Source of the DNA: Alkaliphilus serpentinus
Lineage (GTDB): Bacteria; Bacillota; Clostridia; Peptostreptococcales; Natronincolaceae
Length of the DNA: 64,000 nt
Reading direction: 5' to 3'
Assembly (NCBI RefSeq): GCF_009017255.1
Contig: NZ_WBZB01000010.1
Span: 1-64,000 of the forward strand
The translations under genes and the position numbers were made by a program. Shown here in pieces: positions 1 through 64,000 of the stretch. The first letter of the stretch is position 1. Every line of letters begins with the position of its first letter. The notes beneath the pieces are model-generated. The model was not told where the DNA came from. It did not search any database and worked only from the letters and a program-made list of their open reading frames with translations.

Positions 1-19
1 TAATTTTCTATGGTTAAAA

Positions 20-245
20 TGCTTTTGTTTTCCAGAGAACCCATGCGTTCTCTAGGACACTTCGTTTTCGGTCGTCTCACCGTCTCGACGCCGTTCGTAG
101 CATGGTGTCACTTATTCGTGACACAACTCACCTCTCCTTACTTTAATAAGGGGGAACGCCCCCCTTAACACTTTTTCCTATGAAAAAATAAAAGGTGAGC
201 CGAAGGAACCGCCCACCCATTAACTGTACAACTTCCGGGTTTCCA
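20..245 (-). ncRNA. Hairpin-rich structured element, HEARO/omega-RNA-like candidate
   Basis: This non-coding stretch directly after hydA is unusually rich in strong hairpins on the minus strand. In 5' to 3' order they are: a GGTGGGC/GCTCACC stem (about 216-193); a GGGGG/CCCCC stem (about 165-150); a perfect 7-bp GTGTCAC/GTGACAC stem (about 122-103); a CGTC/GACG stem flanked by CGG and CCG (about 92-68); and an AGAGAAC/GTTCTCT stem (about 55-34). It ends close to the left window edge. The layout (structured RNA reading off the window) resembles HEARO RNAs, now known as omega RNAs encoded just upstream of IscB/IsrB nuclease genes in IS200/IS605-like elements. That identity is recalled and untested; no nuclease gene is visible because the window ends. 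A 38-base core is repeated at 28500-28537. Confidence 0.42.
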
Positions 246-274
246 GTCGAATTGTCCTCTGACTCACATAATTT

Positions 275-2068
275 TTATATTCTTTCCCTCTCTTCATAAT
301 GGGTATGTAATAATCTATGGGCGGTTTCTCCAAAGGGTTTACCTAGGTAGTTTTTATAAAGTTCAATAATCTCTTTATTTTCATGGGATTTTCTTACTTT
401 CTTTTCCCCATCTTCTTGATATAATCCCTGCTGACGCTTTTTAATAACTTCATCATTACCATGGTGAAAGGGCTGTCCTCCTCCACCAATGCACCCTCCT
501 GGGCAAGCCATAATCTCTATAATATCATACTTTGATTTGCCTTCTCTTATCTCCTCTAAAAGCTTCCGAGCATTTCCAAGACCACTTGCTATTCCAATTC
601 TGATTTTTCTATCTCCCATTTCTACCGTTGCATCCTTTAGGCCCGTTGCACCCCTCAGCTGCTGAAAAACTACATCTTCCCCCTTTAGCTCATCTCCTGT
701 TATCCATTCATATGCGGTACGCACAGCCGCTTCAGCAACTCCCCCAGTTGTTCCGAAAATAACAGATGCTCCTGTTGTCTCACCAAGGGGATGATCAAAT
801 TCGCTATCAGGTAATTTAGTAAATTCGATTCCTGCTTCTTTAATCATTGCTCCTAGTTCACGGGTGGTTACCACGATATCCACATGATTATGCTCATCCT
901 TAGTAAGTTCTGGTCTTGCGGCCTCAGCCTTCTTTGCTATACAAGGCATAATAGAAACTACTACTATATTGTCTGGGTCAATTTTATTTCTCTCAGCATA
1001 ATAGGTCTTTGCTATTGCGCCAAACATAATATGGGGTGACTTGGATGTTGACGGTACGTCTAATAGCTCTGGAAATTGATGCTCTATAAATTTAATCCAG
1101 GCTGGACAACAGCTGGTTAACATAGGTAGAGTTTTATTATTCTCTAAGCGATAAATAAATTCAGATGCTTCCTCCATTATGGTTAGATCAGCAGCAAAAT
1201 TGGTATCAAATACAGCATCAAATCCCATACGCTTTAATGCCGTAACCATCTTACCTGTTACCCTTGTTCCTGGCTCCATTCCAAATAACTCTCCTAAGGC
1301 TACACGGATGGCTGGTGCAGTTTGTACAATAACATACTTATCTGGGTCGTTTATAGCTTCCCATACCTTGTCTGTATGATACATTTCTGTAAGGGCAGCT
1401 GTAGGACATACCTGAACACATTGACCACAATAGGTACAGGATGACTCTACCATCGGAATATTAAAGGCTGGTCCTACAAAGGCATTAAAGCCACGACCTA
1501 TTCCCGATAAAATGCCACAGGTTTGAACTACATTGCATCCAGTTTCACATCGCCTACAGTAAATACATTTATTGGAGTCCTTTACGATTGCATCACTGGA
1601 CAGATCTTTAGGATAATCCATTCTTTCTCCTTCCCAGCGAATCTTTCTTACATTCAGCTCTTCAGCTAAGGACTGTAGTTCACACTCTAAATTTTTAGGG
1701 CACGTAAAGCACTCATTTGGATGATTTGATAAGAGGAGTTCAACCGCCATACGTCTAGCCGTTATTGAGCGAATTGTGTCGGTCCTCACCCTCATTTTAT
1801 CGTAGGTCTTTGTTACACAGGCTGGTACAAGTCTATTTCTACTCTTATCCTTTGGATCCACCAATTCTACCATACAAACTCTACAGGAAGCGGTTTTATT
1901 GTATAATTGTAAATCGTGTAAATCTAAATGACACAAAGTTGGAATTTTCACCCCTGCTTCATGGGAAGCTTCTAAAACTGTGATTCCCTCTGGCACTGAC
2001 ATCTCTAGGTCGTTGATCCTTATATGAATCTCTTTTTTAACTTCACTCTTTTTAGTAATATCAGTCAT
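275..2068 (-). CDS. hydA: [FeFe] hydrogenase catalytic subunit (HydA/HndD type)
   Basis: 597-aa catalytic subunit of a cytoplasmic NAD(P)-linked, probably electron-bifurcating [FeFe] hydrogenase that evolves or oxidises H2. Domains: an N-terminal [2Fe-2S] domain (Cys46, 62, 65, 84); a His-Cys3 [4Fe-4S] site (NHPNECFTC, about 115-123); a two-cluster ferredoxin domain (CIYCRRC at 168 and CTYCGQC at 211); then the H-cluster domain with all three signatures, TSCCPAW (318-324), MPCIAKK (374-380) and ACPGGCIGGGGQP (521-533), and the small-subunit tail. Every expected ligand is present, so it should be active. It is the last gene of a four-gene operon, 17 nt after the NuoF-like subunit, with RBS AGGAGAGGTGA before the ATG. 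No clear terminator follows; the structured element at 20-245 begins about 30 nt downstream. Confidence 0.96.
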   Translation of the reverse strand: MTDITKKSEVKKEIHIRINDLEMSVPEGITVLEASHEAGVKIPTLCHLDLHDLQLYNKTASCRVCMVELVDPKDKSRNRLVPACVTKTYDKMRVRTDTIRSITARRMAVELLLSNHPNECFTCPKNLECELQSLAEELNVRKIRWEGERMDYPKDLSSDAIVKDSNKCIYCRRCETGCNVVQTCGILSGIGRGFNAFVGPAFNIPMVESSCTYCGQCVQVCPTAALTEMYHTDKVWEAINDPDKYVIVQTAPAIRVALGELFGMEPGTRVTGKMVTALKRMGFDAVFDTNFAADLTIMEEASEFIYRLENNKTLPMLTSCCPAWIKFIEHQFPELLDVPSTSKSPHIMFGAIAKTYYAERNKIDPDNIVVVSIMPCIAKKAEAARPELTKDEHNHVDIVVTTRELGAMIKEAGIEFTKLPDSEFDHPLGETTGASVIFGTTGGVAEAAVRTAYEWITGDELKGEDVVFQQLRGATGLKDATVEMGDRKIRIGIASGLGNARKLLEEIREGKSKYDIIEIMACPGGCIGGGGQPFHHGNDEVIKKRQQGLYQEDGEKKVRKSHENKEIIELYKNYLGKPFGETAHRLLHTHYEERERI

Positions 2069-2085
2069 ACTCTCACCTCTCCTTG

Positions 2086-3732
2086 TTAAGCTTGTTTTTG
2101 GATTTTATTCTTGGCTGCATATTTTCCTTCTCCCTGGGGGTGATCTACATCCTTAATAAAGTCTAAATATTCATTCCAGAAGTGTTTCATAGTGCTTATT
2201 ACAGGATTGGGAGCAGTTTGACATAAACCACATAAAGAGCTGTCCTTCACCATATAACACAATTGCTTTATAGCATCAAGATCAGCCATGGTTGCATTTC
2301 CACTGGTTATCTTCTTTAATAACTCATAAATTCTTATGGTTCCGATTCTGCCAGGTCCACATTTTCCACAGGCTTCATCCATGGTAAACTCTAAATAAAA
2401 TTTGGCTATATTAACCATGTTATCGTCCTCGTCCATTACAATCATACCGCCAGAGCCCATCATGGAGCCTTTTGCAATTAAGCTATCATAATCTATGGGG
2501 GTATCCAAGTCCTTTTCCGTAATTACCCCGCCGGAAGGCCCTCCAGTCTGTACTGCCTTAAATTTTTTGCCATTGGGAATTCCCCCACCAATATCAAAAA
2601 TGATCTCCCTTAGAGTGATTCCCATGGGTACCTCCACCAAGCCTACATTATTTACCTTACCTGCTAAGGCGAAAACCTTGGTACCACTGCTTTTTTCTGT
2701 CCCTATTGAAGAAAACCATTTTCCTCCCCTATTGATGATAGCTGGAATGTTTGCCAGGGTTTCTACATTATTAACGCAGGTGGGGTGTCCCCAGTATCCC
2801 TCTTCAGCAGGAAATGGCGGCTTAAAATTTGGCTCTCCCCGTTGACCTTCACAGGAATTTAGCAATGCAGTTTCTTCACCACATACAAAGGCTCCTGCGC
2901 CTAGCTTAATATCTATATCAAAGCTAAAATCTGTTCCAAATATATTCTCCCCCAATAAGCCTAGCTCTCTAGCTTGCTTTAGGGCAATATTAAGTCGTGC
3001 TATTGCAAGGGGATACTCTGCTCTAATATATATTAAGCCCTTATCTGCTCCTATTGCATAGCCTCCAATGGCCATTGCTTCAAGAACACTATGGGGATCT
3101 CCCTCTAATATACTCCTATCCATGAATGCTCCAGGGTCACCTTCATCTGCATTACATACCATAAATTTGACCTCGCTGTCCTGCTCCTTGGTTATTCCCC
3201 ACTTTAACCCAGTTGGAAATCCACCACCTCCACGACCGCGAAGTCCTGACTCTTTTACTTCGTTGATTACTTCATTCCTAGTCATAGAGATCAGGACTTT
3301 TCCCAGTGCTTCATATCCCCCTAGGGCTATGTACTCATAAATATCCTCTGGATTAATAAGGCCACAATTTTTTAAGGCTATTCTTAATTGTTTCTTATAA
3401 AAGGACATCTCTTCATGCTTATCAACAACTTTATCCTTCTCCGATTCTTTAAACAATAATCTTTCAACTTTTCGTCCCTTAACGATTTGCTCATCAACAA
3501 TATCCTTGGCATCCTTTGGGCCTACTCTTACATAAAATATATTGTCAGGTTCTATTTTTACGATGGGACCTTGTTCACAAAATCCAAAGCATCCTGTTTT
3601 GACAATCTTAACTTCATCACTATATCCCCGAGCCCTTACGATTAATTCTAAATTCTTAGCTACTTTTTCACTTTCACTTGCCAAGCAGCCTGTCCCTGCA
3701 CAGACCAGTATATTGGTTCGTTCTTTAGCCAT
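2086..3732 (-). CDS. hydB: NADH-binding flavoprotein subunit of hydrogenase (NuoF/HydB/HndC)
   Basis: 548-aa NuoF-type subunit that exchanges electrons between NAD(P)H and the hydrogenase through FMN. It has an N-terminal thioredoxin-like [2Fe-2S] domain (CAGTGC near residue 11, GCFGFC near 47), a glycine-rich nucleotide/FMN site (LRGRGGGGFP, about 164-173), an SLBB region, and the [4Fe-4S] helical-bundle motif CGKCGPGRIG near 455 with a later CGLC. Bifurcating HydB homologues are usually about 600 residues and end in a ferredoxin-like domain with two [4Fe-4S] clusters. Here the protein stops soon after the NuoF core, with no CxxCxxC tail, and hydA begins 17 nt later, so the domain is absent rather than frameshifted out. 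Confidence 0.93.
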   Translation of the reverse strand: MAKERTNILVCAGTGCLASESEKVAKNLELIVRARGYSDEVKIVKTGCFGFCEQGPIVKIEPDNIFYVRVGPKDAKDIVDEQIVKGRKVERLLFKESEKDKVVDKHEEMSFYKKQLRIALKNCGLINPEDIYEYIALGGYEALGKVLISMTRNEVINEVKESGLRGRGGGGFPTGLKWGITKEQDSEVKFMVCNADEGDPGAFMDRSILEGDPHSVLEAMAIGGYAIGADKGLIYIRAEYPLAIARLNIALKQARELGLLGENIFGTDFSFDIDIKLGAGAFVCGEETALLNSCEGQRGEPNFKPPFPAEEGYWGHPTCVNNVETLANIPAIINRGGKWFSSIGTEKSSGTKVFALAGKVNNVGLVEVPMGITLREIIFDIGGGIPNGKKFKAVQTGGPSGGVITEKDLDTPIDYDSLIAKGSMMGSGGMIVMDEDDNMVNIAKFYLEFTMDEACGKCGPGRIGTIRIYELLKKITSGNATMADLDAIKQLCYMVKDSSLCGLCQTAPNPVISTMKHFWNEYLDFIKDVDHPQGEGKYAAKNKIQKQA

Positions 3733-3744
3733 ATATGGTACCTC

Positions 3745-4134
3745 CTATCCTCTGGTATGTCTAATATCTATCTTTAGGTTTTGAATCACAACCCCTTTAT
3801 GGATATGACTTTCTACGATATCCTTTACCTTATCTTCCGTTATATTTCCATAGAGCACAGGCTCTTGTCCTGGAATATTGATTTGTACAGTTGGCTCTGA
3901 ATGGCAGTAGCCTATACAGCCTACAGGAATTACTCGAACATTATCTATTTTCTTCTTTGCTAATTCATCAACAAATCTATTTAGTATTCCTCTTGCTCCT
4001 GCAGATATCCCGCAGGTTCCCATTCCAACAAGAATCTCTATTGATTCCCCCCTTGCCTCTCCATGTCTCAGGTTAACTCCCCCCATGGATTCCTCTCTGA
4101 TTTTTTTCAGTTCCTCTAAAGATTTGATCTTCAT
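3745..4134 (-). CDS. Thioredoxin-like [2Fe-2S] ferredoxin (HndB-like)
   Basis: 129-aa protein of the thioredoxin-like [2Fe-2S] ferredoxin family, resembling HndB of the Desulfovibrio NADP-reducing hydrogenase. After an N-terminal basic helix, cluster ligands appear as the pair in GTCGISAGA (about 39-47) and the pair in GCIGYCHSEP (about 87-96), the usual C-x4-C ... C-x3-C pattern of this fold. It lies 12 nt from both the NuoE-like gene upstream and the NuoF-like gene downstream, so it is co-transcribed and probably forms a fourth subunit or electron-relay module. The gene order A-B-C-D matches hndABCD. Role in the complex is inferred. Confidence 0.88.
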   Translation of the reverse strand: MKIKSLEELKKIREESMGGVNLRHGEARGESIEILVGMGTCGISAGARGILNRFVDELAKKKIDNVRVIPVGCIGYCHSEPTVQINIPGQEPVLYGNITEDKVKDIVESHIHKGVVIQNLKIDIRHTRG

Positions 4135-4146
4135 CTCAATACCTCC

Positions 4147-4659
4147 CTAGCTCCTATACTTTTCAATAATGTCGTCTAGCTCATTTTCTTTAACCCTACC
4201 AAAAACCTTATCATCCACCATAACCACTGGTGCCAGCCCACAGGCACCAATACACCGAACATCCTTTAAGGTGAAGAGTCCATCCTCTGTTATTTCATTT
4301 GACTCTACATTAAGCTTTTCTTTAAGCCCTTCAATAATTTTATCTGCTCCCCTCACAAAGCATGCAGTTCCCATACATACACTGATGGTATGTTTTCCCC
4401 TGGGCTTCGTTGTAAAGTATGAATAAAAGCTGACTACTCCAAACACTTCTGCTCCTGGTATTCCCAGCTTCCTAGCTACAAATAGCTGAACATCCCTAGG
4501 TAAGTACCCGAAAATACTTTGAGCCTTATGAAGTATCGCTATTAAGGCTCCTTTGGTGGTTTCCATTTCATCAATAAACCCCTCTAGCTCATCAAACTTT
4601 TCCTTTGGCAGGTCTTCATTTACTGGTGCCGTTACACTTATGGATTGTGGTTTAGTCAT
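4147..4659 (-). CDS. hydC: NuoE-like [2Fe-2S] hydrogenase subunit (HydC/HndA)
   Basis: 170-aa NuoE (24 kDa) homologue and first gene of the hydrogenase operon. It has the N-terminal helical bundle of this family (roughly 20-85) followed by the thioredoxin-like [2Fe-2S] domain with ligands in CMGTACFVRG (about 95-104) and CIGACGLAPV (about 136-145). In bifurcating hydrogenases it relays electrons between the flavoprotein and the catalytic subunit. The ATG follows an AAGGGATGG ribosome-binding site. The upstream AT-rich region (4660-5083) must hold the operon promoter; no unambiguous sigma-A boxes or Rex operator were found. Confidence 0.94.
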   Translation of the reverse strand: MTKPQSISVTAPVNEDLPKEKFDELEGFIDEMETTKGALIAILHKAQSIFGYLPRDVQLFVARKLGIPGAEVFGVVSFYSYFTTKPRGKHTISVCMGTACFVRGADKIIEGLKEKLNVESNEITEDGLFTLKDVRCIGACGLAPVVMVDDKVFGRVKENELDDIIEKYRS

Positions 4660-5083
4660 ATTTCTACCATCCCTTCGATATTAAACTTATGAAATTATTT
4701 AATCTTAAATCAAGACTTATAGAATTTTATTATTTACACAATAATGATTTACAATTCAAGTAAATGGCAAATAAAAAAGATAATCTTACTGATAACACTC
4801 ATTCTTTACCTCTTTTCCTTTAATTTTAAATCTTTTATATTTACACTTCTCTTTCTGGAAAATCTTTTGGCAACTGCTTAAATCTCATATATAATAAATA
4901 ATAAAGTTGTTGTTATATGATTTCTTTTTAACTTCCAATCAATGGTTTTATGTTTTTCTGCATTGACAAAGAACATGAGGGTTGCTGGAAGTGGGAGAGT
5001 ATCTGATAAAGATAGTATTTTTTGTATATTTAGTACTTAAAGCCTTTAAAATTGACTAAATAAGATTAAATTGGAGTGATAAC
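4660..5083. other. Divergent intergenic region, hydrogenase operon / flavin oxidoreductase
   Basis: 424 nt of AT-rich DNA between the divergently transcribed hydrogenase operon and the flavin oxidoreductase. It must contain both promoters. On the minus strand a TTGAAT with a TAAATA 17 nt later (around 4735-4762) is a weak sigma-A candidate. A short ATTATT/AATAAT dyad lies in the same stretch but does not match a Rex operator well. On the plus strand an isolated TTGACA at 4963-4968 has no -10 at the right spacing. No gene or RNA was recognised. Confidence 0.4.
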
Positions 5084-6127
5084 ATGGAGGGTGTAATTAA
5101 TAAGAGCATTAAAGTAAACAAGTATCATGTTAAGAACAGAATTGTAATGCCGCCTTTAGTATGCTTTAATTGGGGGGATGATGAAGGTTTTGAAATAGTT
5201 AGTCGTGCTAAGCATTATGGTGATCGAGCTAAGGGTGGAACTGGTTTAATAATTGTTGAAGCAACCGCTATTTCTAAGGACTGTAGAATAACCGACACTG
5301 GCCTAGGTTTATGGAAGGATCAGCATATTCGCCAGTTTGAAAGAATTGCAGATAGTTGCCATCCTGAGGACTCTGTAGTAATCCTTCAATTAGTACATGC
5401 TGGAATGAAGTCTGTTGGGAAAAATGTATACTCCTCATCCAATGTTGAGGTTAAGGATAAGGAATGTCTAGAAATGTCCTTAGCCCAAATTAAAAAGGTA
5501 AAAGAAGACTTTGTATCTGCCGCTATTAGGGCCAAGAAGGCGGGATTAGATGGAGTCGAAATCCACGGAGCCCACGGTTATCTTCTTAGTCAGTTCACTT
5601 CTAAGGTAATCAACAAAAGAAATGATATCTATGGGGGCTCCTTAGATAATAGACTTAGATTGCCTATTGAAATAGTTAAAGAGGTTAGGGCCGCAGCTGG
5701 CGATGACTTCATTATATGCTATAGATTTGGAGTTAATGACCCTACCTTAGAAGAAGACAGATACTTTGCCAAAGAGCTTGAAAAGTTAGGTGTTGATATC
5801 TTAAATGTATCCTCTGGTATAGGAGCAGAGAATATTACTGTTCCTGAAGATTACCCATTTTCACCTATTACCTATATGGGAACTGAAATATACAAAGAAG
5901 TTGATATTCCAGTGATTTGTGTATATGGGATAAAGGAACCTAAACAGGCTGAATATTTACTCGAAAATGAAATGATTGATATGGTGGCAGTTGGTAAGGG
6001 CTTACTTGCTGATCCTAATTGGACAAATAAGGCGATTAATGGTGAGGATGTAAATGTTTGTTTCCATTGCTCTCCTTGGTGTAAGTATGGTAAGGATGGT
6101 AAGACTTGTCCTTGGTATGGTAAGTGA
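5084..6127 (+). CDS. NADH:flavin oxidoreductase, Old Yellow Enzyme family
   Basis: 347-aa FMN-dependent TIM-barrel oxidoreductase that would reduce activated C=C bonds or related substrates with NAD(P)H. Family hallmarks are the N-terminal KNRIVMPP segment, the HGAHGYLLSQF signature near 165 (paired His/His of the active site region), the YGGSLDNRLRLP motif near 190, and the C-terminal barrel segment MVAVGKGLLADPNW. It has only the barrel domain, unlike the larger 2,4-dienoyl-CoA reductase type, but ends in a Cys-rich tail (CFHCSPWC...C) that could bind a metal or an Fe-S cluster. GGAGTGATAAC precedes the ATG. It stands alone; a GCCCCTCT/AGAGGGGC hairpin follows. Substrate unknown. Confidence 0.88.
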   Translation: MEGVINKSIKVNKYHVKNRIVMPPLVCFNWGDDEGFEIVSRAKHYGDRAKGGTGLIIVEATAISKDCRITDTGLGLWKDQHIRQFERIADSCHPEDSVVILQLVHAGMKSVGKNVYSSSNVEVKDKECLEMSLAQIKKVKEDFVSAAIRAKKAGLDGVEIHGAHGYLLSQFTSKVINKRNDIYGGSLDNRLRLPIEIVKEVRAAAGDDFIICYRFGVNDPTLEEDRYFAKELEKLGVDILNVSSGIGAENITVPEDYPFSPITYMGTEIYKEVDIPVICVYGIKEPKQAEYLLENEMIDMVAVGKGLLADPNWTNKAINGEDVNVCFHCSPWCKYGKDGKTCPWYGK

Positions 6128-6193
6128 TTAATAAACCTGTACTATATGTTCTTACAGAAACTAATGAGATAGTAGCCTTCATGAATGTATAGA

Positions 6194-6217
6194 GCCCCTC
6201 TTATTTCTCAGAGGGGC
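6194..6217 (+). terminator. Hairpin after flavin oxidoreductase
   Basis: A perfect 8-bp stem, GCCCCTCT/AGAGGGGC, with an 8-nt loop lies 66 nt after the oxidoreductase stop codon. It lacks a U-tract, so termination by it would be weak or factor-dependent; it may simply stabilise the transcript end. Confidence 0.4.
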
Positions 6218-6310
6218 ATAAGGATAGTATGTGGTTTCTACTTTCATAAAATCAGTCATCTAAAGATTCCAATTCATTAAAACTTGGTGTATATCCCAGC
6301 AATTTCAAGA

Positions 6311-6364
6311 AACTTTGTGCTTACTTGTGGTAGGGTTCACCGTATCGTTGTAACTGCGTTTTTT
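6311..6364 (-). repeat. Distal SCC-like attachment site (site 3)
   Basis: On the minus strand this reads an arm AAAAAACGCAGTTACAACG, then ATACGG, then TGAACCCTACCACAAGTAA, and finally diverges into GCACAAAG. The TGAACC..TACCA.AA.TAA part copies the last codons and stop of rlmH (two differences); the arm is nearly identical to that of site 2. The loss of similarity after TAA suggests that the original chromosomal sequence resumes here, making this the outermost junction of tandem insertions in rlmH. Confidence 0.7.
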
Positions 6365-6473
6365 ATCATCCATGTATATCATTGGTAAAAGGAAGATTAT
6401 GTAATGAAATCAATCGTGTCAATATATCTGTTACTTGTCATGTTTTAGGTTTCATTTACCTTTGTCGGTATAT

Positions 6474-7256
6474 CTATTCTAATAGCTTGCTTACAGGATT
6501 TGTTAAAGAGCACGGCACATTACACATGCATTTACCACATGCATCTCCAATACCTATAGAGTACTGTGGTATATTGTCATCATAAATTTGATTATTACAT
6601 CTTTTTTTATCAACAAAAGGATATCCAGTGTCAATCGAAATTGCATTGGCTACACAATAATCAATACACTTTCCACATGTCCCATTATACTTATATAGGC
6701 AATTTTCCTGTTCTTTTTTTATAATAGGCATTAATGCCATATTGGTAACAATACTTCCCATTCTCCCGCAGCACCCTTTTTCAGTTATCAGCATATTATT
6801 TATGCCAAATGTACCAATCCCAGCTATATATCCAACATGACGATGTGACCAATCACTGATTAGTCCTTTCTCATCATAATTATAAGTAGGAGGCAAGACA
6901 GTAGATGTATATCCTTTTTCTGTTAGTATTTCATGTAAATATTTGTTTATATCTACAATAAGATTATTTGTCTCAATATTGGCAATGTCCCATTCCCTTG
7001 AACTCTCAATATCTCCAATATTGCTTTTTACAATTTTTTCTTGAAAAGGCAGAAAAAATACAATAACGGATTTAGCATCATTAATGAAATCAGAAGGTAG
7101 CGCATGAGAAGGACTTATGATGTCTTTAAGCTCCAAAAACATAGGATCACCAGCATCAGCGATTCCAACAATTGGTTCACGCCAATCGGTCTCCGTTCCT
7201 TTCATTTCCTTGTAATTTTTTACATAGTCTTTAATTAAGGATATCACTTCTTTCAT
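6474..7256 (-). CDS. 4Fe-4S double-cluster protein, epoxyqueuosine-reductase-like
   Basis: 260-aa cytoplasmic Fe-S protein of the QueG/reductive-dehalogenase-related group. The first two-thirds contain the conserved IVFFLPF and HVGYIAGIGTFGINNMLIT regions typical of these proteins. Two clusters are supported by CLYKYNGTCGKCIDYC (about 187-202) and, near the C terminus, CGKCMCNVPC (about 242-251). QueG itself is longer and carries a cobalamin site; this short form is probably a different reductase of unknown substrate. The ATG at 7256 was chosen because AAGGGG lies about 10 nt upstream, while earlier in-frame ATGs lack spacing. It is the only gene between attachment sites 2 and 3, thus the cargo of the small cassette. 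Confidence 0.75.
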   Translation of the reverse strand: MKEVISLIKDYVKNYKEMKGTETDWREPIVGIADAGDPMFLELKDIISPSHALPSDFINDAKSVIVFFLPFQEKIVKSNIGDIESSREWDIANIETNNLIVDINKYLHEILTEKGYTSTVLPPTYNYDEKGLISDWSHRHVGYIAGIGTFGINNMLITEKGCCGRMGSIVTNMALMPIIKKEQENCLYKYNGTCGKCIDYCVANAISIDTGYPFVDKKRCNNQIYDDNIPQYSIGIGDACGKCMCNVPCSLTNPVSKLLE

Positions 7257-7643
7257 TATTATCATTCCCCTTAACATAATATTCTATGGTCATTAAAAGC
7301 GCTTACTGCTTTCAGTAAATTACATGATTTGAATGTGATTTGTGAATAGCCTTTTATTCTTCTTATTGAAGCATAGTACTAACAATCCATAGAATCTTTT
7401 GCAAATCATCATTCTAATACATGTTTATAATATATCCATGATTATTTTATGCTCATGAATATTATATGATATCTGCAGGTTAATAGATAGTAATTTCAGA
7501 AAAATATCCGTTAATAGGTATATCCGGGCAAGTGTGAATGGAATATCACTACTTCTATTGCTTGGTAATATTGATATTTGAGCTAATCACTATGAAAATA
7601 AATATATAAATTCTTTTACATCCTAGTATTTTCAATGTTTCCC
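7257..7643. other. Non-coding stretch inside the small cassette
   Basis: 387 nt of AT-rich sequence between the Fe-S gene start and attachment site 2. No convincing open frame, RNA or repeat was seen. It should hold the promoter of the Fe-S gene, but no clear -35/-10 pair was identified. Confidence 0.4.
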
Positions 7644-7700
7644 AAAAAACCGCCGTTACTTATGGTACGGTTCACCGTATCGCTGTAACTGCGGTTTTTT
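7644..7700 (-). repeat. Junction of two SCC-like cassettes (site 2)
   Basis: Near-perfect 57-bp inverted structure. On the minus strand an arm AAAAAACCGCAGTTACAGCG and ATACGG (distal end of the large cassette) is followed by TGAACCGTACCATAAGTAAC and GGCGGTTTTTT, a copy of the rlmH 3' end (27 of 30 positions identical to 14100-14129). The arm's AAAAACCGCAGTTA is the exact inverted complement of the sequence at the rlmH-side end of the large cassette. The structure would also act as a bidirectional terminator because both flanks are A/T runs. Confidence 0.75.
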
Positions 7701-7793
7701 CTATTTCTTCAACCTTACATAACAAGTTAGGATATCTTTTACTTTAGACACTAATTTATTTACAGATTCCGTTATTAGAGTTTAATAGTTATA

Positions 7794-8243
7794 TTAGGTT
7801 TCTGATAGTTTTTTAATCTTTTCAACATGAGTCTTTACTACAGAAGAATTGTTCCCCATCATTCTCATCACTATCTTTGCAAAAAACTTCATTGGTCTAT
7901 TTGTTGTAGTATATACTAAATGAGTTTTGTCTTCATCAACTTTTTTTAGCACATATTTCACAGTTATATCAAACCAATTACCTAGCTCAAATCCAATCTC
8001 AAACATTTTGTTATTATCGTCTTCTAGATAATCCTTTACTTCAACTACATACTCCATAACTTTCTTACCTTCTTTGTATTCTTGAAGGTATCTAGAGCCT
8101 ATACGTTTTTCAGTTTCTTCTATTACCTTACTTGATATAATTTTAGGATCCAACTTCTTTAAGTTTTCTTCACTTCCATCAATTACTTTCCATACTGTCT
8201 CAATGGGCGCATTTATTTCTATTTCCTCTGTCCACGTTTTCAT
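7794..8243 (-). CDS. SRPBCC (START/PYR-like) family protein
   Basis: 149-aa small soluble protein of the SRPBCC superfamily, a helix-grip fold with a hydrophobic ligand cavity. It has the N-terminal EIEINAPIETVWKVI segment, the central beta-rich part and the long C-terminal helix ending VEKIKKLSE, at a normal length for the family. The ATG at 8243 follows TAGGAGGGATCTTT; the longer frame has no RBS. It is the gene nearest the distal end of the large cassette and has the same orientation as its neighbours. The ligand is unknown; polyketide-cyclase-like and lipid-binding roles both occur in this superfamily. Confidence 0.78.
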   Translation of the reverse strand: MKTWTEEIEINAPIETVWKVIDGSEENLKKLDPKIISSKVIEETEKRIGSRYLQEYKEGKKVMEYVVEVKDYLEDDNNKMFEIGFELGNWFDITVKYVLKKVDEDKTHLVYTTTNRPMKFFAKIVMRMMGNNSSVVKTHVEKIKKLSET

Positions 8244-8563
8244 AAAGATCCCTCCTAGACACTGCCATTTTATTTTGATTTTACCCTTTAAATACATATA
8301 AAAACATATTTCAATAAGACTAATTCATTATATTTCTACTTTGCTTTATATCTTCTTTCTTATTGAAAAAAGTAACATCCGCATATATAACATAAATTTA
8401 TCATAGTGCTTTACACCCTCCGGAATCTAAGATCCTAAAAACAGGTGTTGAAAAGTTGCTTGTTGTAATCCAAACCTTGATTCTGAATGTGTTCTTGTTC
8501 ATAACTCAAATAGAAAAGAGATGATTTATTAAAAAACATCCCTTACTAAAATACATTGCATTC
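8244..8563. other. Non-coding stretch between SRPBCC and TetR genes
   Basis: 320 nt of AT-rich sequence. No open frame with an RBS, no recognisable RNA and no strong terminator was seen. It should carry the SRPBCC gene promoter. Confidence 0.35.
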
Positions 8564-9103
8564 TTATATAACTAAAATACTATAAAAAGTGTACTTATTA
8601 AATATTTCGAAATGAACATCATTCTTGTCCAACTTTGATAGAAGCATTGTACCTTCAAATGCAGCTATTAATGCCTTAGCTTTTTCATGTGAATTTGCTA
8701 TCTTTTTTTCCTCTAATACTTCTATTATCCATCTTTCTAAAATATTGTACCATTCTAAAAGTTTTAATCTAAATCTTTCATTCTCGTCTGATAATTCCAA
8801 TATCAGGTTTCCTACAGGACAACCACGTTTCAAGCTAAGTTCAATTAAACGATTGAAGAATATATTAAAGAATTGATTTAGTCCTTCTATTGATTTTTCT
8901 ACTCGATTTAGACAGTTGGTTGTATCAGCTATATAAAAATCTATGATAGACAAGCCTAGTTCTTCCTTACTTTTAAAGTAATGATAAAAAGATCCTTTAG
9001 GCACGTTCACTTCGTCAAGTATAGCCTTAATCCCAACATTATTATAACCTTTTTCATGTATAAGTCTTGCAGCAGTAAACAATAAAGTTTCTCTTTTACT
9101 CAT
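8564..9103 (-). CDS. TetR-family regulator, LmrA/YxaF-like
   Basis: 179-aa TetR repressor. The N-terminal helix-turn-helix covers TLLFTAARLIHEKGYNNVG then VNVPKGSFYHYFKSKEELG (about 5-52), with a C-terminal ligand-binding domain. GAAGGTGACGTG precedes the ATG at 9103, so the 19 extra residues of the longest frame are probably not made. It sits 61 nt downstream of the flavin-binding PPOX gene in the same orientation and is likely co-transcribed. The palindrome TAGACCAGTCGTCTA in the promoter of that gene closely resembles operators of the B. subtilis LmrA/YxaF regulators as I recall them, so autoregulation of this two-gene unit is likely. Confidence 0.85.
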   Translation of the reverse strand: MSKRETLLFTAARLIHEKGYNNVGIKAILDEVNVPKGSFYHYFKSKEELGLSIIDFYIADTTNCLNRVEKSIEGLNQFFNIFFNRLIELSLKRGCPVGNLILELSDENERFRLKLLEWYNILERWIIEVLEEKKIANSHEKAKALIAAFEGTMLLSKLDKNDVHFEIFNKYTFYSILVI

Positions 9104-9164
9104 CACGTCACCTTCACTTCCTATCGTGATAATTATAGAGAAATAATGCTTTATTGTCAAACCT

Positions 9165-9614
9165 TTAGTAGTTAAATATATCTACGTGACCAAATCCTAA
9201 GCTGTTATCAGTAACTTTAACTTCTTTAAGATCTATTCTAAACAAACTCATCATTGAAGGATCACCTGGTAAGTCTTTTAAAAATGGATATTTAGTCATA
9301 AGTAGTCCCATAGCCTTTTGCATTTCTTCAGGTGAATCTAACTCTGTTGTAACGCCTGTACCTCTTATGTATTGAATCTGAGCAAGTTCTTCAATAGAAT
9401 TAGCTGTCTTATCTACAACTATATATACCTTGTTATTCATAGCAAGCTCTTTAACTTTGTTGGTTTCTTTAAATGTAGTAAAGTAAATTTTTGATTCATC
9501 CTCTTCATCATTTGCAAAATCTATTGATCTTACATTTGGAAACCCATTTTCATCTAATGTAGCTAATCTTAATAATTCATGTGATTCTAGAATTTTTTTG
9601 ATTTTATTTCTCAT
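9165..9614 (-). CDS. Pyridoxamine 5'-phosphate oxidase-family flavin-binding protein
   Basis: 149-aa single-domain split-barrel protein of the PPOX superfamily, which binds FMN, F420 or heme. It shows the ESHELLRLATLDENGFPNVR strand pair at the N terminus, IYFTTFKETNKVKEL in the middle (flavin phosphate region) and an MMSLFRIDLKEVKVTD C-terminal strand. GGAGGATTATT precedes the ATG. It has its own good promoter with an overlapping TetR-type palindrome (9641-9688) and is followed by the tetR gene. Probably a general stress or redox flavoprotein; the substrate cannot be told from sequence. Confidence 0.8.
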   Translation of the reverse strand: MRNKIKKILESHELLRLATLDENGFPNVRSIDFANDEEDESKIYFTTFKETNKVKELAMNNKVYIVVDKTANSIEELAQIQYIRGTGVTTELDSPEEMQKAMGLLMTKYPFLKDLPGDPSMMSLFRIDLKEVKVTDNSLGFGHVDIFNY

Positions 9615-9640
9615 AATAATCCTCCATTCATAATAATTAA

Positions 9641-9688
9641 TAGACCAGTCGTCTAGTTAATGATACAATTTTTATCTCAACTTGTCAA
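9641..9688 (-). promoter_or_regulatory. Sigma-A promoter with TetR operator for PPOX-tetR unit
   Basis: On the minus strand, TTGACA (9688-9683) and TATCAT (9665-9660) are separated by exactly 17 nt. Just downstream, over the likely start site, lies the palindrome TAGACCAGTCGTCTA (9641-9655; TAGAC and GTCTA arms with a 5-nt centre). Its position is ideal for repression by the TetR protein encoded two genes downstream. Confidence 0.72.
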
Positions 9689-9816
9689 TATTAAATTTTA
9701 GAAAATTTATTAAAGTTTTAGTAGCAACATGATAATAGTACTCAGTAATATCTATAAAAACCCAATATAGCTCTATAGCCAAGTTTTTTGATTCTTCCAT
9801 ATATTAAGTAATTAAC

Positions 9817-9945
9817 TTACATCTTCTTCGAACATCCTTCGACTAAGTAAAATTGATTCTTGTGAGCATTTTCACTTGGACTAATATAAGGCTTTGTTTT
9901 ATCGATATGCTTATTAATGTCAGGCATTGCTTTTTTTATATTCAA
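9817..9945 (-). CDS. Possible 42-aa peptide or gene remnant
   Basis: A short frame starting with TTG after AGAGGGGAATACA encodes 42 residues beginning MNIKKAMPDINKHIDKTKP and ending EGCSKKM. It lies between the PPOX gene promoter and the second tetR gene. I do not recognise it. The good ribosome-binding site argues for a real start; the abrupt end and lack of partner suggest it may be the 5' remnant of a longer gene lost by deletion inside the cassette. Confidence 0.3.
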   Translation of the reverse strand: MNIKKAMPDINKHIDKTKPYISPSENAHKNQFYLVEGCSKKM

Positions 9946-10021
9946 TGTATTCCCCTCTTTATATGTACTTCTCATTAATCTCAATCAGATAAATACTATG
10001 CTATTGTTAAATCAAAAAAGT

Positions 10022-10663
10022 CTATTTGTCCTTGGTCATTTCGTTTTTCTTAACAAGATTATTAACACCTAATTGAATTATTTCAATTTTCAATTTAAAG
10101 GTATTTATTGAAACATCAATTTTGTTTTCATCTTCAATCGCTACTATTAGACAATCATTTAGAGTAGCAAATAATAGATCAATAATACTTTTTCTAAGAT
10201 CCTTTTTATCTATTATTGATGATATATTATTCCAACACGCCTCAAGCATTGGGTGCTCGAGAATTACATTTGTCATTACATTGTAAAATATCGATGTTGC
10301 TTTCGCACTTTTTATTATTTGTTTTAGTAATAATAGTCTAGCTGATTCTTCCTTGTTCTTTAGCTTATTGATTTCATCCATAAATAAAGCTTCCATAAGT
10401 TCATAGATATTCAATTGCAGTTCACTTGTTATATGCTCTAACTCCCCATGACTTTGATTCCTTGTTTCAGATATCAAATAAACTAATGCTTCTTCTTTAT
10501 CAGTAAAATACTGATAAAAACTACCTCTTGGTATATCAGCTGAATTAACAATATTTTTCACTGATACTTCTTCCAGGGGTACACGTGTGTACTCTTGAAA
10601 AACAGCTCTATATACTCGTTTTTGCTTCTCTTCATTCAAATTAAAATATGTTTCAGTTGGCAT
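10022..10663 (-). CDS. TetR-family regulator of the Fe-S protein operon
   Basis: 213-aa TetR repressor. Its helix-turn-helix runs through VSVKNIVNSADIPRGSFYQYFTDKEEAL (about 19-46), followed by a helical effector domain. Its start overlaps the 3' end of the Fe-S protein gene by 11 nt, so the two are translationally coupled and co-transcribed. Two ATGACA/TGTCAT palindromes in the single promoter upstream of that operon (11741-11796) are the obvious targets, giving a self-regulating two-gene unit. The inducer is unknown. The repeated use of TetR switches within this cassette is notable. Confidence 0.86.
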   Translation of the reverse strand: MPTETYFNLNEEKQKRVYRAVFQEYTRVPLEEVSVKNIVNSADIPRGSFYQYFTDKEEALVYLISETRNQSHGELEHITSELQLNIYELMEALFMDEINKLKNKEESARLLLLKQIIKSAKATSIFYNVMTNVILEHPMLEACWNNISSIIDKKDLRKSIIDLLFATLNDCLIVAIEDENKIDVSINTFKLKIEIIQLGVNNLVKKNEMTKDK

Positions 10664-11723
10664 TATTATCTACCTTTCTAATTTCTGTATATTTAGTTTT
10701 CATTTTATCATATATTTTAGGATTTCGTGAAAAAGGACAAACACTGATACATACGGCACAGCCCATAGTTGCAGAGAATGATACAAAACATTTCTCTCGA
10801 TCATAGCTTTCATATCTATCCTTTGTATTTTCTGAATGGCTGGTTTGCACAAATTTAGATTTTTCATAGATTGCTTTAGCTACACACGATCTAGCACAAT
10901 TACCACACTTATTGCAAAACTCACCAATCCATTCATGTTCAGTTGTATTTGTAAACTCGAATATTTTTTCATCAATGAAAATTGGAGATATGCGGCAACG
11001 TGGTCCAAATTCTTTTGTTATAACCATTCCATGACGACCTATTAACCCTAAGCCTGCTTTTTCTGCAAGGGGTACAAAATCCACTAAGCCTCCTAATGGA
11101 TGGTTAGCCATTCCTATAATGTTATACTTCGTTTTTAACCATTTTACAATATCATTTGTTGCAATTCCTAAAGAATTGTAAACATTAACAACTTCTATGC
11201 CAGCATCTAATTCCGGTGCTTTTTCAATGGGCTCTTTTTTCATTTCTTGAGCAAAAACTAGGGCATATTGAAAGGGGATTGCTTTACCTTCAAAAATATA
11301 CTCTTCTGGAACTTTGGTAAATCCAACAATTACCTTATATTTATCCCATGAGTATTGAATCAAATCATTCCAAATATCCTTATTGGGGAATGATTTAACC
11401 ACCTTTTCAGATGTATGGGGAATTTCTTTCCCATTTTCTAATGAATATAAATAATCATCCATATCCTTAAAATTCTTTTTAATGTTGCATTGCATACTTG
11501 GCATTCTTTTTGCCATGTGAGTGGCTAAACGAATACTGCCTTCTATTCCATGATTAGTAAACATTTTTTTTGCTCTATTCTTTACTGCCCCAGGTTTTTT
11601 CTTGTAGTCACTGGTTTCAAAATATTCAAATCCTTCCATAACTGATATGTTACTGGCCCTAAATATTTTTTCTGGAAACTTCTTCAGTCTTGTTAAAAAC
11701 TTTTTTTCTTCTTTGCTTTTCAT
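10653..11723 (-). CDS. 4Fe-4S double-cluster oxidoreductase-like protein
   Basis: 356-aa cytoplasmic iron-sulfur protein related to reductive dehalogenase/QueG-like proteins. The C-terminal third carries two cluster motifs, CNKCGNCARSC (about 270-280) and CAVCISVCPF (about 322-331). Upstream is the conserved region with GRHGMVITKEFGPRCR (about 228-243). There is no twin-arginine signal or membrane segment, so it is not a classical respiratory dehalogenase. The start at 11723 has GGAGG at 8 nt; the longer frame starts inside the repressor-binding site. It is first in an operon with its tetR, suggesting an inducible role in reducing or detoxifying a small molecule. Confidence 0.75.
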   Translation of the reverse strand: MKSKEEKKFLTRLKKFPEKIFRASNISVMEGFEYFETSDYKKKPGAVKNRAKKMFTNHGIEGSIRLATHMAKRMPSMQCNIKKNFKDMDDYLYSLENGKEIPHTSEKVVKSFPNKDIWNDLIQYSWDKYKVIVGFTKVPEEYIFEGKAIPFQYALVFAQEMKKEPIEKAPELDAGIEVVNVYNSLGIATNDIVKWLKTKYNIIGMANHPLGGLVDFVPLAEKAGLGLIGRHGMVITKEFGPRCRISPIFIDEKIFEFTNTTEHEWIGEFCNKCGNCARSCVAKAIYEKSKFVQTSHSENTKDRYESYDREKCFVSFSATMGCAVCISVCPFSRNPKIYDKMKTKYTEIRKVDNNAN

Positions 11724-11740
11724 AATATATCCTCCATCTA

Positions 11741-11796
11741 ATGACACGTGTCATGTTTATGATAGTATTATATAATGACATGTGTCATTTTGTCAA
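11741..11796 (-). promoter_or_regulatory. Promoter with two TetR operators
   Basis: On the minus strand a consensus promoter, TTGACA (11796-11791) and TATAAT (11772-11767) with an 18-nt spacer, drives the Fe-S protein/tetR operon. One palindrome, ATGACACATGTCAT on the minus strand (11775-11788), fills the spacer. A second, perfect one, ATGACACGTGTCAT (11741-11754), lies between the start site and the RBS. Centre-to-centre distance is 34 bp. This is a textbook arrangement for tight TetR repression. Confidence 0.82.
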
Positions 11797-12084
11797 TTTA
11801 AAATTTGATTGCATAAATGCAGCCTACCACCAGTCTCATCAATCTGCCTATGATTTTTTAATCTCAAGAATCATAAATTCCCCTAGAAGTAAGCCTAAGA
11901 GCATAACAGATTTCTTCTCGTCTCAAAAATATTGCTCTTGAAACATTCAAAATTAAAGTATTTTCATCTCAATCATCTTTTACTTATTTTTCTATTAAGT
12001 ATTCTTGTTTACTCTGTAAACCGCCACACAAAACTCTTAACAAATACGTAATATTCTCTGTTCAGCGTAATTGTATGACTCCCT

Positions 12085-12114
12085 AAAAAAACCCCTCAAA
12101 CCGTAGTTTAAGGG
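12085..12114 (-). terminator. Rho-independent terminator of DUF4489-like genes
   Basis: On the minus strand a CCCTTAAAC/GTTTGAGGG stem with a 4-nt loop is followed by GTTTTTTT. It lies about 87 nt after the stop codon of the 157-aa gene and ends the two-gene unit. Confidence 0.7.
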
Positions 12115-12200
12115 AACATATCACACACTTCAATATCTATACTATTGTTAGAATTATTCCATAATATAACATCAGAACAATCCGTGCAATAGATATATTG

Positions 12201-12674
12201 TTATCTTCCAGAACTCACTATTGCAGACATTTCTTGATTACTTATATTAAAGCTCGTATTTTGAGTAACTGTTTCTGCTATTTGCAATATATATGTGAAT
12301 GAGTTATTACAGCTATCACCTAAATAATCACAAAAATTAATTACTAATGGTTCAATAGTATTAAACTCCTGAACTGTAGTAGATATAACTTCAGATGCCC
12401 TATAATTCCAGCATTCTAATACTTTTATATCACCTGTATAGTTAGACCTGCGAATTAATCTATACACTATACTAATCATAGGACTGAAACCGCCAAAATC
12501 AAACTCTAAATTTTGAGAGTAGTTGATAAGAACATAGGGGTTTTTTATATTTCTTGTATTCACCTGTACTAAAGCTAAATTTATAGGCAAATTATTTTTT
12601 ATCAACTCACTTGAAAAACTATTTTTACATATATTACCACAATATAGTAATGGTTCACCAGAACAAATTCTCAT
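12201..12674 (-). CDS. DUF4489-like single-repeat protein
   Basis: 157-aa protein of unknown function. Its layout (CGNICK, then ALVQVNTRNI, YVLINYSQ, IVYRLIRR, VINFCDYLG, FTYILQIAE, MSAIVSSG) matches each repeat of the 332-aa-frame neighbour and recalls the clostridial DUF4489 family, which has CGK at the start, a C.C pair in the middle and a T/S-rich C-terminal strand. No signal peptide or membrane segment is seen. The start follows GAAGGAGGGGCAGTA. It is 15 nt downstream of the two-repeat gene. DUF4489 proteins occur mainly in spore-formers, so a coat or spore-surface role is possible but unproven. Confidence 0.6.
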   Translation of the reverse strand: MRICSGEPLLYCGNICKNSFSSELIKNNLPINLALVQVNTRNIKNPYVLINYSQNLEFDFGGFSPMISIVYRLIRRSNYTGDIKVLECWNYRASEVISTTVQEFNTIEPLVINFCDYLGDSCNNSFTYILQIAETVTQNTSFNISNQEMSAIVSSGR

Positions 12675-12689
12675 TACTGCCCCTCCTTC

Positions 12690-13673
12690 CTAACATAATC
12701 CTTGCTGGTGTTTTCCTGAATAGACTTTAGCAGTCATACTTTTCTGACTGATGTTATAGAATGATTTTTCAGACAACTCAGCCTCGACTAATGCGAAGGT
12801 GTAAGTACAATGTCTATCAAATTTAGAATTTAAACATTCACAGTAGTCATATACAAGGGGTTCCTTAATATTGGTATCGTTTACAAATACCCTTCTAAAA
12901 GGCCATTCCCTAAGAACTTGGGTAGTGAAATCACTACAGCTTTTTACTAATCTAAAAGTTAAGTTGTTAAAGTGATCCTCTTTTAAAATTGAGGTAACAA
13001 AACTAGAAAAATTGATTAGAATACATAGATCATTATTTCTTTCTGTATTAATTATTAATTGAGTGAGTATAACAGGTGGATCTTCTTTACTTAATTTAAT
13101 AGGTAATACAGGATCAAATACTTTTCCACATTTTACATAGGGTATAAAACCTAGATTACGATCTAGAAAATAAGAGTTGTGCCTTTTTCCCTCTTCCTTT
13201 AATCCATTTATAACTATCGCTGTAAAGCTTTTATTCGTTAAACCATAGCTTGTAACATTATTTGTTTCAATTTGAACAATTTCTAGCCTATAGGTTATTC
13301 TGCCACTAGTATATCTATCCAAGCAATCACAATAATCAAGAACAGTTGGTTGATTTGTATCTACATTAGCAATTTCTAGCATCTCAGAAGATTCAAATTC
13401 AAACTCCCACTCTTTAAGAATTTGTGGATAACTTAAATATCTATCTTCTCTAACTAACCGGTAAATAATATTAAATTTTGGATTCAATCCTAATAATGTA
13501 AAATTAATAAATTCAGAGAATTTGACTAATATACATGGCATTGGTATGTCCTTTGTGTTCACATTGACTTCTGCTAGTACAATTGGCGGTTCACTTTCAT
13601 CTAATCTATAAGGTAAATCAATTTGGTATATCTTACCACACTTTACATGTGGTGAATAATTTACTCTTCTCAT
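12690..13673 (-). CDS. DUF4489-like two-repeat protein
   Basis: 327-aa protein made of two homologous halves. Half one begins at HVKCGKIYQIDLPYRL (about 9-24), half two at YVKCGKVFDPVLPIKL (about 180-195). Both continue with a valine-rich strand ending in NT, a CILV/CILI..F strand, a YRLV/FRLV strand, EWEF/EWPF, and a YCDCLD/YCECLN cysteine pair. The pattern resembles DUF4489, though the match is from memory. GGGAG 9 nt before the ATG at 13673 sets the start. With the next gene it forms a three-repeat family, suggesting local duplication inside the cassette. Function unknown. Confidence 0.62.
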   Translation of the reverse strand: MRRVNYSPHVKCGKIYQIDLPYRLDESEPPIVLAEVNVNTKDIPMPCILVKFSEFINFTLLGLNPKFNIIYRLVREDRYLSYPQILKEWEFEFESSEMLEIANVDTNQPTVLDYCDCLDRYTSGRITYRLEIVQIETNNVTSYGLTNKSFTAIVINGLKEEGKRHNSYFLDRNLGFIPYVKCGKVFDPVLPIKLSKEDPPVILTQLIINTERNNDLCILINFSSFVTSILKEDHFNNLTFRLVKSCSDFTTQVLREWPFRRVFVNDTNIKEPLVYDYCECLNSKFDRHCTYTFALVEAELSEKSFYNISQKSMTAKVYSGKHQQGLC

Positions 13674-14099
13674 TTTTACATCTCCCACATTACAATTTCT
13701 AATTATTACAGTTACGGTAGTATCCAGTATTTATTACATAGTATGTAGCCCTAGTACTTATTGTTAACTACTACATTTAATATTATCTATTATATAGTCG
13801 AGTAGATAACCAGATGTTCAAATACTGTGAAGATAAATTTTAAGACCATAATTCTTTTGAAAAGAGAACTTATAATTCAAATTATATTTATCCAAATAAC
13901 CACAAATATATGGATTATTATATAAACTTTAGAACCACAAAAAAATCTTTAGGGATTCTCCCCAAGACTTTCTAAATAAATGTGTAAATTTAAAATGAGT
14001 CAAGTGTATTTCACTTCCAAGTTACCCTAGTTATTAACTTAATAAGGATAGGCTTGTTCTGCTTTGCTAGTGTGTATATATTGAAACTACTCACATCTG
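13674..14099. other. Non-coding stretch at rlmH end of the large cassette
   Basis: 426 nt of AT-rich sequence between the DUF4489-like operon and the rlmH stop. No gene, RNA or strong hairpin was recognised. It presumably carries the promoter of the DUF4489-like pair. Confidence 0.35.
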
Positions 14100-14131
14100 A
14101 AAAACCGCAGTTATTTATGGTAGGGTTCATT
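14100..14131 (-). repeat. rlmH 3'-end attachment site (site 1)
   Basis: On the minus strand TGAACCCTACCATAAATAAC and then TGCGGTTTTT covers the last codons (Glu-Pro-Tyr-His-Lys) and TAA of rlmH plus 12 nt beyond. It is repeated in the same orientation at sites 2 and 3. The last 14 nt, TAACTGCGGTTTTT, are the exact inverted complement of the distal end of the large cassette. The sequence strongly recalls the S. aureus SCCmec attachment site at the rlmH (orfX) terminus, which ends in TATCATAAATGATGCGG as I remember it. Confidence 0.75.
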
Positions 14132-14590
14132 AGAATTAATCTTAAAAGCCCTATATATCTGCTCTAGTAGCACAACCTTCATTAGCTGATGGGGAAAAGT
14201 CATGGGTGAAAAGGATAGCTTAAAGTCTGCTCTGTTTAGCACCTCTTGTGATAGCCCCAAGGAACCACCAATGATAAAGATAAGATGGCTATTACCTTGT
14301 AGGCCTAACCCTTGGATTTTCTCTGCTAAATCTTCTGATGATAACATTTTCCCCTTAACTTCAAGGGCAATAACATAGCTTCCATCCTTTATATTTTTAA
14401 TGATTCCTTCCCCTTCTTTAGCCTTTACCTGGAGGATCTCTGCTTGGCTATAACTTTCAGGGGCCTTTTCATCTTGCACTTCTATCAACTTTAACTTGCA
14501 ATATATAGATAATCTCTTGCTATATTCCAATATTGCATCTTTAAAATACTTTTCTTTTATTTTACCTACAGAAATTATAGTGATGTTCAA
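14111..14590 (-). CDS. rlmH: 23S rRNA pseudouridine1915 N3-methyltransferase RlmH
   Basis: 159-aa SPOUT methyltransferase that modifies pseudouridine 1915 in helix 69 of 23S rRNA. Family signatures are the N-terminal [29 protein letters not shown] (SAM-binding knot, about 102-116), [23 protein letters not shown] and the invariant C-terminal NEPYHK. Start is TTG at 14590 after AAGGAGGAAATATA; this gives exactly the usual 159 residues, whereas the longest frame adds 53 residues that run back through a terminator. Its final codons are the direct repeat found at sites 2 and 3, making the gene end the integration site of the downstream accessory region. Confidence 0.97.
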
Positions 14591-14617
14591 TATATTTCCT
14601 CCTTTATAAAGCCCATG

Positions 14618-14641
14618 AAAAAAGCCGAGATTTACCCGGCT
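14618..14641 (-). terminator. Terminator between CxxH/CxxC gene and rlmH
   Basis: On the minus strand AGCCG/CGGCT forms a stem around a 9-nt loop, followed by TTTTTT. It overlaps the stop of the 55-aa gene and lies 28 nt before the rlmH start, so rlmH transcription depends on read-through or on a weak internal promoter. Confidence 0.68.
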
Positions 14642-14807
14642 ATACCACAAGATATTTTGGGGGTTCATCACAGCAGTGACACTTTGCTGGGGCTGTCCAC
14701 TCAGTAAAGCTGGTTTTTTCCAACTCATAGATATCAGGCGGCTGTTCATATACCTCTATAAATTCCTCTATAGCATCCTCAAGATGCTTATTACATACAA
14801 CAAACAT
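14640..14807 (-). CDS. CxxH/CxxC small zinc-ribbon-like protein
   Basis: 55-aa protein too short for routine gene calls. It begins [20 protein letters not shown] and ends with [13 protein letters not shown]. The C-x2-H (CNKH) near the N terminus and the C-x2-C (CHCC) near residue 45 form a metal-site pattern, and the sequence matches the clostridial CxxH/CxxC protein family (TIGR04129) usually found next to rlmH. GGAGTGAAAACA precedes the ATG. Both the context and the exact length agree with that family. Function is unknown; binding of zinc is inferred from the four ligands. Confidence 0.85.
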
Positions 14808-14950
14808 TGTTTTCACTCCATATTTTCCGACATTTATACTTATCTTATTATTCGATATTTTATACCTTAATAAACTAGCATAAAATCTGTAATTATTTAT
14901 ATTTATTACCTAGTTTATTATATAGCATTTATTGATCTTTTACAAATTTA

Positions 14951-14980
14951 TAAAAAAATATCAGGCATATGCCTGATATT
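14951..14980 (-). terminator. Terminator of htrA
   Basis: A perfect 24-bp palindrome (14957-14980, core ATCAGGCATATGCCTGAT) starts right after the htrA stop and is followed on the minus strand by a TTTTTTTA tract. Strong Rho-independent terminator. Confidence 0.88.
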
Positions 14981-16243
14981 TTAATCGAAGGTTATTTCAA
15001 TTTCAACTTCCTCATTACCTCTATTGACGGTAAGCACAACTTCATCACCTGGTCTGTATCTATAAAGCTCCCTTAATAGGCTACCTACAGTTTTTACCTC
15101 TGCCTCGCCTATTTTAAGAATAACATCCCCTGCAAGAAGCCCAAACCTCTCGGCTGGTGAGTCTTCAAATACTCTAACTACGTAGATTCCAGAATCAATA
15201 CTTAGATCAACCCCTGTAGCATTTTCGAAGTCCTCTACGTTAATTGGAGTTATCCCGAGGTATACCCTAGTAAATTCACCTGTTTCAATAATCTGCTCAA
15301 CTATTGGCTTGGCAGTATTTATTGGGATTGCAAAGCCTAATCCTTCACCAGTTCTGACCTTTATGGTATTGATACCTATAACCTGACCCCGTGCGTTTAA
15401 TAGAGGTCCCCCACTATTGCCTGGATTTATAGAGGCATCTGTCTGTATAAGGTTCTCTATTGTATCTGTTTCCATTTGTATAATTCTGTTTAGTCCACTT
15501 ATAACTCCTTGGGTAAGGGTTCTTTCAAAGTTCAGGCCCATGGGATTCCCAATAGCAACTGCTATTTCTCCAACCTCCAGGCTATCACTATCCCCCAGCT
15601 CTGCAACAGGGAGTTTATTTTCTGCCTCTACCTTAATAACGGCTAAATCCAAACTAATCTCATTCCATATAACCTTAGCTGGTAGCTGCTGGCCATCATG
15701 TAAGATTACCATAATTTCTTCAACATCACCGTCTCCTACAACGTGGGAATTGGTTAAAATGTATCCTCTATCATCAACAATAACACCGGTTCCTAAGCTG
15801 GGTGCCTTACGAACTCCAAAAACCGTTTGCTGTAGAGTAGTACTGGTTATCCCCACAACCGATGGCATTGCTTTTTTAGCTACTGCTGTATAAACTGTTA
15901 AGTCCTCAGTGGGCTCTATGGTAATTTGCTGTTGATTTCCAGCAAGGGAAATTCCCCTCATATTAAGAACCTCAGGCAGATAATAATAGCCTGCACCCAT
16001 AGTAATCCCACTACCAAGCAGGGCTCCTATTAAAATAAGTAGTAGCATACTAAACTTAGACCTTCTGGGAGGTTTATTACTCTTCTTTACAATGGTAGAA
16101 TCTACAACAACCTGAGGCGTTTTTTCTTCAGTTGAATCCTCTTCTAAAGGATTCTCGTCAGTAAATGAATCATCTACCTTATCTTCTTCTGTCTCATGAG
16201 GATTTTCCTGGTCCTCAAATTCATATTTTTTTTCATTATCCAT
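14981..16243 (-). CDS. htrA: HtrA/DegP-family serine protease with PDZ domain
   Basis: 420-aa membrane-anchored quality-control protease. An acidic cytoplasmic N terminus (1-60) is followed by one membrane segment (about 65-85), a trypsin-like domain with His in LTNSHVVGDG, Asp in SLDLAVIKVE and Ser in NPGNSGGPLLN, and a C-terminal PDZ domain (about 325-415). It degrades or refolds misfolded exported proteins. This is the yyxA/htrC position in Bacillus, downstream of the walRK-yycHIJ cluster. GGAGG lies 10 nt before the ATG. It ends with its own terminator. Confidence 0.95.
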   Translation of the reverse strand: MDNEKKYEFEDQENPHETEEDKVDDSFTDENPLEEDSTEEKTPQVVVDSTIVKKSNKPPRRSKFSMLLLILIGALLGSGITMGAGYYYLPEVLNMRGISLAGNQQQITIEPTEDLTVYTAVAKKAMPSVVGITSTTLQQTVFGVRKAPSLGTGVIVDDRGYILTNSHVVGDGDVEEIMVILHDGQQLPAKVIWNEISLDLAVIKVEAENKLPVAELGDSDSLEVGEIAVAIGNPMGLNFERTLTQGVISGLNRIIQMETDTIENLIQTDASINPGNSGGPLLNARGQVIGINTIKVRTGEGLGFAIPINTAKPIVEQIIETGEFTRVYLGITPINVEDFENATGVDLSIDSGIYVVRVFEDSPAERFGLLAGDVILKIGEAEVKTVGSLLRELYRYRPGDEVVLTVNRGNEEVEIEITFD

Positions 16244-16406
16244 GTCATCATCAGCCTCCTAAAGAAATTAGATATTGTTATAAAATCATTCTTTTATGGT
16301 TGACTTTATTACGTCTTCAACGTTCTTATAATATAAGTTACCCTTTTAAATAGAGTATAACCTACATTTGTGACAGTATGGTGACAATATGACGACATCT
16401 AAAAAT

Positions 16407-17204
16407 CTACTTAAACTGATATAAATTGCTAATTCGATCACGGGATGCCAAATCAAGGATTATATCCCTTCCTACATCTACTTGGTTAGCCTTTAAAATC
16501 CCCTCCACTGTGGCAATGGCCAACTCTGGAAAATTATTTTCCTTACTAAGGTGGGCCAGCATAACCTTATGAACATTGTTTTTAACTAAATCCACTATTG
16601 CCCATCCAGCTGCATCATTGGAAAGATGCCCGTGGTCAGATAATATTCTGCGTTTTAGATAATAGGGGTAGCTACCTGCCTTCAGCATTTCCTCATCATG
16701 ATTAGATTCAAGTACTACAAGGTTTGAGTCCTTAATCCTATCTATGATATTTCCATCAATATAGCCTAAATCTGTTGTAATACTGATTTTAATCTTATTG
16801 CAGTGAAAACTGAATCCAACCGACTCGTTGGCATCATGGGAAGTAGCATAGGGCATAATTGTAATGTCACCAATACTAAAGGATTTATTGGTATTAAATA
16901 ATTTTATATTATTTTCCTTTAATTCACCAAGCTTACATTCCATCCCCTTCCATGTACCTTCGTTAGCATATATGGGGATATTAAACCTTCTCGATAGGAT
17001 CCCAGCGCTATGTATATGATCGCTATGCTCATGGCTAATTAATATTCCTGTAAGCTGTGCTGGAGATACTCCAATCTCCTCTAGCTTCCCTTGAATTTTC
17101 TTGCCACTTAAACCAGCATCTATAAGAAGAGCTTCCTTATCGTTGCTAACAAAATGGCAGTTTCCACTACTACCACTGGCTAAAGAACAGAACCTTATTG
17201 TCAT
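16407..17204 (-). CDS. walJ: MBL-fold metallohydrolase YycJ/WalJ
   Basis: 265-aa metallo-beta-lactamase-fold hydrolase. It has the N-terminal SLASGSSGNCHFVS loop, the metal motif HEHSDHI (54-60 region), a later THDAN-like segment (SHDANESVGF), GHLSNDAAG and the terminal AHLSKENN histidine. WalJ/YycJ is a putative double-strand DNA exonuclease linked to cell-wall homeostasis and the WalRK regulon. It stands in the usual place downstream of the wal genes, though here murA intervenes. Family assignment is firm; biochemical activity is inferred. Confidence 0.92.
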   Translation of the reverse strand: MTIRFCSLASGSSGNCHFVSNDKEALLIDAGLSGKKIQGKLEEIGVSPAQLTGILISHEHSDHIHSAGILSRRFNIPIYANEGTWKGMECKLGELKENNIKLFNTNKSFSIGDITIMPYATSHDANESVGFSFHCNKIKISITTDLGYIDGNIIDRIKDSNLVVLESNHDEEMLKAGSYPYYLKRRILSDHGHLSNDAAGWAIVDLVKNNVHKVMLAHLSKENNFPELAIATVEGILKANQVDVGRDIILDLASRDRISNLYQFK

Positions 17205-17259
17205 TAATAGTCCTCCAATAATTTATTCATCTGTACAAAAGCTATTTCATGAACGGTCT

Positions 17260-17302
17260 AAAAACCCAGTCCTTCCCGTATTTATACGTTAAGTCACTGG
17301 GC
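17260..17302 (-). terminator. Terminator downstream of murA
   Basis: On the minus strand CCCAGT/ACTGGG arms separated by 25 nt are followed by TTTTTAG. It lies 65 nt after the murA stop and separates murA from walJ. Confidence 0.62.
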
Positions 17303-17366
17303 TCTATATGCCTTTAGAATAATAACTTATGTTTATTTTCTTTTCCTTAATTTACAGAAACAGCTC

Positions 17367-18626
17367 TTATTCCTCTATTCGTCGAATCTTTGCCCCTAAG
17401 CTTATGAGCTTTTCATGAAGGTTGTCGTATCCCCTATCAATGAAGTGAACATTTTCGATTTCTGTTATACCATCAGCAATTAAGCCAGCCACCACCAAAG
17501 CGGCTCCAGCTCTTAAATCACTGGCACTAACCTTTGCTCCCGTTAATTTTTCAACACCATAAACAACAGCTGCTCTGCCTTCTACCTTTATGTTGGCACC
17601 CATTCTCTTTAACTCATCTACATATTTAAACCTTCCATCATAAATAGTCTCTGTAACCATACTGTTACCACTGGCAGTGGTTAGTAGGCTTGTCATAGGT
17701 TGCTGTAGATCTGTTGGAAAACCAGGATAAACAAGGGTTTTAACACTAACACTACGTAGGGGATTATTTGCTACGATCCTTAAGGATTCGCCATTTTCGA
17801 TTACTTCAACTCCCATCTCCTTAAGTTTAGCAGTAATGGCCTCTAAATGCTTGGGAATAACATTATTAATTAGTACATCCCCTTTAGTGGCTGCTGCAGC
17901 AATCATATAGGTTCCAGCTTCTATTTGATCCGGAATTACCATATGGTTGCAGCCCCTCATTTTATCTACGCCCTTTATTTTTATAACATCGGTTCCTGCA
18001 CCTCTAATGTCTGCTCCCATGCAATTTAAAAAGTTAGCCACATCCACAACATGGGGCTCTTTAGCTGCATTTTCTATAACGGTATTTCCTTCGGCCATTG
18101 TTGCTGCCATCATGATATTTATAGTAGCCCCAACACTTACTACATCTAGATATATTTCTGCCCCCATCAATTTTTCAGCTTCTACAGATACTAAGCCGTG
18201 TTCAATAGATACCTTGGCTCCCATTGCCTCAAAGCCCTTTATGTGCTGATCTATTGGCCTACTACCTATAGAACATCCCCCGGGGTATATGCCTGTGGCC
18301 TTTTTAAATCGGCCTAGCCCAGCCCCCAAAAGGTAGTAAGATGCCCTAATATCCTTTGCAATCTCATATTCTGTATAGCTACATTCCTTAATATTACTAG
18401 TATCAATTTCTAGGGTCTTGGGTCCCCTTTGAATTACAGTAGCCCCTATTCCTGTTAAAATTTCCGATAACACCGTTACATCACTTATCTCTGGTAAATT
18501 CTCTATAATACATTTATCTCCAGCAAGTACAGTAGCTGGTATAATGGCAACTGCCGCATTTTTAAAACCACTGATATCTATAGTCCCCTTTAATTTAGAG
18601 CCACCCTCAATTATTAGTTTATTCAT
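17367..18626 (-). CDS. murA: UDP-N-acetylglucosamine 1-carboxyvinyltransferase
   Basis: 419-aa enzyme catalysing the first committed step of peptidoglycan synthesis: enolpyruvyl transfer from PEP to UDP-GlcNAc. It has the N-terminal [17 protein letters not shown] (Lys22 and Asn23), the catalytic cysteine in [11 protein letters not shown] (Cys118, fosfomycin target), the [16 protein letters not shown] segment (catalytic Asp about 303) and a C-terminal [15 protein letters not shown]. Length is typical. Its placement between the yycHI genes and walJ couples a wall-synthesis enzyme to the WalRK locus. Confidence 0.97.
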
Positions 18627-18777
18627 AGATTATTGACCACCCTCTATTAATTTAGCATTATCTTTAGTATTAAACTGATTTACATAAAAAGTTTCACATG
18701 AGTACATTATAGCATTTTATCAAGAAATTGTAATCCTTTTTTAACATACCTTAAAATGCCAACTATTGTAACCACAA

Positions 18778-18813
18778 CAAAAAAGCAGAAAAGTTTTATT
18801 ATACCTTTCTACT
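18778..18813 (-). terminator. Terminator of the walRK-yycHI operon
   Basis: On the minus strand AAAAGTAGAAA pairs with TTTCTGCTTTT across a short AT-rich loop, one G-T pair, followed by TTTTTTTG. It lies about 33 nt after the yycI stop. Confidence 0.6.
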
Positions 18814-18845
18814 TTTGTTTACAAAATCCTCTAATTTTTTAAAAT

Positions 18846-19718
18846 TTAGTTCTTTATTGCCTCTACATAATACTCTTTCCCGTTATCTAAGGTTATTTTC
18901 CAAGCTGGAAATGCATCTGCAAACTCAATGCTTTTTAAATCTGTTTCCTGCACATCATAAGGATCGAAATAATAGCCTAATTCTATATTTATTATAGCAA
19001 CCCTACTGCTATTTTCTCGAGAGATATCACTCATTTTCCTCAATAGAGCATCGGTTGCAGTTATGGTTAGTTTTTTATGACTATAGGTTCTTTGATAATT
19101 TAACAGCATCGCTTCTAGAGCAACTACTCCTTTATTATTAACATAGACATAAATGTAACTCTCTCCTAAAAATCGACCTTTATAGGTCTGGTTATATACT
19201 AGCTTATAGGTTGGTATACTATCCTTACTATAGTCATTCTCTAAGTGTATTTGTGATAATTGAAGGTTATCCCTAATTAACTCATGCTCAGTAAGGAAAT
19301 TGGTCACATACTCCTCTATATTGCTCTCATCAAAGGAATAGATTTCCTTTCTATCACTATAGTCATTAAATTTAAGTCTTTTACCATCCTCAATTATCAA
19401 CTCCTTATCTCCAGATTTGTAGTGATCCGTTCCTACTAAACTATTAGGTACTCCTAGTAGACTTGCCGCCATTTCATCGGGATCAAAACTTTCATATTTC
19501 ACTTCTATTACTGGCAAGGATAAAATTTCAGTGGGTACCTCTGTTTTTACAGTAATACCGTTTTCATTAAGATAGTTCGCCACATAGGTAATATATTCCG
19601 GAGTAATTAATTGCAAATCTCCCTTTGTTAGCATACCTCTGCTGATGAAAAAAATCAAAAACAAATTTGTGATTACAAAGGCCGCTATAATGATATTTTT
19701 TGCTTTTGACCAATCCAT
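18846..19718 (-). CDS. yycI: WalRK accessory protein YycI (WalI)
   Basis: 290-aa bitopic protein: a short cytoplasmic N terminus (MDWSKAKN), one membrane helix (IIIAAFVITNLFLIFFISR) and a large extracellular domain with repeated beta-strand/helix segments. In Bacillus, YycI and YycH form a membrane complex that modulates the WalK sensor kinase. ATG at 19718 was chosen because GGTGGTG precedes it and the longer frame starts in that RBS. It follows yycH with the RBS overlapping its stop. Sequence divergence in this family is high; synteny supports the call. Confidence 0.85.
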   Translation of the reverse strand: MDWSKAKNIIIAAFVITNLFLIFFISRGMLTKGDLQLITPEYITYVANYLNENGITVKTEVPTEILSLPVIEVKYESFDPDEMAASLLGVPNSLVGTDHYKSGDKELIIEDGKRLKFNDYSDRKEIYSFDESNIEEYVTNFLTEHELIRDNLQLSQIHLENDYSKDSIPTYKLVYNQTYKGRFLGESYIYVYVNNKGVVALEAMLLNYQRTYSHKKLTITATDALLRKMSDISRENSSRVAIINIELGYYFDPYDVQETDLKSIEFADAFPAWKITLDNGKEYYVEAIKN

Positions 19719-19733
19719 CTTATTCACCACCAG

Positions 19734-21143
19734 TTAGTTCAGTATATTGGTATTTAAAAGTTCACCCTTGTAGCTATCGAAATAGTATACTCTTTCCTTT
19801 ATTTTAATTTTCCAAGTAGGCAAAAGAATCTGCCTCCTTTTATCCTCCTTCGTATCAAAATAAACCATTTCTACAGCTTCAATATGATCTAAAATTTCCT
19901 CACGGCTTTCTATAGATTCAAGATTATTTACCCTTAAATAATCATTGGTGAGTAGCTCAATATTATTTTCTATAACTTTAAAGGGCGCCAGTATTGGTTC
20001 CTGCTTTGGTATTGAGGGTAATGTCATTTTTCTTCTTGTAAAGGTTCTATAGCTTCTAATTTTGTCATCGAAAACCTCTATCTCAACAGGATAATTTAAG
20101 TTGCTACTGTGGAATGCCATGGCATACCCGTCTATAAAATAATTAAAAGCAAACAAATATCCTCTATTTTCTTCTATAGTCCTAACGGAAGCTAAGTAGG
20201 AGTTATCAGGAAATCCCCCATGCTTTTCTATAAACTCTATCGCCTCCTCTAAGGCCGATAGAACATCCATACTGCTGCGGTTTCCAACATCCTCTGTATA
20301 TACAAGCCTCCCACTGGGGTTTATCCTTAAACTTTTTTCACCATATCCATAGAGATATACTCTTGCTCCACTGGTTTCTTTAATGGTTTTTACGAAGTCA
20401 AAATTATCAAAATATCCCTTAGCCTTTAATATCATGCTTCTTTCGTTCTCAACATCAATTAAACTTTCTATAAATAGCTGAGGTACTGGTGTAGTAAAAT
20501 TTGTAGGAAACATTATTTTGTTATTAAAAAGTGGCCTATATTCGGAATGGGCTTTACTTTGGATTTCTTCCTTGATATAGTCCTTCAGTAAATCATTACC
20601 GTAATTATCTAAGGTTAGCTGAAATATCTCCTCATCTTCCCCAACCATGAATACAATCCCTTTATAAGCTGCAGGTATCAGGATTTTCTTTATGGTCCTA
20701 ATATTTCCAACTACTCTGTTATCTAATTCTTTACTAAAAACAGAAGAAACTAAAACCGAAGAAAAGTTTTCTCCAAATTCTAGTTCTACATATTGTCTTA
20801 GATAATTCTCAATATATGTTTCTTTTGTAATTTTTCTTATGACAGGCTCCTCTAAAAAGAAGGAGGCTATAACTAGCTTGCTTAAATCCCATACTTCCTT
20901 AGCATCATCGTAGACCAATACAGTTCCCAAATGGCTTGGGAAGCTAGCCCCAAAACCCACAGTCACCTTCTGGGGAGATATTATCTGATTCTTTGCCTCT
21001 AATATATCCTGTTGGCTAATGTCATTTGCTGCCTCCGATTGGATCACACCAATGGGAGCAAATCTCCATATCTGATTGGTCAGTAAAACACTTATTGCAA
21101 CGAGTATGGAAAGAATGATGGTTTTAACTCTTTCTCTGTTCAT
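19734..21143 (-). CDS. yycH: WalRK accessory protein YycH (WalH)
   Basis: 469-aa single-pass membrane protein. After MNRERVK an N-terminal helix (TIILSILVAISVLLTNQIW) is followed by an extracellular YycH domain containing three similar folded parts. It partners YycI to adjust WalK signalling. The ATG at 21143 is preceded by GAGAGAG; the longer TTG frame is less plausible. It sits between a small exported protein gene and yycI, in the walR-walK-x-yycH-yycI order, which differs from Bacillus by the extra gene x. Confidence 0.85.
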   Translation of the reverse strand: MNRERVKTIILSILVAISVLLTNQIWRFAPIGVIQSEAANDISQQDILEAKNQIISPQKVTVGFGASFPSHLGTVLVYDDAKEVWDLSKLVIASFFLEEPVIRKITKETYIENYLRQYVELEFGENFSSVLVSSVFSKELDNRVVGNIRTIKKILIPAAYKGIVFMVGEDEEIFQLTLDNYGNDLLKDYIKEEIQSKAHSEYRPLFNNKIMFPTNFTTPVPQLFIESLIDVENERSMILKAKGYFDNFDFVKTIKETSGARVYLYGYGEKSLRINPSGRLVYTEDVGNRSSMDVLSALEEAIEFIEKHGGFPDNSYLASVRTIEENRGYLFAFNYFIDGYAMAFHSSNLNYPVEIEVFDDKIRSYRTFTRRKMTLPSIPKQEPILAPFKVIENNIELLTNDYLRVNNLESIESREEILDHIEAVEMVYFDTKEDKRRQILLPTWKIKIKERVYYFDSYKGELLNTNILN

Positions 21144-21164
21144 TGCTATCAACTCTCTCAAGTA

Positions 21165-21626
21165 TTATTTGGTTAACGGGTTAATTCTATTTTCTGGCAG
21201 TAGCTTTGCTGGTAGCTTAGGTTCATATTTTAAATCCTCTACATTGATCATGCGTACTACCGTTTTCTCTGTCCCATCTGGATATATAGCCGTTATTTCT
21301 ATTTTGTTTCTTCTTTCCTTTAACTTAACCTCAGCCATGCCTATCTCTAACGCTCCAATTTCTACTTCAATAGCATCGGCAGAAGCTGTAAAGGTTTCCT
21401 CATTCTTAACAACGCTATTGTTATAGTATACTTGTATGATTACCTTGGTACCTTCGGGAGCAATAAACTCCAACATAACACTGTTATTACTGGTGGTAAT
21501 ATCCTCATCGGGGGTAACCACTTGAAAAGAAGCCACTGGTACAGTATCCGTTCCGTAGGCGGTAACAGAGGAAATCCCCAAACCTATAAAAACGATAGCC
21601 GAACATATAAAAACCTTCTTTATCAT
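21165..21626 (-). CDS. Small exported protein of the wal operon
   Basis: 153-aa predicted secreted protein. A signal peptide is evident (MIKKVFICSAIVFIGLGISS, then VTAYG). The mature part begins with a short linker and reads like a single beta-sandwich (VMLEFIAPEGTKVIIQVYYN ... EIGMAEVKLKERRNKIEITA ... TEKTVVRMINVEDL), reminiscent of Ig-like or cell-surface accessory domains. The start at 21626 has GGAGGCG upstream; the longer frame overlaps it. It lies between walK and yycH, which suggests a role in envelope stress sensing. I do not recognise the family. Confidence 0.75.
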   Translation of the reverse strand: MIKKVFICSAIVFIGLGISSVTAYGTDTVPVASFQVVTPDEDITTSNNSVMLEFIAPEGTKVIIQVYYNNSVVKNEETFTASADAIEVEIGALEIGMAEVKLKERRNKIEITAIYPDGTEKTVVRMINVEDLKYEPKLPAKLLPENRINPLTK

Positions 21627-21728
21627 GAAAAACGCCTCCTGAACGTGCATTTATAATTATAAAATTTGTATTAAACTAATTATAAATCATTAATATTACA
21701 ACCGTGTTACAAGGAAATTAAATTTAAA

Positions 21729-23525
21729 TTACACAGCTTTTTCCTTAAATAATGGTAGATAAAGTATTACCTCTGTGCCCTCACCTTCATGGCTGGATAT
21801 CTTGATTTCACCTTCATGGGCATCTATAATTTCTTTAGCAATGGATAGACCAAGACCTGTTCCTCCCAGTTCTCTAGATCTAGCCTTATCTACCCTATAG
21901 AATCTCTCGAAGATTCTTGGTAAATCACCTTCTGGTATACCCATACCATTATCCTTTATCCTAATGTCAACATATTCGCCAGTCTTATCTGCCTGTATAG
22001 TGATCTCTCCACCCTCGGGGGTATATTTTATTGAATTGCTTATGATGTTTAGTATAACCTGCTCCAGCTTATCTTCATCCGCATAAATGGTTCCTGCATT
22101 TTCATCCATCTCTACGTATATTCTTTGTTGTTTATTTTGTGCAGAAACATCTAGCTTTAGTACTGCTTTATCAATAATTTTGTTAATTATGATGGGCTTT
22201 TTATTCCACTTTGCTTGCTGAAAATCTAGATTTGATAACTGCAATAAATCCCTAACTAGCCTAGTCATTCTATCTGCCTCATTATCTATCACCTCTAAAA
22301 ATCTTAGCAATAGTTCTCTACTATCTAAAGCTCCTTCTAAGAGGGTTTCTGTGTAGCTTTTTATTGTGGTAAGGGGGGTTTTTAATTCATGGGAAACATT
22401 GGCCACAAATTCCTTCCTCATGTTTTCTAGTTTTTCAAGTTCAGTAACATCCTGCAGCAACACAATGATTCCTTCATATTTCCCCTTGTCATTTTTATAG
22501 GGAGCATAATTTGCTCTAATGGTTACCCCTTCTTCCATATGAAGAATTTGAGTTCCCGACCAATTTTTACTACTTCCCTTTATTAAGTCTATTGTTAGCG
22601 GTTCCTTAAAGTTGGAAAAAAGTTTATTAAAGTTTTTATGATTAAAGGAACCTTCTTTTATTCTTAGCATCTCCAATGCTCGAGGATTGGCATGAATGAT
22701 AGTACCCCTTGCTGTTGCAGCAACAAGGCCATCAGCCATGTATTTTATAATGGTGTCCATCTTCTGCTTTTCACTAGACATCTCCAGCATAAGTGAATTC
22801 AATTGGGCTGTTAAGTAGTTGAACATACTGGCCATTTGGCCAATTTCATCATCAGACTTTACCTCAACCACTTGATTAAAGTCCCCTCCAGCCATCTTTT
22901 CTGCTTTAATTGTAACATCGTTAATAGGCCCTGTTATACTTTTGGCTATTAGGTAGCCTAAAATGACTGTAATAAACAAAGCTAAAAAGGTTGCCCTTAT
23001 TAATATACCTATGGATGCATCTAGGGTTTCATAAATATCATCTAAGGTTCTCCTGACATATAAAGCTCCTATTATTCTACTGTCATCGTCATATAATGGG
23101 TAAACCAGGTTCTTCGAAGTTTTATTGATGGCCTCACTTGGCGAAATATCCTTTTCAGCAACTTCACCGGCGAAGGCCTTTATAATTAGGTCGGTTTCTA
23201 ATATATCTGCAGCATTCTGATTTAGATAATGTGCATTTGTACTGGCAATAATAGAAAAGTTTTTATCTTTTTCAATTACGAAGAATTCCATACCCATTTC
23301 TTCATAATAATTTATGTTCTCTTGCACCTCTTGTTTGTTATTAACCCAATCTATCTCCCTTAGTGTCTGCATAAAACTATTGGCCCTAAGGTCTATATTG
23401 TCCTTAACGGTATTTAAGTGATAGCTTTCAAACTGCTGCATGATAAATACTCCTAAAATAATCATGGCGATAAAAACCAAAAGGAAATAGATGGCAATGA
23501 ACTTCCACCTTATACTCTTAAACAT
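21729..23525 (-). CDS. walK: Cell-wall sensor histidine kinase WalK
   Basis: 598-aa membrane sensor kinase of the essential WalRK system. Domains: first membrane helix (9-30), extracellular sensor (about 31-165), second helix (about 168-192), HAMP (about 193-245), PAS (about 258-360), phospho-acceptor helix with His in FVANVSHELKTPLTTIKS (about 375-392), and an ATPase domain with the N box NIISNSIKYTPEGG, G1 DNGMGIP and G2 GGTGLGLSIAKEI. All catalytic boxes are intact. It starts 1 nt after the walR stop, hence co-transcribed. WalK monitors wall synthesis and tunes autolysins. Confidence 0.96.
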   Translation of the reverse strand: MFKSIRWKFIAIYFLLVFIAMIILGVFIMQQFESYHLNTVKDNIDLRANSFMQTLREIDWVNNKQEVQENINYYEEMGMEFFVIEKDKNFSIIASTNAHYLNQNAADILETDLIIKAFAGEVAEKDISPSEAINKTSKNLVYPLYDDDSRIIGALYVRRTLDDIYETLDASIGILIRATFLALFITVILGYLIAKSITGPINDVTIKAEKMAGGDFNQVVEVKSDDEIGQMASMFNYLTAQLNSLMLEMSSEKQKMDTIIKYMADGLVAATARGTIIHANPRALEMLRIKEGSFNHKNFNKLFSNFKEPLTIDLIKGSSKNWSGTQILHMEEGVTIRANYAPYKNDKGKYEGIIVLLQDVTELEKLENMRKEFVANVSHELKTPLTTIKSYTETLLEGALDSRELLLRFLEVIDNEADRMTRLVRDLLQLSNLDFQQAKWNKKPIIINKIIDKAVLKLDVSAQNKQQRIYVEMDENAGTIYADEDKLEQVILNIISNSIKYTPEGGEITIQADKTGEYVDIRIKDNGMGIPEGDLPRIFERFYRVDKARSRELGGTGLGLSIAKEIIDAHEGEIKISSHEGEGTEVILYLPLFKEKAV

Positions 23526-23526
23526 C

Positions 23527-24219
23527 TTAAGCCCTCCTAAAGTAGTATCCGACTCCCCTCTTAGTCATGATGAATTTGGGGCTACTAGAGTTATCTTCAA
23601 TTTTTTCTCTTAATCGTCTTATGGTAACATCCACTGTTCTAATATCACCATAATACTCATATCCCCAAACTTCCTTTAGAAGCTGTTCTCTTGTAAAGAC
23701 CTGCTCTGCCTGCACTGCCAGAAATTTAAGAAGTTCAAACTCTCTTGAGGTTAATTCTACGATATCTTTATCCTTCTTAACTTCGTATTTATTAAAATCT
23801 ATGGAAAGAAGACCGGAAAAAATCATATCCTCCTTACCACTTGTTCCTTTCAAAACATTAACTCTTCTAATATTAGCCTTAACCCTAGCTAGCAATTCCC
23901 GCATTCCGAAGGGCTTTGTAATGTAATCATCTGCTCCCATTTCAAGGCCTAAAACCTTATCAAGTTCTTCTTCCTTAGCAGTCAGCATTAAAATAGGCAT
24001 GGAGTAAGTTTCTCTAATCTTGCGACATACCTGAAAGCCATCCATTTTAGGCAACATAACATCCAACAGTACAAGGTCTGGTGATAACTTTGCAACTTTA
24101 TGTAAAGCTTCTTCGCCATCCATGGCTACCTCTACCTGATACCCTTCCTTTTCAAGGTTAAATTTCACGATTTCTGCAATGGGCCTTTCATCCTCAACAA
24201 GTAGTATCTTTTTTTCCAT
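23527..24219 (-). CDS. walR: OmpR-family response regulator WalR
   Basis: 230-aa response regulator with a receiver domain (phospho-acceptor Asp in LVLLDVMLPKMDGF, about 53; acidic pocket LVEDE; conserved Lys in DDYITKPFG) and a C-terminal winged-helix domain (TSREFELLKFLAV ... VDVTIRRLREKIED ... RGVGYYFR). It is the first gene of the walR-walK operon and controls wall-hydrolase genes. The leader region upstream contains a GACAGG-type inverted repeat (24299-24336). Confidence 0.96.
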   Translation of the reverse strand: MEKKILLVEDERPIAEIVKFNLEKEGYQVEVAMDGEEALHKVAKLSPDLVLLDVMLPKMDGFQVCRKIRETYSMPILMLTAKEEELDKVLGLEMGADDYITKPFGMRELLARVKANIRRVNVLKGTSGKEDMIFSGLLSIDFNKYEVKKDKDIVELTSREFELLKFLAVQAEQVFTREQLLKEVWGYEYYGDIRTVDVTIRRLREKIEDNSSSPKFIMTKRGVGYYFRRA

Positions 24220-24298
24220 TATTACATCACCTCATTATTGGATTGATGAATCTATGTTTCTATATTTAATATAAAAATCCTGCTGACTATGCTATGTT

Positions 24299-24336
24299 TA
24301 ACCTGTCCACGGGGAGCTATCGCCCTTATAGACAGG
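24299..24336. repeat. Inverted repeat in the walR leader region
   Basis: AACCTGTC and GACAGGTT arms enclose a loop with an inner GGG/CCC pairing on the minus strand. A T-run follows on the plus strand, although both neighbouring genes are read on the minus strand; in that direction the hairpin is preceded by A's. It is therefore not an ordinary terminator of the upstream gene and may be a leader structure. Confidence 0.5.
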
Positions 24337-24379
24337 TTTTTCATAACCATTTATTTCATAATATCATTTTTTAATAGCA

Positions 24380-25183
24380 CTATTCAAATAAATTATAAAA
24401 ATCCTTTATATTTCCTCCATCACCTAAATGATAGATCAATTCAATCAATTCTTCAGTTCCTTGGTTTTCAACAAAGCTATCAACTAATCTAAAGGATTTC
24501 GTATAGGCCTTGTATTGGTTCAAGCCATAGAAATCCCTTGTTAACTGATTTATGCTATAGGGAATCTGACTGTCCTCCAGCTCTTTTCCCCATTGGTAAC
24601 CGTCAATCAGATACTCAAAATACAGACTGACACCCTCAGTAAACCATGTAGGAAAATTGCCCTTAGCTGTGTGATCAGTTAATAAATGTACCAGTTCATG
24701 AAGAATAGGACCCTCTGAATAAAATACTTCTCTATAATCCTGATTATCTCCATACCATACTTCTGGATTCAATATGTGAATGGTGTTTCCATAATATACT
24801 CCCATAGGTGATTTGGCTTTATTAAGCATTGTTGCCTTCATCATGGATGCTCCATCATTATATACGATCATCCTAACTTTATTCTTAGGCTGATACTTAA
24901 AGATTTTAGTTGCTGCATGATATTTATCCTCTGCTGTTTCTCCTAAATAATTTATAATTTCTTCATCTATATCTTGATGTTGAATAATGAAGTTTTCTGT
25001 TTCAGTTGTCTCAAAACCTCTTGTATTAAAGGAAACGTAGTTATACTGTACCGCCCTTATGACTGGTTTATATAAGCCACTGAAGGGTAGCATTCCCACA
25101 TTTGACCGTAAAAAAATGGCTAAGAAAAAAACAGCTAACCAAACCAAACTAAATTTATATTTAAATTTTTTCAGTACTTTCAT
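24380..25183 (-). CDS. Membrane-anchored gluzincin metallopeptidase
   Basis: 267-aa protein with an N-terminal membrane helix (SLVWLAVFFLAIFLRSNVG) and an extracellular zinc-peptidase domain of the peptidase MA-like type. The zinc motif HELVHLLTDH (HExxH, about 169-178) and the downstream TWFTEGVSLYFEY (glutamate ligand) are intact. The middle region (YHAATKIFKYQPKNKVRMIV) is typical of this family. It is the gene before walR with about 160 nt between them. Likely a surface protease acting on wall or exported proteins; the substrate is unknown. Confidence 0.82.
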   Translation of the reverse strand: MKVLKKFKYKFSLVWLAVFFLAIFLRSNVGMLPFSGLYKPVIRAVQYNYVSFNTRGFETTETENFIIQHQDIDEEIINYLGETAEDKYHAATKIFKYQPKNKVRMIVYNDGASMMKATMLNKAKSPMGVYYGNTIHILNPEVWYGDNQDYREVFYSEGPILHELVHLLTDHTAKGNFPTWFTEGVSLYFEYLIDGYQWGKELEDSQIPYSINQLTRDFYGLNQYKAYTKSFRLVDSFVENQGTEELIELIYHLGDGGNIKDFYNLFE

Positions 25184-25397
25184 AACTCTATCCCCCTTTC
25201 AAAAGTTATGTAAGGGATAGCTATCATTTTCACCAAATTCAATAAAATAATTATATCACAACTTTATGTAAACTTCCATTAAAAACTAATAGCATTTTTT
25301 TCTTAGAAGAGCCAACCTTTAACTCTATCCATATCTATCACTTTTTTTTCTATACTGCATAATCTATATTAGAATGATTTTAAAGGAGGACTTATCT

Positions 25398-26681
25398 GTG
25401 TTTGGATATAGAAATATTATAGAAGATTTAGTTGTGGAAAGACTGATAGATACAGAAGAAGATATCCCTGTTATCATCTCAGCAAAGGACTGTGACTGTG
25501 ATAACTTAGAGGAATTTGTAAAGCGAATGGGTGGAAAAATTAAGCATAAGCTTAACATCATTAATGCAGTTGCAGCTTATATGCCCAATAAAGGGGTTAG
25601 GTCTGCTGCTATGGAAAGGACTATAGAGAAAATCCAATTAGATGATAGAGCCTACAAGCTCATGAATATTGCCTCCGAGACTGTTGCTTCAGACTATGCT
25701 AATGAGCATGGTTTAACTGGAAAGAACGTGTCTGTCGCCATAATAGATACTGGGGTCCATCCTCATAGTGATTTAACAAAGCCCACAAATCGAATCATTG
25801 CCTTTAAAGATTTTGTGGGAGATAAGATCCATCCCTACGATGACGATGGCCATGGTACCCATGTTGCTGGTATCATTGCTGGTAATGGCTTTTCTTCTAG
25901 AGGAAAATACATGGGAGTTGCCCCTGATGCAAACATCGTTGGAGTAAAGGTACTAGATGAAGAGGGCGGTGGTAGCATTTCTGATGTTATTGCTGGGATT
26001 CAATGGGTCATAAACCATAAGACTACCTATAATATTAAAGTAATTACTTTATCTTTAGGTACAAAGGCTAAATCCCTTTACACCGAAGATCCCCTTTGTA
26101 AAGCTGTAGACGCAGCTACTAGGGCAGGGATAACCGTAGTTGCTGCAGCAGGTAACAATGGCCCTGAGAAGGAAACCATAAATTCACCAGCTATTAGCCC
26201 TAATATTATATCCGTTGGTGCCTGTGATGATAGAAATGGACCGTCTTCCCTGACAATTGCTGATTTTTCAAGCAGGGGTCCTGCTATAGGTGGAATTATG
26301 AAGCCCGATATTATTGCACCAGGTGTTGGAATACATTCCCTTAGTAATGAAGGCAACGACTATATAAGCTTAAGTGGTACTTCAATGGCTACTCCAATCG
26401 TTTCTGGTTCTGCAGCTCTATTATACGAATATAACCAAAATTATACTCCAAACGAAATTAAAGACTTAATCAAAAATAATGCTTCATCCCTTGGATTCCC
26501 CGTTCAAGAAGAGGGGGCGGGCCTGTTAGACCTCCGCAAAGTGATTGATAACAATCTTCAAAGGCCTATACCAAAGGAACCCCGAACTAGCCCAGATAGA
26601 GGAAGGGGAGGCTGGTCTTATAAAGGCTTTAATGGTTGGTTTTTAGTTATAGTGCTGGTTGTTTTGGTTTTACTGCTGTAA
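25398..26681 (+). CDS. Subtilisin-family (S8) protease with C-terminal membrane tail
   Basis: 427-aa serine protease. The catalytic triad is intact: Asp in VAIIDTGVHPHSD, His in GHGTHVAGIIAG and Ser in LSGTSMATPIVSGSAA, with the oxyanion Asn in AAGNNGPE. An N-terminal propeptide-like region (about 1-90) precedes the catalytic domain, but no signal peptide is seen. Unusually, the protein ends in a Gly/Arg-rich linker and a hydrophobic tail (GWFLVIVLVVLVLLL), so it may be tail-anchored. GTG at 25398 was chosen because AAAGGAGG stands 8 nt upstream; the ATG of the longer frame has no RBS. Confidence 0.88.
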   Translation: MFGYRNIIEDLVVERLIDTEEDIPVIISAKDCDCDNLEEFVKRMGGKIKHKLNIINAVAAYMPNKGVRSAAMERTIEKIQLDDRAYKLMNIASETVASDYANEHGLTGKNVSVAIIDTGVHPHSDLTKPTNRIIAFKDFVGDKIHPYDDDGHGTHVAGIIAGNGFSSRGKYMGVAPDANIVGVKVLDEEGGGSISDVIAGIQWVINHKTTYNIKVITLSLGTKAKSLYTEDPLCKAVDAATRAGITVVAAAGNNGPEKETINSPAISPNIISVGACDDRNGPSSLTIADFSSRGPAIGGIMKPDIIAPGVGIHSLSNEGNDYISLSGTSMATPIVSGSAALLYEYNQNYTPNEIKDLIKNNASSLGFPVQEEGAGLLDLRKVIDNNLQRPIPKEPRTSPDRGRGGWSYKGFNGWFLVIVLVVLVLLL

Positions 26682-26750
26682 TGTGAATAACAGACCCTTA
26701 ATGACCACCATATGATTCATTGTTCTACAGGATTCATAATTAGCATGTTA

Positions 26751-26776
26751 AAAAGCGTAACCGAAGGTTACGCTTT
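26751..26776. terminator. Bidirectional terminator between convergent protease genes
   Basis: A perfect 11-bp stem AAAGCGTAACC/GGTTACGCTTT with a 3-nt loop sits between the convergent subtilisin and M23 genes. Minus-strand reading ends in GCTTTTTA, plus-strand in GCTTTAATTCTTT, so it serves both. Confidence 0.85.
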
Positions 26777-26795
26777 AATTCTTTAAGTTATTCTT

Positions 26796-28271
26796 TTAGT
26801 AGCTTACAAATCTCAATGGATTAACTGGTACGCCATTTTTCCTTACCTCGAAATGTACATGGGGCCCAGTGCTGTTTCCTGTACTTCCAACCGTTGCAAT
26901 TTTCTGTCCCTTATACACCCTTTCACCCTTCTTAACCAGTAGGGAATTGTTATGGGCATAATAGGTTTGGTATCCATTCTCATGATCAATAATTACTAAA
27001 TTACCATATCCACCATTTCTACCAGAGAATGTAACTAATCCACCGTCAGCTGCAGTAATACTAGTGCCTGTTGGTGCAGCAACATCTATACCTTGATGTC
27101 TTACTCCCCATCTCATTCCAAAGCCTGAGGTTAGCCTACCCCTAGTAGGGTTTGAGAAGATACCAGTGGCCATAGTTTTAGGCCTGGGCTTTGTCCCCTT
27201 TGCAATAACCCTGGTTTTGGGATCTGAAAGAATTTCTTCCTCTAAAACATCTCTACCTACCTCAACGCCATTTTCCTTGATAATATAGGCTTTAACCTCT
27301 CGTATACCCTCAACACCTTGAACTAGGATTTTGCTATCCCCCTCATAAAGGGTTTCATTATCCTCATAGTTTGTTTCAAAGGGAACTCCTTCAACCAACT
27401 CAGCATACTCTCTTGTAACTACTGATATATAAGGTTTTGGAACGATTAAGCTAATTTCTTGGCCAATTTGTAACCTGTCAGGATTAATGTCAGGGTTTGC
27501 CTTTGCTATATCTTCAACGCTTATCTCATACTTTTTAGCTATTCCCCAGGCACTTTCGCCCTTTTGTACCTCATGAATTTTTTCTTCATCTGTACCAATA
27601 AGAATATAATTTAGAGCACTTTCAAGGGTCCTAACCGAACCTGCTGCTCCAACAATTTCTCTTAATTCTACTTTTTCTTTGTACTGAATACTAACTTGGT
27701 TATTTCCTTCAACATGATAAGGCTCCTTTATGGTATCCAACAATTTATTAGCGGTCTCCATATCTGGTAGTCTTAGCAACTCCTTACCATCCACAAGTAA
27801 TGCAACTGCACTAACCTTAATGTCTACCTTCATAAGAATATTTCGAACAATTGAATCATGGTTGGTTAGCATTTCATCATCGGCATCTACTTCATTAAAT
27901 TGAATTTTTTCAACAAAGGGGATATCAACATCATAGACCTGGATCTGCTCTTCTGCAGCCTCCAGTGCTTTTTGGAAATCCGCTTCATCCCTCACTATAG
28001 CCAAAACCTCTTGGTCTACTACAACCTCAAAGGCTGCAAGGGAGTCATCAAGGGTTGAAATCATCATAAAGACAGCACCAATCATCCCTACCAACAAGGC
28101 AATGGAAGTGAAGCCCAGTATTTGCTTTTTTCGATCATTCTTAAAAGAAGAGAAGAACTCTATGCCCCTAATTTTATTTAAGCCAGCTGTGTATATAGTC
28201 CTGTGTCGGCTAATTAAAACTTTTCCCCACTTATTAGCCTTCTGTTTAAAGACCATAACCCTATCCTTCAT
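26796..28271 (-). CDS. M23 peptidoglycan endopeptidase with LysM and G5 domains
   Basis: 491-aa wall hydrolase. A cytoplasmic N terminus and membrane helix (about 52-74) lead to a coiled/beta region, a LysM domain (VQKGESAWGIAKKYEI, about 233-277), a G5 domain (about 285-365) and a C-terminal peptidase M23 domain with zinc ligands in RHQGIDVAAP (HxxxD) and GPHVHFEVRKNG (HxH). It would cleave peptide cross-links in peptidoglycan, tethered to the membrane. Such enzymes are common WalRK targets, which fits the neighbourhood. Domain boundaries are approximate. Confidence 0.92.
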   Translation of the reverse strand: MKDRVMVFKQKANKWGKVLISRHRTIYTAGLNKIRGIEFFSSFKNDRKKQILGFTSIALLVGMIGAVFMMISTLDDSLAAFEVVVDQEVLAIVRDEADFQKALEAAEEQIQVYDVDIPFVEKIQFNEVDADDEMLTNHDSIVRNILMKVDIKVSAVALLVDGKELLRLPDMETANKLLDTIKEPYHVEGNNQVSIQYKEKVELREIVGAAGSVRTLESALNYILIGTDEEKIHEVQKGESAWGIAKKYEISVEDIAKANPDINPDRLQIGQEISLIVPKPYISVVTREYAELVEGVPFETNYEDNETLYEGDSKILVQGVEGIREVKAYIIKENGVEVGRDVLEEEILSDPKTRVIAKGTKPRPKTMATGIFSNPTRGRLTSGFGMRWGVRHQGIDVAAPTGTSITAADGGLVTFSGRNGGYGNLVIIDHENGYQTYYAHNNSLLVKKGERVYKGQKIATVGSTGNSTGPHVHFEVRKNGVPVNPLRFVSY

Positions 28272-28441
28272 ATAATTTCCCCTCTCAAAATAGGCTTTTC
28301 CATAGTTTGAGTAAGAACTTTTATGTAATGTAGTACCTTTTGCCTAATTTTGGTTTTTATTTGTAATCATTTTGTAATATTTACTACTCTATTATATACT
28401 ACACTTTTTATTGCTAGCAAGCCCAAACTAGTGTTCTTTTT

Positions 28442-28479
28442 CATTTAATAGGAAAATTCTATTTGTTACCTATTAAATG
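28442..28479. repeat. Perfect 11-bp inverted repeat
   Basis: CATTTAATAGG (28442-28452) and CCTATTAAATG (28469-28479) flank a 16-nt AT-rich loop. It lies directly upstream of the 38-base repeat core at 28500 and may be part of the same mobile element remnant. Confidence 0.6.
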
Positions 28480-28490
28480 GGGGTTTTTAA

Positions 28491-28537
28491 GGGGCCCCTC
28501 CCCCTTATTAAAGTAAGGAGAGGTGAGTTGTGTCACG
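28491..28537 (+). repeat. Truncated inverted copy of the 1-245 structured element
   Basis: From 28500 to 28537 the sequence is identical over 38 bases to the minus strand of 154-117 and includes the CCTTA/TAAGG stem and the left arm GTGTCAC. Directly upstream is TTAAGGGG, also shared, forming the G/C-run stem. Similarity stops after the GTGTCACG, so only part of the element is present. It sits between the M1 and M23 peptidase genes. Confidence 0.7.
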
Positions 28538-28581
28538 GAAATGCTTTTGATCAAGAATATTTTTTACCAAATCAATCCTTT

Positions 28582-30084
28582 TTATTCAAAGCTTATCTCC
28601 AACCATTCCTCAAATAAATCTTTTAGATTATGTTTTGAATTGTTCTGCATTATTCGATAAAAATCTAGGGTGGTTACATTTTTAAATTTATAGGTATTAT
28701 AATATTCTTTTAAACCATCAAAAAAGCCTTCATCTCCCATCTCCTTCCGTAAAGCTTCTATAAACATAGCCCCCCTGCTGTATACTATGCTGCTATATTC
28801 TAAGTTGCTTTCAAATTCCCTTAAGCTCCTTAGTATACCCTCCCCCCTATCGGGTTTTAACATAATATAGCTTTCATATTGAACCTCAACAATTTTTTCA
28901 TATATTTGCTCTTTGATGTGGTCTCCATACCTCTCCTCAAAATATAATAGGGTTGAGTATTCAGTAAGGGCCTCATCTAACCAAGGCTCCCTAACTTCAT
29001 TATTTCCCACAATTCCATACCACCACTGATGAGCAATTTCATGGGCGATTACATATTCAAGGGGAAAGTTTTCTTCCATTTTATATAAATCTTTACTAAT
29101 CATCACTAAGTTTGGATATTCCATTCCTCCAAGAAAAAAATCTGTTGCTACCACCGACAATTGATTATAAGGGTATTTGCCAAATAACCTATTAAATATC
29201 GACAAAGCTTCTGCACTGATTTCTATGGCTTCCTTTTCCTTACTACCATTTATGGTAAAGGACTTAACCATTGTATCGTCTCGTGCCACCTCTTTTATGG
29301 AGAAGTTTTTACTTAATATAATTGCAAAATCCCGAACATTGTTTGCCTTTACATTATAGAAATTCTTATTCCTTTTGGACTTTTTTGATAGGATATCCCC
29401 TGTAGTTACTAATGTATATTCCTTTGGTATTTCAATTTCAAGATTATAATTGGCAATGTCACTATAAAAAGGGTCTCCTATCGGATAATAAGGATCCAAA
29501 TTCCAGCCCCTATTATCATAAACAGAAAGAATGGGATACCAGTTGGTTATATTTATCGTATCCTCACCATAGCCAAAACGTCCAATGGCATTGGGGATCT
29601 TAATGATGAAATCTATATTGATCTCCGTCTCTTCTCCATTCCTTATGGGCTTACTAAAGGTAGCTCTAAGGAGATTTTCTGTTTCTCCCATAATCTTATA
29701 ATCTATGGATCTTTTATTCTCCCTAACGTCCAATATCTTTATCCAACCAGAATCAAATCCATTGGGATAGGCTCTGTTAATTTCATCCTTTTCAAAGGGG
29801 GCCGTAGCTTTATTTTTAAAGGTATTGCAATACAAATGAAAATATATGTGGGGTAAATCCTTCTCAATATTGCTACTTATAACAACTTTCTGGCTACCCT
29901 TTAAAATCATCTCCTCATCGTCTAGAGATATACTAATATCATAACTAACTGGTAGACTATTATTGAATGCAGTATTAAAAACGCCCTCATCTGATGGCCC
30001 TAAAAAGATGCTGTGAAAAATGATGCTAAATAATAATGTGCTAATTACGATACCCATTGAAAAGAGCTTTCTTTTTAGCTTCAT
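28582..30084 (-). CDS. M1-family zinc aminopeptidase, membrane-anchored
   Basis: 500-aa gluzincin with an N-terminal signal/anchor (KLFSMGIVISTLLFSIIFHS), an M1-type N-terminal beta domain (about 45-230) and the catalytic domain: GGMEYPN exopeptidase motif (about 315-321), zinc motif HEIAHQWWYG (about 344-353) with the second Glu in WLDEALTEY. It lacks the C-terminal helical domain of full-length M1 enzymes, as is common in bacterial short forms. It cleaves N-terminal residues from extracellular peptides, presumably for peptide nutrition. Transcribed alone; the mobile-element remnant follows its stop. Confidence 0.9.
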   Translation of the reverse strand: MKLKRKLFSMGIVISTLLFSIIFHSIFLGPSDEGVFNTAFNNSLPVSYDISISLDDEEMILKGSQKVVISSNIEKDLPHIYFHLYCNTFKNKATAPFEKDEINRAYPNGFDSGWIKILDVRENKRSIDYKIMGETENLLRATFSKPIRNGEETEINIDFIIKIPNAIGRFGYGEDTINITNWYPILSVYDNRGWNLDPYYPIGDPFYSDIANYNLEIEIPKEYTLVTTGDILSKKSKRNKNFYNVKANNVRDFAIILSKNFSIKEVARDDTMVKSFTINGSKEKEAIEISAEALSIFNRLFGKYPYNQLSVVATDFFLGGMEYPNLVMISKDLYKMEENFPLEYVIAHEIAHQWWYGIVGNNEVREPWLDEALTEYSTLLYFEERYGDHIKEQIYEKIVEVQYESYIMLKPDRGEGILRSLREFESNLEYSSIVYSRGAMFIEALRKEMGDEGFFDGLKEYYNTYKFKNVTTLDFYRIMQNNSKHNLKDLFEEWLEISFE

Positions 30085-30291
30085 TATAAACCTCCTCTAA
30101 TTCCATATAAATAAAGCTATCCAATCTTATAATATATATGCTAAAATTAATTCCTTTACCTCAATTAATTATTATTTCTTATTCCTGGTTTTATTCCATT
30201 TTTATTCTTAAGGAATTTCCTATAGCCCCATATCGTTAAAAAGGACTTCATGATATAATAAAAAATGAAGAAAAATTTTGGAGTGATTTAT

Positions 30292-31353
30292 ATGGGTTTT
30301 ATTAAAGGTACGTCATCAATAGATTTAGGAGATACCCCTATTGAAAACATCTTTATAGATGTTTATATGCCCATGGCCAATGGTACCTATGTAAAAGTCT
30401 ATCTTATGGCGTATAAATATGCTTGTGAGTTAGATAATAGCCTAAAGCTATGCAATTCTACCCTTGCCAAAAGTCTAATGATTTCCCTTGAAGATGTACA
30501 TAGAGCTTGGGATTTTTGGGAAGGCAAGGGAATTGTAAAGAAGCATTCTGAATTAGAATCAGAAGAGGATTATAGTATAGAGTTTATCAATTTAAAGCAG
30601 CTTTATATTGACAATAATTTTAAACATATTACTGTAGACGAAACAGCCAATACTTCAGATGACTATAGCCCCTCTACTAAGGACTTAGTAGAGGCTAATC
30701 AAAACCCGTTAATAAGAGAAATGTTTACGGATATTAACAAAATAATAGCAAGGTCTTTAGTGCCAAATGATAAAAGAAAAATCATTAAATGGTTCTCAGA
30801 TTATAATATTGATCCACCATTAATTGTTAAGGCCTTTAGCTATTGCAAGCACAATAAGAATATCACTAGTATAAATTATGTTGGAGGAGTTTTGAGAAAC
30901 TGGTATGATATGGCCATTACCACTGTTGAGCTTCTGGAGGAGTATTTATTAAAGCAGGGGGAGCGTTATGGAGTGTATGAAAGGGTTTATAAAGCCCTTG
31001 GTTTTAGCTCTAGGGAGCCAGCTGAGGCAGATATGAGAATTATGGATAAATGGGTTGACGATTATGGATACTCTTTGGAGGTAATCCTAAAGGCCTGTGA
31101 AAGTACAAGTAAAACTACCAAGCCAAGTATTAATTATATAAATGGTATCCTAACTGACTGGCATAAGAAGGGTGTAAAAAGACTTGAGGATATTGATGTA
31201 TTAGATAAGAAGGAAGCAAAAGCTACAAGTAATCAAGTAAACCAGAGTAGTTCAGTTAAGACAAAATTTCATCTGTCAAAAAGTCGTTTTGATGAATATA
31301 CACCTGAAGAATTAAAGTCTTTACTACTTAGAAAACAAAGAAATAATTCATAG
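30292..31353 (+). CDS. dnaD: DnaD-domain primosomal protein
   Basis: 353-aa primosome protein of the DnaD/DnaB(Bsu) family. The N-terminal winged-helix region (about 20-100) is followed by two DnaB_2 repeats, each with the signature of a helix pair ending in an I-N-Y-(V/I)-x-G-(V/I)-L-x-x-W motif (INYVGGVLRNWYDM about 197-210, INYINGILTDWHKK about 280-293). It helps load the replicative helicase at origins or stalled forks. ATG at 30292 has GGAGTGATTTAT upstream; the longer frame lacks an RBS. It is 12 nt upstream of the helicase-loader gene, forming a replication operon. Confidence 0.88.
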   Translation: MGFIKGTSSIDLGDTPIENIFIDVYMPMANGTYVKVYLMAYKYACELDNSLKLCNSTLAKSLMISLEDVHRAWDFWEGKGIVKKHSELESEEDYSIEFINLKQLYIDNNFKHITVDETANTSDDYSPSTKDLVEANQNPLIREMFTDINKIIARSLVPNDKRKIIKWFSDYNIDPPLIVKAFSYCKHNKNITSINYVGGVLRNWYDMAITTVELLEEYLLKQGERYGVYERVYKALGFSSREPAEADMRIMDKWVDDYGYSLEVILKACESTSKTTKPSINYINGILTDWHKKGVKRLEDIDVLDKKEAKATSNQVNQSSSVKTKFHLSKSRFDEYTPEELKSLLLRKQRNNS

Positions 31354-31365
31354 ATTGGGGTGTAG

Positions 31366-32349
31366 TTGATGATGGATCAAGTAATTAAAAGGATATTGAG
31401 GGATTACGAAGATAAAAGAAGTAAATCAAAAACTCGAAAGATCAAAAGGATTCAAGAGATTTATAATAGGATTCCCAGAATTAAAGAAATAGATGATGAA
31501 ATCCAAAGGATTGGAGTATCTATTACAAGGGCTATATTGGTTAAAACAGAGTCTCCAGAAATACTGGTAAACAAGCTTAAGGTCCAATTGGAGTCCTTAA
31601 AACAAGAAAAAGCCTTTCTTTTAACCGAAAACAACATTCCTATTCAGTACCTAGAGGATGAGTATTCTTGTAGCTATTGTAAAGACACTGGTTTTGTTGG
31701 AGGAGGCAAAAGGTGTAGCTGTTTTAAGCAACAACTGATTAACAGCGCTTACTCTATGTCTAACCTAGAGGGAATATTAAATAAAGAAAATTTTAAAACC
31801 TTTGACATAGAGCTATTTTCAAATAACCCCTTTATGGAATATCCTTTAACCCCTAGAGAAAACATGATGGATATACTACAAGTCTGTGAGGGCTATACCA
31901 TAAACTTTGATAGAAAGAATGAGGATAAAGATAATTTGTTATTCTTTGGTGACACAGGACTTGGTAAAAGCTTTTTAGCAAACTGTATCGCAAAGGCTCT
32001 ATTGGATAAGGGGAAGCTGGTGGTTTATCAAACAGCCTTTAAGATATTTGAAATAATCGAAAATGTCCGTTTCCATAATAAGCAGGATAAAGATAAATAT
32101 GACTTATTGTTTAGCTGCGATTTATTAATTGTAGATGACTTAGGTACTGAAATTACAAATTCCTTTACCAATAGTGAGCTATTTAACATTATTAATAGTA
32201 GATTAATGTCAAAAAGTAAAACCATCATCTCAACCAACCTTCAGCCTATGGATTTTGGTAAGCGCTATGATGATCGTATAGCCTCTAGAATTTTTTCTAA
32301 CTATAAAGTTTTAGAGTTTTATGGTAAAGATCTTCGCTGGCAAACATAA
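31366..32349 (+). CDS. dnaI: Helicase loader ATPase, DnaC/DnaI family
   Basis: 327-aa AAA+ protein. The N-terminal half has a coiled segment and a Cys4 zinc motif (CSYCKDTGF ... CSCF, about 100-120). The ATPase domain has Walker A GDTGLGKSFLA (about 196-206), Walker B LLIVDDLG (about 251-258) and sensor TIISTNL. This matches DnaC-like loaders that place the DnaB helicase on DNA. GGGGTGTAGTTG precedes paired ATGs; the first was kept. Partner of the DnaD-like gene upstream; the dnaB helicase gene is 1.6 kb away. A terminator follows at once. Confidence 0.9.
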   Translation: MMMDQVIKRILRDYEDKRSKSKTRKIKRIQEIYNRIPRIKEIDDEIQRIGVSITRAILVKTESPEILVNKLKVQLESLKQEKAFLLTENNIPIQYLEDEYSCSYCKDTGFVGGGKRCSCFKQQLINSAYSMSNLEGILNKENFKTFDIELFSNNPFMEYPLTPRENMMDILQVCEGYTINFDRKNEDKDNLLFFGDTGLGKSFLANCIAKALLDKGKLVVYQTAFKIFEIIENVRFHNKQDKDKYDLLFSCDLLIVDDLGTEITNSFTNSELFNIINSRLMSKSKTIISTNLQPMDFGKRYDDRIASRIFSNYKVLEFYGKDLRWQT

Positions 32350-32350
32350 T

Positions 32351-32386
32351 AAAAAAATCCTTCCCTATGTAAGGAAGGATTTTTTA
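32351..32386 (+). terminator. Terminator of the dnaD-dnaI operon
   Basis: AAATCCTTCC and GGAAGGATTT arms around a short loop, followed by TTTTAT, directly after the dnaI stop. The mirror-image T-run on the minus strand may also end tRNA transcription from the opposite side. Confidence 0.9.
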
Positions 32387-32390
32387 TATT

Positions 32391-32465
32391 TGGTGACCCC
32401 TAGGGGAATCGAACCCCTGTTACCGCCGTGAAAGGGCGGTGTCTTAACCGCTTGACCAAGGGGCC
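32391..32465 (-). tRNA. tRNA-Glu (UUC)
   Basis: 75-nt cloverleaf on the minus strand with encoded CCA. Acceptor GGCCCCT/AGGGGTC, D-arm GGTCAAGCGGTTAAGAC, anticodon loop CTTTCAC with anticodon TTC, and T-loop GGTTCGATTCC are all present. It is followed 2 nt later on the plus map by tRNA-Lys, so the two are co-transcribed with Lys first. Confidence 0.97.
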
Positions 32466-32467
32466 AA

Positions 32468-32543
32468 TGGTGACCCATCCGCGACTCGAACGCGGGACAC
32501 CCTGATTAAAAGTCAGGTGCTCTACCGACTGAGCTAATGGGTC
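32468..32543 (-). tRNA. tRNA-Lys (UUU)
   Basis: 76-nt cloverleaf on the minus strand with encoded CCA. Acceptor GACCCAT/ATGGGTC, D-arm TAGCTCAGTCGGTAGAGC, anticodon loop CTTTTAA with anticodon TTT, T-arm CGCGTTCGAGTCGCG. Located upstream of tRNA-Glu in the same transcript. Confidence 0.97.
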
Positions 32544-32649
32544 TAGTTATTGCTCACATTTATATATAATAAGAGATACTTCGACATAAGTCAATACTTT
32601 TTACAAAATAAATGCAAAAACGTGAACAAAACGTTAAAAGCGTTAAAAA

Positions 32650-32676
32650 AGAGAAGGCTCTTAACGAGCCTTCTCT
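32650..32676 (-). terminator. Terminator of the selenoprotein gene
   Basis: AGAGAAGGCTC and GAGCCTTCTCT arms with a 5-nt loop; on the minus strand TTTTTT follows. It lies about 15 nt after the stop of the UGA-containing gene. The other strand has a T-rich tail too. Confidence 0.85.
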
Positions 32677-32691
32677 ACTTTTTTTGGATGT

Positions 32692-32895
32692 TTATCCTTC
32701 AAAATGCTTATTCAAATCTTCTATTAGCTTAGTAACATCTATTCCGTGTACTCTACCAGCATCGCCGATGCTCTCCATTGTTGCACCAGGTCAGCCAAGG
32801 CAATGTAAACCATACTTCATGAATATTCCTGCTGCTTCTCTATCCATTTTTAAAACATCCATTATGGTCATCTCTGCTGTAATCTTATTGGCCAT
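32692..32895 (-). CDS. DUF1858-type redox protein, predicted selenoprotein
   Basis: 67-codon gene read through an in-frame TGA at codon 35 (32793-32791). Before it the protein reads MANKITAEMTIMDVLKMDRE and on to KYGLHCLG; after it PGATMESIGDAGRVHG, ending NKHFEG and TAA. DUF1858/hybrid-cluster-associated redox disulfide proteins have C-x-x-C-P at this place, so UGA stands exactly where the second redox cysteine is expected, making selenocysteine likely. A perfect AGCATC/GATGCT hairpin with loop GGC lies 19-33 nt after the UGA, a bacterial-SECIS-like position. RBS TAGGAGGTTACAAAT precedes the ATG. A plain stop/pseudogene is the alternative but conservation past the UGA argues against it. Confidence 0.82.
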
Positions 32896-32960
32896 ATTTG
32901 TAACCTCCTAACCTTTGAATATACTTATTATATTACCATTAATTATAGTAAATATCAATG

Positions 32961-33150
32961 TTATCCATAAAAAGCTTATCCACAAGTTGAACTATAACAT
33001 TAGTCCTAGTATTCCCAACTTTTTATATTTTTATATGCCTTCAGTTTGTTGAAATTACTCAATTATGGTTGTGTATTATTTTCCTTAATATCCTATTATC
33101 CACACGGACTAAAGAACTATGCACAGGTGTTCGGTGGATAATGTGGATAA
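32961..33150. promoter_or_regulatory. DnaA-box cluster
   Basis: Five DnaA boxes in 190 bp: TTATCCATA (32961-32969), TTATCCACA (32976-32984) and TTATCCACA (33096-33104) on the plus strand; TTATCCACC (33141-33133) and TTATCCACA (33150-33142), adjacent, on the minus strand. Three match the 9-mer consensus exactly. They fill an AT-rich intergenic region and reach into the end of the GNAT gene, 0.8 kb from dnaB. Confidence 0.75.
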
Positions 33151-33749
33151 ATATTCTTTTGTTTTTCATAACCTTCTTTAGTTATTAACATATGAATAAA
33201 CCTACATTGTAAAACACCTTTTTCAATTTTAAAGTAATCTCGGAAATATTCTATGCTTTTATCTTTAAATACTTCCACACTCTGATCTTCAAATGGATTG
33301 TATTCTAGTTTTTCTACTTTAAAGCCGCAATTTAAATAGCATTTTCTGGCCCTATGATTAAATTCTGCAACTCGTAGAATCAGTTTTTTCATTTTCATTG
33401 TTTCAAAATAATAGGGTATAAAGGCTTTTAATGCATCCGTCCCGTAGCCTTTATCTAGATAATTAGGATCAAATACGATACCCATTTCAGCACTTCTTCT
33501 GATCATTCTGATATCCCTTAATGCAATATATCCCACAAGCTTATTTTGATTATTAAATGCTACAAAGCACTTTCTTGAAAAGGTATAATTCTTTCTGTAA
33601 AACCAATAATGCTTTTGAAGAATATCCATTTTGGGAAAATTATACGCCAAAAATAATGGATCATTATGAATTCCCCAGTTATCCATTTCATCCACATGGT
33701 TACGTTGAAGCTTTATGATATAGGAAATCTCTCCCTGTGCGATTACCAT
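33117..33749 (-). CDS. GNAT-family N-acetyltransferase
   Basis: 210-aa acetyltransferase of the RimJ/RimL-like GNAT group. The domain covers the N-terminal substrate part (LQRNHVDEMDNWG), the acetyl-CoA pocket (IVFDPNYLDKGYGTDALKAFI, Q/R-x-x-G-x-G/A variant as DKGYGT) and a C-terminal LRVAEFNHRARKCYLNCGF strand-helix. A further 55 residues follow the usual domain. ATG at 33749 has GTGGAGGGCAAG before it; the longer frame has no RBS. The acceptor substrate is unknown. Its last codons contain two DnaA boxes. Confidence 0.82.
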   Translation of the reverse strand: MVIAQGEISYIIKLQRNHVDEMDNWGIHNDPLFLAYNFPKMDILQKHYWFYRKNYTFSRKCFVAFNNQNKLVGYIALRDIRMIRRSAEMGIVFDPNYLDKGYGTDALKAFIPYYFETMKMKKLILRVAEFNHRARKCYLNCGFKVEKLEYNPFEDQSVEVFKDKSIEYFRDYFKIEKGVLQCRFIHMLITKEGYEKQKNIYPHYPPNTCA

Positions 33750-33914
33750 CTTGCCCTCCACTATATTGACTGTGACTAAAGTATTCATACTTAATAGCAT
33801 TTTAAAAGAATGCTCTTATACTCTACATATACTAAATTTTGTTTTTTAATTAGCTATTATTCATTGTTGGTTTATCATTATAAAAAGATTTCGTTACGCA
33901 TTGCTAAAGGGTTC

Positions 33915-35255
33915 TTATTCCCTATATTTTTCATAATCTAAAAATTTCTGGTATTGCCCCAGCCACAACAGTTCTGTTGTTCCGGTTTCACCATGACGAT
34001 GCTTTGCAACGATTACCTCTGCTAAGTTCTTCTTGTCTCCATCTGGATGGTAGTATTCATCTCTATAGAGAAACATAACTAAATCAGCATCCTGCTCAAT
34101 AGCTCCTGATTCTCTAAGATCTGATAGGATTGGCCTATGATCAGCCCTTAGCTCTGGAGCTCTAGATAACTGTGAAAGTGCTATAACAGGACATTCCAGC
34201 TCTTTAGCCATGATTTTTAAGTTTCTCGAAATAGCGGATATTTCCTGTTGTCTATTTTCTGTTCGTCTATCTCCCTGCATTAGCTGCAGATAATCCACCA
34301 ATACTAAGTCTAATCCCTTTTCCATCTTTAATCGACGACACTTGGATCGCATCTCCATTACGGTTATTCCTGGCGTATCATCAAAATATATTTCAGCTCT
34401 AGAAAGAGGAATCATGGCTTGGGCGATCTTTCCCCATTCTTCTTCGTTTAAATTTCCTGTCTGTATTTTACTTAATTCCACCATAGACTCTGATGCAAGG
34501 ACCCTCAGCATCAACTGTTCCTTCGACATTTCTAAACTGAATATTGCAACTGATGCTCCGGCTTTTATGGCAGCATTTTGAGCTAAATTTAAGGAGAAGG
34601 CTGACTTTCCCATAGCTGGCCTTGCAGCTACCAGGATTAAATCTGTAGGATGCAGTCCACTTAATTTAGTATCTAAATCTAAGAAGCCTGTGGTCATTCC
34701 TGTTATTCCCTTCTTATTTTCATAAAGGTTTTCAATTTGGTCAAAGGTTTTAGAAAGAAGTTCATTGATTGGTGTAAAACCTTCTCTAAATCTATTTTGA
34801 GATAAATCATAAATGTTTTTTTGAGCTTGTTCTATAGCCTCCTGAACCTCAACCTCTGTGCTATAACCTAGCTGTATAATTTCTTCGGATGTTCTAATGA
34901 GGTTTCTTAGGGTTGCTTTTTTTTCAACAATTTCTGCATAATACTTAACATTTGATGTTATAGGTACTACCGATGTTAAGCTACTGATATAGGGTATTCC
35001 ACCAATAGCCTCTAGAATCCCTTTGCTTTTTAATTCTTCAGTAAGGGTAACAAGATCCACGGGTTCATTTCTGTTGAATAGATTAAGAATTGCAAGGCAA
35101 ATCTCCCTATGGGCTTCCTTATAAAAGTCCTCAGGCTTTAACACCTCCAGGGCTGTTAAAATGGCTTCTCTATCCAATAGCATTGAACCTAAAACCGATT
35201 GTTCAGCTTCTATACTATGGGGTGGTATTTTACTAAAAACATTCATCCCTTCCAT
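33915..35255 (-). CDS. dnaB: Replicative DNA helicase DnaB
   Basis: 446-aa hexameric helicase that unwinds DNA at the fork. The N-terminal DnaB domain (IPPHSIEAEQSVLGSMLLD, 8-110) is followed by the RecA-like core with Walker A ARPAMGKSAFSLNL (about 210-223), Walker B LVLVDYLQLM and the late motif DLRESGAIEQDADLVMFLYR. Normal length, no intein. RBS GGAGGATTTT before ATG. It is the last gene of yybS-gdpP-rplI-dnaB, the order conserved in Firmicutes. (Bacillus calls this protein DnaC.). Confidence 0.97.
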   Translation of the reverse strand: MEGMNVFSKIPPHSIEAEQSVLGSMLLDREAILTALEVLKPEDFYKEAHREICLAILNLFNRNEPVDLVTLTEELKSKGILEAIGGIPYISSLTSVVPITSNVKYYAEIVEKKATLRNLIRTSEEIIQLGYSTEVEVQEAIEQAQKNIYDLSQNRFREGFTPINELLSKTFDQIENLYENKKGITGMTTGFLDLDTKLSGLHPTDLILVAARPAMGKSAFSLNLAQNAAIKAGASVAIFSLEMSKEQLMLRVLASESMVELSKIQTGNLNEEEWGKIAQAMIPLSRAEIYFDDTPGITVMEMRSKCRRLKMEKGLDLVLVDYLQLMQGDRRTENRQQEISAISRNLKIMAKELECPVIALSQLSRAPELRADHRPILSDLRESGAIEQDADLVMFLYRDEYYHPDGDKKNLAEVIVAKHRHGETGTTELLWLGQYQKFLDYEKYRE

Positions 35256-35307
35256 AAAATCCTCCTACTTCTAATTAAGGGCTGGAATTAGCTCCAACCC
35301 TTCCTTC

Positions 35308-35754
35308 TTATTCTTCTGTTACATTTACCTTTAATTTCCCTACCACCTTAGGGTGTAGCTTAATCTCAATAATTTTTGCACCCAGTTCTCTAATAGGCTC
35401 GTTTAAAAGCATTTTTCTTTTATCTATCTTTATCTTATGGGTCTTTTCAAGAACTTCGGTTATCTCCTTTGTTGTTACAGATCCAAATAACCTGCCTCCC
35501 TCTCCAGCCTTTGCTTTTATTTCTACTGAGAGTTTCTCTATTTTTTCAGCAAGCTCCTTAGCATTTTCTAGTTCCTTTTCCTTCTTTTGAGCCTCTGCTT
35601 TTTTTTGTTGATCTAATGTTTTCATATTTCCTGTACTGGCTTCAACAGCTAATCCCTTGGGTAAAAGAAAATTTCTTGCATACCCATCACTGGCATTAAC
35701 CACATCGCCTTTTTTTCCTTGACCTTTAACATCCTGTAATAAAATTACCTTCAT
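35308..35754 (-). CDS. rplI: 50S ribosomal protein L9
   Basis: 148-aa L9: N-terminal domain with the signature [20 protein letters not shown] (about 13-32), the long central helix ([19 protein letters not shown]) and the C-terminal rRNA-binding domain with [10 protein letters not shown]. Overlaps the end of gdpP by 4 nt (translational coupling) and precedes dnaB by 52 nt. Confidence 0.97.
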
Positions 35755-37751
35755 TTTTCTTCACCTTCCTCTAAGTATTCTAGTATGATTTCCTCTAGCT
35801 GCTCTAAAGCTTCCTCAAGGGTATATCCTTCTAATTGGGCCCCTGCCACAGTTAGATGCCCCCCTCCTCCAAGCTTTTCAAGAATAACCTGAACATTTAC
35901 ATCCCCCATGGATCGTCCACTGATGAAGATTCTTCCATCCTCCTTCATCCCAAGGACAAATGAAGATATCACTCCACGGATATTTAATAGTTCATCAGCC
36001 GATTGAGCAGCAACCAGCTGTATATTTTTAACCTGACTACAGGTTGAAATAGCCACTTTATCCTTTAATATCCTTGCTGTCCTTAAAACTTCTACCTTTG
36101 CAATAATCGTAGATAGTTCATCCTGAAAAAGCTGACGAACAGAAGTTGTATCTGCTCCCGCCCTTCTAAGGAGAGAAGCTGCTTCAAAGGTTCTTACACC
36201 CGTTTTAAAGGTAAAGTTTTTAGTATCTACAGATATACCCGCCAATAATGCTTCTGCTTCCATTTGTTCTATATTAACCTTATCCTCCATGTAGAAAAGA
36301 ATTTCTGTAACCATCTCACTGGTTGAGGATACGAAGGTTTCATGATAACTTAGCACTGTATTTTCAATAAACTCTGTTCCACGTCTATGGTGATCTATTA
36401 CTACAATATTCTGGGTAAGATTTAGGATTTCTGGGCACTCAGTAAAGCTTGGCCTATGGGTATCTACAACTACAATAAGGCTATTTTCACCAATCCGTCC
36501 CTTTGCTTCTTCACAGGAGATCACAGAGCTTCTAAAGTAATCCTTCTCCATCATCCTATCTAGGAGGACTTCAATTGAAGGATTTCCTTCATTTAGAATA
36601 ATGAAGGCTTCTTTATCTAAGTTCATGGCAGCTCTGTATATTCCTATTGCAGAGCCCAGGGCATCCAAATCAGCATTCTTATGTCCCATTACAAATATAT
36701 TATCGGCTTGCTCTATAAGCTGCTTTAAGGCATGGGCAATAACCCTAGCCTTCACCTTTGTTCTTTTTTCTACAGCCTTTGTTTTTCCACCATAAAAGCT
36801 TATTTTTTCATTATTCTTGATTGCTGCTTGATCTCCGCCTCTACCAAGGGCTAAATCCTTCGCTGTGTTGGCGAAATCGCATACTTGTTTAGGAGTTTCG
36901 CCTCCAATGCCTACTCCAATACTTAAGGTTATAGGCAGCTTATTTCCTATGTTTATCTCTCGTATCTCATCTAAAATTTCAAACCTTTTAGCCTCTAGCT
37001 TTGGTAACTGCTGATTTTCGAATACAACAATAAATTTATCATTATAGTATTTTCTAATAAAGCCATTTAGTTTATTGGCCCATAGATTTATACGTCTATC
37101 TATTTCAGCTATTACCAGTGGTCGGACTGCTTCCTCAGTACTTTGCATAACTTCATCAAAGTTATCTACCTGTATAAGGGCTACAACAGACTTTTCATTA
37201 TGATATTTTCTTTTTAACAGTAATAAATCTGTTATCTCCACCCAGTATAACATGATAATATACTTTGAGGCATGTTGCTTTGAAAGCTTGATAATATTAT
37301 ATAACACAGTAAAATATCTGCCATTTATATGAATTTCTTTAATATTTTCTTTTTTATTTTGTAATACATCCTTTAATTCAAAACTTTCAATAATATCTTG
37401 TATGTCCTTCTCTAGTAGCTCTTTTTTACCTACAATTTCCACAAACTTCGAATTGTACCAGGTTATAGTGCCATCGAACTCTACTATTGTAAGGGGTATA
37501 GGTAGATTTAGGATGGCTTGTTTTGTTGCTGAATCTATGTCGGATGAAAGGCCTTCAATATAACGAGTCCATTCTTCCCTACGAATATTTGTGGTTTTTA
37601 AATTATAGTAAATTAAATAGGCTAAAAGAAAAACACCTATTATCCCGATTATATGATTATAAAAGGATACAATCACTATAAATACCGATATTATGATAAG
37701 GTATATTCTAGTATCTGGGGTAAAAAGCTTAAAAAACCTACTAATTTTCAT
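35751..37751 (-). CDS. gdpP: Cyclic-di-AMP phosphodiesterase GdpP
   Basis: 666-aa membrane phosphodiesterase that hydrolyses c-di-AMP. Two membrane helices (about 15-55), a PAS-like domain (about 60-150), a degenerate GGDEF domain (about 185-310; [13 protein letters not shown] in place of a canonical GGDEF) and the DHH/DHHA1 catalytic part with [15 protein letters not shown] (about 346-360), VVVDTHR and [11 protein letters not shown], ending in [12 protein letters not shown]. All DHH-domain metal ligands appear present. The gene order yybS-gdpP-rplI is conserved in Firmicutes. GGAGGTAGTAAC precedes the ATG. Confidence 0.95.
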
Positions 37752-37769
37752 GTTACTACCTCCAGGTTA

Positions 37770-38714
37770 TTATTGTTTCTTGATGCTTCTCAGCTTTCTA
37801 ATGTCAAATGCAGCATCAATTAACCCTAATGGAGCAATAATATAGGCTGTTAATGGGCTAAAAACTACAATTAGAATAATTAAGAAAATCCTTAAAGCCT
37901 TTGGTGTCTTTATTCTCTTCAGCATATAACTGATGGTGGCTATACCTTGTAAATAGAAAACAAAAATAAAAATTACAATTACATTATTTAATAATGCATT
38001 AAAATGAATACCCTCTATGAATCTTGTTAAATAGCTAAGAACAAATATGATAAATGAGCCTAATAATATGTTGCCAGGCAATCTAAATTTACTGAACTCT
38101 GGTAGTTTATCATAATCATAACGAATCTTCTTTAAAACTGAAATTGCCAAGTAATAGTTTGCAAAGGCTCCCATAACCGATTGTAATATTAGAAAGCTTG
38201 GAATTAACATAATTAGGTTATCAATTGCAGCTTTAATAGTGGCTTTACTATATTCCATAGATAGGATTTCTTCCATTTGCAGCTGAACTTCCTTGAAACT
38301 ATCGGCTATGATTTCCATAAAGTTTATGCCACCGATTATGGCTATCAGCTGTATGATTAAAAAGGTTGTTACCACCCAAAGAGCAGAAGCTATTGATATG
38401 GCCGTAAAGGGTTCCTTTTTCGTTCTAATACAATACCCTATAACAAGGGCCACTGGTCCAAACATAATCAATATAAATCCTGTAAGTATGAGCTCCGTCA
38501 ATAATCCAATGGCTAAACTTGATATTAAAAGGGAAAGAATCGTGTACTTTGTTCCCCGCCTGGCAGATAGAATAATAAAAGGCACTGGTAGAAAAAAAAT
38601 CAGTATTGATAATACCGGTATATAGATAACGCTGATTGCAAAAAATGCTGAGATCATAGCTATAAGAGCCGATTCAATTAGAGCTCTTTTATTATTTTCC
38701 AAATTCAATTGCAT
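37770..38714 (-). CDS. yybS: DUF2232 integral membrane protein (YybS)
   Basis: 314-aa polytopic membrane protein with about eight hydrophobic helices (e.g. ALIAMISAFFAISVIYIPVL and LIFFLPVPFIILSARRGTKY). The P-(V/F)-P-F-I-x-L-S-x-R-R-G-x-K motif is typical of the DUF2232/YybS family, distantly related to ECF transporter S components. 18 nt upstream of gdpP, preserving the yybS-gdpP-rplI-dnaB synteny. Substrate and function unknown. Confidence 0.88.
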   Translation of the reverse strand: MQLNLENNKRALIESALIAMISAFFAISVIYIPVLSILIFFLPVPFIILSARRGTKYTILSLLISSLAIGLLTELILTGFILIMFGPVALVIGYCIRTKKEPFTAISIASALWVVTTFLIIQLIAIIGGINFMEIIADSFKEVQLQMEEILSMEYSKATIKAAIDNLIMLIPSFLILQSVMGAFANYYLAISVLKKIRYDYDKLPEFSKFRLPGNILLGSFIIFVLSYLTRFIEGIHFNALLNNVIVIFIFVFYLQGIATISYMLKRIKTPKALRIFLIILIVVFSPLTAYIIAPLGLIDAAFDIRKLRSIKKQ

Positions 38715-38720
38715 TCACTC

Positions 38721-39053
38721 CTATTGTTTTCCTCGATTTTTAAGATATTGACTTATGCTAGAAAGGTCTCCATACCACTTTTCTAGATGATGCTCCTCTA
38801 GCATATGTAGCTTGGCCTTTTCCTGTACCTTTTTATCAACAGTATGATAGTCGATTCCAAGCCTTTTACCTAGGGAATAGGTAACTAAAATAATATTGGC
38901 TAATACTTCAACAATCGCTTCCTGTCCTTCTTTAAAACCCTTTACAAGTAGTTCAAACAATGAGGCGATGCTATTTAAAAGCTCACATTTTAAAAACTCT
39001 ATCATTTTAATATTCTTCCCTATATCAATTTGTCTTTTTTCTATTTCCCCCAT
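38721..39053 (-). CDS. MazG-like family protein
   Basis: 110-aa all-alpha protein of the MazG-like (clostridial) family. It has the EFLKCELLNSIASLFELL helix, the acidic EGQEAIVEVLANIILVTYSLGKRLGID segment and an HLEKWYG end. Such proteins belong to the nucleotide-pyrophosphohydrolase superfamily, though the E-x-x-E...E-x-x-D metal motif is not complete here, so catalytic activity is uncertain. It lies 6 nt upstream of yybS and starts the operon. RBS AGGGGTAGT. Confidence 0.72.
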   Translation of the reverse strand: MGEIEKRQIDIGKNIKMIEFLKCELLNSIASLFELLVKGFKEGQEAIVEVLANIILVTYSLGKRLGIDYHTVDKKVQEKAKLHMLEEHHLEKWYGDLSSISQYLKNRGKQ

Positions 39054-39210
39054 ACTACCCCTCTTTTCTAAAACACTATTTATATTAATACAAGTATTAT
39101 ATCAAAAATATAGACTCATAAGTAGTATTCTATAACGAATTATCCTTTCCTTCAATGATAATTACACAGAGGCTCTAATTAATGGGATTAACCCATAGCA
39201 TCAACAGCAT

Positions 39211-40206
39211 TTATAGATCTTTAATAAAGTTGATCTTTGAAAGAATTTCTTCTAGATTATAGATCACAACCAGTAGTTTAATTACCTCATCGGAGGGAAA
39301 TTTATTAACATCGGGATTATATTTGAATCTTCTTTTTGCCTGCCTAATTAAATCAACTGCAGTGTGAAGATTATCCTCTGCTCCTTTACCGCCATCATGG
39401 GTATCCTTTAATAAGAGACTTCTAATTTCCCTTAAATCTTCAATAATGAAATTAACAACCTCTCCCTTTATATCCTTTTCCATCACTCCCAATAGGTTCT
39501 GAAAGTGTAGATAGATTTCTTTGCTTAGTTTGACCCTAACCTCCATCTCTTTAAATTCACTGTTATCATAGATTTTCATTTTTCCTTCCTTAGCGTGTAG
39601 CTTAAAGAGATTCTCTACCCGATCAATTTCTGCCTCTATTTCTGATGTATTGCGTTGAAGGGTATCTAATGTTTTTTCCTCCCTTAATAGAAGATTAAAA
39701 CACTCTACTACATTTCCCCATATATCCTTTAATACGTGATTTGTTTCTTCCATTAACTTTTTATCATAGGTTGGTGGATAAATTAGATAATTCACTATTA
39801 AGGCTATACTGATTCCAATAAAGGTATCAAATAGTCTATTCAATGCATAGGAAGTATACCCATCTCTATAGTTTAAGAATACTGCAATAAACACAACACT
39901 GGCAATGTTTATAGACTCATTCCATTTCAATCGATTCATAATGTGTATTAAAATGATTAAGCCCAGGGAAGCCATTAGAAAATTTTTGGGTGTGATTACA
40001 ATAAATATTACCCCTACTATGGCTCCTATAAATGTTCCCAGCATTCTGTTTATGCCAGCTTGCCAAGAATCTGAAACCGTAGGCTGTATAGCAATTAAGG
40101 CTGCAACCATGGCGAAAAAAGGTTCATCAATGCCTAGAAGTCTTGATACCATCATAGTTATACCAACTGCTATACCAGTTTTAATGGTTCTTAATCCAAT
40201 TTTCAC
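39211..40206 (-). CDS. FUSC/aromatic acid exporter-family membrane protein
   Basis: 331-aa protein of the ArAE/DUF939 group. Several N-terminal membrane helices (GLRTIKTGIAVGITMMVSRL, then ALIAIQPTVSDSWQAGINRM, FIGAIVGVIF) are followed from about residue 165 by a long cytoplasmic helical domain (LKDIWGNVVECFNLLLREEK ... RRFKYNPDVNKFPSDE). The PTVxDSxxxGxxR-like motif is the family signature. Probably an efflux or stress-related transporter, substrate unknown. GTG at 40206 follows AAGGTGATTTTA; the longer frame starts in that RBS. Confidence 0.8.
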   Translation of the reverse strand: MKIGLRTIKTGIAVGITMMVSRLLGIDEPFFAMVAALIAIQPTVSDSWQAGINRMLGTFIGAIVGVIFIVITPKNFLMASLGLIILIHIMNRLKWNESINIASVVFIAVFLNYRDGYTSYALNRLFDTFIGISIALIVNYLIYPPTYDKKLMEETNHVLKDIWGNVVECFNLLLREEKTLDTLQRNTSEIEAEIDRVENLFKLHAKEGKMKIYDNSEFKEMEVRVKLSKEIYLHFQNLLGVMEKDIKGEVVNFIIEDLREIRSLLLKDTHDGGKGAEDNLHTAVDLIRQAKRRFKYNPDVNKFPSDEVIKLLVVIYNLEEILSKINFIKDL

Positions 40207-40296
40207 TAAAATCACCTTCTCTCGTTATAAATCCTTCTCGTCTATTATAATATACCTTGTTGATTTCTTATACTCCTTTTCCTATATCTTTAAACA

Positions 40297-40320
40297 GAAA
40301 AAGACCGATTTAATCGATCT
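40297..40320 (-). terminator. Terminator between bofA and the exporter gene
   Basis: On the minus strand AGATCGATT/AATCGGTCT arms (one mismatch) are followed by TTTTTCTG. It is about 280 nt after the bofA stop and 90 nt before the exporter start. Confidence 0.5.
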
Positions 40321-40457
40321 AAGGTGCTAAAAACTATTCTTCCAACCCATCTTCATTAAATGCCCTGCTTCCTTAAGATTGTAGCAGTAGGTTTAGTTTC
40401 TTTAAAAGTCTTCTATTTGTTAAGAACTCCAACGGTTGCAATGTATACAGTTTTAGT

Positions 40458-40537
40458 GGTTGGAGGTTAGAAGTTGGAGGCTGGAAAGAAGACTTTTTCT
40501 CATTTCTAGCCTCTTTCATCTTGCTTCTAAGTTACCA
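40458..40537. repeat. Large imperfect hairpin
   Basis: An about 80-nt imperfect inverted repeat. The left arm contains GGTTAGAAGTTGGAGGCTGG, the right arm TTTCTAGCCTC then CTTGCTTCTAAGTTACC, around a T-rich loop. The left arm also has an internal near-direct repeat GGTTGGAGG/AGTTGGAGG. No coding potential. It fills the gap between bofA and the exporter gene. Confidence 0.55.
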
Positions 40538-40596
40538 AGAGTGCTGGGTTTCTGAAGCAATAAAAAAATTATCCTTTTTCAACAGGCTCAGATATA

Positions 40597-40866
40597 TTAA
40601 AGCTTATTAATTGCCACCATCAGAACAACTCCTGGTATTCCTAATATCCCAACAATGGTAGCTGTCAAAGGATTTATCGTAACAGAAACGCCTATGAAGT
40701 TGCCAATAAAGTTTGTTATAAAAAGAATGATCACTCCAATAGCTGCCTTTACTACTATTTTACCAATAAATTTTAAGGGTGTTGCTAAAACCCATACAAT
40801 AATATATAGCGCAATTAGTCCAAGGGCATAAGCAAGTATAATCCCTAGTTCCATACCTATGTTCAC
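40597..40866 (-). CDS. bofA: BofA-family pro-sigma-K processing inhibitor
   Basis: 89-aa small membrane protein with three hydrophobic segments (GIILAYALGLIALYIIVWVL; LKFIGKIVVKAAIGVIILFI; NPLTATIVGILGIPGVVLMV). The conserved C-terminal G-(V/I)-x-(V/I)-N-x-x-T-x-x-x-x-G-x-L-G-x-P-G pattern is that of BofA, which in Bacillus restrains the SpoIVFB protease during sporulation. GTG start after GGAGGGGATATT. This position (near yaaL/DUF2508, recR, yaaK) is conserved in Firmicutes. Confidence 0.88.
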   Translation of the reverse strand: MNIGMELGIILAYALGLIALYIIVWVLATPLKFIGKIVVKAAIGVIILFITNFIGNFIGVSVTINPLTATIVGILGIPGVVLMVAINKL

Positions 40867-40971
40867 AATATCCCCTCCAATTAAACAAAATAGGAGTAGT
40901 TTGACCTACTCCTATTTTATATTCTAGTTTATCGGATTTTATCCCTATTCTTTTGCTTTTAGGTCTAGTAT

Positions 40972-41274
40972 CTAACTAAGATTTACTTTAATTCCCTCTT
41001 CTTTAGCCTTCTTTAATAGATAAATGTATCTACTTTTTGCTGCCTCCATCTTATAGATTGCATGGTCTATTAAGTCTGGTTCTGTAACATTTTCAAAGAA
41101 GACCTCTGCACTTTTCCATTCGTCATGGGCTATCCTAATAATATCAACAAAGGCTTGATTCTCATCAACTTCTTCTTCCATCAGATGATTTACTTTATGG
41201 TGAAGAGCACCTAGGATATTATTAAAGTTCATCATAAACTTATTCTTCTTTGTTGTAAGCTCCCTTTCCTTCAT
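40972..41274 (-). CDS. DUF2508 family protein (YaaL-like)
   Basis: 100-aa helical protein. An N-terminal segment is followed by the characteristic EWKSAEVFFENVTEPDLIDH and YKMEAAKSRYIYLLKKAKEE helices of DUF2508. It precedes bofA by 105 nt, as YaaL does in Bacillus (recR-yaaL-bofA). AAGGGGGTATTCCATA precedes the ATG. Function unknown; small and soluble. Confidence 0.85.
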   Translation of the reverse strand: MKERELTTKKNKFMMNFNNILGALHHKVNHLMEEEVDENQAFVDIIRIAHDEWKSAEVFFENVTEPDLIDHAIYKMEAAKSRYIYLLKKAKEEGIKVNLS

Positions 41275-41373
41275 TATGGAATACCCCCTTAAAAGGATTT
41301 ATTGTTTAGTAGGATATCCATTATTTTCAAGTTATATACCCATAACTTTGAAATAATACTTCTTATTTGAATG

Positions 41374-42714
41374 TTATAAAAGCTCTGCTGCAAGTTGAGC
41401 AAGGGAAGATCTTTCAACCTTCTTAAAGTTTATGTGGGCTGATATTTCTTGTTCTTTAAACTTATCTATGGTATAAGTAAGTCCATTACATATTGCATCC
41501 AGATATGGATGGTCTATCTGTTCAGTGTCCCCCATTAATATAATCTTAGTTCCCTCCCCTACTCGAGTTACTATGGTCTTCACTTCATGCCTTGTAAGAT
41601 TTTGGGCCTCATCTATAATCATAAATTGATTGGGAATGCTTCTACCTCTAATATATGTTAAAGCTTCTATCTCAATTCTATTCATTCCAACAAGGGTGTC
41701 TTCTAACTTATTAATGGTTTTTGTTCCTAAAATAAATTCCAAATTATCATATATAGGTTGAACCCAATAGCGAAGCTTTTCATTTTTATCTCCTGGAAGA
41801 TATCCTATATCTCTACCAACAGGGATTATTGGTTTTGTGATAATGAGTTTATTATAAAGCTTTTTATCATTGGTTTTATATAATCCTGCAACCAAAGATA
41901 GAAGGGTCTTTCCAGTTCCTGCCCTACCCGTAAGGGTCACTAATCTAATCTTATCATCCATTAATGCTTCTAAAGCCATTCTTTGCTCTAAGTTTTTTCC
42001 TTTTATACCCCAATAAACCTCTTCTCCATAGTGTAGGACTTCGATTTTAGTAACCTTAATATCTACTTTACCAATGGCGGATTTAGAGGTTCCACAGAGA
42101 TCTTTTAAATGGAGGAACTCATTAGGATAGATGGTGGCACTATCTAAATACACTTTAAAAGCGTCTATAGGCAGAATCTTATCCTGATAAAACTGATCTA
42201 TTATATCTGAAGGTACTAATATATCCTTATATCCTTCATATCCAAAACTTATGGCATCATTCCTATCCTGTATATAATCCTGACTCGAAATATTCAGTGA
42301 ATCAGCCTTAATTCTCATAATTACATCTTTACTTACCAAAACTACATCAATACTTTTTTTATTACTATTGTTTTTGAGTTGCAGATTGAGTGCTACAGCT
42401 AGAATTCTATTGTCATTATTTATTTCATTAAAATACTCTGATAGAGTTTCTAAACTTCTATGATTTAACTCAACCCGTAAGGAACCCCTCCCCTTTAAAC
42501 TTATGCCATTGCTCAAGCCTCCTTGATGTTTTAGTTTATCTAACTCTCTTGCAACCTCCCTTGCATTTCTTCCAATTATATCTTGAAGATTCTTTTTTTT
42601 GTCGATTTCCTCGATCACCACTGCTGGTATTACTACATTGTCGTCACCAAAGGAATAGATACTTTTAGGATCATGCAGTAAAACACTTGTATCAAGTACA
42701 AAGGTTTTGGTCAT
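41374..42714 (-). CDS. PhoH-family ATPase with N-terminal PIN domain
   Basis: 446-aa PhoH2-type protein. An N-terminal PIN ribonuclease domain (FVLDTSVLLHDP at 5-16; acidic EEIDKKK; later VLVSKD) is fused to a C-terminal PhoH ATPase with Walker A TGRAGTGKTLLS (about 262-273), Walker B FMIIDEAQNLT (about 362-372) and MGDTEQID. Such PIN-PhoH fusions are RNA helicase/RNases. GGGGACCTT precedes the ATG. It is monocistronic; a Noc-binding palindrome lies about 150 nt upstream of its start. Confidence 0.93.
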   Translation of the reverse strand: MTKTFVLDTSVLLHDPKSIYSFGDDNVVIPAVVIEEIDKKKNLQDIIGRNAREVARELDKLKHQGGLSNGISLKGRGSLRVELNHRSLETLSEYFNEINNDNRILAVALNLQLKNNSNKKSIDVVLVSKDVIMRIKADSLNISSQDYIQDRNDAISFGYEGYKDILVPSDIIDQFYQDKILPIDAFKVYLDSATIYPNEFLHLKDLCGTSKSAIGKVDIKVTKIEVLHYGEEVYWGIKGKNLEQRMALEALMDDKIRLVTLTGRAGTGKTLLSLVAGLYKTNDKKLYNKLIITKPIIPVGRDIGYLPGDKNEKLRYWVQPIYDNLEFILGTKTINKLEDTLVGMNRIEIEALTYIRGRSIPNQFMIIDEAQNLTRHEVKTIVTRVGEGTKIILMGDTEQIDHPYLDAICNGLTYTIDKFKEQEISAHINFKKVERSSLAQLAAELL

Positions 42715-42865
42715 AAGGTCCCCAAATTTAAGGGATTCACCTTCCTTTCTCCTGTTTGCTATATATTATATTGCTATTATATATTTATGTTGTTATAGCA
42801 GGATGAATGTATTGTAAATTTTTATTGTAGAAATCACCCTTTACTTGTTATGTATCTAATTCTTA

Positions 42866-42889
42866 AGTTTATTTCCCGGGAAATAAACT
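42866..42889. promoter_or_regulatory. Noc-binding site (NBS) inside a 24-bp palindrome
   Basis: ATTTCCCGGGAAAT at 42871-42884 equals the B. subtilis Noc-binding consensus exactly as I know it. It is embedded in a longer perfect 24-bp palindrome (42866-42889) extended by AGTTT/AAACT arms. The window also encodes a Noc homologue at 57608-58405, so the site is probably bound by it to mark the nucleoid and block FtsZ assembly. Confidence 0.82.
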
Positions 42890-42901
42890 AATGTTATAAT
42901 A

Positions 42902-42944
42902 GAAAAAAGGTTTAAAAGTATGTAAGCTCTTCTAAACCTTTTCT
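42902..42944 (-). terminator. Terminator of the cupin gene
   Basis: On the minus strand AAAAGGTTTA pairs with TAAACCTTTT around an 18-nt loop, followed by TTCTATT. It lies about 90 nt after the cupin stop. Confidence 0.65.
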
Positions 42945-43033
42945 TGATTAGGGGATTTTTTATTATTACAGCAGCACGAAAACCTTCAATTAAAACTTAA
43001 ATATAAACTTACTCTCTATTATCTCTAATATCG

Positions 43034-43357
43034 TTAAGCCTTATAATCCTTAGGATTTGGGGCTTTTATTACAAAGAATTCTAATATATCTTCATGATTA
43101 TTATTAACATTCATCTTGGTATTAAAGGGTATATTAATAATATCTCCAACAACATAAAGCTGAGTGTCCTCTTGATTGAGCTTTAATGACATGGTGCCTC
43201 TAATTACTATCATATACACATTTGAATTGGAAAAATGTTCAGGTAAGCTGGTCCCCTTTGTTAAAACCATATGGTTAAGATGAATATTATGATCGTCAAT
43301 TATCCTTTCTATGATCTTTTCATTCGTAACTGAATATTTATAATTTTCCTGTATCAT
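43034..43357 (-). CDS. Small cupin-domain protein
   Basis: 107-aa single cupin barrel. The motif-1 region is DHNIHLNHMVLTKGTSLPEHFSNSN (metal ligands H and E/H partly kept) and motif 2 is GDIINIPFNTKMNVNN. It is one of the small stand-alone cupins often found beside Crp/Fnr genes. It diverges from the crp-like gene with an operator between (43416-43431) placed at about -40 for this gene, so it is probably an activation target. GGAGGTTTTGTC precedes the ATG. Ligand unknown. Confidence 0.8.
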   Translation of the reverse strand: MIQENYKYSVTNEKIIERIIDDHNIHLNHMVLTKGTSLPEHFSNSNVYMIVIRGTMSLKLNQEDTQLYVVGDIINIPFNTKMNVNNNHEDILEFFVIKAPNPKDYKA

Positions 43358-43415
43358 GACAAAACCTCCTTATTATTATTTTAATTATATATTATAATAG
43401 ATTCATGATTAGTAC

Positions 43416-43431
43416 AGTTACCATGGTAACT
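43416..43431. promoter_or_regulatory. Crp/Fnr-type operator in a divergent promoter region
   Basis: A perfect 16-bp palindrome, AGTTACCATGGTAACT, lies between the divergent cupin and crp-like genes. A TATAAT (-10) for the cupin gene sits at 43396-43391 on the minus strand, placing the palindrome centre about 40 nt upstream of its start site, the position used by class II Crp/Fnr activators. Confidence 0.65.
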
Positions 43432-43451
43432 AAATTTAAAAGGAGATTCTA

Positions 43452-44117
43452 ATGGATAACTCAATTGTTTCTTTAATTATGGCTACAGATCTTTTTAAGG
43501 ATTTTTCTCCAATGGAAATTACTAAACTCTTAAAATCCAAAACCTCCTTTTCTAAGTACAAAAAGAACACTATGATCTATTTTGAAGGAGAAAAATGCAT
43601 ATCTTTAGATATTTTATTGAAGGGTGAAATCATTATCCAGCGTATTGATGAAAAGGGGAATGTTTTAACAATTGTTGATTTTCATTCAGGAGATATCATT
43701 GGAGGTAACCTTTTATTTTCCAATCATCCCTATTACCCTATGTCAATAATAGCTAAAACAGATGTAGAAATTCTCCATCTTCAAAAAATCTTAATACTTG
43801 AACTGTGTCAAGAAAGCAAAATCTTTCTTACAAAATATCTATCCTCTATTTCAGATAAAACAACCATGTTAACCAATAAAATCAAAGAAGTCTCCTTAAA
43901 AAGTATTCGAAACTCAATCATAGATTACTTAAAATATCAGCATAATATTCAAAATAGCTATAAGATAAACCTAGGAATTTCAAAAAAAGAACTAGCAGAA
44001 AGGTTAGGAATTCAAAGAACGTCCTTATCACGAGAGCTCAACAAAATGAGAAAAGATGGGCTAGTAGAATTTGATGCCCATTCCATAACAATTATCAATA
44101 ATCGTATTATTAAATAA
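43452..44117 (+). CDS. Crp/Fnr-family transcription regulator
   Basis: 221-aa regulator with an N-terminal cyclic-nucleotide-binding-like beta-roll (about 12-125; FEGEKCISLDILLKGEIII) and a C-terminal winged helix (SKKELAERLGIQRTSLSRELNKMRKDG, about 178-204). It lacks the N-terminal cysteine cluster of Fnr and a full cAMP phosphate-binding motif, so its signal may be heme, NO or another ligand, as in HcpR/CooA-like proteins. AAAAGGAGATTCTA precedes the ATG. It diverges from the cupin gene and probably controls it through the shared palindrome. Confidence 0.85.
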   Translation: MDNSIVSLIMATDLFKDFSPMEITKLLKSKTSFSKYKKNTMIYFEGEKCISLDILLKGEIIIQRIDEKGNVLTIVDFHSGDIIGGNLLFSNHPYYPMSIIAKTDVEILHLQKILILELCQESKIFLTKYLSSISDKTTMLTNKIKEVSLKSIRNSIIDYLKYQHNIQNSYKINLGISKKELAERLGIQRTSLSRELNKMRKDGLVEFDAHSITIINNRIIK

Positions 44118-44148
44118 ATCTTTTTTTTATCTAGATCCATAAAAAAAT

Positions 44149-44183
44149 AGAAGGGACCCACTACAGACAACATCCCCTCTACT
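44149..44183. terminator. Convergent terminator, crp-like gene / DUF1540
   Basis: TAGAAGGGA and TCCCCTCTA arms (one bulge) separated by 16 nt, with A/T-rich flanks on both sides, lie between the convergent crp-like and DUF1540 genes. Confidence 0.5.
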
Positions 44184-44198
44184 TTTTATTAAACTTCT

Positions 44199-44372
44199 CT
44201 ATTTGCCTTGAAGCATAAAGGTTGCACAGTCAGTTTCTTGTGTGTCGTGGGCATTTCTAGGCTGAACTTCTATTCTTTCAGCTGCACAGTGATCACCTTG
44301 CATATAATAATGACAGGTATTAACCACACACTTAATTCCCTCATTTGGGTGATCCATTTTTTGTACCCTCAT
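44199..44372 (-). CDS. DUF1540 cysteine-rich small protein
   Basis: 57-aa protein with one DUF1540 repeat: IKCVVNTCHYYMQGDHCAAERI and a later TDCATF cysteine, giving C-x4-C-x8-C ... C, likely a metal-binding fold. DUF1540 proteins are common in spore-forming clostridia. The ATG at 44372 follows GGAGGTTACAAA; the longer frame has no RBS. Stands alone. Function unknown. Confidence 0.85.
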   Translation of the reverse strand: MRVQKMDHPNEGIKCVVNTCHYYMQGDHCAAERIEVQPRNAHDTQETDCATFMLQGK

Positions 44373-44564
44373 TTTGTAACCTCCTATATAGAATATTAGA
44401 ATCGAAAATATTACTTGCATAATCCTTTACTCTATACAGAATAAAATCTTGAAATAGTTAGCTTTTAGTAGCTATTCAGGTTTTATTCACAGCAATATTA
44501 ACTTATTGTGTTTTATATGGACATAGCCTTTTTTAAGTTCTAATTCATGTATAATTCCTATTTG

Positions 44565-45581
44565 TTAAAGAATTAAATAGGAAAGAGCATTAAAGAGATA
44601 TCCGATAATTAGTATGCCAATAGTTACGATTGCAACAAAGACCCCTAATAATTTTTTCTTCATAACTTTACTTAACATAATCATAGAAGGCAATGATAAT
44701 GCCGTCACAGCCATCATAAAGGATAGTATTGTTCCGATTCCTACACCTTTAGAAAATAAAGCCTCTGCAATTGGCAATGTTCCAAATATATCTGCATACA
44801 TAGGTATTCCCACTAAGGTAGCAAGTAAAACTGAAAAGGGATTATTTTCTCCAATTACATTTTGAATCACTGATTCAGGTATCCAGTTATGAATGATGGC
44901 ACCTATCCCAACTCCTATCAGAATATATAACCAAACCCTTTTAATAATTTCTGTAACTTGCCCCTTTGAATAAGAGATTCTTTCTTTACGACTCATTTCC
45001 TGAATTTCTACATCAGCAACTTGTATTTCTTTAACATATCCTTCTACATATTTTTCAAGCTTGAGTTTATCAATTAAGGTTCCTCCTATAACTGCTAGGA
45101 TTAATCCCACAACAACATAGACTGTAGCAATCCTTATTCCAAAGAATGACATCAATAACAAGAATGATGCTAAATCCACCATAGGAGATGAAATTAAAAA
45201 TGAAAATGTAACTCCTATTGGTAACCCTGCTGAAGTAAAACCTATAAAAATTGGAATACTAGAGCAGCTACAAAATGGTGTAATAGTACCAAGCAAAGCT
45301 CCTAAAAGGTTTCCTTTTATTCCTTTAATTCTACCAAGTATTTTCCTAGTTCTTTCTGGTGGAAAGTAACTTTGTATATAGGATATTGCAAAAATAAGTA
45401 TCGAAAGAAGTAAAAAAATCTTTATTGTATCATAAATAAAGAAATGAACACTTCCTCCTAGTCTACTCCCATAATCTAATTTAAATATTTTTTCAACCAA
45501 TAGTTTAACAAGATCATATAGCCATGTCATCTTTAATAATTGATCATTTAGAATACTAAAGATTTGATTGATATAATTCAT
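44565..45581 (-). CDS. DUF318/ArsP-like permease
   Basis: 338-aa membrane permease with about eight to ten helices. The GTITPFCSCSSIPIFIGFTSAGLP segment (about 91-114) carries the conserved Cys pair of the DUF318/YraQ family, which includes ArsP, a methylarsenite efflux permease; a second GIPMYADIFGTLPIAEALFSKG repeat (about 250) mirrors the first. The ArsR-type gene 11 nt upstream carries an arsenic-sensor-like CVC motif, supporting a metal(loid) efflux role. Export of a specific arsenical is inference. Confidence 0.8.
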   Translation of the reverse strand: MNYINQIFSILNDQLLKMTWLYDLVKLLVEKIFKLDYGSRLGGSVHFFIYDTIKIFLLLSILIFAISYIQSYFPPERTRKILGRIKGIKGNLLGALLGTITPFCSCSSIPIFIGFTSAGLPIGVTFSFLISSPMVDLASFLLLMSFFGIRIATVYVVVGLILAVIGGTLIDKLKLEKYVEGYVKEIQVADVEIQEMSRKERISYSKGQVTEIIKRVWLYILIGVGIGAIIHNWIPESVIQNVIGENNPFSVLLATLVGIPMYADIFGTLPIAEALFSKGVGIGTILSFMMAVTALSLPSMIMLSKVMKKKLLGVFVAIVTIGILIIGYLFNALSYLIL

Positions 45582-45592
45582 TGTAAGTCCCC

Positions 45593-45961
45593 CTAATCAT
45601 CCTTTTTTAAATCTTTAAGCTCCTTCATCTTCTCTTTAATATAATCGTCAGTATAGCTTATCCTTAGTAAATCCTCTTTTAGTGTTGGATAGTCTTCAGT
45701 ATTTCTTGTGATATTTTCTAAAATTGAAACCAGCATTTTATTTTCTTTATTTAGATAGTAAAATATGAATTTTTCATCTCGTTCATCTTTAACAAAGCCC
45801 ATATTTCTAAGCTTTGCTAAATGCTTTGAAATTTTAGGCTGACTTTCTTTCATTACTCCTTGCAATTGGCATACACAAAGTTTCTTTTGATATAGAAGCA
45901 CTAGAATTCTCAGACGAGTTTCATCAGCTAAAACTTTAAAAATATTTATAAGTGCCCTCAT
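45593..45961 (-). CDS. ArsR-family metal(loid)-responsive repressor
   Basis: 122-aa winged-helix repressor. FKVLADETRLRILVLLYQKKLCVCQLQG contains the C-x-C metal(loid)-binding motif in the alpha3 region typical of arsenite sensors (ELCVCD-like); the recognition helix is ESQPKISKHLAKLRNMG. ATG at 45961 has AGGAAGTGTAAGA before it; the 13-residue longer frame has no RBS. It is followed at 11 nt by the permease gene, an arsR-arsP-like operon. The upstream AT-rich region includes ATATACCCATACGAGAATAT, a weak dyad. Confidence 0.85.
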   Translation of the reverse strand: MRALINIFKVLADETRLRILVLLYQKKLCVCQLQGVMKESQPKISKHLAKLRNMGFVKDERDEKFIFYYLNKENKMLVSILENITRNTEDYPTLKEDLLRISYTDDYIKEKMKELKDLKKDD

Positions 45962-46000
45962 TCTTACACTTCCTTTACTCTTATTTTCCTTCGCAATCAT

Positions 46001-46280
46001 ATTCTCGTATGGGTATATGTGTATATAATTATATTATTCCTCCTTTCTTCTCTTGTCAATATATAAATGATTTTCTAGAATCCTATAAAGACTGATTAAT
46101 AACTGAAAGATAATGTTAACGAATTACTATACTAAAATACCCTTATAGATTTAACTTTAGCTGTTTAAATGTATTATTATGGAAACAATTTTTTATTCTC
46201 TATAATAATTCTATATCTTTACTTTTATTTCATCTTATTTAATAGGTTACTCTTCAAATTTAGATTAAAGCTGTAGCATA
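46001..46280. other. Intergenic region upstream of the arsR-like operon
   Basis: AT-rich sequence between the ArsR-type gene and the recR terminator. It should contain the arsR promoter; no clear boxes or further structured element were recognised. Confidence 0.3.
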
Positions 46281-46327
46281 AAAAAACATACTAATAAGGT
46301 TGTATCAATCCTTTACCAGTATGTTTT
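46281..46327 (-). terminator. Terminator of the dnaX-ybaB-recR operon
   Basis: AAAACATACT and AGTATGTTTT form a perfect 10-bp stem with an inner AAGG/CCTT pairing; the minus strand then reads TTTATGC. It lies about 65 nt after the recR stop. Confidence 0.7.
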
Positions 46328-46392
46328 ATGTAATCTTTTATATATAAATGTTCGTACAATAATTGGTTTTTTTCAAAAAAACTAATTTGTTA

Positions 46393-46992
46393 CTAAACTT
46401 CTCTTCTGCCCTCTAAAGCCTTTGCAAGGGTAACTTCGTCTGCATATTCAAGATCTCCACCAACGGGAATACCATGGGCTATTCTTGTAACCTTAATACC
46501 TAAGGGCTTGAGAAGTCTAGCAATATACATAGCCGTGGCTTCTCCTTCTATATTGGGATTCGTTGCTAAAATAACTTCTTTAACAGTAGTTTCTCCCACT
46601 CTGCCTAGCAATTCTTTAATCTTAATTTCCTCAGGACCAATTCCATCTAAGGGTGAAATTGCACCATGTAGCACATGATATAAACCTTTATATTCTTTCG
46701 TTTTTTCCATAGCAATTACATCACGTGGGTCTTCTACTACACAAATAACCTCATCACTTCTTGTCCTGTCTGTGCAAATATTACATTGATCAGCATCCGT
46801 CAGATTGGTGCAGATACTACAATACTTTATGCTTTCTTTTGCAACGGTTATGGCTGTCGCCAGTTGATAAGCATCCTCATTGGTTAAGCTTATCACATAA
46901 AATGCCAATCTTTGAGCTGTCTTTCTACCTATGCCGGGTAGTTTGGTAAATTCATCAATTAGTTTTGCTATAGGTGCTGAATAATAGTTCAT
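46393..46992 (-). CDS. recR: Recombination protein RecR
   Basis: 199-aa RecR, a toroidal DNA-clamp mediator of RecFOR repair. Shows the helix-hairpin-helix [19 protein letters not shown] (10-28), a Cys4 zinc finger [16 protein letters not shown] (about 57-72), the Toprim domain ([17 protein letters not shown]) and the C-terminal [24 protein letters not shown]. Usual length. Third gene of dnaX-ybaB-recR. Confidence 0.97.
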
Positions 46993-47016
46993 TAATCCCC
47001 CTCAATTCCTAGAAAG

Positions 47017-47358
47017 CTAGAATAACCCCAGCAAGCTAACATTTCCTGTTACCTTTGCCATTTCCTTAGATACCATTTCTTCAGCAGAGCGTATAGCTTC
47101 ATTTACAGCTGCCATAATTAAGTCCTGTAGCATTTCAGCATCATCTGGATCAATTACTTCAGGTTTGATTTCTATAGCAAGAATCTCCTTCTTCCCATTT
47201 ATTTTAACGGTTACTGCACCACCACCAGCACTGGTTTCTAACTCTTTTCTGTTGAGCTCCTCTTGCATTTCTTCCATTTGCTTTTGCATTTTTTGAACCT
47301 GCTTCATCATATTATTCATATTGGGCATACCACCCATTCCCTGGAATCCTTTCTTCAT
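47017..47358 (-). CDS. YbaB/EbfC nucleoid-associated protein
   Basis: 113-aa YbaB/EbfC family DNA-binding protein. A methionine/asparagine/glycine-rich N terminus leads to the helix [19 protein letters not shown], the strand [20 protein letters not shown] and a C-terminal helix. It forms dimers and binds DNA. Located between dnaX and recR as in most bacteria, 24 nt before recR. Confidence 0.95.
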
Positions 47359-47428
47359 TTCTTATACCTCCTTAAGGTTTATTAATTTTTTACTTTTTAA
47401 ATTATATCACAAACTTCTCTAAATCACA

Positions 47429-49093
47429 TTATTCTTCAATTATTTCAAGGATATTTTCTGGAACCTTCTCCCTTAGTATATTGATGGCTTCATCCTCTTG
47501 AACCTGGCTAATAGCATCCCCATCCATAACAACTTTTAATCTTATTGATTCACCTGTTACCTTATATATTACAGAAGCAATATACTCCTTAGTGGCTTCC
47601 TTATCTAAAGCTTCTCTATGAAAACCATAACCTTCTTTAAATCCTATTATTAGATTTCCATCTTTTACTCCTACAAGATGTCCTTCCATAAGAAAAGCTT
47701 TAATCTGTGCCTTCTTATTTTTCTTTAATGCTTCTAATACCTCATCCCAGTTGTCTTTAATCACATTAAAATCCGCCGCTTTTTCAGGTTTTTTTACTGT
47801 TTCTTTAGCACTTTTCTTAGTTTGATCTTCTTCTATAAATTTCTTATGGTAATTTGATTCTTCTTTAGATTTTATTTGATAATGTCCATCTAAGTTTCCT
47901 GTATCTTTAATTAAGGGAGTTTCTGCTGCAATTGCAATATTTTTACCCTTAATTAAGCTCTCCAGCTGTTGAATTCTATCCTCCAACTCTTCCACAGAAG
48001 AATTAAATCCCTTCTTGGAGATTTTAGCAATAGTAACCTCTAGTATAATTTGTGGCTGAGTTGCATATTTCATCTTACCTTCAGCTTCAGATAAATCTTG
48101 TATAATTTTAATAAGCTCCCCTTCCTTAAAGAGTTTCTCCTCTTTAGCAATATGATGAAGGGAAACATCATCTCCTCTATATAAGTCCTCAAGTTGAATT
48201 TTCATTTTTTCCATTAATAGTATTCTAAGATGTTTTATAAGATCCTTAATAAATAATTGTACATCTTTACCTTCCATTACCACCTTTTGTATATGAGTTA
48301 ATGCTTGTGATGGCTCCTTTTCCCCTATTGCTTGAATCAACTGATGCAATAGCTCATCACTAATTAATCCCATGGTATCAGCTACTTTGTCATATAGTAA
48401 CTCCCCTTGAGTAAAGGATATACATTGTTCAAGAATACTAAGTGAATCTCGAATGGATCCCCTACCGTTGGCAGCTATCACCCAAAGTGCCTTTTCCTCA
48501 TATTTAATTTCCATACTATCGCAAATAGATAGGATATGGCTGAAAATTTCCTTTGTTTTTACAGGTTTAAAATCAAATCTTTGACACCTTGATAATATCG
48601 TCGCAGGAAGCTTATGGGGCTCTGTGGTAGCTAATATAAAAATTACATGGCTAGGTGGCTCCTCTAAGGTTTTTAGTAATGCATTAAAGGCTCCTGTGCT
48701 AAGCATGTGAACTTCATCAACAATATATACCTTATATCTTCCTCTAGATGGAGGGTATTTAACATTTTCTCTAATTTCTCTAATATGATCTACACCGTTA
48801 TTGGATGCTGCGTCAATTTCCATTACATCCATAATACTTTCTGAGAGAATACCAGTACAAATGGCACATTCATTACATGGATTATTGTCAATAGGATTAT
48901 TACAATTAATTGCCCTGGCGAAAATTTTAGCAGTTGAAGTTTTACCTGTTCCTCTGGTTCCTGAAAAGAGATAGGCGTGGGATATTTTTTCATCCCTCAT
49001 CTGATTCTTTAAGGTTTTCACAACATGTTGTTGTCCAACTACGTCTTCGAAAATTTTCGGCCGCCATTTTCTATATAATGCCTTATAAGTCAT
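47429..49093 (-). CDS. dnaX: DNA polymerase III subunit tau/gamma
   Basis: 554-aa clamp-loader ATPase. Walker A GTRGTGKTSTAKIFARAINC (about 45-64), the Cys4 zinc knuckle (C64, CNECAIC, about 72-79), Walker B YIVDEVHMLS (about 117-126), arginine-finger SRC motif LSRCQRF, lid and oligomerisation domains, and a C-terminal tau extension (about 365-554) that contacts the polymerase and helicase. No obvious slippery frameshift site was looked for in detail. First gene of dnaX-ybaB-recR; no adjacent SRP RNA seen. Confidence 0.97.
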   Translation of the reverse strand: MTYKALYRKWRPKIFEDVVGQQHVVKTLKNQMRDEKISHAYLFSGTRGTGKTSTAKIFARAINCNNPIDNNPCNECAICTGILSESIMDVMEIDAASNNGVDHIREIRENVKYPPSRGRYKVYIVDEVHMLSTGAFNALLKTLEEPPSHVIFILATTEPHKLPATILSRCQRFDFKPVKTKEIFSHILSICDSMEIKYEEKALWVIAANGRGSIRDSLSILEQCISFTQGELLYDKVADTMGLISDELLHQLIQAIGEKEPSQALTHIQKVVMEGKDVQLFIKDLIKHLRILLMEKMKIQLEDLYRGDDVSLHHIAKEEKLFKEGELIKIIQDLSEAEGKMKYATQPQIILEVTIAKISKKGFNSSVEELEDRIQQLESLIKGKNIAIAAETPLIKDTGNLDGHYQIKSKEESNYHKKFIEEDQTKKSAKETVKKPEKAADFNVIKDNWDEVLEALKKNKKAQIKAFLMEGHLVGVKDGNLIIGFKEGYGFHREALDKEATKEYIASVIYKVTGESIRLKVVMDGDAISQVQEDEAINILREKVPENILEIIEE

Positions 49094-49157
49094 TTTATCA
49101 CCTTCACTTATTCTTAAGTAGTTTCATTATATCACAGCTTCTTCCTTCAATATAATA

Positions 49158-49826
49158 TTACAATAACCAATTTAGAAAACTAACCAGCCAATTTTCCAAA
49201 AAGCTCTGTAATAGTATAGATTCATCTATTGCCATTGCCATTTTACCGTAAGGATTCTTTAATGTTATTGGAAGAATAATGATTAGTACTATAAGAATGA
49301 TTAAAATTCCTCTTATGGCTCCTACCATGGCTCCTCCAAGTCTATTCATGGTGTTTAAAATTGGTAATTTAAAAGCATTATCGATGATTTGTGATATAAA
49401 AATTACTGTCAATCTTACAAGGATGAATATTAGTATAATACTAATTATATTAATGATGAATATTGTAATGCTATTGGATAAATCATTTTTTATTGCTGCT
49501 GCGCTTTCAGTATGGGTTAAAATACTGGTTTCTTTGATTAAATAATCCTTTAAAAAGCCCACAAGGGGATTACTTCCCTCCTCCGGGAGTTCTTTTGGAA
49601 TCCATAGAGAAATCAAACCATCAAAATTGTTACCAATAAAATTTTTAATCGCTAAGTCAATGGAAGTAGTTTTTTGTATCCACTCAGATAGTTTGAGATA
49701 GTAAATCTTAGCAGCAATAACAGCTACAATATAGCTTCCAAAGCTCATCAACGAGAGAACAAATCCCTTTTTAAAACCCCATAAAATATTCATGAATATC
49801 ATTATAATAATAAATATATCCAACAT
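49158..49826 (-). CDS. CvpA-family membrane protein
   Basis: 222-aa integral membrane protein of the CvpA/YshB type. The hallmark DIFIIIMIFMNILWGFKKGFVL and the LMSFGSYIVAVIAAKIYY helices are at the N terminus, followed by an extracellular loop (about 50-105) and the pair of C-terminal helices around LNRLGGAMVGAIRGILIILIV (with the family NRxxGxxxGxxRG motif written here as MNRLGGAMVGAIRG). AAGGAGTAAAATCAA precedes the ATG. Probably a septal or envelope-related protein; role uncertain. Confidence 0.85.
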   Translation of the reverse strand: MLDIFIIIMIFMNILWGFKKGFVLSLMSFGSYIVAVIAAKIYYLKLSEWIQKTTSIDLAIKNFIGNNFDGLISLWIPKELPEEGSNPLVGFLKDYLIKETSILTHTESAAAIKNDLSNSITIFIINIISIILIFILVRLTVIFISQIIDNAFKLPILNTMNRLGGAMVGAIRGILIILIVLIIILPITLKNPYGKMAMAIDESILLQSFLENWLVSFLNWLL

Positions 49827-49850
49827 TTGATTTTACTCCTTCTTTTGCTA

Positions 49851-50966
49851 TTATTGAAGCTTTGTAAAGGTTAATCTTTCCTTTGTTACAATAACCAAAT
49901 GATTATTGGGGAATAAATAGGCCCTTTCTATGTCGCTGCTATATAAATGCTCTAGTATTTTTTCTTCATTAAAACCCTCAACATAAATAGATCGTTCTCC
50001 ATAATACAATACTTTATCCTCTATAACATCTAACCCCTTCACCTTCTCCTTTGGTTTTATCTCCCTTATTAGCTTACCATTAGTCTTATATATTATAATT
50101 CCTAAACTATTTCTACCTTGAATTATACCACTATTTATATCATTACCTCCATATAAAACAAGGATTTCATCATTAAAGGTTTCTACAAGTTTTACATTTC
50201 TAATTGAAGCTGACCATTTTTCTTCCTTGTCTATATAACTAGTTACTTTGTTTTCCTGTACCAAAACTAAGCTTCCTTTTTTATCATAAAACATATTTAA
50301 TATAATTTCATCTACTTGATTAAAACTTATTACATCTCCATTATAATTGTAGGTGATTAAGTGACTTTCTAAACTACCCCCTTTAACAGCTATGATCTGA
50401 ATAAGGAGTTCATTTAGCTTTTTTGAGTTTAAAGTGCTTAGTATATCGCCTTCCCTTATTAGTATTTCTGAAATTTTCTTTCCAGCTTCATTTAATAGAG
50501 TTACCGACTTTACTAAAAGCCCCCCTTCTGCATTATGCTGAAGAACCACCAAATTCTCATTGTTGACATCAAAGCTTTTAACCTTTTTTTCTATTACCAC
50601 TTTATAAACTACATTTCCATCCTTCTCTATTCGTGTTAATTGATTATTGTTTTGATCATATATATATATACTTTGGTTATTGTTTGTAATTAAAGGGTTA
50701 ATTGCCCCTATATGAAGACTCCAAATCAATTCTCCCTTATAGTTATAATAGAATAAAACACCATCCCAGTATTTAGCTATTCCATCATTAAGCTTCTTAT
50801 ATTGAATATGGCTACTATGGGGCAATTCAATTTCTTTTAAAAGATAGATGTCTAAAGCCTCTGCCTTTATTTTTCCCTTAAAATAGTTTATAGACATTGG
50901 GTTTGCTAAAAGAAAGATCAATATCAGCACTAATAGAATATAAACTATTCTTTTTTTTATTTCCAT
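49851..50966 (-). CDS. Membrane-anchored propeller-like protein, unknown
   Basis: 371-aa protein with an N-terminal membrane helix (RIVYILLVLILIFLLANPM) and an extracellular domain of repeated beta-strand units, each about 40-50 residues, with segments such as GELIWSLHIGAI, NGDVVYKVVIEKK-like and GSLVLVQENKVTS, recalling PQQ/WD-type propellers. No catalytic motif was seen. The ATG at 50966 follows GGGGGTTATGAA; the longer frame would start inside the parS site. Adjacent to cvpA (24 nt), so probably the same transcript. Family not recognised. Confidence 0.7.
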   Translation of the reverse strand: MEIKKRIVYILLVLILIFLLANPMSINYFKGKIKAEALDIYLLKEIELPHSSHIQYKKLNDGIAKYWDGVLFYYNYKGELIWSLHIGAINPLITNNNQSIYIYDQNNNQLTRIEKDGNVVYKVVIEKKVKSFDVNNENLVVLQHNAEGGLLVKSVTLLNEAGKKISEILIREGDILSTLNSKKLNELLIQIIAVKGGSLESHLITYNYNGDVISFNQVDEIILNMFYDKKGSLVLVQENKVTSYIDKEEKWSASIRNVKLVETFNDEILVLYGGNDINSGIIQGRNSLGIIIYKTNGKLIREIKPKEKVKGLDVIEDKVLYYGERSIYVEGFNEEKILEHLYSSDIERAYLFPNNHLVIVTKERLTFTKLQ

Positions 50967-50979
50967 TTCATAACCCCCT

Positions 50980-50995
50980 TGTTTCACGTGAAACA
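50980..50995. promoter_or_regulatory. parS: parS centromere site
   Basis: TGTTTCACGTGAAACA, a perfect match to the Firmicute parS consensus and a complete palindrome. It lies in the leader of the propeller-like gene, about 5 kb from spo0J. ParB/Spo0J loading site for chromosome segregation. Confidence 0.93.
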
Positions 50996-50999
50996 TCCA

Positions 51000-51351
51000 T
51001 TTAATATTTTCTAAGACCCTTTAAGTATTTACTATCATTAATTAGATAAATTCTTGTTTTTCCAACTTATCTCCTTTTGTCATGTGATTTCGTTTTTACC
51101 TATTGAATGGAACTTAATTAATAGTCTTCATTTATATCTCTATATTTTCTACCTTGAAGGCGGTAATCCTCTATATAAAACTTCTTTATAAAAGAAATTG
51201 GAGTTATCTATAAACTTCTTATCATTGTTAAAGATTTTAAAGAACTGTATTTAAATAAAAAATTTGGGCAAACTCTTTTAGAAATCATATTTTTATAACT
51301 GACTTAATACTTTAATATATGATATTTAATTTCTCATAAAGGAGGCTCTAT
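51000..51351. other. Intergenic region upstream of yyaC
   Basis: About 350 nt of AT-rich DNA between divergent genes, holding both promoters. No gene or clear regulatory hairpin was seen apart from the parS site at its left edge. Confidence 0.35.
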
Positions 51352-51942
51352 ATGTCTTTAATAAAAACTTCTTCTGATTCTATAAATATAAATATGCCTA
51401 TGGCTTACATAGATTTCAGCTCTTTACTAATTGGATACCTAAAGGAATTTTACAAAGACCCCTTTGAAGAGCTTATCATTTTATGTATTGGAACAGACCG
51501 ATCTACTGGTGATTCATTGGGGCCCCTCATCGGCTATAAACTTACAAGCACCCTTTCTAGATATCCTAATGTTTTTGTTTATGGTACATTAGATGAACCT
51601 GTACATGCTAAAAATTTAGATGAGAAAATTAACTATATTTATTCTAATTATAAATCTCCCTTCATAATTGCTATAGATGCTTGTTTAGGTAAAATGGACA
51701 GGATAGGTTATATAAAAATAGGTAATGGCCCCCTTAAACCAGGTGCCGGTGTTAATAAGGACCTGACAGCTGTTGGAGACTTGCATATCACAGGTATTGT
51801 GAATCTATCGGGTTATATGGAATATTTAGTGCTTCAGAATACTAGATTAAGTCTAGTCATGAAAATGGCAGAGACTATTTCAGAAGGGTTAAAATTTTCT
51901 TTATGGAAGCTAAATAAACATAGGCTATTAGTTCAAACTTAA
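51352..51942 (+). CDS. yyaC: Spore protease-like protein YyaC (DUF1256)
   Basis: 196-aa protein of the YyaC family, related to the germination protease GPR fold. Signatures are ICIGTDRSTGDSLGPLIGYKL (about 45-65), YGTLDEPVHAKNL (about 82-94), AIDACLGKMDRIG (about 112-124) and PLKPGAGVNKDLTAVGDLHI. Sporulation genes of this family are typically sigma-controlled. It is read alone on the plus strand. AAAGGAGGCTCTAT precedes the ATG. It supports a spore-forming host. Confidence 0.9.
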   Translation: MSLIKTSSDSININMPMAYIDFSSLLIGYLKEFYKDPFEELIILCIGTDRSTGDSLGPLIGYKLTSTLSRYPNVFVYGTLDEPVHAKNLDEKINYIYSNYKSPFIIAIDACLGKMDRIGYIKIGNGPLKPGAGVNKDLTAVGDLHITGIVNLSGYMEYLVLQNTRLSLVMKMAETISEGLKFSLWKLNKHRLLVQT

Positions 51943-51957
51943 AAAAGGGTCTTAAAG

Positions 51958-51983
51958 AAGGGTCTTAAAAAAGACCCTTTTTT
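51958..51983 (+). terminator. Terminator of yyaC
   Basis: AAGGGTCTT/AAGACCCTT with a 4-nt loop followed by TTTTTCAT. A near-duplicate of the left arm (GGGTCTTAAA) lies just upstream, so alternative pairings exist. Confidence 0.85.
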
Positions 51984-52069
51984 CATATACCATATAGATT
52001 ACTCAAATATTCATTATATAATATTTTAAGTAAGGTTGTGTTAGTACAAGTGATCTTTAATAAAAATAT

Positions 52070-52327
52070 TTAACTAAATAAACTCCCATATCTTCTTTTT
52101 TCAATTATGTATTTAATATCTTCTATGGTTTTTCCCTTTGCATTTATAAGAATTGCCCCATAATCATCCCCTTGCTGATTATTAATTGTTCTTAATCCAT
52201 CATAATCATCGATATATATAACTGCATCTACATGGTTAGCCATGTTAAAGCCTACAACCTCATATCCTTCTCTTTGCAAATCATTTGATAAACCCTCTAA
52301 TCCTTGCTGTATTGCTATCCTTTTCAA
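52070..52327 (-). CDS. YkuS-family small protein
   Basis: 85-aa protein of the YkuS/UPF0180 family. It reads MKRIAIQQGLEGLSNDLQRE then YEVVGFNMANHVDAVIYIDD, ending IEDIKYIIEKRRYGSLF. Start is TTG at 52327 with AGGAGG 8 nt upstream; the GTG of the longer frame overlaps that RBS. It precedes the Dgk gene on the opposite side of a short gap, all on the minus strand. Function unknown. Confidence 0.82.
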   Translation of the reverse strand: MKRIAIQQGLEGLSNDLQREGYEVVGFNMANHVDAVIYIDDYDGLRTINNQQGDDYGAILINAKGKTIEDIKYIIEKRRYGSLFS

Positions 52328-52418
52328 AACAAACACCTCCTACATTTATTATTGGTTATAGGAGGTGCTTTAATACACTTATGTAGCTATTCTTAAAATG
52401 ATAATTCCTTTACAACAA

Positions 52419-53303
52419 TTATCTTACCAAAAGTTTGATTTTCCTATCAGATACCCCGATAAAAATACCATCTTTATTTTCTATTGCTTCAATGATTTCA
52501 CCATCAATATTAATTTTAACTTTTTCATTGGTGTATAAAACCATCTCTTTTCCTCTTAGGGCTTCTACTTCCTTATATCTTATGTGATTGCCCTTAAATA
52601 TTGAAGGGAATAGAATAAACAGTTTCAGTTTTTTCATTTTGCTCACAATGCAGATATCCAATAGGTCGTCGTTAAAGTCAGCCATTGGTGCAATTTTCAT
52701 TCCTCCACCATAGGATCCTCCATTACAAAAAGCAATTAACATGGTATTTATATCCACTAACTTTCCATCTACAGATAACTTCAGTTGTATCGTTTTGTAT
52801 GTGATTAATCCTTTAATTAAGGCCACAATATAGGCTTTAGTTCCAGTTATATATTTTTTTATACTTGTAACCTTATCTGCAATATGCGCATCAAGCCCTA
52901 CAGATGCAACATTTACAAAATACATGTCCTGCACTATTCCCAGGTTAATCTCTCTAGTTTTACCATTTAATATAATTTCTAGGGCCTCTTGGGGATCGGA
53001 GGGAATATTTAAGCTTCTTACAAAATCATTACCTGTACCTGAAGGCAATAATCCGATAATCTTATTACCATTCTTTACACCGTTGGCTATTTCATTAATG
53101 GTACCATCTCCACCTACTGCAACGATTACATCTTCCTTAGCTTCTTCTGCTAGTTTTTTAGCATGTCCTACCCCTTCAGTTAGTTGTATCCTGTACATAC
53201 AACCCTCTTTTTCCATAGTTTCTTTAATTATTTTTAGCCTATCTAAGGGCTTTCCTTTACCTGATGCTGGATTTACGATAAATAAGTAACTTCTTTTATT
53301 CAT
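52419..53303 (-). CDS. Diacylglycerol kinase-family lipid kinase
   Basis: 294-aa lipid kinase (DgkB/YegS/BmrU type). N-terminal YLFIVNPASGKG (ATP-loop side), the glycine-rich nucleotide motif VAVGGDGTINEIANG (about 57-71), LLPSGTGNDFVRSL, the second domain with FCNGGSYGGGMKIAPMADF, and ending IDGEIIEA. It phosphorylates diacylglycerol or a related lipid in the cytoplasm. The ATG overlaps the TGA of the DUF4446 gene upstream (TGATG), so the two are translationally coupled. Confidence 0.92.
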   Translation of the reverse strand: MNKRSYLFIVNPASGKGKPLDRLKIIKETMEKEGCMYRIQLTEGVGHAKKLAEEAKEDVIVAVGGDGTINEIANGVKNGNKIIGLLPSGTGNDFVRSLNIPSDPQEALEIILNGKTREINLGIVQDMYFVNVASVGLDAHIADKVTSIKKYITGTKAYIVALIKGLITYKTIQLKLSVDGKLVDINTMLIAFCNGGSYGGGMKIAPMADFNDDLLDICIVSKMKKLKLFILFPSIFKGNHIRYKEVEALRGKEMVLYTNEKVKINIDGEIIEAIENKDGIFIGVSDRKIKLLVR

Positions 53304-53851
53304 CAAACAACCTCTTTACTACGTCTGGAGGATTTCATTTCAAGTCCATCGATTTCTTTAGCCTTTGCCCTCTCCAAAGCCTGTAACTCCTCCACTGATA
53401 GACTGTAATTCGATTTACCTTCTTTTATTGGTTTGGCGTAAGATATCGTTTCGGTTCTTCCATGAATTCCTGTAATAATCAAACCATCGTTATTATCATC
53501 CAGCATTGCTATAGAAAAACTTAGATCACTACCCGTGTCTTTAAAAGCATTGTATCTTATTATTCCAATCTTTTGTACACAAAAACTTAATCTGTTATCA
53601 AATAAATCTAATCTCCTATTAAATTGTTGAAACTCTGATCTAACTTCATCAACCTCTTCTTTATGCTGCAGTAAAATACCTTCGATGTTCTTACCATTAG
53701 TACCTTTAACTAATTTCTTATACTTATCCTTAAGATTGGCTGTAATTAAATAATTACATAATAATAAAATAAATAATAAGATATTAAAGGTCATTAAGAC
53801 AATAACAGCAATGGAGTTATTATCCTCTATGAACCTAAAAATTTGGTCCAA
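53303..53851 (-). CDS. DUF4446 family protein
   Basis: 182-aa membrane-tethered protein. An N-terminal helix (IAVIVLMTFNILLFILLLCNYL) is followed by a coiled coil and a C-terminal domain with NRRLDLFDNRLSFCVQKIGIIRYNAF and DTGSDLSFSIAMLDDNNDGLIITGIHGRTET, the signature of DUF4446. TTG at 53851 follows AAGGAGGGACTAATT; the longer frame is not supported. It lies directly upstream of the lipid-kinase gene. Common near spo0J in clostridia; function unknown. Confidence 0.88.
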   Translation of the reverse strand: MDQIFRFIEDNNSIAVIVLMTFNILLFILLLCNYLITANLKDKYKKLVKGTNGKNIEGILLQHKEEVDEVRSEFQQFNRRLDLFDNRLSFCVQKIGIIRYNAFKDTGSDLSFSIAMLDDNNDGLIITGIHGRTETISYAKPIKEGKSNYSLSVEELQALERAKAKEIDGLEMKSSRRSKEVV

Positions 53852-54066
53852 AATTAGTCCCTCCTTAACAAATAAAAAATAATAAAGCCTGTACACTATA
53901 TTTTATCATTTCTTTGGGTTTACAGCCATCTTAAATATTCAAATGTCAAAAAAAACCTAACTATGTCAATTTACAAGGGTTTATCACACCTTATAGAAGC
54001 TTGTGTTTCGATGTTTTCATGAAAAAAAGGCCCAAAGGCCCTTTACAATCTCAATATAATATAAAA

Positions 54067-55209
54067 TTAAATTTGGCTACAAATATCTTTTATTGCGTTG
54101 ATTGCTTCATCAATTTCATTTCTAGTGTTAAAATATCCAATACTGAATCTCACGGTACCTTGTTCAAAGGTGCCTATTGTTTTATGGGCCATAGGGGCAC
54201 AATGTAAACCGGATCTAACTGCTATATTATATACCTTATCAAGTATATAGGCTATTTCTGATGAATCTTCATTACCAATATTTATTGAAACCACTGAAGC
54301 TTGCTTAGTGGAATCCTTTGGTCCGTATATTTTTACCTTTTCCATCTTACTAAGCTCTTCTATAAAATATCCCGTTAGCAATTCTTCATGTTTCCTTATA
54401 TTGTCCATACCCTCATTAAGGATAAAATCAACTCCTGCAGCTACCCCTGCTATACCTGGGGTATTAGGAGTGCCACTTTCATATCTATCTGGCAACATTT
54501 CTGGTTGAAATAATTCCTCTGATTTACTACCAGTTCCCCCTTCTTTAAAATGCTTTACATTCAAACCTTCCTTTATATAAAGTATACCCGTTCCCTGAGG
54601 TCCTAGTAGCCCCTTATGGCCTGGTAGTGCTAAAAGATCTATGTTATCCTTGACAACATCTATTTCATAGACCCCTGCAGTCTGAGCAGCATCAACCAGA
54701 AACAAAACGCCCTGGTCCTTTGCTATTTTACCTACTTCTTTTATCGGCATTATCGTACCAGTAACATTTGAGGCGTGGGTTAGTACAATTAATTTAGTAT
54801 TCTCTCTAATTGCGTTTCTTATATTCTCTGGGTTCAGGCATCCATCTTCTCCACACTGAATTATCGTGCTTTCTACCCCTATCTTCTCTAAAGCTTTAAT
54901 GGGTCTAAGTACGGAATTATGCTCCATACTACTGGTTATTACATGATCCCCTTTACTCAAAATCCCCTTTATAGCAAGATTCAGTGACTCGGTTGCATTT
55001 CCTGTAAAGATTATCTGCATTGGATTTTCGATGTTGAATAGTTTGCTGACTTTTTCCCTTGCAAAAAAAATACTTCTTCCAGCTTCTAGAGCTAATTTAT
55101 GTCCAGATCTTCCTGGATTAGCTCCATAATCCTTCATGGTATTAAGTACTGCATCATATACTCCTTGGGGTTTTGGGAAGGTAGTTGCTGCGTTATCAAA
55201 ATAAATCAC
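54067..55209 (-). CDS. Cysteine desulfurase, SufS/CsdA-type aminotransferase
   Basis: 380-aa PLP-dependent class-V aminotransferase releasing sulfur from cysteine for Fe-S clusters or other cofactors. FDNAATTFPKP at the N terminus, MEHNSVLRPI (active-site His), VDAAQTAGVYEID (PLP Asp), ALPGHKGLLGPQGTGIL (Schiff-base Lys about 200) and SGLHCAPMAHKTIGTFEQG (catalytic Cys, about 340) are all present. GTG at 55209 follows GAGGAGGATAAAG and fits the family N terminus. It is alone, just downstream of a parS site. A selenocysteine-lyase-like role is also possible given the nearby selenoprotein. Confidence 0.92.
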   Translation of the reverse strand: MIYFDNAATTFPKPQGVYDAVLNTMKDYGANPGRSGHKLALEAGRSIFFAREKVSKLFNIENPMQIIFTGNATESLNLAIKGILSKGDHVITSSMEHNSVLRPIKALEKIGVESTIIQCGEDGCLNPENIRNAIRENTKLIVLTHASNVTGTIMPIKEVGKIAKDQGVLFLVDAAQTAGVYEIDVVKDNIDLLALPGHKGLLGPQGTGILYIKEGLNVKHFKEGGTGSKSEELFQPEMLPDRYESGTPNTPGIAGVAAGVDFILNEGMDNIRKHEELLTGYFIEELSKMEKVKIYGPKDSTKQASVVSINIGNEDSSEIAYILDKVYNIAVRSGLHCAPMAHKTIGTFEQGTVRFSIGYFNTRNEIDEAINAIKDICSQI

Positions 55210-55339
55210 CTTTATCCTCCTCACTCACTTCAATAGTTATAGACTGCTTTAATACACCATATTCCACAATGTAATAATTGTCACCCTTATGGGTGAAATA
55301 TTATATTTTAACCCATCTTGATGATTCTTATTATATTAA

Positions 55340-55355
55340 TGTTTCACGTGAAACA
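55340..55355. promoter_or_regulatory. parS: parS centromere site
   Basis: TGTTTCACGTGAAACA, exact parS, between the cysteine desulfurase gene and spo0J itself, 37 nt from the spo0J stop. With the site at 50980 it makes an origin-proximal parS pair 4.4 kb apart. Confidence 0.94.
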
Positions 55356-55391
55356 TTTTGGGGTTTATCGATATTATTTTCTACATGTATC

Positions 55392-56273
55392 TCATTTGGT
55401 GTTATTGGCTATTATATCTAATATTCTTTCTAAATCTTCATTGTTATAGTATTCGATTTCTATTTTACCTTTATTTTTTCCCTTAGATATGGTAACCTTT
55501 GTTCCGAGGGCTTTCTTTAAGGTATCTTCTACATCAATTAATAAATAATCCTTACTTTTCTTTTTTACTCCTTTTTTCTTTGGAGGCATTAATATCTTTC
55601 CAATTAAATCTTCGGTTTCTCTAACACTTAGTTTTTCTTCCATGATTTTTAGGGCTATTTGATACTGCTTTTCTCCATCATCGATTCTTAGCAATACCCT
55701 ACCATGGCCACTACTTAAAGAGTTACTCTTAACCAAATCAATTATTCTTCCATCCAAATTCAGAAGGCGTAGGGTATTTGCTAAGTAAGGCCTGCTTTTT
55801 CCTAAAGCTTCAGCTAACTGTTCTTGAGTAACCTTGTGATTATTGATCAAGTCCTTATATGCTAACGCTTCCTCTATAGGATTTAAATTTTCTCTTTGAA
55901 GATTTTCTACCAAAGCAACCTTCATTAATTGACTGTCCTCATAATTTTTTATTACACAAGGTATTTCCCTTAATTGTAGCTCTTTAGAAGCCCGCCATCT
56001 TCTTTCTCCAGCAATTATCATATACCCATCTTTCCTTTCAGTAACAATGATGGGTTGAATAATTCCATGGACCTTTATTGACTGAGCCAGCTCCATTATG
56101 CTATCTTCATCAAAATCCTTTCTTGGTTGATGAACATTAGGGTAGATTTTATTTATATTAATATGCTTTATCCGGTCTTCAGAAATTTCCTCTTCTACCT
56201 GCTCAAGGGTTGACATTTCTGGAATTAAGGCCTCTAGTCCTTTCCCTAATCCTCTTTTTTTGTTTTTAATCAT
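55392..56273 (-). CDS. parB: Chromosome partitioning protein ParB/Spo0J
   Basis: 293-aa CTP-dependent DNA clamp. The N-terminal NKKRGLGKGLEALIP matches the ParA-stimulating tail; the CTP-binding GERRWRASKEL motif (about 93-103) and the helix-turn-helix VTQEQLAEALGKSRPYLANTLRLL (about 145-168) bind parS; a C-terminal dimerisation region follows. It partners soj directly upstream (1 nt apart). Two exact parS sites lie in the window. Confidence 0.96.
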   Translation of the reverse strand: MIKNKKRGLGKGLEALIPEMSTLEQVEEEISEDRIKHININKIYPNVHQPRKDFDEDSIMELAQSIKVHGIIQPIIVTERKDGYMIIAGERRWRASKELQLREIPCVIKNYEDSQLMKVALVENLQRENLNPIEEALAYKDLINNHKVTQEQLAEALGKSRPYLANTLRLLNLDGRIIDLVKSNSLSSGHGRVLLRIDDGEKQYQIALKIMEEKLSVRETEDLIGKILMPPKKKGVKKKSKDYLLIDVEDTLKKALGTKVTISKGKNKGKIEIEYYNNEDLERILDIIANNTK

Positions 56274-57053
56274 TTATATCCCGTCCTCCTCTAAATCGAT
56301 AAACTCTTCAGCTAGTTCCTTATAAGCTTCGGACCCTTTAGACTTCTCATCATAATAAATTACCGGTTGTCCAAAGCTAGGGGCTTCAGCTAATCTTACG
56401 TTTCTAGGAATGATTGTAGCATATACCTTTCCCTTAAAGTAACTTTTAACCTCATCAACAACTTGAATAGAAAGGTTTGTTCTACCATCGAACATACTAA
56501 GAACAACCCCTTGTATCTCCAGATTAGGATTTAAGTTTTTCTTCACCAATTGAATTGTGTTCATTAATTGACTAACACCCTCCAAAGCATAGTATTCACA
56601 TTGTATAGGGATAAGAACACTATCAACAGCGGAAAGGGAGTTAATTGTTAATAGACCCAAGGATGGCGGACAATCAACAAATATATAATCATATGAATCT
56701 TTTATTTCATTAATAGACTGCCTGAGTTGAATTTCTCTATTGCTTACTCCTGCCAATTCAATTTCTGCTCCTGCCAGCTGAACACTTGAGGGGACGATAT
56801 GTAAATTGTCGTATTGGCTTTTAATAACAACTTCCTTAATACTAACATCATTAACTATTACATCATAAATGCTATATTCAAGCTCCGTCTTATTAATTCC
56901 AAAACCACTGGTGGTATTTCCTTGAGGATCTATATCTATAACACATATTTTTTTACCCATATTGGCAAGACAAGCACTTAGGTTTACATTCGTAGTTGTC
57001 TTTCCAACACCACCCTTTTGATTAAAAATGGCTATTACCTTCCCCATTTTCAT
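56274..57053 (-). CDS. parA: Chromosome partitioning ATPase ParA/Soj
   Basis: 259-aa deviant-Walker ATPase. Walker A FNQKGGVGKTTTNVNL (about 10-25), FVDCPPSLGLLT (Walker B, about 128-139) and PIQCEYYALEGVSQL are complete. GGAGGGAGAGA precedes ATG; a second ATG two codons later is an alternative start. It forms the soj-spo0J operon controlling origin segregation and DnaA activity. No gene-specific operator was identified. Confidence 0.97.
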   Translation of the reverse strand: MKMGKVIAIFNQKGGVGKTTTNVNLSACLANMGKKICVIDIDPQGNTTSGFGINKTELEYSIYDVIVNDVSIKEVVIKSQYDNLHIVPSSVQLAGAEIELAGVSNREIQLRQSINEIKDSYDYIFVDCPPSLGLLTINSLSAVDSVLIPIQCEYYALEGVSQLMNTIQLVKKNLNPNLEIQGVVLSMFDGRTNLSIQVVDEVKSYFKGKVYATIIPRNVRLAEAPSFGQPVIYYDEKSKGSEAYKELAEEFIDLEEDGI

Positions 57054-57286
57054 TCTCTCCCTCCACGAGTTATTTTCATATTATATACTTCTATACAATA
57101 TAATTTTCACCTTCTTTATAATCACAAATGCTTTTGTTTTCACTCAATATCCTTTCTAATATTAAATTATATAATATTTTCTCGGCTTTTTATCATTTAT
57201 TTTATAATAATGCTAAAAAAATACTATATAAGAGATTACTATCATAAATATTAGTATTATTGAATCTTTGAATCAGGAGGATAATA

Positions 57287-57556
57287 ATGCTTAAAATTGT
57301 GATTATGACATTTTTTATTGTATTTATTGCTGAGTTGGGAGATAAAACTCAACTCCAGGTTATGTTACTGGCTACACAAAGCAAATCCATTTGGCCTGTT
57401 TTTATAGGCTCTTCACTAGCTTTGATTTTTAGTTCCTTAATTGCTGTTTTAGCTGCTGATTACATTTGCAAAATCATTAATCCATCGATACTACAAACAG
57501 CTGCTGGTATAATTTTTATTATATTTGGTGTTCTAACCTTATTCGGTAAACTCTAA
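57287..57556 (+). CDS. Half-size TMEM165/GDT1-family membrane protein
   Basis: 89-aa protein with three hydrophobic helices and a single E-x-G-D-K-(T/S) signature (FIAELGDKTQLQVMLLATQS, about 13-32). Full-length GDT1/MneA cation transporters carry this motif twice, so this is a half-size form that probably works as a homodimer or with a partner, transporting Mn2+ or Ca2+. TCAGGAGGATAATA precedes the ATG. It lies alone between soj and noc, the only plus-strand gene there, and ends at a bidirectional terminator. Confidence 0.82.
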   Translation: MLKIVIMTFFIVFIAELGDKTQLQVMLLATQSKSIWPVFIGSSLALIFSSLIAVLAADYICKIINPSILQTAAGIIFIIFGVLTLFGKL

Positions 57557-57563
57557 AACTCCA

Positions 57564-57610
57564 TAAAAAAAGATTACAGATTTACCTATGTAATCTGTAA
57601 TCTTTTTTTA
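57564..57610. terminator. Bidirectional terminator, GDT1-like gene / noc
   Basis: AAAAAGATTACAGATT and AATCTGTAATCTTTTT form a perfect 16-bp stem around an 8-nt loop, with T-runs in both directions. It ends the convergent GDT1-like and noc genes. Confidence 0.9.
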
Positions 57611-58405
57611 TGCCTTTGGAATTCTTACGGTTAATTCGATATATTCACCGTGATCAATTTGTTTTAACTCAGCTTTTTCTTGTTTATCTTTAATTGCCTC
57701 GAAGGCTTGTTTAATTGTGTTTATATAAATCCTATAATTTAAAAAACTCCTGATTTTTTGATTGCTTTGAGGTTCCTTTGCATTACTTATTTCTTCAGTA
57801 ATCTGTTGTATAATTTCTTCTGTTTTTTTTACGTTTAAATCATTTTTAATTACTTTATTTAATATAGATATTCTAAGTTCTTCATCTGGCAGTTTTAATA
57901 AGGCTCTGGCATGCCTTTCTGTTAAATTGTTGTCCATTAATAGTCTTTTAATTTCTGGACCTAGTTTCAATATTCTAAGTTTGTTGGCAATTGTTGACTG
58001 ATTTTTTCCTACCTGTAGGGCTATCTCCTGTTGAGTAAATCCATGATCATTTATTAAATTATGAAAGCCTTCAGCTTCTTCAAAATAATTTAAATCTTCT
58101 CTTTGTAAATTTTCAATAATTGCAACAACAGCTGAATCCTTATCATCAAATTCTCTATGTATGATTGCTGGAACCTTGTCTAACTTAGCTATCTTTGCAG
58201 CCTTAAGCCTTCTTTCCCCAGCAATTAGTTCATACTTTTCCTCTCCTATTTGTCTAACACTGATTGGCTGTAAAATACCATATGCCTTAATTGATTGTGA
58301 AAGTTCTTCTAAAGCTGTCTGTGAAAATGTTTTTCTTGGCTGATAAGGATTTGGAATTATCGATTGAACGGATATCTCCATAACCTGCTTGTTCCCATCA
58401 CTCAT
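57608..58405 (-). CDS. noc: Nucleoid occlusion protein Noc (ParB family)
   Basis: 265-aa second ParB-type protein. GERRLKAAKIAKL is the CTP motif (about 63-75), and FTQQEIALQVGKNQSTIANKLRIL (about 120-143) the helix-turn-helix, as in Noc, which binds NBS sites rather than parS. It sits at the noc position, between rsmG and soj. A perfect NBS is at 42866-42889. ATG at 58405 was preferred because GGGAGG and AAGG precede it; the TTG of the longer frame (adding MFGRSGRI) has no RBS, and so the amphipathic membrane-targeting start seen in B. subtilis Noc is not evident. Confidence 0.92.
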   Translation of the reverse strand: MSDGNKQVMEISVQSIIPNPYQPRKTFSQTALEELSQSIKAYGILQPISVRQIGEEKYELIAGERRLKAAKIAKLDKVPAIIHREFDDKDSAVVAIIENLQREDLNYFEEAEGFHNLINDHGFTQQEIALQVGKNQSTIANKLRILKLGPEIKRLLMDNNLTERHARALLKLPDEELRISILNKVIKNDLNVKKTEEIIQQITEEISNAKEPQSNQKIRSFLNYRIYINTIKQAFEAIKDKQEKAELKQIDHGEYIELTVRIPKA

Positions 58406-58524
58406 TATCCTTCCACTCCTCCCGAACAAATTACACTTATAGATAATTCTATAAAAAAAAGTTGAGTCCTGCTATTAATTCATGATTGTTAGATAAATCG
58501 TTTTACAAAATCCTACTCTATATA

Positions 58525-59238
58525 TTAGATTATAGGACTTTTAGTAGGTTTTCCTGCTTTTCTAGGGTATTTTGTCGGAGTGGGTTTGACCTTTTCAATA
58601 ACTACGATTTTATGTTTTATATCGCTTAATGGAAGGGATATTTCCAGCTTCTCTACCACTTTCCCTCCAAGAACCTCAATAGCCTTTTTAGAAGAAGCCA
58701 TTTCATCTTCTACCTGAGGGCCTTTTTGGCATATAAATATTCCACCAACTTTTATAAAGGGCATACAATATTCTACCAGAACATTTAATGAAGCCACTGC
58801 TCTAGATACTGCTGCATCGTAGCTTTCTCTAAAATCATCTAGCCTACCAAAATCCTCTGCCCTACCGTGAAGAAAATCAACCTTCACCAAGCTTGTCTCT
58901 TTACACACTTCCTTTAGAAAAGTAACTCTTTTATTAAGTGCATCTAAAAGAGTTAATTCAATGTTTGGCTCCATAATCTTTATTGGTATTCCTGGAAAGC
59001 CTGCTCCTGTACCAACATCTATTAATCTATTAATCTTGTCGAAACCCTTTACCTTTAAACAGGATATGGAATCGATAAAATGCTTTATTACTATATCTCT
59101 CTCGTCTTCGATGGCAGTTAAATTCATTTTTTCATTCCATTCAAGTAATAGGTTCTTATAAATCATAAATTGATTCATTTGGTTTTCGTTTAAATCGATT
59201 CCTAGGTCAGAAAATCCCTTTTTCATTATCTCTTCCAT
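58525..59238 (-). CDS. rsmG: 16S rRNA (guanine527-N7)-methyltransferase RsmG
   Basis: 237-aa SAM-dependent methyltransferase modifying G527 of 16S rRNA. Conserved NLTAIEDERDIVIKHFIDSI (about 39-58), SAM motif IDVGTGAGFPGIPIKI (about 69-84), LLDALNKRVTFL and AVSRAVASLNVLVEYCMPFIK. Gene begins 2 nt after the mnmG stop; the mnmE-mnmG-rsmG operon is standard near oriC. Confidence 0.96.
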   Translation of the reverse strand: MEEIMKKGFSDLGIDLNENQMNQFMIYKNLLLEWNEKMNLTAIEDERDIVIKHFIDSISCLKVKGFDKINRLIDVGTGAGFPGIPIKIMEPNIELTLLDALNKRVTFLKEVCKETSLVKVDFLHGRAEDFGRLDDFRESYDAAVSRAVASLNVLVEYCMPFIKVGGIFICQKGPQVEDEMASSKKAIEVLGGKVVEKLEISLPLSDIKHKIVVIEKVKPTPTKYPRKAGKPTKSPII

Positions 59239-59240
59239 TT

Positions 59241-61130
59241 TTAACTCTTCACCGCCTTCTGCCTTCTTCTTTGTTCAAGAAAAACCAGTAATACAGATAT
59301 ATCTGCTGGAGAAACTCCAGAGATACGGGAAGCTTGTCCTACTGAAAGGGGCTTAATATTGTTTAGCTTCTGTCGAGCCTCCAATCTCAAACCATCAATC
59401 TTTGTATAGTCTAACTCCTCCGGTAATTTTTTTGCTTCTAACTTTTTAAACTGATCAATTTGATTTAACTGCTTATCGATGTATCCCTCATATTTGATGA
59501 ATATCTCACATTGACTCTCTATCTCTTCATCAAAGGCATCTATATCTAATTTGTTAAAGCTTTTTATATCTTTATAAGATATTTCTGGTCTTTTTAATAA
59601 ATCATATAGACTAACTCCTGCTTTAATTGGTGAGCTATCTAAGGATTCTAGTATAAAATTTGCATCCTCTGGAGAGATGTGTGTTGACTTAAGAAGTTCT
59701 ATTGCCTCAGCTGTCCGTTGTTTTTTTTCTTGTGTTAGTAGATATCTTTCTTCTGTGGCGAGCCCAGCTTTGTAACTTTTCTCAGTTAGCCTTAAATCAG
59801 CATTATCCTGCCTTAGAACTAATCTATACTCTGCCCTAGATGTCATCATTCTATAGGGCTCATTGGTTCCCTTAGTCACTAGGTCATCAATTATTACTCC
59901 TATATAAGCCTCTGAACGATCTAGTACAAAGGGTTCATCTCCTCTTAATTTTAACACAGCATTAATTCCTGCCATCAATCCCTGGGCTGCAGCTTCTTCA
60001 TACCCAGAGGTACCATTAAATTGACCAGCACTAAATAAATTATGAATATGCTTTAACTCCAAGGATGGCTTTAGCTGTGTAGGGTCAATGCAATCATATT
60101 CTATTGCGTAGGCAGGCCTCATAATATGAGCCTTTTCCATTCCTATAACACTCCTAAGCATCTCCACTTGTACTTCTACTGGCAAGCTGGTGGACATTCC
60201 TTGAACATACATTTCCTTAGTATCTAAACCCTCAGGCTCAATAAATAATTGGTGGGTTGACTTATCCTCAAATCGAACAATCTTATCTTCAATAGAAGGA
60301 CAATACCTTGGTCCTACTCCCTCCATATCCCCTCGATAAAAAGAGGATCTTTTTAAGTTTTCTCTTATAATTCTGATGGTCTCAGAAGTGGTTCTTGTTA
60401 GCCAACAGGGTTGTTGATCAATTTCAAGCTTTTTATTTAAGAAGGAAAAGGGGACTATTTTCTCATCCCCCTCTTGTATATCCATTTTAGAGAAATCTAT
60501 TGTATCTCTATGGACTCTTGCTGGGGTTCCTGTTTTAAATCTCCTTAAACTACATCCTAATTCACGTAGTTTTTCTGATAAAAAGTTGGCTGGGAAAAGA
60601 CCGTTTGGTCCTGATTCAAAGTTTACTTCCCCCATAAATATTTTGCTCTTTAAATATACACCAGTAGCAAGAATTACACAGGTTCCTTCGTACTCAGCCC
60701 CTGTTCTTGTAACAACTCCCTTTACAGTTGATTCTTCAACGATTAAATCAATAACCTCATCTTGAATCAAATCCAGGTTTTCTTGATTTTCTATAGTTTT
60801 CTTCATTTCCTTATGATATGCTGTTTTATCGGCTTGAGCCCTTAAAGAATGAACTGCTGGACCCTTTGCAGTATTCAGCATTCTACTTTGTATAAAGGCT
60901 TTATCAGTATTTATTCCCATTTCTCCACCTAATGCATCAATTTCCCTTACTAAATGACCCTTGCCTGTTCCCCCTATTGATGGGTTACAGGGCATCATAG
61001 CAATAGCATCTAGGGTAAGGGTAATCATTAAAGTTTTACACCCCATTCTAGCTGCTGCCAAAGCAGCTTCACAGCCAGCATGGCCAGCGCCAACAACTAT
61101 AATATCATATGTGCCAGCTTGATATTTCAT
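59241..61130 (-). CDS. mnmG: tRNA U34 carboxymethylaminomethyl synthase subunit MnmG
   Basis: 629-aa FAD protein that with MnmE modifies wobble uridine 34. N-terminal FAD-binding [20 protein letters not shown] (11-30), [26 protein letters not shown] (catalytic Cys region about 48-72), the conserved [18 protein letters not shown] (about 373-390) and the C-terminal helical domain with [17 protein letters not shown]. Normal length. Second gene of mnmE-mnmG-rsmG. Confidence 0.97.
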
Positions 61131-61268
61131 CTGCTCACCTTCCTTCTTAATAAAAACATAAATTTCACTATAGTAGTAATTTCTCTAACAAATTTCATTT
61201 TACTTATGATTCTCCATGTTTAGACTTTAACTTTTCATTTTTCATTTTTAACTTTTAATTTTAATTAT

Positions 61269-62654
61269 CTACTTTCCAATACAAAAATTTGCGAATATAT
61301 GGTCAATCAAGTCTTCTCCTACTGTATCACCGGTTATTTCTCCTAAATAGTCCCAGGTATTTTTAAAATCCACCTCTATAAAATCCATAGCAAGCTTTTT
61401 ATTAATAGCTTCTATTCCCTCTTCCAAACTAATGATAGCCCTTTCTAGAGCATTTTTATGTCTAATATTTGTAACCATAATATGATCCTTGGTTTTTATA
61501 TCACCCTTATAAACCATATCTACTAAGGTATCCTCTAATTCTGATAATCCCGTCTTTTCCATTAAGGAAATCTTAATGACATTTTTTTCGCCTAAAATAT
61601 CATACACTTTACTTAAATCCAATATCTGAGGTAAATCTGTTTTGTTTACAAGGACTATAGCTTTTTTAATCTTAATCATTTCCATGATTTCAATATCCTC
61701 TTGAGTTAGCTCCCTTGAAGAATCCAACATAAATATTACTAAATCTGCTTTATTAAAGAATTCCTTAGACTTATCTACACCAATTTTTTCTACGATGTCA
61801 TCTGTATCACGAATTCCAGCAGTATCCACTAATCTAATTGGAATACCCTTTATATTCAGTTGCTCTTCAATAATATCTCTAGTGGTTCCAGGGATTTCTG
61901 TAACAATGGCTCTAGACTCCTTTAATAATGCATTTAATAGTGAGGATTTGCCAACATTGGGTTTTCCTATAATAACGGTATTTAAGCCCTCTCTAAGTAT
62001 TTTACCTGTTTCCGCTGTTTCATGCAGCTTAATCATCTTCTCCTTAACAGCTTTACTTCCCTCTAAAAGATAATCTAAGGTTACTTCATCTACATCTTCT
62101 TCGGAAAAATCAATAGAAACCTCAATATGGGCCAAAAGCTGTAATATTTCATTTCTAATACCTTCTACCTCTTTAGACAAGGATCCCTCCAATTGATCTA
62201 GGGCAACTCCAAATCCTGTATCAGTTTTAGCACTAATTAAGTCCATTACTGCCTCTGCTTGGGCTAGATCTATCCTTCCGTTCAAAAATGCCCTTTTAGT
62301 AAACTCTCCAGCCTCTGCCATTCTAGCTCCCATTCTTAATATCAATTGTAGAATTCTTTTTACAGGTATAATTCCACCGTGACAATTAACTTCAACTATA
62401 TCCTCTCTGGTATAAGTATAGGGTGCCCTCATGTATACTACCAAAACCTCATCTATTACTTCTTGGGTTTTAGGATCCACAATGTGTCCATAGACAAGCC
62501 TCCTGATATCAGCTTCCTTCAGCTTTTTACCCGATTTACTTTTAAATATTCCATTAGCAATTTCTATTGCATCGTTACCACTAATTCGTATAATTCCCAC
62601 TCCAGCCTCACCTGGTGCAGTAGCAATAGCTGCTATTGTATCGTCTATGAACAT
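61269..62654 (-). CDS. mnmE: tRNA modification GTPase MnmE
   Basis: 461-aa GTPase partner of MnmG. N-terminal folate-binding domain (IAAIATAPGEAGVGIIRISG, 7-26), central helical part, and the G domain with P-loop GKPNVGKSSLLNALL (about 229-243), PGTTRDIIEE, DTAGIRDT (G3), NKTD (G4) and the C-terminal FCIGK cysteine tail. It is the first gene of its operon; the start follows GAGGTGATTT. Confidence 0.97.
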   Translation of the reverse strand: MFIDDTIAAIATAPGEAGVGIIRISGNDAIEIANGIFKSKSGKKLKEADIRRLVYGHIVDPKTQEVIDEVLVVYMRAPYTYTREDIVEVNCHGGIIPVKRILQLILRMGARMAEAGEFTKRAFLNGRIDLAQAEAVMDLISAKTDTGFGVALDQLEGSLSKEVEGIRNEILQLLAHIEVSIDFSEEDVDEVTLDYLLEGSKAVKEKMIKLHETAETGKILREGLNTVIIGKPNVGKSSLLNALLKESRAIVTEIPGTTRDIIEEQLNIKGIPIRLVDTAGIRDTDDIVEKIGVDKSKEFFNKADLVIFMLDSSRELTQEDIEIMEMIKIKKAIVLVNKTDLPQILDLSKVYDILGEKNVIKISLMEKTGLSELEDTLVDMVYKGDIKTKDHIMVTNIRHKNALERAIISLEEGIEAINKKLAMDFIEVDFKNTWDYLGEITGDTVGEDLIDHIFANFCIGK

Positions 62655-62785
62655 AAAATCACCTCTTCAATTTATTAATTATCTAGGTTTAAAACATTTT
62701 ACCATATTTGTATTATACCAAATTTCAAAAATACAATAAGTTAAACCCTTATCAAATCTATTTAAAGAAAATATTTATATTTACA

Positions 62786-62812
62786 ATAAAAAGCCCAGCT
62801 TTTATACTGGGC
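62786..62812 (-). terminator. Terminator of yidC-jag
   Basis: GCCCAG/CTGGGC stem with an 8-nt loop followed on the minus strand by TTTTTATT, directly after jag. Confidence 0.82.
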
Positions 62813-62818
62813 AATTGG

Positions 62819-63439
62819 TTACTTCTTTAAAGCGACTACAACCTTTCTAAAGGGTTCATCTCCCTCACTATAGGTCTGTACATAAGGATTATTTTGTAGA
62901 GCTGCATGAATGATTCTTCTTTCATAAGGGTTCATCGGCTCTAGTACCATGGTCTTTCCTAGCTTCTTCACTTTTCTTGCCATTTTATTAGCCAATCTAA
63001 TAAGGGTTTCTTCTCTTTTTTCTCTGTAGTTCTCAGTGTCGATAAATACCTTTAAATAGTTTTCTCGATCTTTATTTACCACTAAGCTTAACAGGTATTG
63101 TAGTGAATCTAAGGTTTGACCCCTTCTCCCTATGACTACACCCATATTAGGCCCTTCTAGAGATACATTTAAATTATTACCCTTAAGCTGTACATCTATG
63201 CTTACCTCTAAATCCATAGCATTGAATACATCCTTTAAAAATACCTTAGCATCCCCCTCTGGATCGTCCACTACAGAAAGCTTTACTCGTGCCATCTTAG
63301 AGCCTATCAATCCTAAAAATCCCTTATTGGGCTTTTCTAAAATTTCAATTTTAACTTGTTCCTTTGTCTTCTTTAGTTCCTCTAAGCCGAGAGAAATAGC
63401 TTCTTCTACGGTTCTACCAGTCATTTCGATTATATTCAT
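62819..63439 (-). CDS. jag: RNA-binding protein Jag/KhpB
   Basis: 206-aa protein with an N-terminal Jag-N domain (EMTGRTVEEAISLGLEEL ... EKPNKGFLGLIGSKMARV, 5-55), a type-II KH domain (VVIGRRGQTLDSLQYLLSLVVN, about 102-123) and a C-terminal R3H domain (RKVKKLGKTMVLEPMNPYERRIIHAAL). It binds RNA as partner of KhpA and influences cell division. It follows yidC with 1 nt between. Confidence 0.94.
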   Translation of the reverse strand: MNIIEMTGRTVEEAISLGLEELKKTKEQVKIEILEKPNKGFLGLIGSKMARVKLSVVDDPEGDAKVFLKDVFNAMDLEVSIDVQLKGNNLNVSLEGPNMGVVIGRRGQTLDSLQYLLSLVVNKDRENYLKVFIDTENYREKREETLIRLANKMARKVKKLGKTMVLEPMNPYERRIIHAALQNNPYVQTYSEGDEPFRKVVVALKK

Positions 63440-63440
63440 A

Positions 63441-64000
63441 TTAGTTTGAACCCTCCTTTAGCTTTGCATAGGGTTTTGTAATCAATATTTGTTGAACTGC
63501 TTGGAATAAACTACTTACTACCCAATAAATTACTACACCAGCTGGAAATCCTCCTCCTGGAAAAAATACTCCCTTTGACATGGCGAATATCATTACTGGG
63601 AAGAAATAGGTCATCATTTTCTGTGACTGATCTGTTTTATTGGCAGACATGGTAATACTTGATAAGTAAGTGGTTAATCCAGCTAATATAGGTAAAATCC
63701 ATGGATCCACCTGATTTAAATTAGATAACCATAAAAAGCTTGTATCTATTTGTGCATAAGCTTCAGGTGATCCAAATACATATGCTCCTGGATCTCTTAG
63801 TGCTGCAAACAATCCTATAATAATTGGAAATTGTATTAATAAGGGTAGACATCCACCTAAGGGATTAGCCTTATGTTCCTTATACAACTCCATTGTTTTA
63901 ATATTTAGCTTTTCCTTATCATTTTTATATTTCTCTTGCAGCTCTTTAAGTTTTGGCTGCAGTTCTTGTATTACCTTCATAGACCTCATTTGCTTTAAGG
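63441..64000 (-). CDS. yidC: Membrane insertase YidC/SpoIIIJ (5' end beyond window)
   Basis: C-terminal 186 codons visible; the reading frame is open to the window edge, so an ATG at 63989 is not the true start. LKQMRSMKVIQELQPKLKEL and YKNDKEKLNIKTMELYKEH form the cytoplasmic loop, followed by NPLGGCLPLLIQFPIIIGLF (second helix), DTSFLWLSNL, SSITMSANKTDQSQKMMTYF and the last helices GVVIYWVVSSLFQAVQQILI. The Oxa1/YidC family inserts membrane proteins. rpmH, rnpA and dnaA are expected just beyond. Followed by jag. Confidence 0.96.
   Translation of the reverse strand, partial: LKQMRSMKVIQELQPKLKELQEKYKNDKEKLNIKTMELYKEHKANPLGGCLPLLIQFPIIIGLFAALRDPGAYVFGSPEAYAQIDTSFLWLSNLNQVDPWILPILAGLTTYLSSITMSANKTDQSQKMMTYFFPVMIFAMSKGVFFPGGGFPAGVVIYWVVSSLFQAVQQILITKPYAKLKEGSN

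Follow-up and report, generated by a model that had tools for sequence, protein, structure and literature searches.

Features at the left edge of the window

The window analysed here is a stretch of 64,000 nucleotides (G000:C2:1-64000) which forms the start of contig C2 in a genome of 3.29 Mb. Close to its left end lies a group of [FeFe] hydrogenase genes (275-4659), encoding the catalytic subunit, a NuoF-like subunit and two thioredoxin-like ferredoxin proteins. Two adjoining tRNA genes are found further inside, on the minus strand (32394-32543). The window carries two damaged copies of a repeat, one behind hydA at the left edge and one in the interior, and their parts are listed together with the neighboring features in Table 1. 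The copy at the left edge is cut by the contig end, with about 23 nt missing, and the second arm of its terminal hairpin H5 falls beyond position 1. The second arm of its end palindrome H1 is also absent. In the interior copy, the end of H5 is fused directly to a piece made up of H1, H2 and the first part of the long-form domain.

Table 1 Features of the repeat copies and their surroundings in the window. R1 is a covariance model built from the short core of the repeat; A1, A3 and A4 are the alignments described in the text.
Feature	Position	Strand	Basis
hydA	275-2068	minus	Fe_hyd_lg_C, E 4.3e-102
hydA intrinsic terminator	183-217	minus	stem 217-211/200-194, loop 210-201, T-rich tract 193-183; by eye
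Repeat copy, long form	1-182	minus	R1 match 24-166 minus, 43.5 bits, E 1.5e-7
H1 end-palindrome remnant, first arm alone	163-182	minus	comparison with full copies
Hairpin H2	147-167	minus	inverted repeat and fold; H2 of alignments A1 and A4
Inner hairpin of the long form (GTGTCAC/GTGACAC)	105-124	minus	fold; compensatory change in A3
Second inner hairpin of the long form	69-93	minus	fold; compensatory changes in A3
Hairpin H4	32-56	minus	inverted repeat and fold; compensatory changes in A1 and A4
H5 first arm and loop (terminal, terminator-like)	1-28	minus	comparison with full copies
Second repeat copy, internally deleted	28443-28552	plus	R1 match 28477-28576 plus, 39.3 bits, E 1.3e-6

Folding of window 1-240 on the minus strand gives -78.6 kcal/mol in comparison to a shuffle mean of -62.1 (z -3.47), and none of 200 shuffles folded as well. 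The plus strand is nearly equal in folding (z -3.17), as expected of inverted repeats. Twelve inverted repeats lie within window 1-400; these include perfect repeats (147-154/160-167; 105-111/118-124) as well as an imperfect repeat spanning 27-60. The first-pass annotation had described five hairpins on the minus strand after hydA, and all five were found. Reading from hydA, these are 217-194, 167-147, 124-105, 93-69 and 56-32, of which the last four are present in the minimum-energy fold of the minus strand. The hairpin 217-194 and its T-rich tract were recognised by eye from the sequence. It was missed by the pattern scan because its loop measures 10 nt, the scan maximum being 8, and in the minimum-energy fold its arm 194-200 is paired with 127-133 and not with its terminator partner. 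Read by eye, this hairpin is hydA's own terminator and lies outside the repeat. Two full repeat copies from elsewhere fold better still (z -5.73 and -5.26).

A dispersed repeat with sharp ends

All or part of window 1-170 is repeated many times in its own genome, with 42 match rows at E<=0.001; among these rows are the self-match of the window, additional pieces of copies already matched and a hydA-like row (query 291-1027). Aligned together with their flanks, the copies show sharp ends and unrelated flanking DNA. The left end of full copies lies about 23 nt beyond window position 1, and the other end, on the minus strand, directly adjoins the T-tract. Two forms exist side by side, a long one of ~245 nt and a short one of ~175 nt that is devoid of the inner domain. 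The parts follow each other in the order H1 palindrome, H2, a variable H3 region, H4, and H5 with a T-rich tail. Many copies are shortened or decayed, and they stand behind unrelated genes. The earlier description of the left edge as structured, RNA-like sequence of a mobile element thus holds in so far as the repeat is dispersed in many copies, has sharply defined ends and shows covariation in its helices, and mobility is what these properties suggest. Many contig ends of the window's genome, including window position 1, fall at the repeat, with a number of match rows within ~100 nt of the end.

A search of the window's family (f1) with R1 detected the repeat in 4 of 20 genomes. The own genome yielded 51 matches, G008 74, G017 23 and G007 a single one, where some long copies give rise to two matches. 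When named genomes were scanned for the pattern, 34 stretches were returned, hosted by a Clostridiaceae MAG (M1-B18), Alkaliphilus peptidifermentans, A. pronyensis and a Desulfitobacteriaceae MAG. No match was obtained with the long-form query against phages and plasmids, or with the repeat pattern against IMG/VR. Locus L100, with pieces 2 kb apart, was considered as an autonomous version and rejected, as it consists of two decayed copies behind two different genes. H1-like palindromes without any remaining element occur in G274, G360 and G310 (e.g., L232:396-434) and might represent minimal forms, remnants or something else.

Conservation of the predicted fold

Alignment A1 comprises 41 short-form sequences. 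Seven of its 24 predicted pairs change on both sides with pairing kept, all of them in H1 and H4. Among the 18 long-form sequences of alignment A3, compensatory changes are seen in 6 of 38 pairs. The sequence of H5 varies among genomes, and its hairpin and T-rich tail are kept throughout; a separate scan scored H5 as terminator-like in L213 and L096. Within the consensus Watson-Crick helices, departures of the G-T type outnumber those of the A-C type by 19 vs 3 in A1 and by 8 vs 2 in A3. The comparison, made on small numbers from related sequences with structures predicted on that strand, points to the minus strand as the one that folds.

Relation to the Clostridiales-2 RNA

For a class-wide search with R1, a sample of 391 genomes was drawn evenly from the class. 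Beyond the own genome, two marginal matches were obtained (G377 and G116). The match in G116 (L171) shows just an H2-like hairpin by eye and no match to the Rfam model RF02937 up to E 1. The match in G377 was confirmed and led to a large diverged group of relatives (f31) in another part of Clostridia. In a search around G377, 10 of 21 genomes match its sequence, some weakly or by the H1 palindrome alone, and 20 aligned copies of this group have their parts in the same order as the window's family.

Diverged relatives at L213, L217 and L170 match RF02937, the Clostridiales-2 RNA, at 76-82 bits and thereby above the gathering cut-off of 58.6. This RNA was reportedly described by Weinberg and others in 2017. 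The window's own copy scores 17.7 bits, sister copies 26.1 bits (L079) and 22.5-28.2 bits (three other loci), and the best score in the own genome is 31.4 bits (E 2.2e-5), all below the cut-off. The window's family aligns to RF02937 in the same register as the diverged group, and R1 and RF02937 pick the identical place in L170. In a joint alignment of 24 sequences (A4), for which H2 and H4 were scored, 89.7% of cells are paired and 6 of 13 pairs show changes on both sides. H4 is the stronger helix with 97.0% of cells paired; for H2 the value is 81.3%. Four of five covariation measures exceed all 500 shuffles and all slid versions of A4, and the fifth, which counts further pair types, is not above the shuffles, 394 of 500 reaching the same value. 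Since register and helices are shared and the scores of the own family lie below 58.6, the core of the repeat is, as judged from sequence comparison, homologous to the Clostridiales-2 RNA, yet no member by Rfam score.

Across the class, RF02937 matches were found in 29 of 391 genomes, 19 of these above the cut-off. With 11 candidates scored per genome, copy numbers from this survey are lower bounds. A literature search, largely at the level of titles and abstract openings, returned no description of the element and no paper naming the Clostridiales-2 RNA motif.

In two families most copies stand behind terminator-like hairpins

The position of the copies was assessed for 79 distinct, BLAST-confirmed copies in which H1 could be recognised and 62 nt of flank were available; f1 contributed 62 of these and f31 17. 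Copies with no recognisable H1, with a flank shorter than 62 nt or with a flank already counted were dropped beforehand, as were the window copies. A hairpin of -6 kcal/mol or lower with a T-tract stands directly before H1 in 58 of the 79 copies (f1 43, f31 15). At a threshold of -4 kcal/mol, a terminator-like hairpin precedes H1 in 64 copies (f1 48, f31 16), and 15 copies are devoid of a hairpin of even this strength. Uniformly drawn control positions scored 40/600 at -6 kcal/mol and 57/600 at -4, T-rich positions 102/600 and 171/600, and the closest control, T-rich positions 40-150 nt behind an ORF, 135/600 and 189/600. The distance from the hairpin to H1, a value that varies with the number of A-T pairs the fold borrows from the T-tract, is 5 or 6 nt in 38 of the 58 cases and 7-10 nt in the remainder. 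At least four T are present among the 8 nt preceding H1 in 78 of 79 copies. In 51 of 79 copies, the 250 nt upstream contain the end of a same-strand open stretch of at least 100 codons; among random positions, this is true of 152 of 1000. The terminator of hydA stands before the window copy in the same way and is the probable landing site of that copy.

The count of 58/79 supersedes an earlier one of 37/59 (controls 10/600 and 75/600), made with a detector limited to short loops. A second earlier count (43/79 for f1, 15/18 for f31 and 0/1 for other; controls 52/1000 and 168/1000) is superseded because its copy list admitted chance pattern matches. Outside f1 and f31 the terminator rule looks weaker. 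When 23 of 30 RF02937 loci, chiefly from other families, were inspected by eye, a terminator stood directly before H1 in 7; excluding four f31 loci and one without flank, this was the case in 4 of 18.

Copies are also found behind the element's own end. Six junctions consist of an H5-type hairpin and T-tract, followed by H1. In L103 the hairpin and T-tract are followed by a further copy, and in L120, L122 and L219 the copy stands behind an H5-type hairpin. At the other junctions, an H1 palindrome comes after an H5-type hairpin (L195) or an apparent H1 fragment is seen (L028). In G008, a lone H5-type hairpin with T-tract lies directly before a complete short-form copy (L120:3797-3820 and L122:4775-4798). 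In L241 (G170), H5 and the preceding terminator are nearly identical, including the bases after the T-tract, which could reflect a target duplication or chance.

A Clostridiales-2 copy in G054 (L243:1501-1582) is contained, in frame, in an open frame of 858 codons matching PDDEXK_1 (E 4.5e-49), which we take for addB-like. A nearly identical sequence is present in G295 (L244). This in-frame copy resembles palindromic elements that insert into coding genes.

Survey of candidate mobilising enzymes

Enzyme genes were surveyed in 30 of the 32 known carriers; the weak-scoring G166 and G195 were left out. Y1 transposase genes are present in 26 of the 30, and in 22 of the 23 carriers of good quality, with none in the near-complete carrier G190. 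They are also found in 34 of 41 relatives, a set made up of carriers and non-carriers, and are about equally common where the element is absent. Sixteen of 21 Y1 matches in the four f1 carriers were examined, and none is directly flanked by a copy. In L134, part of a copy lies ~1.4 kb upstream of a Y1 gene, with other ORFs in between. No enzyme encoded by the element or flanking it was found in these surveys.

Among the four f1 carriers, RVT_1 is without a match in two, occurs as pieces interrupted by stop codons in a third and as a 96-aa remnant in the fourth, so that none holds an intact reverse transcriptase. In the wider set of 30 carriers, 16 have a match to RVT_1 and 14 have none. A reverse transcriptase gene interrupted by stop codons is located at G000:C34:77032-77660 in the window's genome. 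By eye, the two ends of the repeat are not inverted copies of one another, and there is no constant target duplication.

Discussion

The repeat described here is a dispersed, probably mobile element that adjoins terminators. The explanation that we favor, and regard as reasonably probable, is a terminator-targeting small non-coding repeat which is defined by the fold of one strand and contains a Clostridiales-2-like core. Its copies would move, or would have moved in the past, as a unit, and the folded strand may be what is recognised. The repeat would have colonised positions immediately 3' of T-tracts, for the most part those of intrinsic terminators, in a single orientation relative to these. 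In favor of this explanation are the sharp ends and unrelated flanks, the compensatory changes, the shared register of the RF02937 matches, the enrichment of terminator-like hairpins and of T before H1, and the junctions of H5-type hairpins with H1. Against it stand the 15 copies devoid of a hairpin, the lower share of terminators before H1 in other families, the in-frame copy, the one covariation measure that does not exceed the shuffles, and the outcome of the enzyme survey, including the similar frequency of Y1 genes in relatives that lack the element and their absence from G190. As its own H5 end is terminator-like, every insertion would create a new possible landing site and cause little harm to the gene in front. 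With ~245 nt the element is too short for a transposase gene, and the enzyme must therefore come from elsewhere. Our best guess for the mover, offered tentatively, is a Y1 (HUH) transposase of the IS200/REP kind, which acts on single strands; end hairpins and a single orientation are consistent with such a mechanism. A broader proposal, which we put forward as a speculative possibility, is that the Clostridiales-2 RNA forms the core of a class of mobile elements homing on terminators. In such a class, the element's own end would serve both as right end and as a copy of the target, chains would arise behind genes that are spared, and a folded single strand, either DNA or RNA, would be the substrate.

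Four other explanations were weighed. The first-pass annotation had likened the left edge to the HEARO/omega RNA that accompanies an IscB- or IsrB-type nuclease, with the nuclease gene starting just left of the window; a strong fold at a contig edge and a mobile-looking sequence speak for this reading. The HEARO model, however, has no match in the window at its gathering score, and with the limit relaxed to E 10 there is still no match in window 1-300 or anywhere in the genome. RRXRR (PF14239), which we take to be the IscB-type domain, gives one match in the genome at 12.1 bits, vs a cut-off of 25, on contig C41, where no repeat copy is listed. Although the DNA to the left of the window copy lies beyond the assembly, full copies elsewhere stop ~23 nt further left and have unrelated flanks. 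With HEARO and nuclease searches negative, an IscB omega RNA was rejected, and we consider it extremely improbable. Ordinary small RNA genes or 3' regulatory elements, spread by occasional recombination and not as a mobile unit, would agree with the Rfam classification of Clostridiales-2 as an sRNA gene, with the conserved helices and with the terminator-like end. Scanning of three loci, however, revealed no promoter-like site inside the element on its strand; in L213 such a site is located just upstream of the element, overlapping the preceding terminator. Moreover, copies follow unrelated genes, many are cut down or decayed, and one occupies an in-frame position within a gene, so that we hold this explanation to be unlikely.

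An element copied through RNA, whether derived from a group IIC intron or arising as an H5-ended transcript that is reverse-transcribed back at terminators, would account for the position of the copies, as one report (PMC4424553) describes insertion of group IIC introns at intrinsic terminator motifs; the tolerance of G-T over A-C departures is likewise RNA-like. Speaking against it, no Rfam group II intron match above cut-off was obtained in the window, and RVT_1 is absent or broken in the f1 carriers and without match in 14 of 30 carriers, which disfavors a reverse transcriptase as the mover. Group II introns begin with GUGYG, and the start of the element lacks this motif. We judge an RNA-copied origin to be unlikely, too. 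Size, copy number, internal deletions and intergenic position would all agree with a conventional miniature inverted-repeat element that depends on a DDE transposase for its movement, but the two ends, as inspected by eye, are not inverted copies and a constant target duplication is missing, which makes this explanation rather improbable.

If the favored explanation of a terminator-targeting repeat is right, a family filed by Rfam under sRNA genes would gain a proposed nature, namely the inner part of a dispersed repeat behind terminators in at least two bacterial families. The comparison supplies the element ends that the Rfam model is missing and extends the family to Alkaliphilus and relatives. 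The repeat also accounts for assembly breaks at its copies in these genomes. Furthermore, a fold of this kind should not be taken for a regulatory RNA of the neighboring gene, here hydA.

Among the known systems closest to the repeat, the Clostridiales-2 RNA shares with it the core from H2 to the first arm of H4 in order and register. The Rfam model, of 82 positions, differs in having neither the H1 end palindrome nor the H5 terminal hairpin, and the Rfam entry is typed 'Gene; sRNA' without mention of mobility. HEARO (RF02033) resembles the repeat as a structured non-coding sequence of ~200 nt tied to mobile DNA, but the repeat does not match its model and the genome has no nuclease gene above cut-off. 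REP/REPIN and IS200/IS605-type repeats, whose mobilisation is ascribed, firmly or presumptively, to single-strand Y1 transposases (PMC8266576), have in common with the repeat the hairpins at both ends, the high copy number and one orientation relative to the target. In contrast to these, the repeat is larger, has a conserved inner RNA-like fold, shows by eye no GTAG tag before the palindrome, and was not found directly flanking any of the 16 Y1 loci examined. Group IIC introns differ from the repeat in that its ~175-245 nt are too short for a catalytic RNA with domains V/VI, no group II match was found in the window, and no intact reverse transcriptase is present in the four family carriers. 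They share with it the insertion behind intrinsic terminators, seen for the repeat in 58 of 79 copies and weaker outside f1 and f31. As group IIC introns are described as targeting motifs of intrinsic terminators (PMC4424553), terminator targeting exists among mobile elements, and the repeat would offer a testable second case alongside them.
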